NCBI GenBank assembly: GCA_902799705.1 | Contig: CADCBP010000021.1 | Coordinates: forward strand, 1 to 34,635 | Length of the DNA stretch: 34,635 bases | Reading direction: 5' to 3' | DNA from: an uncultured Bacteroidales bacterium | Lineage (GTDB): Bacteria; Bacteroidota; Bacteroidia; Bacteroidales; Paludibacteraceae | Shown: piece by piece, positions 1 to 34,635 of the stretch | Position numbering within the stretch: the stretch's first letter is position 1 | How the letters are laid out: each line of letters opens with the position of its first letter | Notes under the pieces: generated by a model | Databases searched by the model: none | The model's input: only the letters and a program-made list of their open reading frames with translations | Told to the model about the DNA's origin: nothing | Program-made: the position numbers and the translations under genes

Positions 1-1
1 C

Positions 2-340
2 TTCTCTATCCGCTTCCTCAACTGGGACGGCGAAGAGCTGCAGACCAGCGAAGTAGGCGCAGGTATCACTCCTGTTTATGTAGGAGAGACTCCCGTCCGT
101 CCTGACGACGAGAACTATACCTATACGTTCAGCGGCTGGAGTCCTGCTGTCAAACCCGCAACGGATGACGCTACCTATGTGGCACAGTTCACCGCAACGA
201 AAAAGATTACAGAAGGGATAGAAGAAATCTTTACCCGTCCGGACGCTCCGGCAGCCGTGAAGATCCTGCATAACGGCATCCTCTACATCATCCGTCCCGA
301 CGGCGCTATCTACAACGTCCAAGGCTTGAGAGTGCGTTAA
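2..340 (+). CDS. Secreted repeat-domain protein, C-terminal part only (5' end outside window)
   Basis: The open frame enters from the left edge and ends at TAA 338-340, giving the last 112 residues. The first ~65 residues resemble a Listeria-Bacteroides (InlB B-type) repeat: an FLNWDGEEL start, a YTYTFSGWSP core and an ATYVAQF end. A short linker follows, then a ~28-residue tail with the pattern KILxxGxLYIIxxxxxIYNxQGxRVR. The same tail closes four other proteins here (stops at 6287, 26757, 28448, 30213), so it is probably a sorting or anchoring tail related to type IX secretion C-terminal domains; that is inference. The catalytic or binding part lies outside the window, so the function is unknown. 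A hairpin-rich stretch and a terminator follow. Confidence 0.75.
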   Translation, partial: FSIRFLNWDGEELQTSEVGAGITPVYVGETPVRPDDENYTYTFSGWSPAVKPATDDATYVAQFTATKKITEGIEEIFTRPDAPAAVKILHNGILYIIRPDGAIYNVQGLRVR

Positions 341-421
341 GATGCGCTGAGCGCACGTTAAGATGCCGCTACGCGACGTTAAATAATTAAAATGGTTTTG
401 CAGTTCGCAAAACGTTAAATG
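341..421 (+). repeat. Three short hairpin cassettes after the stop codon
   Basis: Three units of the form ATG, short inverted repeat, (A)CGTTAA follow each other directly. Unit one holds TGCGCTGAGCGCA, unit two CGCTACGCG, unit three GTTTTGC-AGTT-CGCAAAAC. Similar small hairpin inserts occur near 14809-14860. They may be small repetitive elements or transcript-end structures. No protein is encoded. Confidence 0.5.
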
Positions 422-427
422 GTTAAA

Positions 428-468
428 AACAGACTCGTGAATATTTTTTCGCGGGTCTGTTTTTTTGT
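428..468 (+). terminator. Rho-independent terminator of the 5' partial gene
   Basis: AACAGACTCGTGA pairs with TCGCGGGTCTGTT (two G-U pairs) around a loop of T-rich sequence, and a run of seven T follows. It ends the transcript of the secreted protein whose stop is at 340. Confidence 0.85.
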
Positions 469-843
469 CAATAACCCATCAATCGTAGTGTTGCGATAAT
501 TTTAAGAAAATAAACAAAGATAAACCCTTTTGAAGGCTTTAGGAAATCGAAAATGCGCAGCCCCCGAGCCTAACGGCTCTTACGCCCAAGTCCCTGTATG
601 CCGGTCAGTAAGCAAGCTTCCTGCCGTCATTCATGCCCTTGGTCTCCATCGATTGCCTAAATAGGCACCGATGGACTGCTTACAAAAATATCCCTTCGGG
701 ATTGAAAAATAAGAAAAATCTATGCAGCGCGTAGGTCGAGTAAAAGCCTTCAAAAGCACGCCAAGTGGGCACATAAAAAAAATTTCTATCATTATGAAAA
801 AAAAGAAACGACCGACAGGGCAACACGCCTTGCGTACAGAAAT
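469..843. other. Gene-free structured element bounded by a 14-bp inverted repeat
   Basis: There is no credible reading frame here. An outer inverted repeat, CTTTTGAAGGCTTT at 527-540 and its complement at 743-756, encloses ~200 bp with internal hairpins: GAGCC-TAAC-GGCTC near 565-580; a strong one at 646-674 with arms CCATCG/CGATGG and GCCT/AGGC; and ATCCC-TTC-GGGAT near 690-703. The closed arrangement suggests a folded RNA or the end of a mobile element. A second hairpin-rich block at 3420-3600 shares short pieces with it (AAATGCGCA, AGCAAGCTT, TAAAAGCCT). No known RNA family was recognised. Confidence 0.5.
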
Positions 844-866
844 GCCTTGATACAAGGCGTTTTTTA
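844..866 (+). terminator. Rho-independent terminator
   Basis: GCCTTG-ATA-CAAGGC is a perfect 6-bp stem followed by GTTTTTT. A larger alternative pairing uses CGCCTTG at 826-832. It probably ends whatever is transcribed from the structured block upstream. Confidence 0.7.
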
Positions 867-901
867 TGAGTTAACCGCTACCGAAAACTATTCTTTCTCA
901 C

Positions 902-929
902 AAGCCTACATTATGTTAGGCTTTTTTTT
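902..929 (+). terminator. Terminator-like hairpin
   Basis: AAGCCTA (902-908) pairs with TAGGCTT (917-923), and a run of T follows. It lies 40 bp after the previous terminator and overlaps the possible start of the small gene at 913, which makes either that gene's start or the terminator role uncertain. Confidence 0.5.
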
Positions 930-1092
930 CGGCCTGAACGACCGGCAATTACGAAAAATCTTACTCCTGAAACCCAAAGTGGCACTGAGTGCAGACGACT
1001 TGGCGAAATTAGCAGTAATTTTGCAGCGTCTTTCGGAGGGGGGCAATAGGGAAAAAGAAAGCGAGAAAAGAAAAGAAGCAAAAGAAAAGTAA
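913..1092 (+). CDS. Small hypothetical protein, 59 aa
   Basis: The frame is also open upstream to a TTG at 847, but that longer version would cross two terminator-like hairpins, so the ATG at 913 is preferred. The product has a hydrophobic start (MLGFFFGLNDRQ), a short predicted helical part (LRKILLLKPK, ADDLAKLAVILQRL) and a charged Lys/Glu tail. The middle could be a small helix-turn-helix-like fold, but no family was recognised. It is the first of a string of tiny genes in a mostly non-coding island. It may not be expressed. Confidence 0.35.
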   Translation: MLGFFFGLNDRQLRKILLLKPKVALSADDLAKLAVILQRLSEGGNREKESEKRKEAKEK

Positions 1093-1414
1093 CAAAGAAA
1101 AAGCCATGCCATGCCTTGCTTGCGTTAGCGGTATTATAGGCCGGATTAGGCAAACTTAGGCAGGCATAGGCACAGGGGAAGCCGGATAGCATCCGGCACA
1201 ATAAAAGAAGCCTAACCCCCCGGAGGGGGAGAGAATGAGGAAATCAAAAATAAGGCCGGATACTATCCGGCACAATAGACAAAGCCTAACCCCTACCTAA
1301 AGGCAGGGGAAGCCGGATAGCATCCGGCACAATAAAAGAAGAGAGGCAAGGCGGATGGAAAATGGCGAGGCAGGGCGGGGCAATTATTTAATAAACAATT
1401 AAAAATTAAAGATT
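1093..1414. other. Gene-free stretch rich in repeated hairpins
   Basis: No gene is seen in these 320 bases. They contain three of the four copies of the GCCGGAT hairpin repeat plus purine-rich filler (AGAGAGGCAAGGCGG and similar). The end, an AT-rich run ATTATTTAATAAACAATTAAA, is the leader of the gene at 1415. No canonical TTTGC/TAnnTTTG promoter was found. Confidence 0.6.
1171..1340. repeat. Three copies of a composite hairpin repeat
   Basis: GCCGGATAGCATCCGGC (or with loop ACT) is a perfect 7-bp stem with a 3-base loop at 1181-1197, 1255-1271 and 1312-1328, each followed by ACAATA. Two copies are preceded or followed by a second GC-rich inverted repeat of the type CCTAACCCC...GGGG (1211-1230 and 1284-1309). 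A fourth copy is at 3623-3639. The layout resembles REP/BIME-type extragenic repeats. No RAYT-type transposase is in this window. Confidence 0.8.
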
Positions 1415-1747
1415 ATGTACAGTATTATGAGTATTTGGGCAATGCTCAGTCCGCAAGGCGAGTACAAGCGGCGGCGAGGGGCATGCGAACGGTTGTGGGA
1501 GGGTTATGACGAGTTGACGCGGCAGCGTGTTTACGAAGCACTCAAGGCAGCCAAGGAAGAAGGGCGATGGATCAACCCGAACCCTTATTTCGCGATAGAA
1601 GATACCGCGATAGCAGAGCAACGGAAGCACCGCGCACAGACATTAACGTACAATGAGTACTACAAACAGTACGGGACGACGGAAGAACGCGACGGATGGA
1701 AGATGACCAACCCGACCGGACAGAGAGTGATTTATGTGAAAGAATGA
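1415..1747 (+). CDS. Hypothetical protein, 110 aa, possibly phage- or element-derived
   Basis: The ATG at 1415 follows an AT-rich leader. The product is soluble, with no signal peptide or membrane segment. The N-terminal half is basic and probably helical (EYKRRRGACERLWEGYDE), followed by a NPNPYFAIED segment, then YNEYYKQYGTTEERDGW and a NPTGQRVIYV end. This looks like a real folded protein of a small Bacteroidales accessory family, but I cannot name it. The last residues and the stop (GTG AAA GAA TGA) come from an 8-bp tandem array that begins inside the gene, so the natural end was probably overwritten by the array. Confidence 0.6.
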   Translation: MYSIMSIWAMLSPQGEYKRRRGACERLWEGYDELTRQRVYEALKAAKEEGRWINPNPYFAIEDTAIAEQRKHRAQTLTYNEYYKQYGTTEERDGWKMTNPTGQRVIYVKE

Positions 1748-1811
1748 AAGAGTGAAAGAGTGAAAGAATGAAAGAGTGAAAGAGTGAAAGAATGAAAGAG
1801 TGAAAGAGTGA
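1736..1811. repeat. 8-bp tandem array, RTGAAAGA
   Basis: Nine units of GTGAAAGA or ATGAAAGA run from inside the end of the 110-aa gene to 1807. The unit is the same as in the arrays at 1909 and 6276. It supplies the stop codon of the gene at 1415. Confidence 0.9.
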
Positions 1812-1908
1812 CCTAAGAGGCGACAAGCGGATATATACGGGATAAAATCCCTAACAATAAACAAAGTCAGGCGCAGGATACAATCACGCACTAACGGACG
1901 AAGGGGTA

Positions 1909-1945
1909 GAAAGAGTGAAAGAATGAAAGAATGAAAGAATGAAAG
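1909..1945. repeat. Second 8-bp tandem array, RTGAAAGA
   Basis: About four and a half units of the same GTGAAAGA/ATGAAAGA repeat. A G/C-rich run of GGGGGGGAGGGG follows and then the 11-bp array. Confidence 0.85.
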
Positions 1946-1956
1946 GGGGGGAGGGG

Positions 1957-2040
1957 CCTCTGAGTTACCTCCGAGTTACCTCTGAGTTGCCTCCGAGTTG
2001 CCTCCGAGTTGCCTCTGAGTTGCCTCTGAGTTGCCTCCGA
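1957..2040. repeat. 11-bp tandem array, CCTCYGAGTTR
   Basis: Seven complete units of CCTCTGAGTTA, CCTCCGAGTTA, CCTCTGAGTTG or CCTCCGAGTTG lie head to tail, with a partial eighth. Variation is limited to C/T at position 5 and A/G at position 11. It sits 35 bp before the start of the gene at 2076. Confidence 0.9.
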
Positions 2041-2075
2041 TATCTATTTTGTAACCTATTAATAATGAAGAGATT

Positions 2076-2246
2076 ATGAAACAATCAAAAAAGCAAGAAA
2101 TGAGTGCTCAAGAAGAGGCTCAATGGCGCAAGGCTCAGCAGCAAGCACAACGTAGCGGCATCGTATTGACGCGTCGCAAGAGAAGCAAAGGTGAGTACTT
2201 CTGCTATTTAAACAAGAAGTCGAAAGGAGGTTTGTTCGGACTATGA
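2076..2246 (+). CDS. Small basic hypothetical protein, 56 aa
   Basis: ATG 2076 to TGA 2246. The product is strongly basic, with a Gln/Lys/Glu-rich helical N-terminus (KKQEMSAQEEAQWRKAQQQA) and a GIVLTRRKRSKGEYFCYLN segment. The end, KSKGGLFGL, overlaps the next start in an ATGA junction at 2243-2246, so the two genes are probably translationally coupled. Such a coupled pair supports that both are real. It could be a small nucleic-acid-binding protein, judging only from charge. The family is not recognised. Confidence 0.5.
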   Translation: MKQSKKQEMSAQEEAQWRKAQQQAQRSGIVLTRRKRSKGEYFCYLNKKSKGGLFGL

Positions 2247-2458
2247 GAAAGCGCATCCTTATGAACGATCTGCGCGACCGTCTGCAATCACGGATGCATT
2301 ACAGGTATCCAGACTTTGCGTTGGAGGTATTGCTCTACGGCTGGTGCAAGCACCGCGGTCACAGTACGAACTGGCTGAGCGACGTGAAGCGGCGAGGGTG
2401 GATCAGTCTGGTGATGGCCCGCGATTTTGCGAACTATTGCGGGTATATGTTCATCTAA
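2243..2458 (+). CDS. Small hypothetical protein, 71 aa
   Basis: It starts in the ATGA overlap with the upstream 56-aa gene. The product is basic with several aromatic residues (HYRYPDFALEVLLYGWCKHRGH, then NWLSDVKRRGW and DFANYCGYMFI). It is compact, with no signal peptide. An inner ATG (residue 7) could also serve as start. I do not recognise the family. Its coupling to the gene before it and its place in the island of tiny genes suggest an accessory, perhaps phage-derived, function. Confidence 0.5.
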   Translation: MRKRILMNDLRDRLQSRMHYRYPDFALEVLLYGWCKHRGHSTNWLSDVKRRGWISLVMARDFANYCGYMFI

Positions 2459-2491
2459 AACACTTTCAAAGGTGCTTTGCGAAAGCGGAAA

Positions 2492-2523
2492 TTTGCATAT
2501 GTCGCAGAGATGTAGTACCTTTG
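2492..2523 (+). promoter_or_regulatory. Bacteroidota promoter of the small lipoprotein transcript
   Basis: TTTGC (2492-2496) and TACCTTTG (2516-2523) are separated by 19 bases, matching the house-keeping Bacteroidota promoter. Transcription should start at about 2530. The first long gene is at 2757, so the transcript has a leader of about 230 bases. Confidence 0.75.
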
Positions 2524-2756
2524 TCGTCGGAATTGGAGATCAATGACGTCGTTGCTCTGCAACTCGTATAATTGTCTCAACTCCTCCTCTTCCCACCGAG
2601 CGCACTAGCGCTAGCGCTCGTCGGGAGCCCTAGGGCTTTCTTTCAGAAAGATAGGATAATGAACCTGCGGAGCGTCTATCAACCTCTCCTCAGTTCCAAG
2701 GGTCCAGAAAGGGAGATTCTGAAAGACCGTGCACGTAAATCAAAAACCTGAACCTT
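2524..2756 (+). other. Long leader with mini-ORF and hairpin upstream of the small lipoprotein gene
   Basis: The transcript from the promoter at 2492 carries a 21-codon open frame (ATG 2543, TAG 2606-2608). Its end overlaps a stable hairpin at 2592-2625, and a palindrome AGCCCTAGGGCT (2626-2637) follows. This could be a leader-peptide or RNA-switch arrangement, or just the leader of a small-gene cassette. No known riboswitch was recognised. Confidence 0.45.
2592..2625. repeat. Hairpin repeat, copy 1
   Basis: CCCACCGAGCGC pairs with GCGCTCGTCGGG with a two-base internal loop. The same layout and much of the sequence (CCGAGCGCAC...TAGCGC.CGTCGGG) recurs at 3004-3038, before the next small gene. 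Confidence 0.7.
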
Positions 2757-2948
2757 ATGTCCAAACAACAAATCATCATCTCAGTGCTCCTCGCAGCACT
2801 GACGGCATTGGGAGCCGCCTTCGGACTGACGTCCTGCAATGTGACGAGAACGGTGACGACCAAGTCCGAGTACTGGCAACGAGGTGACACCTCCGCCGTC
2901 ATCCAGACACGCACCGTAGAGACGTACGATGCATCGCGGAAACTATGA
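2757..2948 (+). CDS. Small lipoprotein, 63 aa
   Basis: ATG 2757 to TGA 2948. Residues ~5-25 form a hydrophobic signal segment that ends in a lipobox, L-T-S-C, so the mature protein would be a lipid-anchored peptide of ~37 residues. The mature part is Thr/Arg-rich (NVTRTVTTKSEYWQRGD) with no recognised domain. Similar tiny lipoproteins are common in Bacteroidales accessory cassettes, but the exact family was not identified. It lies behind its own promoter (2492) and a long leader, and is followed by a second copy of the leader hairpin and a frameshifted small gene. Confidence 0.6.
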   Translation: MSKQQIIISVLLAALTALGAAFGLTSCNVTRTVTTKSEYWQRGDTSAVIQTRTVETYDASRKL

Positions 2949-3003
2949 CTCGTGCGACTGCGCGCCCCGCGCTTGTAAAGCACTACGTCATGTTCTCCGC
3001 TCT

Positions 3004-3038
3004 CCCCATCGGGTGCACTCTGTTAGCGCCCGTCGGGG
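3004..3038. repeat. Hairpin repeat, copy 2
   Basis: CCCCATCGGGTGC pairs with GCGCCCGTCGGGG. It is related to the hairpin at 2592-2625, which lies before the small lipoprotein gene. This copy lies 70-100 bases before the frameshifted small gene, so the hairpin may be a conserved leader of each gene in the cassette. Confidence 0.7.
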
Positions 3039-3106
3039 ACCCCAAAACCTATTAACCAACCTAAACCCCTCTACGCCGACCGGAGGTGAAACATGGTCGG
3101 CAGCAA

Positions 3107-3377
3107 ATGGCAATTATGAAAGTAGGCCCCGCCGGTATCGAGACCATCAGCGGAGTACACGCGCTCGACCGACCCGTCAGCCAAGGAGCTGCGGATCCGT
3201 TCCCGCTTCACCGAGGTCAGCCAAGCTGTCCAGCTGCGTGCCAAAGACCTCATGCAGATCAATGCCGACCAGGCTGCGTTCCTCGCGCAACGCGACCTGC
3301 CCGACGGCAAGAAGACCATGAAGGCCTATCTGTGGAAAGTCTGCGGTGACACGTACGACGAGGAGCACGGAGCGTAA
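3107..3377 (+). pseudogene. Small accessory protein (~89 aa) interrupted by a +1 frameshift
   Basis: Two frames together make one sensible protein. The first part (ATG 3107 or 3116) reads MAIMKVGPAGIETISGVHA. The second, in the +1 frame from about 3163 to TAA 3375-3377, reads STDPSAKELRIRSRF, then TEVSQAVQLRAKDLMQINAD, AAFLAQRDLPDGKKTMKAYL and ends WKVCGDTYDEEHGA. The second part has no in-frame ATG near its start and is preceded by stops, while the first frame after ~3165 gives low-complexity Pro/Arg sequence. One surplus base near 3160-3166 would join them. A GGAGG precedes at 3082. It is either a real pseudogene or a sequence error. The family is not named; it is likely element-derived. 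Confidence 0.65.
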
Positions 3378-3390
3378 GCTCCGCAAACGG

Positions 3391-3415
3391 GCACCCTTCG
3401 GGGTGTTCTTTTTTT
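3391..3415 (+). terminator. Rho-independent terminator of the small-gene cassette
   Basis: CACCC-TTCG-GGGTG is a tetraloop hairpin followed by TTCTTTTTTT. It lies 14 bases after the stop of the frameshifted gene. Confidence 0.85.
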
Positions 3416-3419
3416 ATGT

Positions 3420-3600
3420 AATCAAAAATGCGCATTTACGTCCGCTAAGCCTATGGCCCACGCGGCCTGGAGCGTAGTCTTCCACAAGCGCTCACAAGCA
3501 AGCTTGCAGCGCTCGTAAAAGCCTACACTCCCAACTCGCTGCTTAATAGCAGCGATTTGCAATCCTTACAAAAAATAACAAAAATAAAACCTACTCCTAA
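3420..3600. other. Gene-free structured block
   Basis: No reading frame is convincing. It contains a hairpin around the perfect palindrome GCAAGCTTGC with outer AGCGCT arms (about 3487-3513) and a perfect 8-bp hairpin TCGCTGCT-TAAT-AGCAGCGA at 3536-3555. Short pieces are shared with the block at 527-756, so the two may be related structured elements bracketing the island of small genes. Confidence 0.45.
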
Positions 3601-3645
3601 CCCCTCCCTCAGGGGAGGGGAAGCCGGATAGCATCCGGCACAATA
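3596..3645. repeat. Fourth copy of the composite hairpin repeat
   Basis: CCTAACCCCTCCCTCAGGGG followed by AGGGG is a GC-rich inverted repeat, followed directly by GCCGGATAGCATCCGGC (3623-3639) and ACAATAAA. It is the clearest example of the two-hairpin unit also present at 1171-1340. Confidence 0.8.
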
Positions 3646-3744
3646 AACAAAATACGACGGTGCGGTCGGATGTAAATTATACTACTGCCCGCATGGATTT
3701 TTGTTATTTTTGATTTACTACGATGTTTTTTTCTATCAAAAAGA

Positions 3745-3935
3745 TTTGCATAATTAAAAAAAAGCAGTACTTTCGGTCCTCCCGCAAGCGGGACCCACCG
3801 AAAGTACGTTCGCGTCTTGCGGTGCATACGCAAATAAATGTTTTTTTTGAGAAAAGGGTTAAAAACCCTCATTTTATGCCCGCGGACCTCTTCCGTATGC
3901 AAGCATCCAAAGAAGTCCGTGGTCATAAAAGAATA
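3745..3935. other. Cluster of three strong hairpins with promoter-like sequence
   Basis: TTTGCATAAT (3745-3754) and GTACTTTCGGT (3767-3777) look like a variant of the local promoter, with TTTCG in place of TTTG. That box is one arm of a hairpin ending at 3807 whose other arm is ACCGAAAGTAC, with an inner TCCCGC-AA-GCGGGA stem. A second hairpin, AGGGTT-AAA-AACCCT, is near 3855-3869. A third is a 21-bp imperfect inverted repeat, arms 3872-3892 and 3910-3930, around ATGCAAGCAT. The block could encode a small structured RNA or be an element end. No protein is likely. Confidence 0.5.
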
Positions 3936-3974
3936 GAATAAATTCTATTTTTTTCTCCCCAAAAACCATTTTTA

Positions 3975-4006
3975 TTTGCGTATGTGCAATTTTTGTTGTA
4001 CCTTTG
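3975..4006 (+). promoter_or_regulatory. Promoter of the six-gene operon 4039-9945
   Basis: TTTGC (3975-3979) and TACCTTTG (3999-4006) with a 19-base spacer, followed by CAGC. The lipoprotein start codon is 33 bases downstream. All six genes that follow are close or overlapping with no further promoter seen. Confidence 0.85.
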
Positions 4007-4038
4007 CAGCCGAAAAATGTTTTAAAAACTATACAACA

Positions 4039-4467
4039 ATGAAAAAGATTCAGATTCTGTTGGCGGCGTTGGTCGCGGTGGTAATGAGCAGTTGTGTCGG
4101 CTTCAAGACCGAGGCAACCGTGGACATCAAAGTGGTACGTAATGGTCAACCGCTCTCCGGCGTGACGGTGTACAAGTTCAAAGACAATGGCTTGGGCGAA
4201 GGTTTCACGCATTACAAAAGCAATGCCAGCGGTTCGGCTGTTTCCAACGGTGGCGGTATAGCGCATTTCGAACTCAAGTCTCCGGATGATCTTGATCCGA
4301 GCAATGTAGCCGGACTGGAGTTGAACGACGCGGCTACTTTCTATTTCTGCACCTACGACGCAGAGGGCACCCAAAATGCGATTGTTACTGTACCAGTCAG
4401 TACGGGAGACAACTTGACCCGCACCTTGGAAGTGCCCGAAGGTCTTGTGAACGGCGATGACGAATAA
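4039..4467 (+). CDS. Predicted lipoprotein, 142 aa
   Basis: The start at ATG 4039 is chosen because the promoter's -7 box ends at 4006; a frame upstream to 3976 would begin inside the promoter. Residues 1-19 are a lipoprotein signal peptide (KK, hydrophobic run, then V-M-S-S-C), so the mature protein is anchored at a cysteine near residue 19. The mature part looks like a single all-beta domain with a carboxypeptidase-regulatory or transthyretin-like beginning (VDIKVVRNGQPLSGVTVYKF). No catalytic motif is seen. It is the first gene of the operon, six bases before the kinase-like gene. Function unknown. Confidence 0.8.
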   Translation: MKKIQILLAALVAVVMSSCVGFKTEATVDIKVVRNGQPLSGVTVYKFKDNGLGEGFTHYKSNASGSAVSNGGGIAHFELKSPDDLDPSNVAGLELNDAATFYFCTYDAEGTQNAIVTVPVSTGDNLTRTLEVPEGLVNGDDE

Positions 4468-4473
4468 CGGACT

Positions 4474-5043
4474 ATGGACAAGAAGTTTATCGTGACGATA
4501 GGCCGTGAGTTCGGAACGGGTGGTCGTCAGATTGCTACGGAATTGGCGAAGCAGTTGGGTGTGCAGTTATACGACCGCCAACTGTTGGAACCTATTCGCG
4601 AGAAATACAACCTCACGCAAGAAGAGGTGGATCAGTTCAAAGCGACAAAGCCGAGTTTCTGGTATGAGAATATTTCCGAAGACCTGTACAAGGACGAGGA
4701 GTTCTTGGTTCGCTCGCTGGCGCACAAGGAGTCGTGCGTCATCTTGGGTCGTACGGGTTTTCATATCTTCCGCGAGGAACCTAATGCGTTCAAGGTCTTT
4801 CTGATGGCGGACCGCGCTTTCCGTCGCGACAAAGTAGCCCGCCGTCTGAATATCAACGAGGGCAGTGCGGACGCCTTGCTGGACAAGGTGGACACCGCGC
4901 GAGAGAACTTCACGAAGACCTTCAGCGGCAAGACGCGATACGATGCCCGCAACTACGACTTGGTGCTAAACGTGACAGGGCTCGAACCTGCCGAGGTGGC
5001 GCGGTTCATTGCCGAGTGTGTACATCGTAAGATAGGTCAATGA
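4474..5043 (+). CDS. Cytidylate kinase-like family protein, 189 aa
   Basis: The protein opens with a P-loop, GREFGTGGR (residues ~10-18), typical of the cytidylate kinase-like family (PF13189-type), which binds ATP and phosphorylates a nucleoside monophosphate or an unknown substrate. A VILGRTGFHIF segment in the middle and an Arg-rich lid (DRAFRRDKVARRL) follow, with a DLVLNVTG segment near the end. At 189 aa it is typical for this family and shorter than canonical Cmk (~225 aa). The substrate is unknown. It is the second gene of the operon and overlaps the next gene by four bases (ATGA at 5040-5043). Confidence 0.85.
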   Translation: MDKKFIVTIGREFGTGGRQIATELAKQLGVQLYDRQLLEPIREKYNLTQEEVDQFKATKPSFWYENISEDLYKDEEFLVRSLAHKESCVILGRTGFHIFREEPNAFKVFLMADRAFRRDKVARRLNINEGSADALLDKVDTARENFTKTFSGKTRYDARNYDLVLNVTGLEPAEVARFIAECVHRKIGQ

Positions 5044-6287
5044 TCCACCTGTTGCTGGTCATATTAAGTGTGATGACATGGACCGTGGAGAGCAAGAACA
5101 CGGTGAAGTTAACCGACGGCAGCACTGCGCCGTACAACCTTGAGGCGAGTTATACCAACACGTACAACAAAGGTCAGTTACGGTTGGGCGATGAAGCTAC
5201 CCTGACGCTTAAGAACATGGGCGGAGTCAGCGTAGAGCGCGTGTCGTTGGCGATGCACGCTAATGAGCAAAGCGGTGCAGGAAATGTCGAAGTGGAAGGC
5301 AACGGCACGCGATGGGCGGACAAGACCGTGACATGGCAGAACGTGAGTGCGGATGTAGAGGTATATAAAGGTCATCAACCCGATGTGGAGACGATGACGA
5401 TCCGCGTGACGGGGCTTCAAAACTCGATTTATGTGGATGCCTTTACTATCGAGTGGTCACCCCGTGCAGCGCAGCAAGTCGTCCTGATGAAAGGCGCGAC
5501 GCCGATAGACACGCTGCGGGAAGAACAAGGGATGAACGGAGTAGTCCTGCCCTGGCTGCAGGACGAGGACCATTGGCATTTCAGAGGATGGAGCAAGGAG
5601 GAGTTCTGGACGGTGTATGACGAACCGACTTACATTCTTCCTGAGACCCTCTACTATCCCGACAACGATGTCTTGTGGGCGGTCTATCAATGGGAAGAAG
5701 CGGACACGGGAGAGAGGAATTACGAGGAGAACTTGGAGTCCGGCGTCTATATGTACGTCAACCGCATAACACAGATGGCGTTGACGGGAGTGCCGGAGAA
5801 CGGAGCAATGAGGCGCGCAGAAGCGAATGTGTATGACGCCAACCAGCACTATGAACTCACGTTCACGGAGGACAACACAGTGTATATCACGCATGTCCCG
5901 ACAGGCACGCCGATAGGCTATAACGGCAAACAGATGGCGGCGAAAGCGTCGCCGTGGAACGTGTACCACCAAGGAGACCAGACACTGTTCTACACCACGA
6001 TAAACGGCAAGAACTATGTGTTATGGCTGGAGATCATGGAGGGCGGCGGAAACGAGACGCACGCAGGACTGCTCCAAGCCAATCCGGGTGAATCGCCTAT
6101 GGGACTGTTGGAAACGATGATGCCTACGGAGATATACGCCTTTACATGCCACCCCGAGGCGATGGTGGGAATAGAGAGCGTGCAGCCTTCAGAGCTCAGA
6201 ATTCAGAAGATACTCCGTGACGGACAAGTGCTTATTCTCCGGCAAGGAGAGACATATACAATGACGGGGATGAGAGTGAAAGAATGA
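5040..6287 (+). CDS. Secreted tail-bearing protein of unknown function, 415 aa
   Basis: The start overlaps the kinase-like gene in ATGA. Residues 1-17 form a short signal peptide. Residues ~20-140 look like a beta-sandwich (TVKLTDGSTAPYNLEASYTN, YVDAFTIEWSP). Residues ~145-215 contain a GW-type module (VVLMKGATPIDTL ... FRGWSKEEFW ... VLWAVYQWEE) like the linker domain of the nucleases at 24967-30213. Residues ~235-370 are a further beta-rich domain of unknown type. The end (KILRDGQVLILRQ...YTMTGMRVK) is the sorting-like tail shared with four other proteins here. The last residue and stop are contributed by the 8-bp array that begins at 6276. Confidence 0.75.
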   Translation: MIHLLLVILSVMTWTVESKNTVKLTDGSTAPYNLEASYTNTYNKGQLRLGDEATLTLKNMGGVSVERVSLAMHANEQSGAGNVEVEGNGTRWADKTVTWQNVSADVEVYKGHQPDVETMTIRVTGLQNSIYVDAFTIEWSPRAAQQVVLMKGATPIDTLREEQGMNGVVLPWLQDEDHWHFRGWSKEEFWTVYDEPTYILPETLYYPDNDVLWAVYQWEEADTGERNYEENLESGVYMYVNRITQMALTGVPENGAMRRAEANVYDANQHYELTFTEDNTVYITHVPTGTPIGYNGKQMAAKASPWNVYHQGDQTLFYTTINGKNYVLWLEIMEGGGNETHAGLLQANPGESPMGLLETMMPTEIYAFTCHPEAMVGIESVQPSELRIQKILRDGQVLILRQGETYTMTGMRVKE

Positions 6288-6354
6288 AAGAGTGAAAGAA
6301 TGAAAGAGTGAAAGAGTGAAAGAGTGAAAGAGTGAAAGAGTGAAAGAATGAAAG
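6276..6354. repeat. 8-bp tandem array joining two genes
   Basis: Nine full units of GTGAAAGA/ATGAAAGA and a partial tenth lie head to tail. The first units carry the stop (TGA 6285-6287) of the upstream secreted protein and the last ATGAAAG is the start codon of the peptidase at 6348. The unit is the same as in the arrays at 1736 and 1909. Confidence 0.95.
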
Positions 6355-8378
6355 TATTAGCAATTATATTATCGGTATTAACCGGCATCTTAGGCGGTGA
6401 GTACAACGCCAAGACCCTGAGCGTGGCGGAACAGGACAGTATCTTGAATGAGAGAATGTGCGCGACTGCGTCGCTCAATGATGGAATGATGAAATTCCGC
6501 TACCGCCTGGAGAAAGAGAACGGGCAGAAGATCTTCCGCCATTCGGAAGTGGCGGAGTGGTACATCGTGGACACGATGCGTCATACGCGCAAGCGCCTGG
6601 GAGAAGGCCTGGTGCGCGATGCGGTGATGAGCCCCAATGGACGCTATGTGGCATTTGCGAAAGGCAATAACCTTTATGTTCATAAGCTCGATTTCGGCAC
6701 CGAAGTGGCGGTGACCAAGGACGAGAATCCGGATATCATCAACGGCGTAGCCGACTGGTTGTACGAGGAAGAGTTTGCCACCACGGCCTTGTTCGCATGG
6801 AGCCCCGACTCGAAAGCGCTCGCCTTCGTACGGCTCGATGAGACGGAAGTACCGACGTTCAGTTGGGAAGTGTATTCTGACACCCAGTACCCTTCTTTAG
6901 AGAGCCTTCGATATCCGAAGGCAGGGTGCGCGAACGCAAAGGCAACCGTGTGCGTCTATGACATCGCCACCAAAGGTATCCAGAGGATGCAGGTGGAGGA
7001 GAAGTCTGCCACCGGCAACCAGCAGTCAGACTTTTATTTCCCACGTCTGCGATGGGCGGACGAGAACACGCTGATGGTGCTGCGTGTGAACCGGGACCAG
7101 ACAAAGATGGAAGTGTTCTCCTGCAACGCCAAGTCCACCGTTTCCTATCCGTGGTACCGGGAGGAGAGCAAGAAATACTTCGTGGACTACAGCCTCTTTG
7201 ACCAATGGCAGTGGCTGAGCGACGGACGTGTGATCGTGCTGAGCGAACAAGACGGCTGGCGGCAGGCGTATCTGTATAAAAAAGACGGCATGCAAGTGCG
7301 TGCACTGACGCCTGAAGGCACCGACGTGACGGCTGTCTATGGAGTGAACGAGAAGACGCAGACATTATACTATCAGGCTGCGGCTACGCCCGCTACACGG
7401 CAACTGTACGCAGTAAGTCTTCAGAAAACGGCTCCCGGCGTTCAGTTAACCGAAGGAGACGGCATGCACAGCGCACGCTTGGCGAAAGACGGCACGATGA
7501 TGATAGAGTGCTTCCAGAGTTTTGAGATACCGAACATGTACACCCTCTATAACTTGAAAGGAACCAAAGCGGTGAAAGCCGAGGTTCTTCTGGACAATAC
7601 TGATGTGAAAGAGGCATGGCAGGCGAATAAACTCCCAGAACCGGAGATGATGAAGATTAACGGCCTGGAGGCGATGCTTATCAAGCCTTCAGAGGCCGGC
7701 CATCAGCCTTCTGCCCTGGTTCTCATGCACTACAGCGGTCCGGCGAGTCAGAGGGTGCTGAACAGATGGCGGAAGAAATTCGAGTACGCGCTGGTGGAAG
7801 CCGGTTATGCGGTGCTGATTGTGGACCCCCGCGGAAGCGACTGCAAGGGACGCGCATGGCGCAATGAGACCTACATGAACTTGGGCGTGAAAGAGGCGGA
7901 GGATCTGATCATGGCGGCTCGCGAAATAGCGAAACGGGACGATATAGACGGTGAGCGAATGGCTATCATGGGCTGGAGCTACGGCGGTTATGAGACGCTC
8001 TATACAATGAGCGAGAAAGATCATCCCTTCAAGGCAGGAGTGGCAATCGCGCCTGTGACGGACTGGAAGTTATACGACAGCGCTTACACGGAGCGCTACA
8101 TGCGACGTCCGCAGGTGAACAGCCGCGGGTACGAACAAGCCTCGTTGCTGCCCCGTGCCAAAGGCCTGACGGGCAATGTGCTCATCATCCACGGCACGGC
8201 GGACGACAATGTCCATGCCCAGCACACATGGCAGTATATCAACGCCTTAGTGCAGGCTGACAAGCAGTTTGAGATGCAGTTGTACCCGGACGACAACCAT
8301 CACCTCAAAAAGGGTAACAACGCTGTTCACATGCACAACAGAATATTGAATTTTTTGCAAAATAATCTAAGACAATGA
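6348..8378 (+). CDS. DPP-IV-family S9 peptidase, secreted or periplasmic, 676 aa
   Basis: This is a prolyl-oligopeptidase-family serine peptidase of the dipeptidyl peptidase IV type, releasing N-terminal dipeptides. Residues 1-17 are a signal peptide; ~85-420 are the beta-propeller with the DPP-IV glutamate motif Y139-E140-E141-E142 (WLYEEEF); the alpha/beta-hydrolase domain follows. The nucleophile is Ser544 in GWSYGGY, the acid Asp619 in GTADDNVH, the base His651 near DDNHH. At 676 aa it is shorter than the usual ~720, the missing part being at the N-terminus, where residues ~38-48 coincide with a dispersed repeat (6460-6493). The start codon is the last unit of the 8-bp array. It overlaps the ROK kinase gene by four bases. 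Confidence 0.95.
   Translation: MKVLAIILSVLTGILGGEYNAKTLSVAEQDSILNERMCATASLNDGMMKFRYRLEKENGQKIFRHSEVAEWYIVDTMRHTRKRLGEGLVRDAVMSPNGRYVAFAKGNNLYVHKLDFGTEVAVTKDENPDIINGVADWLYEEEFATTALFAWSPDSKALAFVRLDETEVPTFSWEVYSDTQYPSLESLRYPKAGCANAKATVCVYDIATKGIQRMQVEEKSATGNQQSDFYFPRLRWADENTLMVLRVNRDQTKMEVFSCNAKSTVSYPWYREESKKYFVDYSLFDQWQWLSDGRVIVLSEQDGWRQAYLYKKDGMQVRALTPEGTDVTAVYGVNEKTQTLYYQAAATPATRQLYAVSLQKTAPGVQLTEGDGMHSARLAKDGTMMIECFQSFEIPNMYTLYNLKGTKAVKAEVLLDNTDVKEAWQANKLPEPEMMKINGLEAMLIKPSEAGHQPSALVLMHYSGPASQRVLNRWRKKFEYALVEAGYAVLIVDPRGSDCKGRAWRNETYMNLGVKEAEDLIMAAREIAKRDDIDGERMAIMGWSYGGYETLYTMSEKDHPFKAGVAIAPVTDWKLYDSAYTERYMRRPQVNSRGYEQASLLPRAKGLTGNVLIIHGTADDNVHAQHTWQYINALVQADKQFEMQLYPDDNHHLKKGNNAVHMHNRILNFLQNNLRQ
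6460..6493. repeat. Dispersed repeat inside the peptidase coding sequence
   Basis: GCGCGACTGCGTCGCTCA and the following ATGATGGA match 14809-14834 with a single difference in 26 bases. Here it is translated in frame as residues near CATASLNDGMM of the peptidase. The other copy is non-coding. Confidence 0.75.
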
Positions 8379-9331
8379 AAAAGTACGCTTTGGGAATCGA
8401 CTTGGGCGGAACAGGCACCAAGTTCGGTCTTGTTAATGAAGAAGGAAAAGTCCTTCGCAGTAATTCTATTCCTACCCAGCAATATCCGAATATCGACGAG
8501 TATTGCGACGTGCTCTGCGCGGGTCTGAAACAACTTGTGGCAGACGAAGGTATCACGATGGCGGATGTAGTGGGAGTGGGTTGCGGAGCGCCGAATGCGA
8601 ATTTCTATTCGGGTTGCATCGAGCAGGCTCCTAATCTGCCGTGGAAAGGCGTGGTGCCTTTTGCCAAACTGATCAGCGAGCGGATGGGCGTCAAATGCAC
8701 CATCACCAACGACGCCAACGCTGCGGCGCAGGGAGAGATGATCTACGGCTCCGCACGCGGTATGAAGAACTTCATCGTGATTACTCTTGGTACGGGTGTC
8801 GGATCGGGTATTGTCATTGACGGCAAACTGCTCTATGGTCATGACGGTTTTGCGGGTGAGTTAGGTCACTGCAAGATCGACCATTCCGGCAACGGTCGTC
8901 TCTGCGGTTGCGGTCAGAAAGGATGTATCGAGGCGTACGCATCGGCTACCGGCGTGGCTCGTACCGCCAAGGAGATTGTGACCAGTACGACTCAACCGAC
9001 CATCCTGCGCGAACTGCCGGACATCGATCACATCACAAGCAAGGACGTGTTCGACGCGGCGGAGAAGGGTGACCTCGTAGCCAAACAGATCTTCGATTAT
9101 ACAGGGCGTCTGTTAGGAGAGAAATTAGCCGACTTCGTGCATTTCTCGAGTCCCGAGGCCATCATCCTCTTCGGCGGTCTGACGAAGTCAGGTCACTGGA
9201 TCATGGATCCTATCCGCGAGGCACTGGATGCGAACCTGATGCCGATATGGAAAGGTAAAATCCCAGTATCCGTCTCTATTCTCAAAGACAGCGACGCCGC
9301 TATCTTAGGTGCGTCTTCGCTCGCATGGTAA
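8375..9331 (+). CDS. ROK-family sugar kinase (glucokinase-like), 318 aa
   Basis: ROK kinases phosphorylate glucose or related sugars with ATP in the cytoplasm. The phosphate-binding motif DLGGTGTK is at residues 9-16, the catalytic Asp is in TNDANAAAQGE (Asp113), a second phosphate motif GTGVGSG is at 139-145, and the ROK zinc site is present as His165, Cys177, Cys179 and Cys184 (GHCKID ... CGCGQKGCIE). Length is normal. It lies between the peptidase (4-base overlap) and the deacetylase (7-base overlap) in the operon, consistent with handling a sugar released outside the cell. The true sugar (glucose, N-acetylglucosamine or N-acetylmannosamine) cannot be told from sequence alone. Confidence 0.93.
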   Translation: MKKYALGIDLGGTGTKFGLVNEEGKVLRSNSIPTQQYPNIDEYCDVLCAGLKQLVADEGITMADVVGVGCGAPNANFYSGCIEQAPNLPWKGVVPFAKLISERMGVKCTITNDANAAAQGEMIYGSARGMKNFIVITLGTGVGSGIVIDGKLLYGHDGFAGELGHCKIDHSGNGRLCGCGQKGCIEAYASATGVARTAKEIVTSTTQPTILRELPDIDHITSKDVFDAAEKGDLVAKQIFDYTGRLLGEKLADFVHFSSPEAIILFGGLTKSGHWIMDPIREALDANLMPIWKGKIPVSVSILKDSDAAILGASSLAW

Positions 9332-9945
9332 AACTGCGCGATACATGGCAATGCCTCTACCCGTACGGTGTGTTCCGCACGGGTAAGGCGGTTTACCTGA
9401 CTTTCGACGATGGACCTATTCCGGAGGTGACACCGAAGGTGTTGGCTATCTTGGCGAAATACAACGTGAAGGCGACGTTCTTCATGGTGGGTGAAAATAT
9501 CGACAAGCATCCGGAGGTGTTCCGACAAGTGGTAGAAGCAGGCCATCAGATCGGCAATCACACCTACAACCACCTCAAGGGCTGGAAGACGCCTTTCGAC
9601 GAATATATGTCGAATGTAGCGAGATGTAACAAAGCGCTCATTGAGCACCATCCATCCGTCTTCATTCCTACGCTCTTCCGTCCGCCCTACGGCAAGGCGA
9701 CCTTGCGACAACGTATCGCCTTGCATAAGATGGGATATACTTTGATCTATTGGGATATCCTCACACGCGACTACGATGCGTCCGTCACGCCGGAACAGAT
9801 GTTGCGTCTTATTCAGCGCGAGACACGTCCAGGGTCTATCATCAATTTCCATGACTCGCTCAAATCCAACGAACGAATGCTGGAAGTGCTGCCGAAAGCC
9901 ATCGAATGGCTGCAAAAAGAAGGATATGAAATAAGAGAGCTATGA
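9325..9945 (+). CDS. Polysaccharide deacetylase (NodB/CE4), 206 aa
   Basis: CE4 esterases remove N- or O-acetyl groups from peptidoglycan, chitin-like or other polysaccharides using a divalent metal. The NodB motifs are complete: TFDDGP (Asp28, Asp29), H79 and H83 in NHTYNH, RPPYGK, and the late motif containing FHDS. No signal peptide is present at the chosen start, which overlaps the kinase gene by seven bases; a cytoplasmic or membrane-associated role, or non-classical export, remains open. It is the last gene of the operon and is followed at once by a terminator. Confidence 0.9.
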   Translation: MVKLRDTWQCLYPYGVFRTGKAVYLTFDDGPIPEVTPKVLAILAKYNVKATFFMVGENIDKHPEVFRQVVEAGHQIGNHTYNHLKGWKTPFDEYMSNVARCNKALIEHHPSVFIPTLFRPPYGKATLRQRIALHKMGYTLIYWDILTRDYDASVTPEQMLRLIQRETRPGSIINFHDSLKSNERMLEVLPKAIEWLQKEGYEIREL

Positions 9946-9978
9946 AATAAGAGGGCTTTGAGGCCCTCTTATTATTTG
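9946..9978. terminator. Terminator at the convergent end of the operon and panB
   Basis: AATAAGAGGG pairs with CCCTCTTATT (9946-9955 with 9964-9973) and T-rich sequence follows. The symmetrical stem with A-rich left and T-rich right flanks could act in both directions, and it sits between the deacetylase stop at 9945 and panB's stop at 10004. Confidence 0.85.
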
Positions 9979-10003
9979 TGATTTGTGTTTTGTGATTTAT
10001 TAT

Positions 10004-10819
10004 TTAGTAGCTTTCCTCTGCGGACGGGAAGCTGCTGTCTTTGACGGCATTGATATAATCTCCGACGGCGTTTTTGATCTCGCCTGCCAGCGAGGCGAAA
10101 TGACGGAGGAACTTAGGCTTGAAGCCTTGGTTGAGCCCTAACATGTCATGGAGCACGAGGACCTGTCCGTCGCAACCGTTGCCGGCACCGATGCCGATGA
10201 CCGGACAGGAGACGGCCTTGGTCACTTTGGCAGCGAGGGCGGCAGGAATCTTCTCTAAGACGATGGAGAAACAGCCGGCTTCGTCCAACAGTTGGGCGTC
10301 GTGCAGCAGTTTCTCTGCCTCCGCATCCTCTTTGGCGCGCAGGCCGTAGCCACCGAACTGGTTGACACTCTGCGGCGTGAGACCGAGGTGTCCCATGACA
10401 GGCACACCGGCTTGGATCATGTGCCGGATTGCCGGCAGAATCTCTTCGCCGCCCTCCAGTTTGACAGCGTCGCAACCGGATTCCTTGAGGATCTTAATCG
10501 CATTACGCACGGCCTCTTCTTCGCTCACCTGATAACTGCCGAAAGGCATGTCGCATACGACGAGCGAGTGCTGCGCCGCGCGCACGACACCTTTGGTAAG
10601 GAAAATCATCTCGTCCACCGTGATGGGCAGCGTGTACTGGTTGCCGCAAACAACATTGCTGGCGCTATCGCCTACGAGGAGCATGTCGATGCCCGCTTCG
10701 TCCACCAAAGAGGCAAGCGTGAAATCATAACTTGTTAGCATGGCGATCTTCTCGCCATTAGCCTTCATCTGACGCAACTTAGCTGTCGTCATTCGGCTAT
10801 TTTGTACATGTACAGACAT
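10004..10819 (-). CDS. panB: 3-methyl-2-oxobutanoate hydroxymethyltransferase, 271 aa
   Basis: PanB transfers a hydroxymethyl group from 5,10-methylene-tetrahydrofolate to 2-oxoisovalerate to give ketopantoate, the first step of pantothenate synthesis, in the cytoplasm. The TIM-barrel motifs are present: MLVGDSASNVVCG, the MPFGSYQ segment, VKLEGG, GHLGLTPQSVNQFGGY, and the C-terminal IGIGAGNGCDGQVLVLHDMLG. Length is typical (264 in E. coli). It starts three bases after the stop of the FecCD-type permease and probably shares its transcript from the promoter at 11812-11843. It is separated from other pan genes here. Confidence 0.95.
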   Translation of the reverse strand: MSVHVQNSRMTTAKLRQMKANGEKIAMLTSYDFTLASLVDEAGIDMLLVGDSASNVVCGNQYTLPITVDEMIFLTKGVVRAAQHSLVVCDMPFGSYQVSEEEAVRNAIKILKESGCDAVKLEGGEEILPAIRHMIQAGVPVMGHLGLTPQSVNQFGGYGLRAKEDAEAEKLLHDAQLLDEAGCFSIVLEKIPAALAAKVTKAVSCPVIGIGAGNGCDGQVLVLHDMLGLNQGFKPKFLRHFASLAGEIKNAVGDYINAVKDSSFPSAEESY

Positions 10820-10822
10820 TGT

Positions 10823-11794
10823 TTATTTGTTTTTTAGAATGATCCAGATAATAATCGGCGCTCCGAACAAGGCACTGATAGTGGATATCGGAAGCGGATA
10901 GACAAAGAGCGAACACAATACATCGCAAATCAGCAGCAGCCCGGCGCCGATGAGGGCGCACGCAGGGATGGTGATGCGGTGGTTGGAGGTCTGAAAGATC
11001 CCCCGGGCGATATGCGGAACCGCTACGCCGATGAAAGCGATGGGTCCGCAGAAAGCTGTCACACCGCCGGCCAAGAGACCGGTTGCGAGGACAATATAGA
11101 GCCTCGTTCGTTGCACGTTAATGCCCAGTCCGCGTGCGTAGTCTTCACCTAAAAGCAGGCCGTTCAGCGGTTTCATCGCCAGGATGACAAAGAGCATGCC
11201 GAGGAGCAGGATAGGGAGCAAGAGCCGCATGTCTGCCCAGCTGACGCTGCTGAGCGAACCGAGGGTCCAGACAATGAAGAGTTTCAGGGCATCGGGGTTG
11301 GCGAAGTTCTGCAACAGGCTCACTAACGCGCCGGCGATGGAGCCGAACATCATACCTACGATGAGGAGGCTGACATTACCCGTCACCCGCCGGCTGACGG
11401 CTAAGACCAGCAATAAGACTCCTGTCGCACCGATGCACGCGGCTATCGGCAGACCTAAAGTTGAAAGTTGAAAGTTGAAAGTTGAAAAGATTCCGCCGAG
11501 CATCGTCAGGAAGGCGACGCCCAGACTCGCGCCGGACGAGACGCCTAAGGTGTAAGGCCCGGCAAGAGGGTTGCGGAAAAGGGTCTGCATGATCAGTCCC
11601 GAGACAGACAGCGCCGCGCCGGCAAGGACCGCCGTGACCGCTTTCGGGATACGGATGGCATGCAGGATATTGTGCTCCATGACACTTAACGTATCAAAGG
11701 GCCACAGCCATATACTGCCGCTACATATATCCAGGCAAAAAAAGAGTGCCAGAAGCACGCCCAACCCTATGAATATTCCTGCGTTTCTCTTCAT
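10823..11794 (-). CDS. FecCD-type iron-siderophore/B12 ABC transporter permease, 323 aa
   Basis: A polytopic inner-membrane permease of the FecCD/BtuC family that passes siderophore-iron, heme or cobalamin inwards. Family motifs are clear: GAALSVSGLIMQTLFRNPLA, LGVSSGASLGV, and FIGVAVPHIAR. The ATG at 11794 is preferred; the frame opens further up to 11842, but that would begin inside the promoter (11812-11843). A 7-bp tandem array at 11458-11489 is translated as part of a loop (TFNFQLST). No binding protein or ATPase is beside it, so it must pair with components elsewhere or is orphaned; panB follows after three bases. Substrate undetermined. Confidence 0.92.
   Translation of the reverse strand: MKRNAGIFIGLGVLLALFFCLDICSGSIWLWPFDTLSVMEHNILHAIRIPKAVTAVLAGAALSVSGLIMQTLFRNPLAGPYTLGVSSGASLGVAFLTMLGGIFSTFNFQLSTLGLPIAACIGATGVLLLVLAVSRRVTGNVSLLIVGMMFGSIAGALVSLLQNFANPDALKLFIVWTLGSLSSVSWADMRLLLPILLLGMLFVILAMKPLNGLLLGEDYARGLGINVQRTRLYIVLATGLLAGGVTAFCGPIAFIGVAVPHIARGIFQTSNHRITIPACALIGAGLLLICDVLCSLFVYPLPISTISALFGAPIIIWIILKNK
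11458..11489. repeat. 7-bp tandem array inside the permease gene
   Basis: Four exact units of AAAGTTG (+ strand) and a partial fifth. On the coding strand they give STFNFQLST between two membrane segments. Gain or loss of one unit would shift the reading frame. Confidence 0.9.
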
Positions 11795-11811
11795 CGTTTG
11801 CAAAAACGATG

Positions 11812-11843
11812 CAAAGGTACTGCTTTTTTTTGATATACGCAAA
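11812..11843 (-). promoter_or_regulatory. Promoter of the permease-panB operon
   Basis: On the minus strand TTTGC (11843-11839) and TACCTTTG (11819-11812) have a 19-base spacer, with the extended GCAGTACCTTTGCA form. The start codon is at 11794. The -33 box merges with the T-tract of the clpB terminator. Confidence 0.9.
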
Positions 11844-11869
11844 AAAAAAGAGCGCCGAAACGCTCTTTT
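11841..11869 (-). terminator. Terminator of clpB, fused to the next promoter
   Basis: On the minus strand AAAGAGCG, loop TTTCGG, CGCTCTTT and a run of T lie just after the clpB stop at 11872. The T-run continues into TTTGCGTAT, the -33 element of the permease promoter. Confidence 0.85.
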
Positions 11870-11871
11870 CT

Positions 11872-13938
11872 TTAATTCCTAAACGCCAGTTCCCCGTCTT
11901 TGAGTTCGACGATAATCGGTTTGTCTTGAGTGACCTTGCCGCCGATGATGGCTTTGGACAGCTCGTTGAGCACGAGGCGTTGGAGCGCTCTCTTGACAGG
12001 TCGTGCACCGAATTGCGGGTCGTAACCTTCCTTGGCGATGTAACGTATCGCGTCGTCCGTCACGCGCAGGTCGTAGCCTTGCTCGGCAAGCATCTTGTGG
12101 ATGCGTTTCACTTGGAGTCCGACGACGTCTCGGATGTTGTCTTCCGTGAGTTCGCTGAAGTGGATGATATCATCAATACGGTTGATGAACTCCGGTCGAA
12201 CCTGTGCACGGAGTTGTTCTTCCGTGAGGTTGGAGGTCATGATGATCAAGGTGTTCTTGAAGTTGACCACCCGTCCTTTGTTATCCGTCAGACGGCCGTC
12301 ATCAAGTACTTGCAGCAGGACGTTAAACACATCCGGGTGGGCTTTCTCTATCTCATCGAAGAGCACTACCGAGTAGGGTTTTCTACGGATGGCTTCGGTC
12401 AATTGACCACCTTCGTCATAACCTACGTATCCCGGAGGGGCACCGATGAGTCGGGTCGCACTGAACTTCTCCTGGTACTCGGACATATCGATACGCGTAA
12501 TCATGTTCTCGTCATCGAAGAGGTAGTCCGCAAGGGCTTTCGCCAACTCGGTCTTTCCGACACCGGTAGTGCCGAGGAAGATAAAACTACCGATAGGCCG
12601 TTTGGGGTCTTGCAGGCCGGCACGGCTACGACGGATGGCATCAGAGACGGCGGCGATGGCTTCGTCCTGGCCGATGATACGTTTGTGCAATTCTTCCTCC
12701 AGATGGAGCAGTTTGTCGCGCTCGGATTGCATCATCTTCGCTACCGGAATACCCGTCCAACGGGCTACTACTTCGGCGATATCGTCTTCATCGACTTCCT
12801 CTTTGATAAGCGAGTCGGTGCCCAATTGATGCAAGGTGTCCTGAGCGGCTTTGATGTTCGCTTCCGCGGCAGGAATCTGGCTGTAACGTATCTCCGCTAC
12901 CTTGCCGTAATCGCCTTCGCGCTCGGCTACTTCCGCCTGGTGTTTGAGGGTCTCGATACGGGCTTTCTCATTCTGGATGGTAGCCACGTACCCTTTCTCT
13001 TTGTTCCAGCGCGCATTGAGTTCGTTGGATTGCTTTTTCAGCTCCGTCAACTGTGTTTCAATGGCTTTGAGTTTGACTTCGTCCTTATCGCGCTTAATCG
13101 CTTCGCGCTCGATCTCGAGTTGCTTGATCTGACGGTCGAGCGAATCGATCTCTTCGGGTTTGGAGTCCACTTCCAGACGTAGTTTGGCTGCTGCCTCATC
13201 AATCAGGTCGATGGCTTTGTCCGGCAGGAAACGATCGGTGATGTACCGCGCGGAGAGGGTGACTGCGGAAATAATCGCATCATCTTTGATCCGCACTTTA
13301 TGGTGGGTCTCATACCGCTCTTTCAGACCACGGAGGATAGAGATAGTCGCCGCCTCGTCCGGCTCATCAACCATCACTTTCTGGAATCGCCGCTCGAGTG
13401 CTTTGTCGGTCTCGAAGTATTTCTGGTACTCATCGAGAGTCGTGGCACCGATAGCGCGCAGGTCACCACGCGCCAGCGCAGGTTTTAATATGTTCGCGGC
13501 ATCCATGGCACCGCTGGATTTACCGGCTCCGACGAGGGTGTGTATCTCATCGATGAAGAGGATGATCTCGCCTGCGGCGGCCACCACTTCGTTGACGACG
13601 CCTTTGAGTCGTTCCTCAAACTCACCCTGGTATTTCGCACCTGCAATAAGTGCACCCATATCCAGCGAGTAGATCTGTTTCTTCTTCAGGTTCTCCGGCA
13701 CGTCGCCGCGCACGATACGATGGGCCAAGCCCTCCGCGATGGCGGTCTTTCCGACACCCGGTTCACCGATTAAGATAGGATTGTTTTTGGTACGCCGCGA
13801 GAGGATTTGCAGCACACGCCGGATCTCGTCGTCACGTCCGATGACTGGATCCAGTTTGCCTTCCCGAGCCCGCTCACAAAGGTTGATAGCGAACTTCTTG
13901 AGGTTTTCGTTTTGATTGTTTTGAGTCGTTGCATTCAT
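11872..13938 (-). CDS. clpB: ClpB-type AAA+ disaggregase without N-terminal domain, 688 aa
   Basis: ClpB works with DnaK to pull polypeptides out of aggregates in the cytosol. Both AAA+ domains are present: Walker A1 GEPGVGKT (58-65), Walker B1 ILFIDE (~126-131), the coiled-coil middle domain (~255-375, identifying ClpB rather than ClpA or ClpX), Walker A2 GTTGVGKT (456-463) and Walker B2 [10 protein letters not shown] (525-534). The usual ~145-residue N-domain is absent: D1 begins within 20 residues of the start. A second shortening follows MTSNL at 567-571: only about nine residues precede RPEFINRID, where Bacteroides-type ClpB has about 30 more. The upstream gap to the divergent acyltransferase is too short for a missing domain. 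Confidence 0.93.
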
Positions 13939-14047
13939 AGTTATAGTGATTTTAGTTAATATTCGTAATTATGTGATTCCGTGATTCCGTAATCAGTTTG
14001 TCACTAAACGATGTACAAACTATGTTCCAAACCCCTTCAGACTGACA

Positions 14048-14080
14048 AAATGGCAGTAATGTGCATTTTTGCTGCCATTT
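14048..14080. promoter_or_regulatory. 9-bp inverted repeat just upstream of the acyltransferase promoter
   Basis: AAATGGCAG (14048-14056) and CTGCCATTT (14072-14080) are perfect inverted copies, ending one base before the -33 box. They could be an operator for the acyltransferase gene or, on the other side, for clpB. Confidence 0.5.
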
Positions 14081-14081
14081 A

Positions 14082-14113
14082 TTTGCATATTTCATTTTTT
14101 TGCAGTACCTTTG
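14082..14113 (+). promoter_or_regulatory. Promoter of the acyltransferase gene
   Basis: TTTGC (14082-14086) and TACCTTTG (14106-14113) with a 19-base spacer, in the extended GCAGTACCTTTGCA form. The start codon at 14134 is 21 bases downstream. Confidence 0.9.
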
Positions 14114-14133
14114 CAGCGGCAAAGGTTTTGATT

Positions 14134-14784
14134 ATGAATCGCTATACTCTGGGTAAGATATGTAAATTTTTCTTTCACTGGCACTATGACATCCGGGTGA
14201 CAGGTGAAGAGACGCTTCGTGACGGGTCGGTACACCTGGTACTGCCTAATCATACGGCTTATATTGATCCGTTGTTATTGTTCAGTGAGATGTGGTGGCT
14301 GCCCATTAGTCCGATGGTGGACGAGTTATTCATGCGCAAGCGTTTTTACCGGCATATCCTGAACAAAGCGGATGCTATCGAGGTGCCGGATCTGAACAAG
14401 AGCGCTATGTCGCGTGAGGAAGGAGTTGCGGCTGCAGGTGCGCTGAGCAGAATAGCAATAGACAGCCTGGCCAAAGGGAAACAACTCTGTTTCTATCCTT
14501 CGGGTCACGTGAAGACGGTGGACAGGGAAGTGATTGGTAACCGGCGGATGGCCTACGAAGTATGCAAAGAGTTGCCCGCGGGCGTGCGCGTAATCCTTTG
14601 TAGAATGCGCGGGTTGGAGACCAGCCGATGGTCCAAACTCAAACCCAAACAGTGGAAATGGCGCCGCACTGTGACGATGCTCTTTGAAGATCATACCGAG
14701 GACGTGCGCACCTGGGCACAGACACTCGACCGACGAGCCTTTAATGAACAACTCGAGAACTGGTATGATGGAATGATGGAATGA
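14134..14784 (+). CDS. PlsC-like 1-acylglycerol-phosphate acyltransferase family protein, 216 aa
   Basis: The family transfers acyl chains to lysophosphatidate or other hydroxyl acceptors at the membrane. The acyltransferase motif H-x4-D is His40/Asp45 in NHTAYID, and the substrate-binding motif is FYPSGHV (120-126), a variant of the usual FPEGT-type block. There is no long membrane segment. The ATG at 14134 is chosen because the promoter ends at 14113. The final residues (YDGMME) and stop are provided by an 8-bp tandem array. Either a lysophospholipid acyltransferase or an acyl donor for lipid A-type or lipoprotein substrates is possible; the exact acceptor is not shown. Confidence 0.85.
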   Translation: MNRYTLGKICKFFFHWHYDIRVTGEETLRDGSVHLVLPNHTAYIDPLLLFSEMWWLPISPMVDELFMRKRFYRHILNKADAIEVPDLNKSAMSREEGVAAAGALSRIAIDSLAKGKQLCFYPSGHVKTVDREVIGNRRMAYEVCKELPAGVRVILCRMRGLETSRWSKLKPKQWKWRRTVTMLFEDHTEDVRTWAQTLDRRAFNEQLENWYDGMME

Positions 14785-14805
14785 TGGAATGATGGAATGA
14801 TGGAA
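14766..14805. repeat. 8-bp tandem array TGATGGAA at the acyltransferase end
   Basis: Five exact units. The third supplies the stop codon TGA 14782-14784. It runs into the dispersed repeat at 14809. Confidence 0.9.
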
Positions 14806-14808
14806 TGA

Positions 14809-14850
14809 GCGCGACTACGTCGCTCAATGATGGATTGATGGAATGATGAA
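14809..14850. repeat. Dispersed repeat, intergenic copy
   Basis: GCGCGACTACGTCGCTCA followed by ATGATGGA matches the translated copy at 6460-6485 with one difference. It continues as TTGATGGAATGATGAA, i.e. as a degenerate part of the 8-bp array. Confidence 0.75.
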
Positions 14851-14906
14851 TTGATGCCTACGGCACGATTTTTGTAGTAACAAAAAAAACAAATAAAACT
14901 AAAATC

Positions 14907-16388
14907 ATGTCACGAAAAATAGCATACATTGTATTACTGGCTCTTTATAGTTCGCTTTTGCCGGCAGCGGACACAACGTATTATACGCTGTCCCAATGCC
15001 GTGAACTGGCGGTATCGAAGGGAGCTTCTTCGCAATCTCAGCATGAGTTGCTTTTATCGGCAAAGTACAATCGGCAGGCAGCGCTGGCGGCGATGTTCCC
15101 GCGTATCACAGCGAACGCTTCGTATATGTGGAATAACGCTAACGTACACCTCTTGGAGAACTCCTCGACCTTCAAGTCCGGAACCGCAACCGTCAATCCC
15201 GACGGAACGGCGAATTTCGTATGGAGCGACGAGAGCGTAGTAGGACAGATCGAAGAGGCCGCAAAGGGTACGGTGTTCGAAGAGGCGGTGACAGGTTTGG
15301 CCGACAAGGCCGGACAGGAACTGGCGGATGGCTATAAGTTGATATACGACAAGTTATCGCCGGATATGAGTCAGATCTTTGTCGCGCACGTCGGTGTGAC
15401 GCAGCCGATATACGTGGGAGGACGTCTGATTCAGTTATACAAGATAGCCAAAGCCTCAGAGGAAATGGCAATTATCCAGTCGCAGGCCAAGCACGATGAT
15501 ATTATATACGGAGTGGACGAGGCGTACTGGCGTGTCGTGTCCGTGTCGAAAAAGAAAGAATTGGCAGAGCAGTATTTCAAACTCCTATGCCAGTTGGAGA
15601 CGGACGTACGTGAGGCTATGGACGAAGGTTTGGTAACTCAAGCGGATCTGTTGAAAGTGACCACCAAGCGCGGTGAGGCAGAGGTGAAGAAACTGCAGGC
15701 GGAGAATGGTCTGACGCTTTCGAATATGGCGTTAGCGCAAGTATGCGGTTTGCCTCTTGGAACCGCTTTCCGTCTGGATGAGAGCGGTCTGGACGAAATT
15801 TCTCTTCCCGTCGATTCAACGGACGCTGATGCCGCTGTAGTCGGACGTTCAGAGATTCAGTTGCTTCACCAGGCGGAGAAAATAGCCAAGTCCAATGCAA
15901 AATTGGCGGCAGCAGGCTTGCAGCCGAATATCGTCGCTTCGGCGGGGTATGTGTACTCCAACCCGAATGTCGATAACGGCTTCAGCAATCGATGGGACGG
16001 CAAGGGATTCTTTACGGCCGGCGTCGTGGTCAATGTTCCAATCGCCCATGCGGAAGATATCCTGCGTTACAAAGCCGCCAAACATGCCGCCAATGCCGTA
16101 GCACTCAAGACCGAAGAGACTCGTGAACTGCTGACCTTGCAGACAACGCAAGCCAACCAGAAACTGGCAGAAGCACAGCAGAAGATTGCAGTGGCGCGCC
16201 TGACGGAGAATAACGCTGCCGAGGTGCTTCGTATGGCCGAGGCGTCTTATGAAGCAGGAATGATCACCGCGTCCGAACTGATGCAGGCTCAGACGGCATG
16301 GCTTGCCGCCGCTACAGATCTCGTGGATGCCGAGGCGGAAGCCAAAACCACGGAAACACAACTTCGCAAATATTTAGGAAAACTATAG
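14907..16388 (+). CDS. TolC-family outer-membrane efflux protein, 493 aa
   Basis: The outer-membrane channel of a tripartite exporter. A signal peptide covers about residues 1-21 (hydrophobic core then LPAAD). The mature protein begins YYTLSQCRELA, the usual first helix of the TolC repeat, and shows the two similar halves with helical coiled-coil stretches (MALAQVCGLPLG; VGVTQPIYVGGRL; VVVNVPIAHAEDILRYKAAK, then the ELMQAQTAWLAAATDLVDAE helix). It starts 122 bases after the acyltransferase with no clear promoter between, so it may be read through from 14082. The membrane fusion protein and two ABC-2 subunits follow. Confidence 0.93.
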   Translation: MSRKIAYIVLLALYSSLLPAADTTYYTLSQCRELAVSKGASSQSQHELLLSAKYNRQAALAAMFPRITANASYMWNNANVHLLENSSTFKSGTATVNPDGTANFVWSDESVVGQIEEAAKGTVFEEAVTGLADKAGQELADGYKLIYDKLSPDMSQIFVAHVGVTQPIYVGGRLIQLYKIAKASEEMAIIQSQAKHDDIIYGVDEAYWRVVSVSKKKELAEQYFKLLCQLETDVREAMDEGLVTQADLLKVTTKRGEAEVKKLQAENGLTLSNMALAQVCGLPLGTAFRLDESGLDEISLPVDSTDADAAVVGRSEIQLLHQAEKIAKSNAKLAAAGLQPNIVASAGYVYSNPNVDNGFSNRWDGKGFFTAGVVVNVPIAHAEDILRYKAAKHAANAVALKTEETRELLTLQTTQANQKLAEAQQKIAVARLTENNAAEVLRMAEASYEAGMITASELMQAQTAWLAAATDLVDAEAEAKTTETQLRKYLGKL

Positions 16389-16390
16389 TT

Positions 16391-17383
16391 ATGAAACATC
16401 AGAAAGAAGGAAGTCTGCTGTTAGGTCTGATTGCACTCCTCACAGTAGTCGTTATTGTTGCGCTGGTAGGTGTACTGGCTCTGCGTCCGGAGAAGACGCT
16501 TATCCAAGGGGAAGCCGAAGCTGCGGAATACCGCGTGTCGGGGAAAGTGCCCGGTCGTATAGAGATGTACCTGTACGAAGAGGGCGAGCAGGTTAAAAAA
16601 GGCGACACGCTTGTCGTGATTTATTCGCCGGAAGTGGAAGCCAAGAAAGCCCAGGCGCTTGCAGCCAGAGAGATGGCCGAGGCGGTGAACCAGAAAGCCA
16701 AGAACGGCGCCCGCAACGAGCAGATACAAGGCGCGTACGAACTATACCAGAAAGCCAAAGCGGGCGAGGAGATTTACCGCAAGAGTTTCGAACGTGTGCA
16801 ACGTCTGTTTGACAAGGGCGTGGTAAGCGCGCAGAAACGCGATGAGGTAGAGGCGCAATACAAAGCCGCGGAAGCTACCGTCAAAGCGGCGCGCAGTCAG
16901 TACCAGATGGCACTCTCCGGAGCCCGCGAAGAGGACAAAGCGGCTGCGGAAGCGCAGGTCGCCAGAGTCGATGGTATTCTGCAGGAAGTAGCCGCTGCCG
17001 AGGCGGAGAAATACCTGCTGTCACCATGCGACGGAGAGGTTTCGGAGCTCTTCCCCAAAGTGGGTGAACTGGTAGGTCAGGGCTCTCCGGTGATGTCCAT
17101 TGTCGATTTGAACGATGTATGGTTCACCTTCGCCGTTCGCGAGGACATGTTGTCCCGCTTTCCGTTGGGCAGCGTGGTAGAGGTTGTGCTTCCTGCGCTT
17201 GGCAACAACGTCAAATATCCGCTCACGGTCACCCATATCAAAGCGATGGGAACCTACGCCACATGGCGTTCCACCAAGCAGAACGGAGGCTATGATGTCC
17301 GCACGTTTGACGTCAAATGCCGCCCGACGGTCACCATCCCTAATCTGCGTCCGGGCATGACAGCGCTGGTTATGGAGAATTGA
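16391..17383 (+). CDS. HlyD/EmrA-type membrane fusion protein, 330 aa
   Basis: The adaptor that links an inner-membrane pump to TolC. ATG 16391 lies two bases after the TolC stop. One N-terminal membrane helix (residues ~9-28) is followed by a lipoyl-like half (VSGKVPGRIEMYLYEEGEQV, KKGDTLVVI), a long Ala/Lys/Glu-rich coiled-coil hairpin (~75-200), the second lipoyl half (SPCDGEVSELFPKVGELVGQ) and a beta-barrel domain (LNDVWFTFAVRED). Length and order are typical. It is followed by two ABC-2 permeases, so the four genes make one export system. Confidence 0.92.
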   Translation: MKHQKEGSLLLGLIALLTVVVIVALVGVLALRPEKTLIQGEAEAAEYRVSGKVPGRIEMYLYEEGEQVKKGDTLVVIYSPEVEAKKAQALAAREMAEAVNQKAKNGARNEQIQGAYELYQKAKAGEEIYRKSFERVQRLFDKGVVSAQKRDEVEAQYKAAEATVKAARSQYQMALSGAREEDKAAAEAQVARVDGILQEVAAAEAEKYLLSPCDGEVSELFPKVGELVGQGSPVMSIVDLNDVWFTFAVREDMLSRFPLGSVVEVVLPALGNNVKYPLTVTHIKAMGTYATWRSTKQNGGYDVRTFDVKCRPTVTIPNLRPGMTALVMEN

Positions 17384-17396
17384 TTATTTAGAATTG

Positions 17397-18572
17397 ATGC
17401 GAATCATTCTTCAAAACATATGGCGTGTGCTGGTTCGCGAACTGAGGATGATGTTTGCCCGGCCGCTCTATCTGTTTGCGTCAGTGGGGGTAATGCTGCT
17501 ATCCACCTTTTTCTTCCTGACCCTGATGAAAGGCGGGGCGGCCGAGAAGATGCCGATGGCAGTGGTCGATCAGGACCAAACTACCATCTCCCGCCGGCTG
17601 ATTCATGAGATGCAGGCTACTCCGTCCGTGGATATACAACTGATTACCAATTCCTATTCCGAAGCCCGCGATGCGATGCAGAAAGGCAAGATTTACGGTA
17701 TTTTTGTTATCCGCGAAGGCTTTTACCGCGATTTGGTATCGTTCAAACGTCCTCAGATCGATTTCTATGTGACGAACGCTTATACGGTAGGAGGCAATAC
17801 GGCGTACAAGCAGATGCTGACGATGGCGAATCTCGTATCCGGTGCGTTCCAACGCGAGGTGCTCCGCAAAAAAGGAATGACGGACGATGTGATTATGCAC
17901 CGCATTCAGCCGATCGCCATAGAGGGACATATGGTAGCCAATCCATGGGGCAATTATTCCATCTATCTGGTCAGCACAATATTGCCGGGCATATTGGGTC
18001 TTGTCTGTATCATGCTGACTATCTTTGCCATCGGTTTTGAACTCAAAGCGCGTACGTCTCATGCCTGGCTTCGCGCCGCGGGCGGCAACTATACGATAGC
18101 CATGATCGGCAAACTGATTCCTTATACGCTGATCTATCTTATTCTGGGTGTCGGCTGCCATCTGATTCTTTACCGTTTTGTCGGTTTTCCGGTCTATGGC
18201 AGTACATGGCGTCTGATGTTCGGTCTGCTGCTGTTTATCCTGGCTATGGAAGCATTGGGCATAACGATGATAGGCCTTCTGCCGACGCTTCGTGACGCCC
18301 TGTCAATAGGTGCGCTTTATTCGATGCTGGGTTTCTCTTTGTCCGGTTTCACGTATCCGCAGATGGCGATGTTGCCTCCGGTCAAGGCGCTCTCATATAT
18401 GGAACCGCTCAGACATTATTACCTCATATATGTCAACGAGGCGCTCATGGCTGCTCCCGTGGAAAACAGCATCCCTTATATGCTGGCTCTCACATTATTC
18501 ATGGTTGCGTCACTATGTGTCGCGCCGCGGCTCCACCGTGCGTTAGTGTATTGGAATTATCCTTTGAAATAA
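17397..18572 (+). CDS. ABC-2 type transporter permease, 391 aa
   Basis: One membrane subunit of the exporter, resembling YhhJ/YbhR-type proteins. Layout: one N-terminal helix (~20-42), a large extracytoplasmic domain to ~175 (containing AVVDQDQTTISRRLIHEMQ), then five further membrane helices; the family segment near MEPLRHYYLIYVNEALM is before the last helix. A frame starting two codons earlier at TTG 17394 exists but ATG 17397 is preferred. The gap from the HlyD gene is 13 bases. No ATPase gene is in the cluster. Confidence 0.9.
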   Translation: MRIILQNIWRVLVRELRMMFARPLYLFASVGVMLLSTFFFLTLMKGGAAEKMPMAVVDQDQTTISRRLIHEMQATPSVDIQLITNSYSEARDAMQKGKIYGIFVIREGFYRDLVSFKRPQIDFYVTNAYTVGGNTAYKQMLTMANLVSGAFQREVLRKKGMTDDVIMHRIQPIAIEGHMVANPWGNYSIYLVSTILPGILGLVCIMLTIFAIGFELKARTSHAWLRAAGGNYTIAMIGKLIPYTLIYLILGVGCHLILYRFVGFPVYGSTWRLMFGLLLFILAMEALGITMIGLLPTLRDALSIGALYSMLGFSLSGFTYPQMAMLPPVKALSYMEPLRHYYLIYVNEALMAAPVENSIPYMLALTLFMVASLCVAPRLHRALVYWNYPLK

Positions 18573-18593
18573 GTCCCCAACGACTCCTGTCCT

Positions 18594-19763
18594 ATGTCAG
18601 AATACAAATATAAGATAGTTAAATCCTTTGTTTCAGAACTGCAGCGCATCTTCCGTGACCCCGGTGTGATGGTCATCTTTATCGTTGCAACACTGGCTTA
18701 TCCGTTGATTTATAAAGCGCTCTATTGGAACGAACAAATATGCGACGTCCCGGTAGCAGTAGTCGATTTGAGCAATTCTCCGGAGAGCCGTACTTTTCTT
18801 CACCGTTGGAACGCCTCGCCGGATATCCGTCTGACCTACAGTTGTACATCCATGGCCGAAGCGGAACAGCTGCTGCGGGAGCAGAAAGTACACGGTATCA
18901 TCTATTTTCCGCATGATTTCGCACGGCAGTTGGCAGATCCGCTTGGTAAAGCGCACATATCGCTTTATTGCGACATGTCCTCTTTCCTTTATATGAAAGC
19001 CATCTACCTATCCTGCAACCAGGTTATGTTGGAGTCCATGCGCAATATTCAGATAGACCGCTACGAGCAGATGGGAATGGATAAAGAGTTTGCCTGGGCG
19101 CTGGTTCAGGACGCTCCTTATACGGAAACGGCCCTTTTTACCCCAACCGGCGGTTACGGTTCGTTCCTCATCCCCGCGGTACTCGTGCTGATTCTTCATC
19201 AGACCCTTCTATTCGGAATCTGTATGCTCGGAGGAACAGCCCGTGAAGAGAACGAAGAGAGTTATTCTTTTTCTTCGCTTATCGGGCGGGCAGGTGCCTG
19301 TTTCCTGATATATTATGGTCTTGCCGCCATCCTTCTGGGTTTCTTTCCGAGACTTTTCGACATTCCCCATATCGGTTCTATAGGTGACATACTGCTGCTG
19401 ATAGCGCCTTATTTGCTGGCGGTCATCTTCTTCTCGCTATGCGTGTCGGTTTTTATCCGCAATCGTGAATCAGGGTTGGTGTTGCTGATTTCCACTTCTT
19501 TGATTTTCCTTTTCATGGCGGGTATCTCCTGGCCGAAAGAAATGATACCTTCCGCTTGGCGCTATCTGTCGTATTTTATCCCTTATACATGGGGCGCCCA
19601 CGCTTTCATTCATATCAACTCCATGGGCGCTACATTGGCGCAAACGAGCATGGAATATACCGCTTTGTGGATTTTGGCAGGTGGGTATATGCTTTTGGCT
19701 TGTGGGCTGTTTTATCTCCGTAAATCAGCATTATTCCGTACTTCGCGTCCTTTACCGGAATAG
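18594..19763 (+). CDS. ABC-2 type transporter permease, second subunit, 389 aa
   Basis: A paralogue of the preceding permease with the same topology: N-terminal helix (~24-42, VMVIFIVATLAYPLIYKAL), an extracytoplasmic domain with AVVDLSNSPESRTFLHRW, and C-terminal helices ending with FIPYTWGAHAFIHINSMG and a last helix. The start ATG 18594 lies 21 bases after the previous stop. Together the two presumably form a heterodimeric membrane part. Bacteroidales often keep such HlyD-ABC2-ABC2-TolC clusters without an ATPase, so whether ATP drives export here is open. Substrate unknown. Confidence 0.9.
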   Translation: MSEYKYKIVKSFVSELQRIFRDPGVMVIFIVATLAYPLIYKALYWNEQICDVPVAVVDLSNSPESRTFLHRWNASPDIRLTYSCTSMAEAEQLLREQKVHGIIYFPHDFARQLADPLGKAHISLYCDMSSFLYMKAIYLSCNQVMLESMRNIQIDRYEQMGMDKEFAWALVQDAPYTETALFTPTGGYGSFLIPAVLVLILHQTLLFGICMLGGTAREENEESYSFSSLIGRAGACFLIYYGLAAILLGFFPRLFDIPHIGSIGDILLLIAPYLLAVIFFSLCVSVFIRNRESGLVLLISTSLIFLFMAGISWPKEMIPSAWRYLSYFIPYTWGAHAFIHINSMGATLAQTSMEYTALWILAGGYMLLACGLFYLRKSALFRTSRPLPE

Positions 19764-19798
19764 TTCTGTACGTATTGCAGTACAAAAAGGCAAAAAAA

Positions 19799-19830
19799 TT
19801 TGCATATGTCAGAATATTTTTGTACTTTTG
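19799..19830 (+). promoter_or_regulatory. Promoter of the C_GCAxxG_C_C gene
   Basis: TTTGC (19799-19803) and TACTTTTG (19823-19830) with a 19-base spacer. The start codon is at 19852. Confidence 0.85.
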
Positions 19831-19851
19831 CAGCGCAAAAGTTATTCCGGT

Positions 19852-20349
19852 ATGACAAACGACGAGATAGAAAGCCGTGCCCTTCGCGCGCAAGAGCTTT
19901 TCAAGCAAGGCTTTAACTGCTCTCAGGCAGTGTTTGCTTCCTGCGCCGATCTCTATGGTGTCACGGACCTGGATTTGGCATTGCGTCTCTCCGCCTCTTT
20001 CGGCGGTGGGATGGGACGGATGAGGCTTGTATGCGGCGCCGCTTCCGGCATGTTCATGCTCGCAGGATTGCAGAACGGCTCCGCCACGCCTCATGACAGC
20101 GAGGGTAAGATGGCGAACTATGCCTTTGTGCAGCAGTTAGCAGGAGAGTTCAAGGCCAAGTATGGTTCGCTTATCTGTGCGGAGTTGTTAGGTCTGGCGC
20201 CGAAAGGCTCTGTTGACCCGCGACCCGCGCCGAGAACACCTGAGTATTACGAGAAACGTCCCTGTCCCGAGATGATTGCGGAGGCAGTGAGATTGTATTT
20301 GAGAAGCATAAATTCAAAATCACGGGATAATATACAAAGTATATTATAG
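19852..20349 (+). CDS. C_GCAxxG_C_C family redox protein, 165 aa
   Basis: The family is defined by a conserved cysteine pattern and is thought to be redox-active or metal-binding; no reaction is proven. Here the cysteines are Cys23 (GFNCSQAV), Cys61 (LVCGAASG, the GCAxxG-type site with the first Gly replaced by Val), Cys109 (LICAELLG) and Cys138 (RPCPEMI), with an extra Cys31. The protein is soluble and of usual length. ATG 19852 is preferred over a frame open further upstream because the promoter ends at 19830. It precedes the cysteine biosynthesis genes, which suits a thiol-related role, but this is inference. Confidence 0.9.
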   Translation: MTNDEIESRALRAQELFKQGFNCSQAVFASCADLYGVTDLDLALRLSASFGGGMGRMRLVCGAASGMFMLAGLQNGSATPHDSEGKMANYAFVQQLAGEFKAKYGSLICAELLGLAPKGSVDPRPAPRTPEYYEKRPCPEMIAEAVRLYLRSINSKSRDNIQSIL

Positions 20350-20364
20350 GTATGGGTAGGATAC

Positions 20365-20408
20365 GATATACCCCTGATATACCCCTGATATACCCCTGAG
20401 ATACCCCT
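20365..20408. repeat. 11-bp tandem array GATATACCCCT before cysK
   Basis: Three exact units and a fourth with one change (GAGATACCCCT), ending 12 bases before the cysK start. The position makes it a candidate for copy-number-dependent change of initiation or transcription. Confidence 0.9.
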
Positions 20409-20420
20409 GATAAGACCAAG

Positions 20421-21308
20421 ATGATAGTACAAAATCTTTTAGACCTAATCGGCCATACGCCGATGCTGGAAATTCAAAAGGGATTACTGCTTAAGTTAGA
20501 GCGTTTCAACCCAGGCGGTTCGGTAAAAGACCGTACGGCTTTGGCGATGATTGAGGACGCTGAGAAACGCGGTATATTGCAACCGGGCGCAACGATTATT
20601 GAACCCACTAGCGGTAACACCGGCGTAGGGCTTGCGTGGATAGGCCGACTCAAAGGCTACCGCGTGATTCTTACCATGCCGGAGACGATGTCCGTGGAGC
20701 GGCGTAATCTGCTGGCTGCCTATGGAGCGGAACTTGTTCTTACGCCCGGCAGCGAGGGCATGAAAGGTGCGATACGTAAGGCGGAGGAACTGCGTGACAC
20801 TACGAAGGGTGCCGTCATTTTGGGACAGTTTGTGAATCCTGCCAATCCTGCGATCCATTATGCGACGACGGGTCAGGAGATATGGGAAGACACGAACGGA
20901 CAAGTGGATGTGTTCATTGCCGGCGTAGGTACAGGAGGAACCGTCAGCGGAGTAGGGCGTGCGTTGAAGGAGAAGAACATGCTCGTTGAGATCATCGCTG
21001 TCGAACCCGCTTCGTCACCCGTTTTGTCCGGCGGTCAGGCCGGTCCCCATAAGATACAAGGGATAGGTGCTGGTTTTCAGCCGGATACTTACCAACCCGC
21101 ATATATCGACCGTGTGATGACCATTACGAATGAAGAGGCTTTTGCTGCGGCTCGTTCGCTCGCCGGCGAACATGGCTTGCTTGTCGGCATCTCTTCCGGC
21201 GCGGCCTATGCTGCAGCGCTGCAACTGACGCAACAGCCTGAGTATCAAGGCAAAAATATCGTGGTTCTACTGCCCGATACAGGAGAAAGATACCTGTCGG
21301 TGTTGTGA
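20421..21308 (+). CDS. cysK: Cysteine synthase (O-acetylserine sulfhydrylase), 295 aa
   Basis: Converts O-acetylserine and sulfide to cysteine in the cytoplasm with pyridoxal phosphate. The PLP lysine is Lys36 in GGSVKDR, the substrate loop is TSGNTG (~63-68), the cofactor loop is GVGTGGTVSG and the end is PDTGERYLSVL, all typical. At 295 aa it is slightly short for the family (~305-315). It overlaps the following serine acetyltransferase gene by four bases (GTGA), so substrate supply and use are co-translated. The start is just after an 11-bp tandem array. It could also be called CysM by similarity alone, but SVKDR and GERYLS favour CysK. Confidence 0.94.
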   Translation: MIVQNLLDLIGHTPMLEIQKGLLLKLERFNPGGSVKDRTALAMIEDAEKRGILQPGATIIEPTSGNTGVGLAWIGRLKGYRVILTMPETMSVERRNLLAAYGAELVLTPGSEGMKGAIRKAEELRDTTKGAVILGQFVNPANPAIHYATTGQEIWEDTNGQVDVFIAGVGTGGTVSGVGRALKEKNMLVEIIAVEPASSPVLSGGQAGPHKIQGIGAGFQPDTYQPAYIDRVMTITNEEAFAAARSLAGEHGLLVGISSGAAYAAALQLTQQPEYQGKNIVVLLPDTGERYLSVL

Positions 21309-22024
21309 ATCGTAAATTAAAAAATAAGAATTATAAATTGAACGGATTAATTAACATAGCGCATTTAAAGCAACTTGTTTTGCACCTGCAAGGCGAGGTG
21401 TTTCCTGAGTATTACCCGTCTGTAGAGCGCCCGAAAGACTTGTGCCTGCCGGATGCGTTCTGGGCACAGATACCCGAGATCAAGCGTCTCATCAATACGG
21501 ATGTGGATGCCGTGCTGCATAATGACCCAGCTGTAACGGATCGCGGCGAAGTGATTCTTTCTTATCCGCTCCAATATGCGATGATTCATTACCGTGCTGC
21601 GCACGTACTCTACCAACTCGGTGTGCCACGTATCCCGCGCATGCTGACGGAATTGGCGCACAGCCGGACAGGAATAGACATCCATCCTGCTGCACAAATC
21701 GGCGAGTATTTCTGTATCGACCATGGTACAGGCGTCGTTATTGGCGAAACGGCCATCATTGGTTCGCACGTAGTGCTCTATCAGGGCGTGACGCTCGGTG
21801 CGAAGAATTTCGAATACGATGAACAAGGCCGACCTATGGATATTCCGCGTCACCCGATTCTCGAGGACCATGTGACGGTCTATTCCAACACCTCCATCCT
21901 TGGCCGCGTGACCATCGGTCACGATACCGTGGTTGGCGGTAATATATGGCTCACACAGGACGTGCCGGCCAACAGCATCGTGTTGCAAAGTACACCGGAA
22001 ATACGAATAAAGAATAAAGCATAA
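21305..22024 (+). CDS. cysE: Serine O-acetyltransferase, 239 aa
   Basis: Acetylates serine with acetyl-CoA, the first step of cysteine synthesis, as a left-handed beta-helix enzyme. The hexapeptide part begins near residue 120 with GIDIHPAAQIGEYFCIDHG, continues TGVVIGETAIIGSHVVLYQG and ends with the coil motifs NTSILGRVTIGHDTVVGGN. The GTG at 21305 overlaps the cysK stop; there is no nearer ATG in frame, so the GTG is the likely start. The N-terminal region is longer than in the minimal bacterial enzymes and fits the EpsC/CysE size range. It lies between cysK and a dihydrolipoamide dehydrogenase gene. Confidence 0.93.
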   Translation: MNRKLKNKNYKLNGLINIAHLKQLVLHLQGEVFPEYYPSVERPKDLCLPDAFWAQIPEIKRLINTDVDAVLHNDPAVTDRGEVILSYPLQYAMIHYRAAHVLYQLGVPRIPRMLTELAHSRTGIDIHPAAQIGEYFCIDHGTGVVIGETAIIGSHVVLYQGVTLGAKNFEYDEQGRPMDIPRHPILEDHVTVYSNTSILGRVTIGHDTVVGGNIWLTQDVPANSIVLQSTPEIRIKNKA

Positions 22025-22029
22025 ATACC

Positions 22030-23367
22030 ATGAAATATTTTTTAGCCATCATCGGCGGAGGCCCTGCAGGCTATACAGCTGCGGAGAAAGCCTCTAAAGC
22101 AGGTAAAGATGTGGTGCTCTTTGAGCAGAGCAGTTTGGGCGGCACTTGCCTCAATGTAGGGTGTATTCCAACCAAATCGCTGCTCTATGGCGCGAAACAA
22201 TACTATAACGCGACGCACGCGCAGAAATACGGTGTGACGGCCGAGAACGTAGCGTTCGATTTTGCCGCCATGCAGAAACGCAAGACCATCGTCGTTCGCA
22301 AACTCGTCGCAGGTATCAAGCAACGGCTGAATAACGAACATTGCACGGTGGTGAATGGTTTCGCGAAGGTAGAGAGTCGCACGGATGAATGCGTGACTAT
22401 CTCTTGCAACGGCGAGACGTACGAAGCGGAGAATCTGATGATATGTACGGGTAGTACGAACTTCGTGCCGCCGATACCGGGTATTAAGGACAATCCGGCA
22501 GTGTGGGATAGCACAGATGCGCTGGCTGCGGCTGAACTGCCGAAATCCATCATCATCGTTGGCGGCGGCGTCATCGGAATGGAGTTTGCTACGCTTTATC
22601 ATGAATTGGGCGTGCCCGTAACGGTCATCGAAGCCATGCCTACTATCCTGCCGAACCTCGATCCGGAAGTGGTTGCTCTGCTGGCGGAGAAATACAAGAA
22701 AGCCGGCATCACTATCTTAACCGGAACCAAAGTGGAGTCGTTGGACGGCGGTAAAGTAACTGCAAATGGCGAAGTGTATGAGGCGGAAAGAGTGCTGGTA
22801 AGTGTTGGCCGTAGAGCGAACCTCAACGGTCTTGAGGCATTGAACGAACTTGAACTCAACCGCGGGGCGATTAAAATGGATGAGTTCTGCAAGACGAACC
22901 TGCCGAACGTCTATGCTTGCGGCGATGTCACGGGTAAGATCATGCTGGCGCATGTGGCTGCACGTCAAGCCGAAGTGGCGGTAGGAAGGATGCTGAAACA
23001 GATTCCGTTGCAACGTATTGCGTATAATGCCATTCCTTCGGTTGTTTATACGAATCCGGAGATCGCGTCTGTCGGTATTACGGAAGCACAAGCCGCAGAG
23101 ATGTCTATCCCTGTGGAGGTGACGAAACTGCCGATGACTTTTTCCGGTCGCTTCATGGCAGAGAACGAAGGTGAGACGGGTCTGTGCAAAGTAATAACAG
23201 ACGCCAAGAACCATTCGATCCTTGGCGTCCATCTTATCGGTAATCCGTGTTCAGAATTTATCGCGGCGGCTTCTTTTGCGGTGCGTATGGGTTATACCAC
23301 GGCGGAATTCCAACAAGTGGTTTTCCCGCATCCTACCGTCAGCGAGATCTTACACGAAGCGATTTAG
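22030..23367 (+). CDS. lpdA: Dihydrolipoyl dehydrogenase, 445 aa
   Basis: The flavoprotein E3 that reoxidises dihydrolipoyl groups with NAD+ in 2-oxo-acid dehydrogenase or glycine cleavage complexes. FAD-binding GGGPAGYTAA is at residues ~9-18, the redox disulfide is Cys40/Cys45 in GGTCLNVGCIPTK, the NAD-binding GGGVIGMEFA is near 180, the second FAD motif is YACGDVTG, and the His434/Glu439 pair is in HPTVSE. Length is normal for a short E3. It starts five bases after cysE, so it is in the same operon, though the pathway link is not evident. Its stop overlaps the convergent barrel gene's stop. Confidence 0.94.
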   Translation: MKYFLAIIGGGPAGYTAAEKASKAGKDVVLFEQSSLGGTCLNVGCIPTKSLLYGAKQYYNATHAQKYGVTAENVAFDFAAMQKRKTIVVRKLVAGIKQRLNNEHCTVVNGFAKVESRTDECVTISCNGETYEAENLMICTGSTNFVPPIPGIKDNPAVWDSTDALAAAELPKSIIIVGGGVIGMEFATLYHELGVPVTVIEAMPTILPNLDPEVVALLAEKYKKAGITILTGTKVESLDGGKVTANGEVYEAERVLVSVGRRANLNGLEALNELELNRGAIKMDEFCKTNLPNVYACGDVTGKIMLAHVAARQAEVAVGRMLKQIPLQRIAYNAIPSVVYTNPEIASVGITEAQAAEMSIPVEVTKLPMTFSGRFMAENEGETGLCKVITDAKNHSILGVHLIGNPCSEFIAAASFAVRMGYTTAEFQQVVFPHPTVSEILHEAI

Positions 23368-24812
23368 AAATTATACTTCGTCATGAGTTGCACGCGGTGG
23401 TTGGTCACCCAGTGCAGGTTTGTCTTCGCAATCCCGTACAGGTTGGTGGTACCGAACTGTCCGTAATGTACGGAGGTAATTTCGTACTCCAGACCTAACT
23501 GGAACTTGCCAATTGTATAGAGCAGGGTGGGTGACAGACGCCACATCCTGTTCATGTTATTGGCGCGCGGCGTATATAAGTCATCCGGATGGCCGTCATG
23601 GTTACCATCATAAAGCGCTTCTTTCGTTCCGAGATTCTCAATATATCCGGCAAAGAGAATACCCTGTAGTTTCTGCGGGTGTTTGTCTTCCTGCGCTCCG
23701 ATTTTTCCTCCATACACGATACTCAGCCACGATGACGAAGTGCGGAGAGGCGTATATTCCCACGAGCCATCCGCGTTCTTGGCTTTCACGCCGTACCCGC
23801 TGTTGAGATTCATGTGTTCGCCTGCCTCCGAGAAGATGGTCTTCGCTTTGATCGAGAACTCGCCCTTCTTGTATTGCAGGTAGAGGAAAGGAGAAGCGGT
23901 GGTGATGCGGTCCTTGACGCTGACGGAGATGGCATTCCCTGCAACATCAACTGTACCTATCTGTCTGGGTTTGATACTCAGCACATCGGCACCGGCACGA
24001 AGCAGGAAACCGTTGGTGTGAACGCTCAGACCCAAATAGGCTTCCGGCGTCTTGCTGTACATGATAAAATCAGCGGCTTGGATAGATGCGCCGGTGGGTG
24101 ACGGGCCTACGGAGCAGTATTGCATCTGCCACAGCAACGCCCCTGTGAGAGTGACATACTTGCCCAGGCGCGCATCCATTTTTACTTGCGGCGAGCGGTT
24201 GAACGGACCGAAAGGTGCTCCGGAGGTAATGGAGAGGACGTCGCTGTGGTCTGCTGCCATAGGATGCCAAGCTTGTCCGATAGTCAAGTCCACCCGCGCA
24301 TAATCTTTGCCGTTCAGCATGGGCAGGCTGTCCCAGCCGAGTGTCAGATAAGCCTGGCGCAGACGGAACTGTGCCACGCCGGAAACAGGGTGAGAGACTT
24401 TCGTGCTCAAGCCTGCAGAGAAATCCGCTTCGATCTTTGCGCCGAACTCCGTATTCCGCCATTTATAGCCTACGATATCCAGTCCCAGGCGGGTTGTCAG
24501 ACTTAGAAAACGGAAGGTGCTGCGCGCATTCAGGTCTTCACGCGGCAGGCCTGTAGCAGCTGCCTCTTCCGGCGTCATGTTCCATGCCTCATCGTAGGGC
24601 TGATAGTTATATAAATCGCCTGTTCCGGATATGGATTCACGGCTATCGAAGGTAAAAAAGTTACGGACAAAACCATAAGGTTTGAAGTGTTGCTTCAGAT
24701 GGCTCTTCACCGCCTCTTTCTTCTCTGCTTTCTGCGCATTCCTGTTCACCTCCTGCGCCGACATCGGAATAAGGAGCATGGAGCAAAGCGCTATGATTAT
24801 ATATCTTTTCAT
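23364..24812 (-). CDS. Outer-membrane beta-barrel (porin-like) protein, 482 aa
   Basis: A signal peptide (KRYIIIALCSMLLIPMSAQ) is followed by a Lys/Glu-rich stretch and then a barrel-type sequence with alternating polar and hydrophobic strands (TTRLGLDIVGYKWRNTEFG, AQFRLRQAYLTLGWD), ending in an aromatic Phe as outer-membrane proteins do. Similar proteins in Bacteroidales are annotated as porin-like or DUF barrel proteins. The ATG at 24812 is preferred since the longer frame to 24842 would begin at the promoter. It is alone in its direction. Substrate unknown; a role in nutrient uptake is likely but unproven. Confidence 0.85.
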   Translation of the reverse strand: MKRYIIIALCSMLLIPMSAQEVNRNAQKAEKKEAVKSHLKQHFKPYGFVRNFFTFDSRESISGTGDLYNYQPYDEAWNMTPEEAAATGLPREDLNARSTFRFLSLTTRLGLDIVGYKWRNTEFGAKIEADFSAGLSTKVSHPVSGVAQFRLRQAYLTLGWDSLPMLNGKDYARVDLTIGQAWHPMAADHSDVLSITSGAPFGPFNRSPQVKMDARLGKYVTLTGALLWQMQYCSVGPSPTGASIQAADFIMYSKTPEAYLGLSVHTNGFLLRAGADVLSIKPRQIGTVDVAGNAISVSVKDRITTASPFLYLQYKKGEFSIKAKTIFSEAGEHMNLNSGYGVKAKNADGSWEYTPLRTSSSWLSIVYGGKIGAQEDKHPQKLQGILFAGYIENLGTKEALYDGNHDGHPDDLYTPRANNMNRMWRLSPTLLYTIGKFQLGLEYEITSVHYGQFGTTNLYGIAKTNLHWVTNHRVQLMTKYNF

Positions 24813-24839
24813 GGCAGTATTATTTTCATTTATTTTGTG

Positions 24840-24871
24840 CAAAAGTACTGCTTTTTTTTTACATACGCAAA
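24840..24871 (-). promoter_or_regulatory. Promoter of the outer-membrane barrel gene
   Basis: On the minus strand TTTGC (24871-24867) and TACTTTTG (24847-24840) with a 19-base spacer, in the GCAGTACTTTTGCA form. It is back to back with the nuclease promoter. Confidence 0.9.
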
Positions 24872-24899
24872 TAATTTATGCAAAAAAATCATTTTGCTG

Positions 24900-24931
24900 T
24901 TTGCACATGTGAAAAAAAAGCAGTACCTTTG
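24900..24931 (+). promoter_or_regulatory. Promoter of the three-nuclease operon
   Basis: TTTGC (24900-24904) and TACCTTTG (24924-24931) with a 19-base spacer, in the GCAGTACCTTTGCA form. The first nuclease starts at 24967. The three nucleases follow without another promoter. Confidence 0.9.
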
Positions 24932-24966
24932 CACGCGATTTTGATTTTACGATAAAATTAAACACC

Positions 24967-26757
24967 ATGAATAAACATTTTTTCTTATTTTCTTTAACCG
25001 TATCGGTTATTTGTTTTTTGTCTGCGAAAGTTTCGGCAGCCCATGTGACTCCTGCGGATGAGATACCTGCCTATTGGGCATCGGTGGATGGTAAGTCCGG
25101 TTTGGACCTTTGGAAAGCTGTCAGTGCACAGACAAATAAAGGTTATACCTCTGTCGGATACAAGGGACTGTATGCTGCCTATTTGAAGACAGACGTCTAT
25201 CCTCAGGATTCGGTAGGCAAAGCTGGCAAGATATGGGATATGTACGGTGAGTGTGTTTTTGCCCCGAGTAATACCTGCGGCAACTATAACGGAGTATGCG
25301 ATTGTTATAACCGCGAGCACTCTATCCCGCAGAGTTGGTGGGGAGGCGGCACAAGCGGTATAGGTAATGATATCTTCCATGTACTTCCTACCGACGGAAA
25401 AGTCAACGGAGTCCGTTCCAACTACGAGTACGGAGAAGTGAACGGCGGTACCAATTGGGTGGGGAACAAGTTCGGCTCAGCCGGTTCATGGGCTACGGAT
25501 CGTAAGACAATCGCCTCCGAAGCAGGAGAAGAAATAAAAGGATCGGGTCAGGTCTTCGAACCAAAGCCGCAGTACAAAGGTGATATCGCCCGCGGTTTGA
25601 TGGGAACCATCGTCAAATGGCAGCAATCCAACCTCACCTCCGGAAATAACTTCTTTACCGGCACATATACCGTTTCGCAGAACTTCGGTCTGACGAAGAA
25701 AGCCGTTGTACTGTTGATGAAATGGCATCGCGAGGACCCCGTGTCTCGTAAGGAGATAGACCGGAACAACGGTATCCAGTCCACTCAGGGTAACCGTAAT
25801 CCGTTCATCGACTATCCTTATCTGGCAGAGTATATTTGGGGCGAGCATGCGGGAGAGACGCTGGATATGTCCAAACTCATGGCATCCACCGACCCGTCTT
25901 TCATTCCCGGCGAGAGTGACGGCTCACGCGAGGGAACGCCGGTAGGACCCACTGTAGTGAAATACGGTGTCAGTTGGTCGGTTAACGGCGAAGTGATGAA
26001 GGTGGACTCTGTTGTCGAGAACAAGAAGTTAACCGTCTTGCCTGCGACACCGATATCCTGTTCGGCAGAGTCGGATGTCTTCATGGGCTGGACGGACGCG
26101 CCTATCGATGGTACCGCGGATGAAGCGCCCGCTATCCTCTATACCGCAGTAGCCCAGTTCCCCGCCGTCACGGAAGATGTGACCTACTATGCCGTCTTTG
26201 CTCATGCCGGAGAAGGCGCCTCGGAGCCAGCGGTTTATACGTACAGTGCGGACTCTCCTGCCGATGGTTGGAACAATACGGGGACGAACAAAGGTTCGTA
26301 CTGGCTCCTTGACAGCGGAAAAGAACTCATCTCGCCGGAGATAGACCTCGCGGGGCTCAGTTCCATTCAAGCGAAACTCCGTACGTTCGGCGGCACGCAA
26401 TACGACCAGTTCTCTTTCTATGCCGGCGATAACAAGATCGGCATGATTGAAGTAAGTAAAGGAAGTACATTCTCGGATTACGAGTGGACCAATACAGGTT
26501 CGTTCAGCGGTAAGTCCCGAATCACCTTCATCTGCTCTAATGCCGGATCGAACAAGGGGGTAGGCTTCTCCTCTGTCACAATCAACGCTACCGGTGCAGG
26601 AGTCACCTATGACCGGTTTATCACCTCCTGCCAGAGTACGATGGAGGTAGAACTCGTCGGAGTCAACGACCATGCCCGCAAACTCCTTATCGGAGGACAG
26701 ATATACATCCTCCTTGATAACCAATTATTCAATCTTCAAGGTCAACGAGTAAAATGA
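24967..26757 (+). CDS. Secreted endonuclease I family nuclease, first of three, 596 aa
   Basis: A His-metal-finger nuclease of the endonuclease I/Bsn type cutting DNA or RNA outside the cell. Residues 1-24 are a signal peptide. The catalytic domain (~30-290) has Arg116-Glu117-His118 in REHSIPQSWW, HVLPTDGKVNGVRSNYEYG, and KWHREDPVSRKEIDRN before GNRNPFIDYPYLAEYIWG. A GW linker domain (~320-420, KYGVSWSVNGE ... FMGWTDAPIDGT ... VTYYAVFAH) follows, then a jelly-roll-like module (~430-560, choice-of-anchor-J type) and the sorting-like tail (KLLIGGQIYILL ... LQGQRVK). It overlaps the second nuclease in an ATGA. Confidence 0.93.
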   Translation: MNKHFFLFSLTVSVICFLSAKVSAAHVTPADEIPAYWASVDGKSGLDLWKAVSAQTNKGYTSVGYKGLYAAYLKTDVYPQDSVGKAGKIWDMYGECVFAPSNTCGNYNGVCDCYNREHSIPQSWWGGGTSGIGNDIFHVLPTDGKVNGVRSNYEYGEVNGGTNWVGNKFGSAGSWATDRKTIASEAGEEIKGSGQVFEPKPQYKGDIARGLMGTIVKWQQSNLTSGNNFFTGTYTVSQNFGLTKKAVVLLMKWHREDPVSRKEIDRNNGIQSTQGNRNPFIDYPYLAEYIWGEHAGETLDMSKLMASTDPSFIPGESDGSREGTPVGPTVVKYGVSWSVNGEVMKVDSVVENKKLTVLPATPISCSAESDVFMGWTDAPIDGTADEAPAILYTAVAQFPAVTEDVTYYAVFAHAGEGASEPAVYTYSADSPADGWNNTGTNKGSYWLLDSGKELISPEIDLAGLSSIQAKLRTFGGTQYDQFSFYAGDNKIGMIEVSKGSTFSDYEWTNTGSFSGKSRITFICSNAGSNKGVGFSSVTINATGAGVTYDRFITSCQSTMEVELVGVNDHARKLLIGGQIYILLDNQLFNLQGQRVK

Positions 26758-28448
26758 AAAAGCATCTGTTTTTAGCATTCTGTGTTCTTTGTTTCGTTAG
26801 CGTCCGGGCTAACGTCATCGAAGGTGTAGCCGCCATTCCGGAGGGGTACTATGACGGCGTGTCCGGCAAGAAATCACCGGATGCTATCCTCGATGCCCTG
26901 CAGATCTGTATCTCTCGCGACTACAACGAGATCTCCTATAAAGGTCTTGAACCCCATTACCTCAATACCGACTTCTACGCCGATTCGCTCTGGGATATGT
27001 ATTCCACGTGCCATTTCGTCTATGAGGACGCCAATAAGGCGCAGAAACAGGTGTGTGACGGATGGAACAAGGAGCATGTCTGCTGCCAGTCGTGGCTGGG
27101 TTCAGGACCGATGGTCTCGGATCTGTTCAATGTCTATCCGACGGACGCCCGCGTGAACAACCTGCGTTCGAACTACCCGTATGGGGTTGTGGGAAGCAAC
27201 AAAGGTATCTCCGGCGACCCGGATCACCATGCACTCGGCAAACTCGGTACATCGGCTGTCTCCGGTTATTCTGGCACCTGCTACGAACCCGACGACCGTT
27301 ATAAGGGTGACTTCGCGCGCACGTTCTTTTATATGGTGGCGCGCTATCGCGATAAGATTCTTAACTCCGGCGACGGGGCGAAGATGTTCTCTTCCAACCC
27401 GACAAACCTCACCGCCTACAGTTTGGCTTTCCTGCTCGAATGGCATCGCAACGACCCTGTCTCCCAGAAAGAGATAGACCGTAACCAAGCTGTCTATGGG
27501 GAGCAGAACAACCGTAATCCGTTCATCGATTACCCGGACCTCGTGGAGTATATATGGGGTACGAAAAAGAACCAGCAGGTGGACCTCTCGACCATGACGC
27601 CTACCTGTGACGGAGGCGGACAAGACCCCGCAGGAAAGGTGAAGTACGGCGTGACGTGGTCTGTGAACGGAGTCATCCTCTCTGTGGATTCTATTGTAGA
27701 GAACAAGAAGATCCAAGCCCTGCCGGAGACACCCGAGTCGTGCTCGTCTAACAGTAATGTCTTTGTCGGATGGACAGACGCGCCCATTGATGGAATAGCG
27801 GGTGAAGCGCCTGCAATCCTCTATCGCGAGCCGGCAGATTTCCCGCCGATAACGGCTGATGTGACTTACTATGCCGTCTTTGCGCACACAGAGACTATCG
27901 ACCACGGAAAAGTGGAGAGCACCGAGTCGGTGAACATGAAAGCGCAAGGCTATACGAACGGACAAGAGGTGACCACTATCACGAAAGGGGATGTCACTCT
28001 CACGTTCGGAAAAGGAACAGCAGGCTCCAATGTGCCGAAATATTATAATACCGGCGAAGCCGTGCGTTGCTATCCGGGTAACACCATGACAGTGACCGCG
28101 GAGTCAATAACCAAGATTGTCTTAACCTTTGGTTCCGGCGATTCCAATAACGCGATAAGTGTCAGCACCGGTGCGCTAAGCGGTAGTACTTGGACAGGTG
28201 ACGCAGACCAGGTGGCCTTCTCCGTAGGAGGTTCCAGTGGTCACCGGCGTATAGCGCAAGTGGATGTTACCATGAACGGTTCCGGTGCGCAAACGGTTTA
28301 TTCCGATTACCTTACCTCCTGTTCTGGTAGCGAAGATATCGAAAATCATACATTTGAAACCATAAATCGTAAAATATTTATCGATGGTCGTTTGTACATT
28401 CAGGTAGGTGAAAACCTCTTCAATGTTCAGGGCAAACGGGTAAGATAA
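26754..28448 (+). CDS. Secreted endonuclease I family nuclease, second of three, 564 aa
   Basis: A paralogue of the first. Signal peptide ~1-19. The catalytic site is Lys106-Glu107-His108 in NKEHVCCQSWLG, with VYPTDARVNNLRSNYPYG, KGDFARTFFYMVARY and WHRNDPVSQKEIDRN before NNRNPFIDYPDLVEYIWG. The linker domain is similar (KYGVTWSVNGV ... FVGWTDAPIDGI ... VTYYAVFAH). The C-terminal module differs from the first nuclease and resembles the third (TLTFGKGTAG ... FGSGDSNNAISV ... SVGGSSGHRRIAQV). It ends with TSCSGSEDIEN and the tail KIFIDGRLYIQV...VQGKRVR. The changes around the His suggest a different specificity or optimum, not loss of function, as His and Glu are kept. Confidence 0.92.
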   Translation: MKKHLFLAFCVLCFVSVRANVIEGVAAIPEGYYDGVSGKKSPDAILDALQICISRDYNEISYKGLEPHYLNTDFYADSLWDMYSTCHFVYEDANKAQKQVCDGWNKEHVCCQSWLGSGPMVSDLFNVYPTDARVNNLRSNYPYGVVGSNKGISGDPDHHALGKLGTSAVSGYSGTCYEPDDRYKGDFARTFFYMVARYRDKILNSGDGAKMFSSNPTNLTAYSLAFLLEWHRNDPVSQKEIDRNQAVYGEQNNRNPFIDYPDLVEYIWGTKKNQQVDLSTMTPTCDGGGQDPAGKVKYGVTWSVNGVILSVDSIVENKKIQALPETPESCSSNSNVFVGWTDAPIDGIAGEAPAILYREPADFPPITADVTYYAVFAHTETIDHGKVESTESVNMKAQGYTNGQEVTTITKGDVTLTFGKGTAGSNVPKYYNTGEAVRCYPGNTMTVTAESITKIVLTFGSGDSNNAISVSTGALSGSTWTGDADQVAFSVGGSSGHRRIAQVDVTMNGSGAQTVYSDYLTSCSGSEDIENHTFETINRKIFIDGRLYIQVGENLFNVQGKRVR

Positions 28449-28470
28449 CCAATATAAAATCTACCATTCA

Positions 28471-30213
28471 ATGTCCAATTTCAAATCTCAAATAAGACTA
28501 TTGTCCTTTGTTCTTAGTCTCTGGGCGGTGAGTATTTTTGCCGAAGACCTTCCCGAGGGGTTCTATAACTCTGTGAACGGTCTGAAGGATTGTGCACTCA
28601 AAGGTACGCTCAAGGAGTTGATTCGTGACCACACCGTCATCCCATACGGAGAGGGCTCGTGGGAAGTGTTTTATTATGCCGATCAGGACGAGAACGGGTA
28701 TTGTATGGATATGTACTGCGACGACTGGAAGAAATTCGGTGCTCCCGGTTCAGCCGTTTCGGGCTGTAACGTAGAGCATAGTTTTGCCAAGTCGTGGTGG
28801 GGCGGTGCGAAGAACGATGCGTACAAGGATTGTTATCATCTCAATCCTTCCAACTCTGTGGCTAATAGTGCCCGCAGCAATTATCCTTTAGGTATCGTAA
28901 CCAATCTCGTGAAGACAGCCGGTTCTCTGAAAATCGGCAAACAGCACCACGACTCCCTCAACGTAGATTTCAATATCTGGGAACCCAAAGATGAGTACAA
29001 AGGAGATTTCGCCCGTGCATACTTCTATATGGCTACGTGTTACGGCAAGGACAAAAACGGTGCGTACGATCCGACTGTCTGCTCTGCTTACCAGGGATGG
29101 CGGCTGGATAACAAAGATGTAGGTTCGAAATTCGCCATGCAGAACGATAACTACCTGGAGTTCCAACCATGGGAGCAAGAGGTGCTTATTACATGGCATC
29201 GTCAGGACCCTGTCTCCGTCAAGGAGATCAAGCGTGCGGACGCGGTCTCGAATTTCCAGCATAACCGTAATCCGTTTATTGACTATCCGTATCTGGCGGA
29301 GTTTATATGGGGTGAGAAAGCCGGTGAAGAACTCAATCTGGCAGATCTGATGGGCTCTTTTGAAGCGGACTTTATCCCGGGTCAGAGTAACGGATGGCGA
29401 GGCGATGTCACGCCCGTAACGCCGAAACCCAAATATGGCGTTACCTGGTTGGTGAACGGCGAAGAGATATACGTGGATTCGATTACGGAGAATAAGAAAG
29501 TAACGGCACTCCCCGAGACGCCTGAGTCGTGCTCTACCGAGAGTACGGAGTTCATGGGCTGGACCAATGCCTCCATCAGAGGTACGCTTGACGAAGCGCC
29601 GGCTATCCTCTATACCACAGTAGCTCAGATCCCCGCCGTCACGGCTGACGTGACCTACTATGCTGTTTTCGCGCATAAGACAATAGAGGAGGGTGGAGAC
29701 GTGCTCAAAGAAACCACCTTCACCTTTACCAAGACAGAGACCACCGTTACGCAAGAGGATGTCTCTGTCACGTTCGCGAAAGCAGGAGGCAGCAACGAAC
29801 CGAAATATTACGATAGTGGTAGTGCGATTCGTTGCTATGCTAAAAATACCATTACTGTATCTGCGCCGAAGGTTAACTCTATAGAGTTCACTTTTGGTTC
29901 TGGCGACGGCTCGAACGAGATCAATGTTAATGTGGGCACCTTCTCCGGTAAAGTGTGGACAGGAAATGCCGATGAAGTGGTATTTACTATTGGCGGTTCC
30001 AGCGGTCACCGGCGTATCGCAGGAATGAAGGTGGTGTATAATGGCCAAGGTTCATCTGTGGTATTCGACAAGTACCTCACCTCTTGTTCCGGTAGCGAAG
30101 ATATCGAAAACAGCCAATTACCGACGGCTATCCGCAAATTTATCCGCTCCGGACAACTTCTCATACAGGTTGGCGACCAAATCTACACCATCACCGGTCA
30201 GAAAGTACAATAA
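28471..30213 (+). CDS. Secreted endonuclease I family nuclease, third of three, 580 aa
   Basis: The third paralogue. Signal peptide ~1-24. The catalytic site is Val101-Glu102-His103 (NVEHSFAKSWWGG), with HLNPSNSVANSARSNYPLG, KGDFARAYFYMATCYG and WHRQDPVSVKEIKRA before HNRNPFIDYPYLAEFIWG. The Arg or Lys before Glu-His in the others is Val here. Linker domain and GHRR module (VTFAKAGGSNEPKYY ... FTIGGSSGHRRIAG) match the second nuclease; the tail is KFIRSGQLLIQV...ITGQKVQ. It begins 22 bases after the second nuclease and is followed by a terminator. An extracellular role in nucleic acid use, biofilm handling or defence against extracellular DNA is inference. Confidence 0.92.
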   Translation: MSNFKSQIRLLSFVLSLWAVSIFAEDLPEGFYNSVNGLKDCALKGTLKELIRDHTVIPYGEGSWEVFYYADQDENGYCMDMYCDDWKKFGAPGSAVSGCNVEHSFAKSWWGGAKNDAYKDCYHLNPSNSVANSARSNYPLGIVTNLVKTAGSLKIGKQHHDSLNVDFNIWEPKDEYKGDFARAYFYMATCYGKDKNGAYDPTVCSAYQGWRLDNKDVGSKFAMQNDNYLEFQPWEQEVLITWHRQDPVSVKEIKRADAVSNFQHNRNPFIDYPYLAEFIWGEKAGEELNLADLMGSFEADFIPGQSNGWRGDVTPVTPKPKYGVTWLVNGEEIYVDSITENKKVTALPETPESCSTESTEFMGWTNASIRGTLDEAPAILYTTVAQIPAVTADVTYYAVFAHKTIEEGGDVLKETTFTFTKTETTVTQEDVSVTFAKAGGSNEPKYYDSGSAIRCYAKNTITVSAPKVNSIEFTFGSGDGSNEINVNVGTFSGKVWTGNADEVVFTIGGSSGHRRIAGMKVVYNGQGSSVVFDKYLTSCSGSEDIENSQLPTAIRKFIRSGQLLIQVGDQIYTITGQKVQ

Positions 30214-30252
30214 AAGGCGATTTTTATTAGAAAAATCACTCCCCAATAGGTC

Positions 30253-30288
30253 AAAACGGCATTTTTTAATAAAATTTGCCGTTTTTTC
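30253..30288 (+). terminator. Terminator of the nuclease operon, fused to the next promoter
   Basis: AAAACGGCA pairs with TGCCGTTTT around TTTTTAATAAAAT and ends in a T-run that continues directly into CTTGCATAT, the -33 element of the following promoter. Confidence 0.9.
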
Positions 30289-30319
30289 TTGCATATATGC
30301 GAAACTTATTGTAACTTTG
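30288..30319 (+). promoter_or_regulatory. Promoter of the four-helix-bundle gene
   Basis: CTTGC (30288-30292) and TAACTTTG (30312-30319) with a 19-base spacer. The start codon is at 30367. Confidence 0.8.
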
Positions 30320-30352
30320 TGCGATTTTTTAGACAAAGGAGTAAAGACAAAA

Positions 30353-30362
30353 GACAATAGAC
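30353..30362. repeat. Left inverted repeat flanking the four-helix-bundle gene
   Basis: GACAATAGAC is a perfect inverse of GTCTATTGTC at 30742-30751. Degenerate AAAGACA units lie to its left (30333-30352). Confidence 0.65.
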
Positions 30363-30366
30363 CAAA

Positions 30367-30732
30367 ATGCACAACTTCAGAAAACTCGACATTTGGCTGG
30401 ATGGCGTAGAATTGGCGGATACGATCTATACGCTGACCGCGTCTTTCCCCAAGAGTGAAGTGTTCGGCTTGGCTTCGCAGATGCAGCGTGCTGCTGTGTC
30501 GGTTCCTTCGAATATAGCAGAAGGCTCCGGCAAGGATAGCGAGAAGGATTTCGCACGGTTTTTGTCGATAGCATTGGGTTCTCTGTATGAGTTGGAAACT
30601 CAGGTAGAGATCGCTTATCGCCGTGGCTACATCGAAACGCCAAATTACTATTCCGTGCGCTCGAAACTGGAGAGTTTGCAGAAGCGTATCTATACGCTAC
30701 ATGACAGAGTCGCTAAGGATGAGACCCGCTAA
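30367..30732 (+). CDS. Four-helix-bundle protein (23S rRNA intervening-sequence type), 121 aa
   Basis: The family (TIGR02436-type, IVP) is found in 23S rRNA intervening sequences and as free chromosomal genes; its biochemical role is not established. Recognisable features are FRKLDIWLDGVELADTIY, FGLASQMQRAAVSVPSNIAE, GSGKDSEKDFARFLSIALGS and LYELETQVEIAYRRGYI, giving four helices. There is no rRNA around it here, so it is a free copy. It is bounded by a 10-bp inverted repeat (30353-30362 and 30742-30751) with short tandem repeats on the right, which suggests a ~400-bp unit that could move or spread. Its own promoter is at 30288. Confidence 0.92.
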   Translation: MHNFRKLDIWLDGVELADTIYTLTASFPKSEVFGLASQMQRAAVSVPSNIAEGSGKDSEKDFARFLSIALGSLYELETQVEIAYRRGYIETPNYYSVRSKLESLQKRIYTLHDRVAKDETR

Positions 30733-30741
30733 TACAAATAA

Positions 30742-30766
30742 GTCTATTGTCCATTGTCCATTGTCC
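30742..30766. repeat. Right inverted repeat and 7-bp array after the four-helix-bundle gene
   Basis: GTCTATTGTC is the inverse of the left repeat at 30353, and ATTGTCC is repeated three times (30746-30766). Together with the left arm it brackets the gene. Confidence 0.65.
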
Positions 30767-30820
30767 TTTAGTGAACATAGTGAACGATCAATATATAAAC
30801 AAGTTTAATTTTTTCTAATC

Positions 30821-32662
30821 ATGGCAGACAACAAAGTAAACATGTTAGCGGATTTTGCGCCGGTCTCCACGCAAGTATGGAAGGACAAGATCATCGCTGA
30901 CCTAAAAGGTGCCGACTTCGACAAGAAGCTGGTATGGCGCACGCCGGAAGGATTCAACGTGCAGCCGTTCTACCGCCGCGAGGACCTCAAAGGCCTGAAG
31001 ACCACCGTCTCTGCGCCCGGTCAGTTCCCCTACGTCCGCGGTACGCGTACAAACAACGAATGGGCTATCCGCCAGAACATCTGCGCTTGCAAGAACGCTC
31101 GCAAGGCGAATGCGAAAGCGCTGGAGGTGCTCAACAAAGGTATCACGTCCCTCGGTTTCTGTCTCGACAAAGACAAACTGACGTACAATTTCATCAAAAC
31201 GCTGCTCAACGGAATTTATGCACCGGCAGTTGCCATCAACTTCTCTATCTGCGCGTGCGCAGCGCCGAAGCTGGCGAACATCCTCGTGCGTTACTACGGC
31301 CGTATGGGTTATGACACCAAAGGCCTCATCGGTTCTATCAATGTCGATCCGATCAAGAACATGCTCCTCAAGGGCAAAGCCCTGACCCGTGAGCAGGTAT
31401 CTCAGAAGATCGCGGAGACAGTCAAAGCAGCCAAGTCGCTGCCGGGTTACCGCGTAGTAGGCGTCAACAGCGTCATCCTCAATAACTCCGGCGCGTATGC
31501 AACTCAGGAGCTCGCGTACGCACTCGCTTGGGGTGCCGAGTACATGACGATGATGACCGAGGCAGGCATCCCGAACTATCGCGCAGCCAATGCTATCCGT
31601 TTCAACATGGGTATCGGCGGTAACTATTTCATGGAGATTGCTAAGTTCCGTGCAGGCCGTCTGCTGTGGGCAAAGATCGTTGAGGCATACAAAGACCCGA
31701 TCTTCACCACCGCTCTCCGCAACGCAGCTAAGATGAACGTCAGCGCAGAAACGAGCCGTTTCAATATGACCATCTTTGATGCGTATGTGAACCTCCTTCG
31801 TTCGCAGACCGAGACGATGTCTGCAGCCCTTGCAGGCGTGGATGAGATCACCGTCACGCCGTTCGACATCACCTACGAGCGTCCGACGGATTTCTCCGAG
31901 CGTATCGCCCGCAACCAGCAGCTGCTTCTCAAAGAGGAGGCGCACTTCGACAAGATCGTGGACCCCGCTGCCGGTTCGTATTATCTGGAGAACCTGACCG
32001 CCTCCATCGCTGCCGAGGCATGGAAGCAGTTCCTCGCTATCCAGGAGCAGGGCGGCATGTACCGGATGGTTTCCGAGGGTAAGGTACAGGAGCATATGGC
32101 GGCAAACCTCAAGGCACGTCTCGCTGACGTCGCTAAACGCAAAGAGGTACTCCTTGGCTCGAACCAGTTCCCGAACTTCACCGAGAAAGCCGGCAAGAAG
32201 ATCAAAGCCGATGCCGGTGCTTGCAGTAGCATTTGTACGTGCAAGACGGATAAGAAACAGGCTGCTTGCGGTTGCGGTAGTTCCTGCGAGAACGCGCTGC
32301 CGACTCTCCCTGTCGCTCGTGCTGCCGAAGAGTTTGAACAGCTGCGCTTAGAGACCGAAGGCGCTAAGAAACAGCCGGTTGCGTTCATGCTGACCATCGG
32401 TAACCTCGCTATGCGTATCGCGCGTGCGCAGTTCAGTTGTAACTTCCTCGCGTGCGCAGGGTACAAGGTCATCGACAACAACGGTTTTGCGACCGTGGCG
32501 GAAGGTATCAAGGCAGCACGCAAGGCGAAAGCGGACATCATCGTCCTCTGTTCGTCTGACGACGAGTACGCCGACCTCGCTCCGAAGGCATGGAAGAAAC
32601 TGCAGGGCAAGAAAGAGGCTCGGCATCACCAACTTCATCCACGTCCGTTGCAACGTGCTTGA
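30821..32662 (+). CDS. mutA: Methylmalonyl-CoA mutase small subunit, 3' end frameshifted
   Basis: The non-catalytic partner of MutB in succinyl-CoA/methylmalonyl-CoA interconversion, part of propionate formation. The N-terminal TIM-barrel region is normal (VWRTPEGFNVQPFYRREDLK; GGNYFMEIAKFRAGRLLWAK; RNQQLLLKEEAHFDKIVDPA). The C-terminal B12-like fold starts with MLTIGNLAMRIARAQFSCNF. Two oddities: a Cys-rich insert at residues 468-489 (C-x3-C-x-C-x8-C-x-C-x3-C), and an abnormal end. After KKLQGKKE the frame gives a short basic tail ending at 32662, while the expected end (LGITNFIHVR ... [16 protein letters not shown] 32700-32702) is in another frame. A deletion not divisible by three, near 32622-32632, is likely, or a sequence error. 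The corrected end would leave five bases before mutB. Confidence 0.92.
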   Translation: MADNKVNMLADFAPVSTQVWKDKIIADLKGADFDKKLVWRTPEGFNVQPFYRREDLKGLKTTVSAPGQFPYVRGTRTNNEWAIRQNICACKNARKANAKALEVLNKGITSLGFCLDKDKLTYNFIKTLLNGIYAPAVAINFSICACAAPKLANILVRYYGRMGYDTKGLIGSINVDPIKNMLLKGKALTREQVSQKIAETVKAAKSLPGYRVVGVNSVILNNSGAYATQELAYALAWGAEYMTMMTEAGIPNYRAANAIRFNMGIGGNYFMEIAKFRAGRLLWAKIVEAYKDPIFTTALRNAAKMNVSAETSRFNMTIFDAYVNLLRSQTETMSAALAGVDEITVTPFDITYERPTDFSERIARNQQLLLKEEAHFDKIVDPAAGSYYLENLTASIAAEAWKQFLAIQEQGGMYRMVSEGKVQEHMAANLKARLADVAKRKEVLLGSNQFPNFTEKAGKKIKADAGACSSICTCKTDKKQAACGCGSSCENALPTLPVARAAEEFEQLRLETEGAKKQPVAFMLTIGNLAMRIARAQFSCNFLACAGYKVIDNNGFATVAEGIKAARKAKADIIVLCSSDDEYADLAPKAWKKLQGKKEARHHQLHPRPLQRA

Positions 32663-32707
32663 GACATTGAAATCATTTAACCAACAACTTCTTAAAAAAT
32701 AATCGCT

Positions 32708-34635
32708 ATGAAGCCGAATTTTAAAGATATCAACATTAAGCAAGTTTCGGCCAGCAAGGTTGTTGGCCCGAACAACGCCGACTGGCAGACGCCCGAACTC
32801 ATCGACGTCAAGCCGATTTATACCAAAGAGGACCTCAAAGGCATGGAGCACCTCGACTACGTGTCCGGTATTCCTCCGTTCCTCCGTGGCCCGTACAGCG
32901 CCATGTATCCGCTGCGTCCCTGGACCATCCGCCAGTACGCCGGATTCTCCACCGCAGAGGAGTCAAACGCTTTCTACCGCCGCAACCTCGCGTCCGGTCA
33001 GAAAGGTCTGTCTGTCGCTTTTGACCTCCCGACCCACCGCGGCTACAACGCCGATAACATGCGCGTGGTCGGTGACGTCGGCAAAGCAGGTGTGTCCATC
33101 TGCTCCCTCGAGGATATGAAGGTCCTCTTCGCCGGCATCCCATTGAACAAGATGTCCGTCTCCATGACCATGAACGGCGCCGTGCTGCCTATCCTCGCGT
33201 TCTACATCAACGCCGGACTCGAGCAGGGTGCCAAACTCGAGGAGATGGCAGGTACCATCCAGAACGATATTCTCAAGGAGTTCATGGTGCGTAACACCTA
33301 TATCTACCCGCCTAAGTTCTCCATGAAGATCATCGCCGACATCTTCGAATACACGTCCCAGAACATGCCTAAGTTCAACTCCATCTCCATCTCCGGTTAC
33401 CACATGCAGGAAGCCGGTGCGACGGCAGATATCGAGTTGGCGTACACCCTTGCCGACGGTATGGAGTACCTCCGCGCAGGTGTCAACGCCGGCATGGATG
33501 TGGACACTTTCGCGCCGCGTCTGTCCTTCTTCTGGGCAATCGGTATGAACCATTTCATGGAGATTGCCAAGATGCGTGCAGGCCGTATGTTGTGGGCGAA
33601 GATCGTCAAGTCTTTCGGCGCCAAGAACCCCAAATCGATGGCGCTCCGTACGCACAGCCAGACCTCCGGTTGGTCGCTCACCGAGCAGGACCCGTTCAAC
33701 AACGTCGGTCGTACCTGTATCGAGGCTATGGGAGCTGCACTCGGTCACACCCAGTCGCTCCACACCAACGCACTTGACGAGGCTATCGCGCTGCCGACCG
33801 ATTTCTCCGCTCGTATCGCACGTAACACTCAGATCTACATCCAGGAAGAGACCAAGGTCTGCAAGGAGATCGACCCGTGGGGTGGTTCTTACTACGTAGA
33901 GACCCTCACGCAGGAACTCATGGAGAAAGCGTGGGCGCATATCCAGGAGATCGAGAAACTCGGCGGTATGGCAGCAGCTATCGAGACCGGTATTCCTAAG
34001 ATGCGTATCGAGGAAGCCGCCGCACGTACACAGGCGCGTATCGACTCCGGCAAACAGAAGATCATCGGTATCAACGAGTATCGTCTGGAGCACGAAGACC
34101 CGATTGACATCCTCGAGATTGATAACACCGCCGTACGTGAGCAGCAGGTAGCACGCCTCAACGAACTCCGTGCTAACCGCGACGAGAAAGCCGTGCAGGC
34201 TGCCCTTGCTGAGATCACCGAGTCTGTACAGAAATGGGCTGACGGAGGTAAGGGTGAGAACCTTCTCGCACTCGCTGTCAAAGCAGCCGGTCTCCGCGCT
34301 TCGCTCGGCGAGATCTCCGATGCCTGCGAGAAAGTCGTAGGACGTTATAAAGCAACCATCAGAACTATTTCAGGCGTGTACGCTTCAGGTACTAAGAACG
34401 ACGATAACTTCCAGGAAGCTTGTCGTCTCACGGCAGAGTTTGCCAAGAAAGAAGGTCGTCAACCCCGTATCATGATTGCCAAGATGGGACAGGACGGCCA
34501 TGATCGTGGCGCCAAAGTGGTAGCCACCGGTTATGCCGATTGCGGCTTTGATGTCGATATGGGACCCTTGTTCCAGACTCCGGCAGAGGCAGCTAAACAG
34601 GCGGTGGAGAACGATGTCCATGTACTGGGTGTCTC
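32708..34635 (+). CDS. mutB: Methylmalonyl-CoA mutase large subunit, partial (runs off the window)
   Basis: The catalytic, adenosylcobalamin-binding subunit. ATG 32708 is followed by the usual N-terminus and the substrate region [35 protein letters not shown] and [13 protein letters not shown]; the B12-binding domain has the Asp-x-His-x2-Gly motif at His598 ([11 protein letters not shown]). 642 codons are visible and the stop is outside the window; normal MutB is ~715 aa, so about 70 residues are missing on the right. It is five bases after the corrected mutA end, so the pair is an operon. No other subunit or epimerase gene is seen here. Confidence 0.96.

Follow-up and report, generated by a model that had tools for sequence, protein, structure and literature searches.

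An RTGAAAGA octamer array between two genes of an uncultured Paludibacteraceae bacterium and short tandem arrays at gene junctions of its genus

The window, that is, the whole stretch of 34,635 nucleotides that was analysed (contig CADCBP010000021.1 of assembly GCA_902799705.1), includes a tight run of genes on the forward strand (Table 1). The junctions of this run at 5040, 8375, and 9325 are overlaps of 4, 4, and 7 nt, and at the junction upstream of the peptidase gene the stop and the start are 60 nt apart, with a tandem array of the octamer RTGAAAGA between and across them. The first-pass annotation had described this array as nine units and a part, and the repeat search agreed, finding nine perfect units followed by ATGAAAG. 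Tandem Repeats Finder delimited positions 6273-6354 as a repeat of period 8 with 10.2 copies and 93% matches. The first letters of the ten units are, in order, GAGAGGGGGA; ATG is therefore present in three units and GTG in seven, and the earlier statement that half of the units contain ATG does not hold. Three-unit matches to RTGAAAGA occurred 15 times in the window, seven of them from the array at 6276-6354 and eight from sister arrays at 1736 and 1915, and 0 times in 100 dinucleotide-preserving shuffles, which excludes a chance origin. The array has the properties of long simple sequence repeats, namely units of 5-11 nt placed head-to-tail over a length greater than expected by chance.

Both boundary codons are part of the repeat, as the first-pass annotation had read them. 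The upstream ORF ends in GTG AAA GAA TGA (V-K-E-stop) with its stop codon inside the second unit, and the peptidase start lies in the final ATGAAAG, an assignment supported by homology because near relatives begin at the same residue. The start had also been expected to be kept when the unit number changes; it is, and the stop is kept as well. Since both survive any unit number, the array does not behave as a repeat that switches a reading frame on or off, and reading-frame phase variation of the peptidase was rejected as an explanation. The C-terminus of the upstream protein (window positions 6180-6287) is unlike those of its relatives in sequence and, therefore, more than unit number has changed at this junction. 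Its last residues, YTMTGMRVKE, resemble the C-termini YTITGQKVQ (30213) and FNVQGKRVR (28448) encoded elsewhere in the window. This tail may be a secretion sorting tail.

Table 1. Features of the array junction and of the surrounding window.
Feature	Positions	Strand	Details	Basis
Sister RTGAAAGA array	1736..1811	+	Across the stop (V-K-E-stop) of ORF 1415-1747	Repeat search
Sister RTGAAAGA array	1909..1945	+	Intergenic	Repeat search
Cytidylate kinase-like gene	4474..5043	+	PF13189; same gene run	ORF, Pfam
Upstream gene	5040..6287	+	415 aa, without Pfam family; starts on an ATGA overlap with the preceding gene	ORF, Pfam
Octamer array	6276..6354	+	Nine perfect RTGAAAGA units (6276-6347), then ATGAAAG (6348-6354)	Sequence, repeat search, shuffles
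Chain of mini-ORFs	6284..6351	+	Eight predicted mini-ORFs of 3 codons (MKE or VKE); starts 6284, 6292, ... 6340	Sequence only
TGA stop of upstream gene	6285..6287	+	Within the second unit	Sequence, ORF list
DPP-IV-type peptidase gene	6348..8378	+	676 aa; PF00930, PF00326; last unit is its start, ATG 6348	ORF, Pfam, relatives
ROK-family gene	8375..9331	+	PF00480; 4-nt overlap with peptidase gene	ORF, Pfam
Polysaccharide deacetylase gene	9325..9945	+	PF01522; 7-nt overlap with ROK gene	ORF, Pfam
Octamer array, different word	14761..14808	+	ATGATGGA, RTGA-N4 type; across the stop (M-M-E-stop) of an acyltransferase-like gene ending at 14784	

Further arrays in the window are part of the same repeat-rich habit. 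The 11-mer GCCTCYGAGTT is repeated at 1956-2040, another 11-mer, GATATACCCCT, at 20365-20412, and the heptamer AAAGTTG at 11457-11487. Elsewhere in the window, Endonuclease I domains (PF04231) are encoded by three genes in succession at 24967-30213, whose products also have similar C-terminal tails, and a 23S rRNA intervening-sequence-type protein (PF05635) is encoded at 30367-30732.

Comparison of array length among relatives had been proposed, and the length at the peptidase junction does differ between species. Thirty loci, own included, were compared. The two genes share an ATGA stop-start overlap (-4 nt) at 11 of the 30, five were called as arrays, and 10 have another spacer; two loci are without a called upstream gene and two were skipped at contig edges. 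Three of the array calls are convincing: our own, with 10.2 copies; that of genome G015, with 4.8 copies of the RTGAAAGA octamer and a spacing of 20 nt; and that of G035, with 4.1 copies of the heptamer GTCGTTA. The other two (L046 and L047) were discounted, being about two copies of 10-12-mers next to doubtful TTG starts. The G015 peptidase is the best-scoring match (77% identical). The spacings of -4, 20, and 60 nt fit the series -4 + 8n with n = 0, 3, and 8. Two more own-genome junctions with RTGAAAGA, upstream of dxr and rimO (NCBIfam names), were compared at 30 loci each. An overlap or a spacing of at most 1 nt was found at 11 dxr and six rimO loci, arrays were called at four and six (own included in both cases), and other spacers were present at 10 and 15; the remaining loci were skipped or their upstream gene was not called. 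The words at the rimO junction are RTGAAAGA in the own genome, GTCGTTR in G035 and G061, TTGACGA in G030, and TTTGTGA in G005; an 11-mer was also found, and GTCGTTR was seen by eye in G015 at a contig edge. The same junctions have differing words and, therefore, arrays of different words arise there again and again. At four congener loci (L032, L034, L035, and L040), the last 50 codons of the upstream gene look as if built from octamer-like words (AATGAAGG, AGTTAACG), which near the 3' end of that gene read in frame as TNEGMKELTNE and similar peptides.

The array at 6276-6354 looks like a single member of a very large set of short junction arrays in this genus, which we take to be one of ruminant-gut Paludibacteraceae. 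Arrays of period 16 or less were counted and expressed per 100 kb, next to the density left after shuffling in blocks of 200 bp. The own genome gave 138 in 400 kb (34.5; shuffled 2.2), G034 gave 147 in 400 kb (36.8; shuffled 0.8), and 20 congeners together gave 139 in 399 kb (34.8; shuffled 1.0). The corresponding figure for 388 kb from 20 other families was 38 (9.8; shuffled 4.6), and 11 of these came from one AT-rich stretch. Period 7 leads in the genus, with 52, 70, and 47 arrays in the own genome, G034, and the 20 congeners, followed by period 8 or 11. Arrays are present at 54 of 242, 48 of 224, and 43 of 249 same-strand junctions of up to 400 nt in the same three samples (17-22%), compared with three of 176 (1.7%) in the 20 other families, and those that cover a stop or start up to 8 nt downstream of it number 43, 39, and 26, versus 0 in the other families. 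Periods 7 and 8 account for 38 of the 59 junction arrays of the own genome and 44 of the 53 of G034. The stop lies inside 30 of the 59 (random-placement null 20.5, sd 3.4) and inside 30 of the 53 (20.0, sd 3.3), whereas starts inside arrays, at eight of 59 and 11 of 53, are below a null of about 20 each. RTGA is present in the sense unit words of 19 of the 59 and nine of the 53 arrays, and in the antisense words of five and six. Two general rules were tried and rejected. Period 8 is not privileged, since RTGA arrays have period 7 in 47 of 81 genus genomes, period 8 in 37, and period 9 in nine; and RTGA octamers are not a mark of the genus, since they are also found in 26 of 118 other genomes of the order. 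Several congener contigs start within tandem arrays (G014:C7, G083:C2, G083:C28, G070:C49, and G035:C15), which suggests that these repeats break short-read assemblies.

RTGAAAGA itself is abundant in the own genome, where both strands together gave 170 overlapping three-unit matches and the reversed pattern gave 0. A set of 34 of these arrays was examined, three of them pieces of one super-array; those beyond contig C13 came from some regions only or from the window, and the genes around them were called with our own codon-usage script. A same-strand gene stops inside 13 of the 34 arrays and 1-7 nt before 11 others (together 24); the same-strand upstream gene is more distant at three, none was called at seven, and an opposite-strand stop 10 nt from an array was found in one case. 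A short hairpin-like element (gctcgcgcaatgatgcgcgagaag or near it) lies directly 3' of several of the own-genome arrays (L066, 4428-4460; L071 and L072; contigs C5, C9, and C10). Spread of the arrays as part of a longer mobile unit was rejected; their 150-nt flanks showed mainly repeat remnants, the hairpin-like element, and a few short partial matches. In other bacteria, four consecutive RTGAAAGA units were found in 85 stretches (one genome per species, the own genome maybe left out) from rumen Bacteroidales to Spirosoma, Fibrella, Saprospiraceae, and others. Among the 80 loci listed, 72 arrays lie away from edges, and at 40 of them an ORF of 120 codons or more on the same strand ends within the array or up to 12 nt before it, compared with an opposite-strand ORF at two. 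Some of this excess is mechanical, as any sense frame is forced to end within such an array. Stops located before the array were, therefore, counted separately; for the 72 arrays of the loci listed they numbered 15 on the same strand and two on the opposite strand.

The explanation that we favour, with a probability of roughly 0.6, is that the array is a junction spacer grown in place from a stop-start overlap by 8-nt tandem duplications. The ancestral junction was probably the 4-nt ATGA overlap that 11 of the 30 loci still have. A slippage-type tandem duplication of 8 nt across this overlap would lengthen the junction stepwise, producing the spacings -4 + 8n, and the direction of change would be from overlap to array. 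Such duplications would be tolerated as nearly neutral: with the upstream stop preserved in the first copy and the downstream start in the last, neither protein changes. The same process acting on other words would produce the short tandem arrays present at about a fifth of the same-strand junctions of the genus.

Two observations are not explained by local growth alone. One word, RTGAAAGA, recurs at more than 30 loci of the own genome, yet it is rare in congeners (any three-unit match is found in seven of 61 genus genomes including the own, the other six having 1 to 11). In addition, the first letter mixes A and G in 28 of the 34 own-genome arrays, while positions 2-8 vary in few units. A rival explanation is copying, in which recombination or templated copying would carry ready-made RTGAAAGA arrays from locus to locus and the peptidase junction would have received one of them. 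A stretch of 99 bp is identical in the arrays at C20:68966 and C26:23302, whose flanks are unrelated, and the longest non-periodic unit order shared by two arrays is 12 units, compared with a maximum of eight in a reversed control (496 pairs). Unit words within a genome are also more alike than expected, with 191 pairs differing by at most one mismatch versus a shuffled mean of 52 (maximum 67), and 343 versus 91 (maximum 115). The own genome is dominated by a single word, and GTCGTTR, found in 11 of 61 genomes, occurs mostly in G035 and G015. However, only one pair among the 496 is clear; a second match of 12 units consists largely of simple alternation, and once the top four pairs (12, 12, 9, and 9) are set aside the shared lengths do not exceed those of the control. 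At the peptidase junction, G015 has a shorter RTGAAAGA array, and the spacings form a series that agrees with stepwise growth. The likeness of words and the 99-bp pair make some copying between loci likely, but most arrays need none because shared orders are otherwise no longer than in the control. As the origin of the array at the peptidase junction, receipt of a ready-made copy seems distinctly unlikely.

Growth in place by duplication of the octamer would have a side effect that can be read from the sequence. Consecutive mini-ORFs of the predicted chain overlap by 4 nt, and the last one overlaps the peptidase ATG, leaving no break from stop to start; the G015 junction has a chain of three. 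The two genes, 60 nt apart, share no 4- or 1-nt stop-start overlap of their own, and the 4-nt overlap exists only at the eight mini-ORF borders and at the border to the peptidase start. The first-pass annotation had proposed that a change in unit number alters spacing and mini-ORFs. The kind of mini-ORF stays the same (all are RTG AAA GAR TGA), and it is the number of 4-nt-overlap steps that changes, since 8 = 12 - 4 and the unit number sets the count of steps. Read in this way, the array could be a self-resetting chain that keeps some coupling between its neighbours. The earlier proposal that the array tunes the coupling of the two genes is possible and gains a precise form: terminating ribosomes would be carried to the peptidase by eight successive -4 restarts, and the unit number would tune the ratio of the two proteins. 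With reporters in E. coli and Haloferax, coupling was reported to be supported by -4 overlaps and nearly abolished by a spacer of about 20 nt (PMC10666635), so that this stepwise transfer makes a sharp prediction.

The unbroken chains of eight mini-ORFs in the own genome and three in G015 end exactly at the peptidase start. Among the 34 own-genome RTGAAAGA arrays, 15 step to an ORF of 60 aa or more, eight of them directly (one without a step) and seven after a first gap of 1-7 nt. Junctions linked by such chains numbered 10 in three genus samples, versus 2.45 expected from shuffled spacers, a mild support that arrays alone would produce. They are rare (3 of 131, 5 of 127, and 2 of 122, versus 0.70, 1.45, and 0.30 expected; 0 of 98 in other families, 0.10 expected), while arrays are common. 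Removal of 0, 1, or 2 nt still let the chain reach the gene in 10, six, and nine of 12 arrays with the start in the array, and in four, two, and four of nine with the start beyond it. Variants that hit the TGA letters (positions 2-4) were nine of the 32 found at positions 2-8 in the 34 arrays, not clearly below an even spread. Period-7 RTGA arrays are equally widespread, and junction arrays of many other words in the genus are mostly without such a chain. Selection for the chain thus left no clear sign in frame shifts or unit variants, and only the shuffled spacers were mildly favourable. Taken together, restarts that carry ribosomes along the array as its reason for being remain an unlikely, although not negligible, explanation. 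A wider form of the idea is somewhat harder to credit. RTGA-N4 octamer arrays in general would be ladders that stop, reset, and hand on a ribosome arriving in any frame; an overlap could then expand to at least 60 nt without cutting coupling, and unit number would let evolution adjust the relative output of adjacent genes.

A regulatory site or open leader, in which a purine-rich unstructured repeat would be bound by an RNA-binding protein or would keep the next start open, appears very improbable. As RNA, positions 6240-6400 have a weaker fold than shuffled versions (z = +2.1), and a similar role has been put forward, as a hypothesis, for TAACTGA repeats (PMC4679880). Nonetheless, the words change between junctions and between species, and the arrays are anchored on the stop, with starts inside them below random placement.

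The arrays can be compared with several known systems. Direct repeats of the heptamer TAACTGA have been described in marine Beggiatoaceae, some Cyanobacteria, and five Bacteroidetes (MacGregor 2015, PMC4679880); the sets, 169 of them in one genome, are mostly intergenic and in one orientation. As in our case, short tandem units with forward-sense stop triplets are found at many loci per genome, and relatives of some of the Bacteroidetes sets have a shorter spacer without obvious repeats (PMC4679880). In contrast, the TAACTGA sets are described as dominated by one fixed word and as ending mostly a few nt before a start codon (PMC4679880), whereas the arrays of this genus follow stops, have words that vary by species and locus and, at the peptidase junction, an octamer unit; and the RTGA-N4 octamer, unlike TAACTGA, has both a start and a stop. 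The long simple sequence repeats of Mrazek et al. (2007, as summarised in PMC4679880) resemble the array in unit size range, 5-11 nt, with heptamers commonest in most genomes and units divisible by three likeliest in genes; the richest genomes are those of Burkholderia, Cyanobacteria, Actinobacteria, and Xanthomonas, and that summary as consulted is without stop-codon anchoring. Every unit border of the array is a -4 overlap like those of ATGA/TGATG gene pairs with termination-reinitiation (PMC10666635, PMC6728339), but the cases described there join two real genes by one overlap and not by a repeat-made chain of mini-ORFs (PMC10666635). The tandem repeats of archaeal Borgs are likewise of recent, recurrent, and genome-specific formation, but the units named are of 18-21 nt, and the repeats are perfect, located on extrachromosomal elements, and about half within ORFs (PMC9879509). 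A search of the open-licence literature, with subscription journals mostly outside it, found no report on tandem repeats in Paludibacteraceae, on stop-anchored arrays of 7- or 8-mers in this family, or on a repeat-made chain of overlapping mini-ORFs.

If the favoured explanation is true, a ruminant-gut genus repeatedly rebuilds its gene junctions from short repeats seeded at stop codons, and junction spacing would be a fast-evolving trait in this genus. Junctions with the same genes, an overlap in one species and an array in another, would then be natural test pairs for the relation between spacing and coupling. If the chain of restarts works, the array would be a simple length-tunable coupler; if the arrays are neutral, they would cleanly mark the places at which a compact genome tolerates short tandem duplications.
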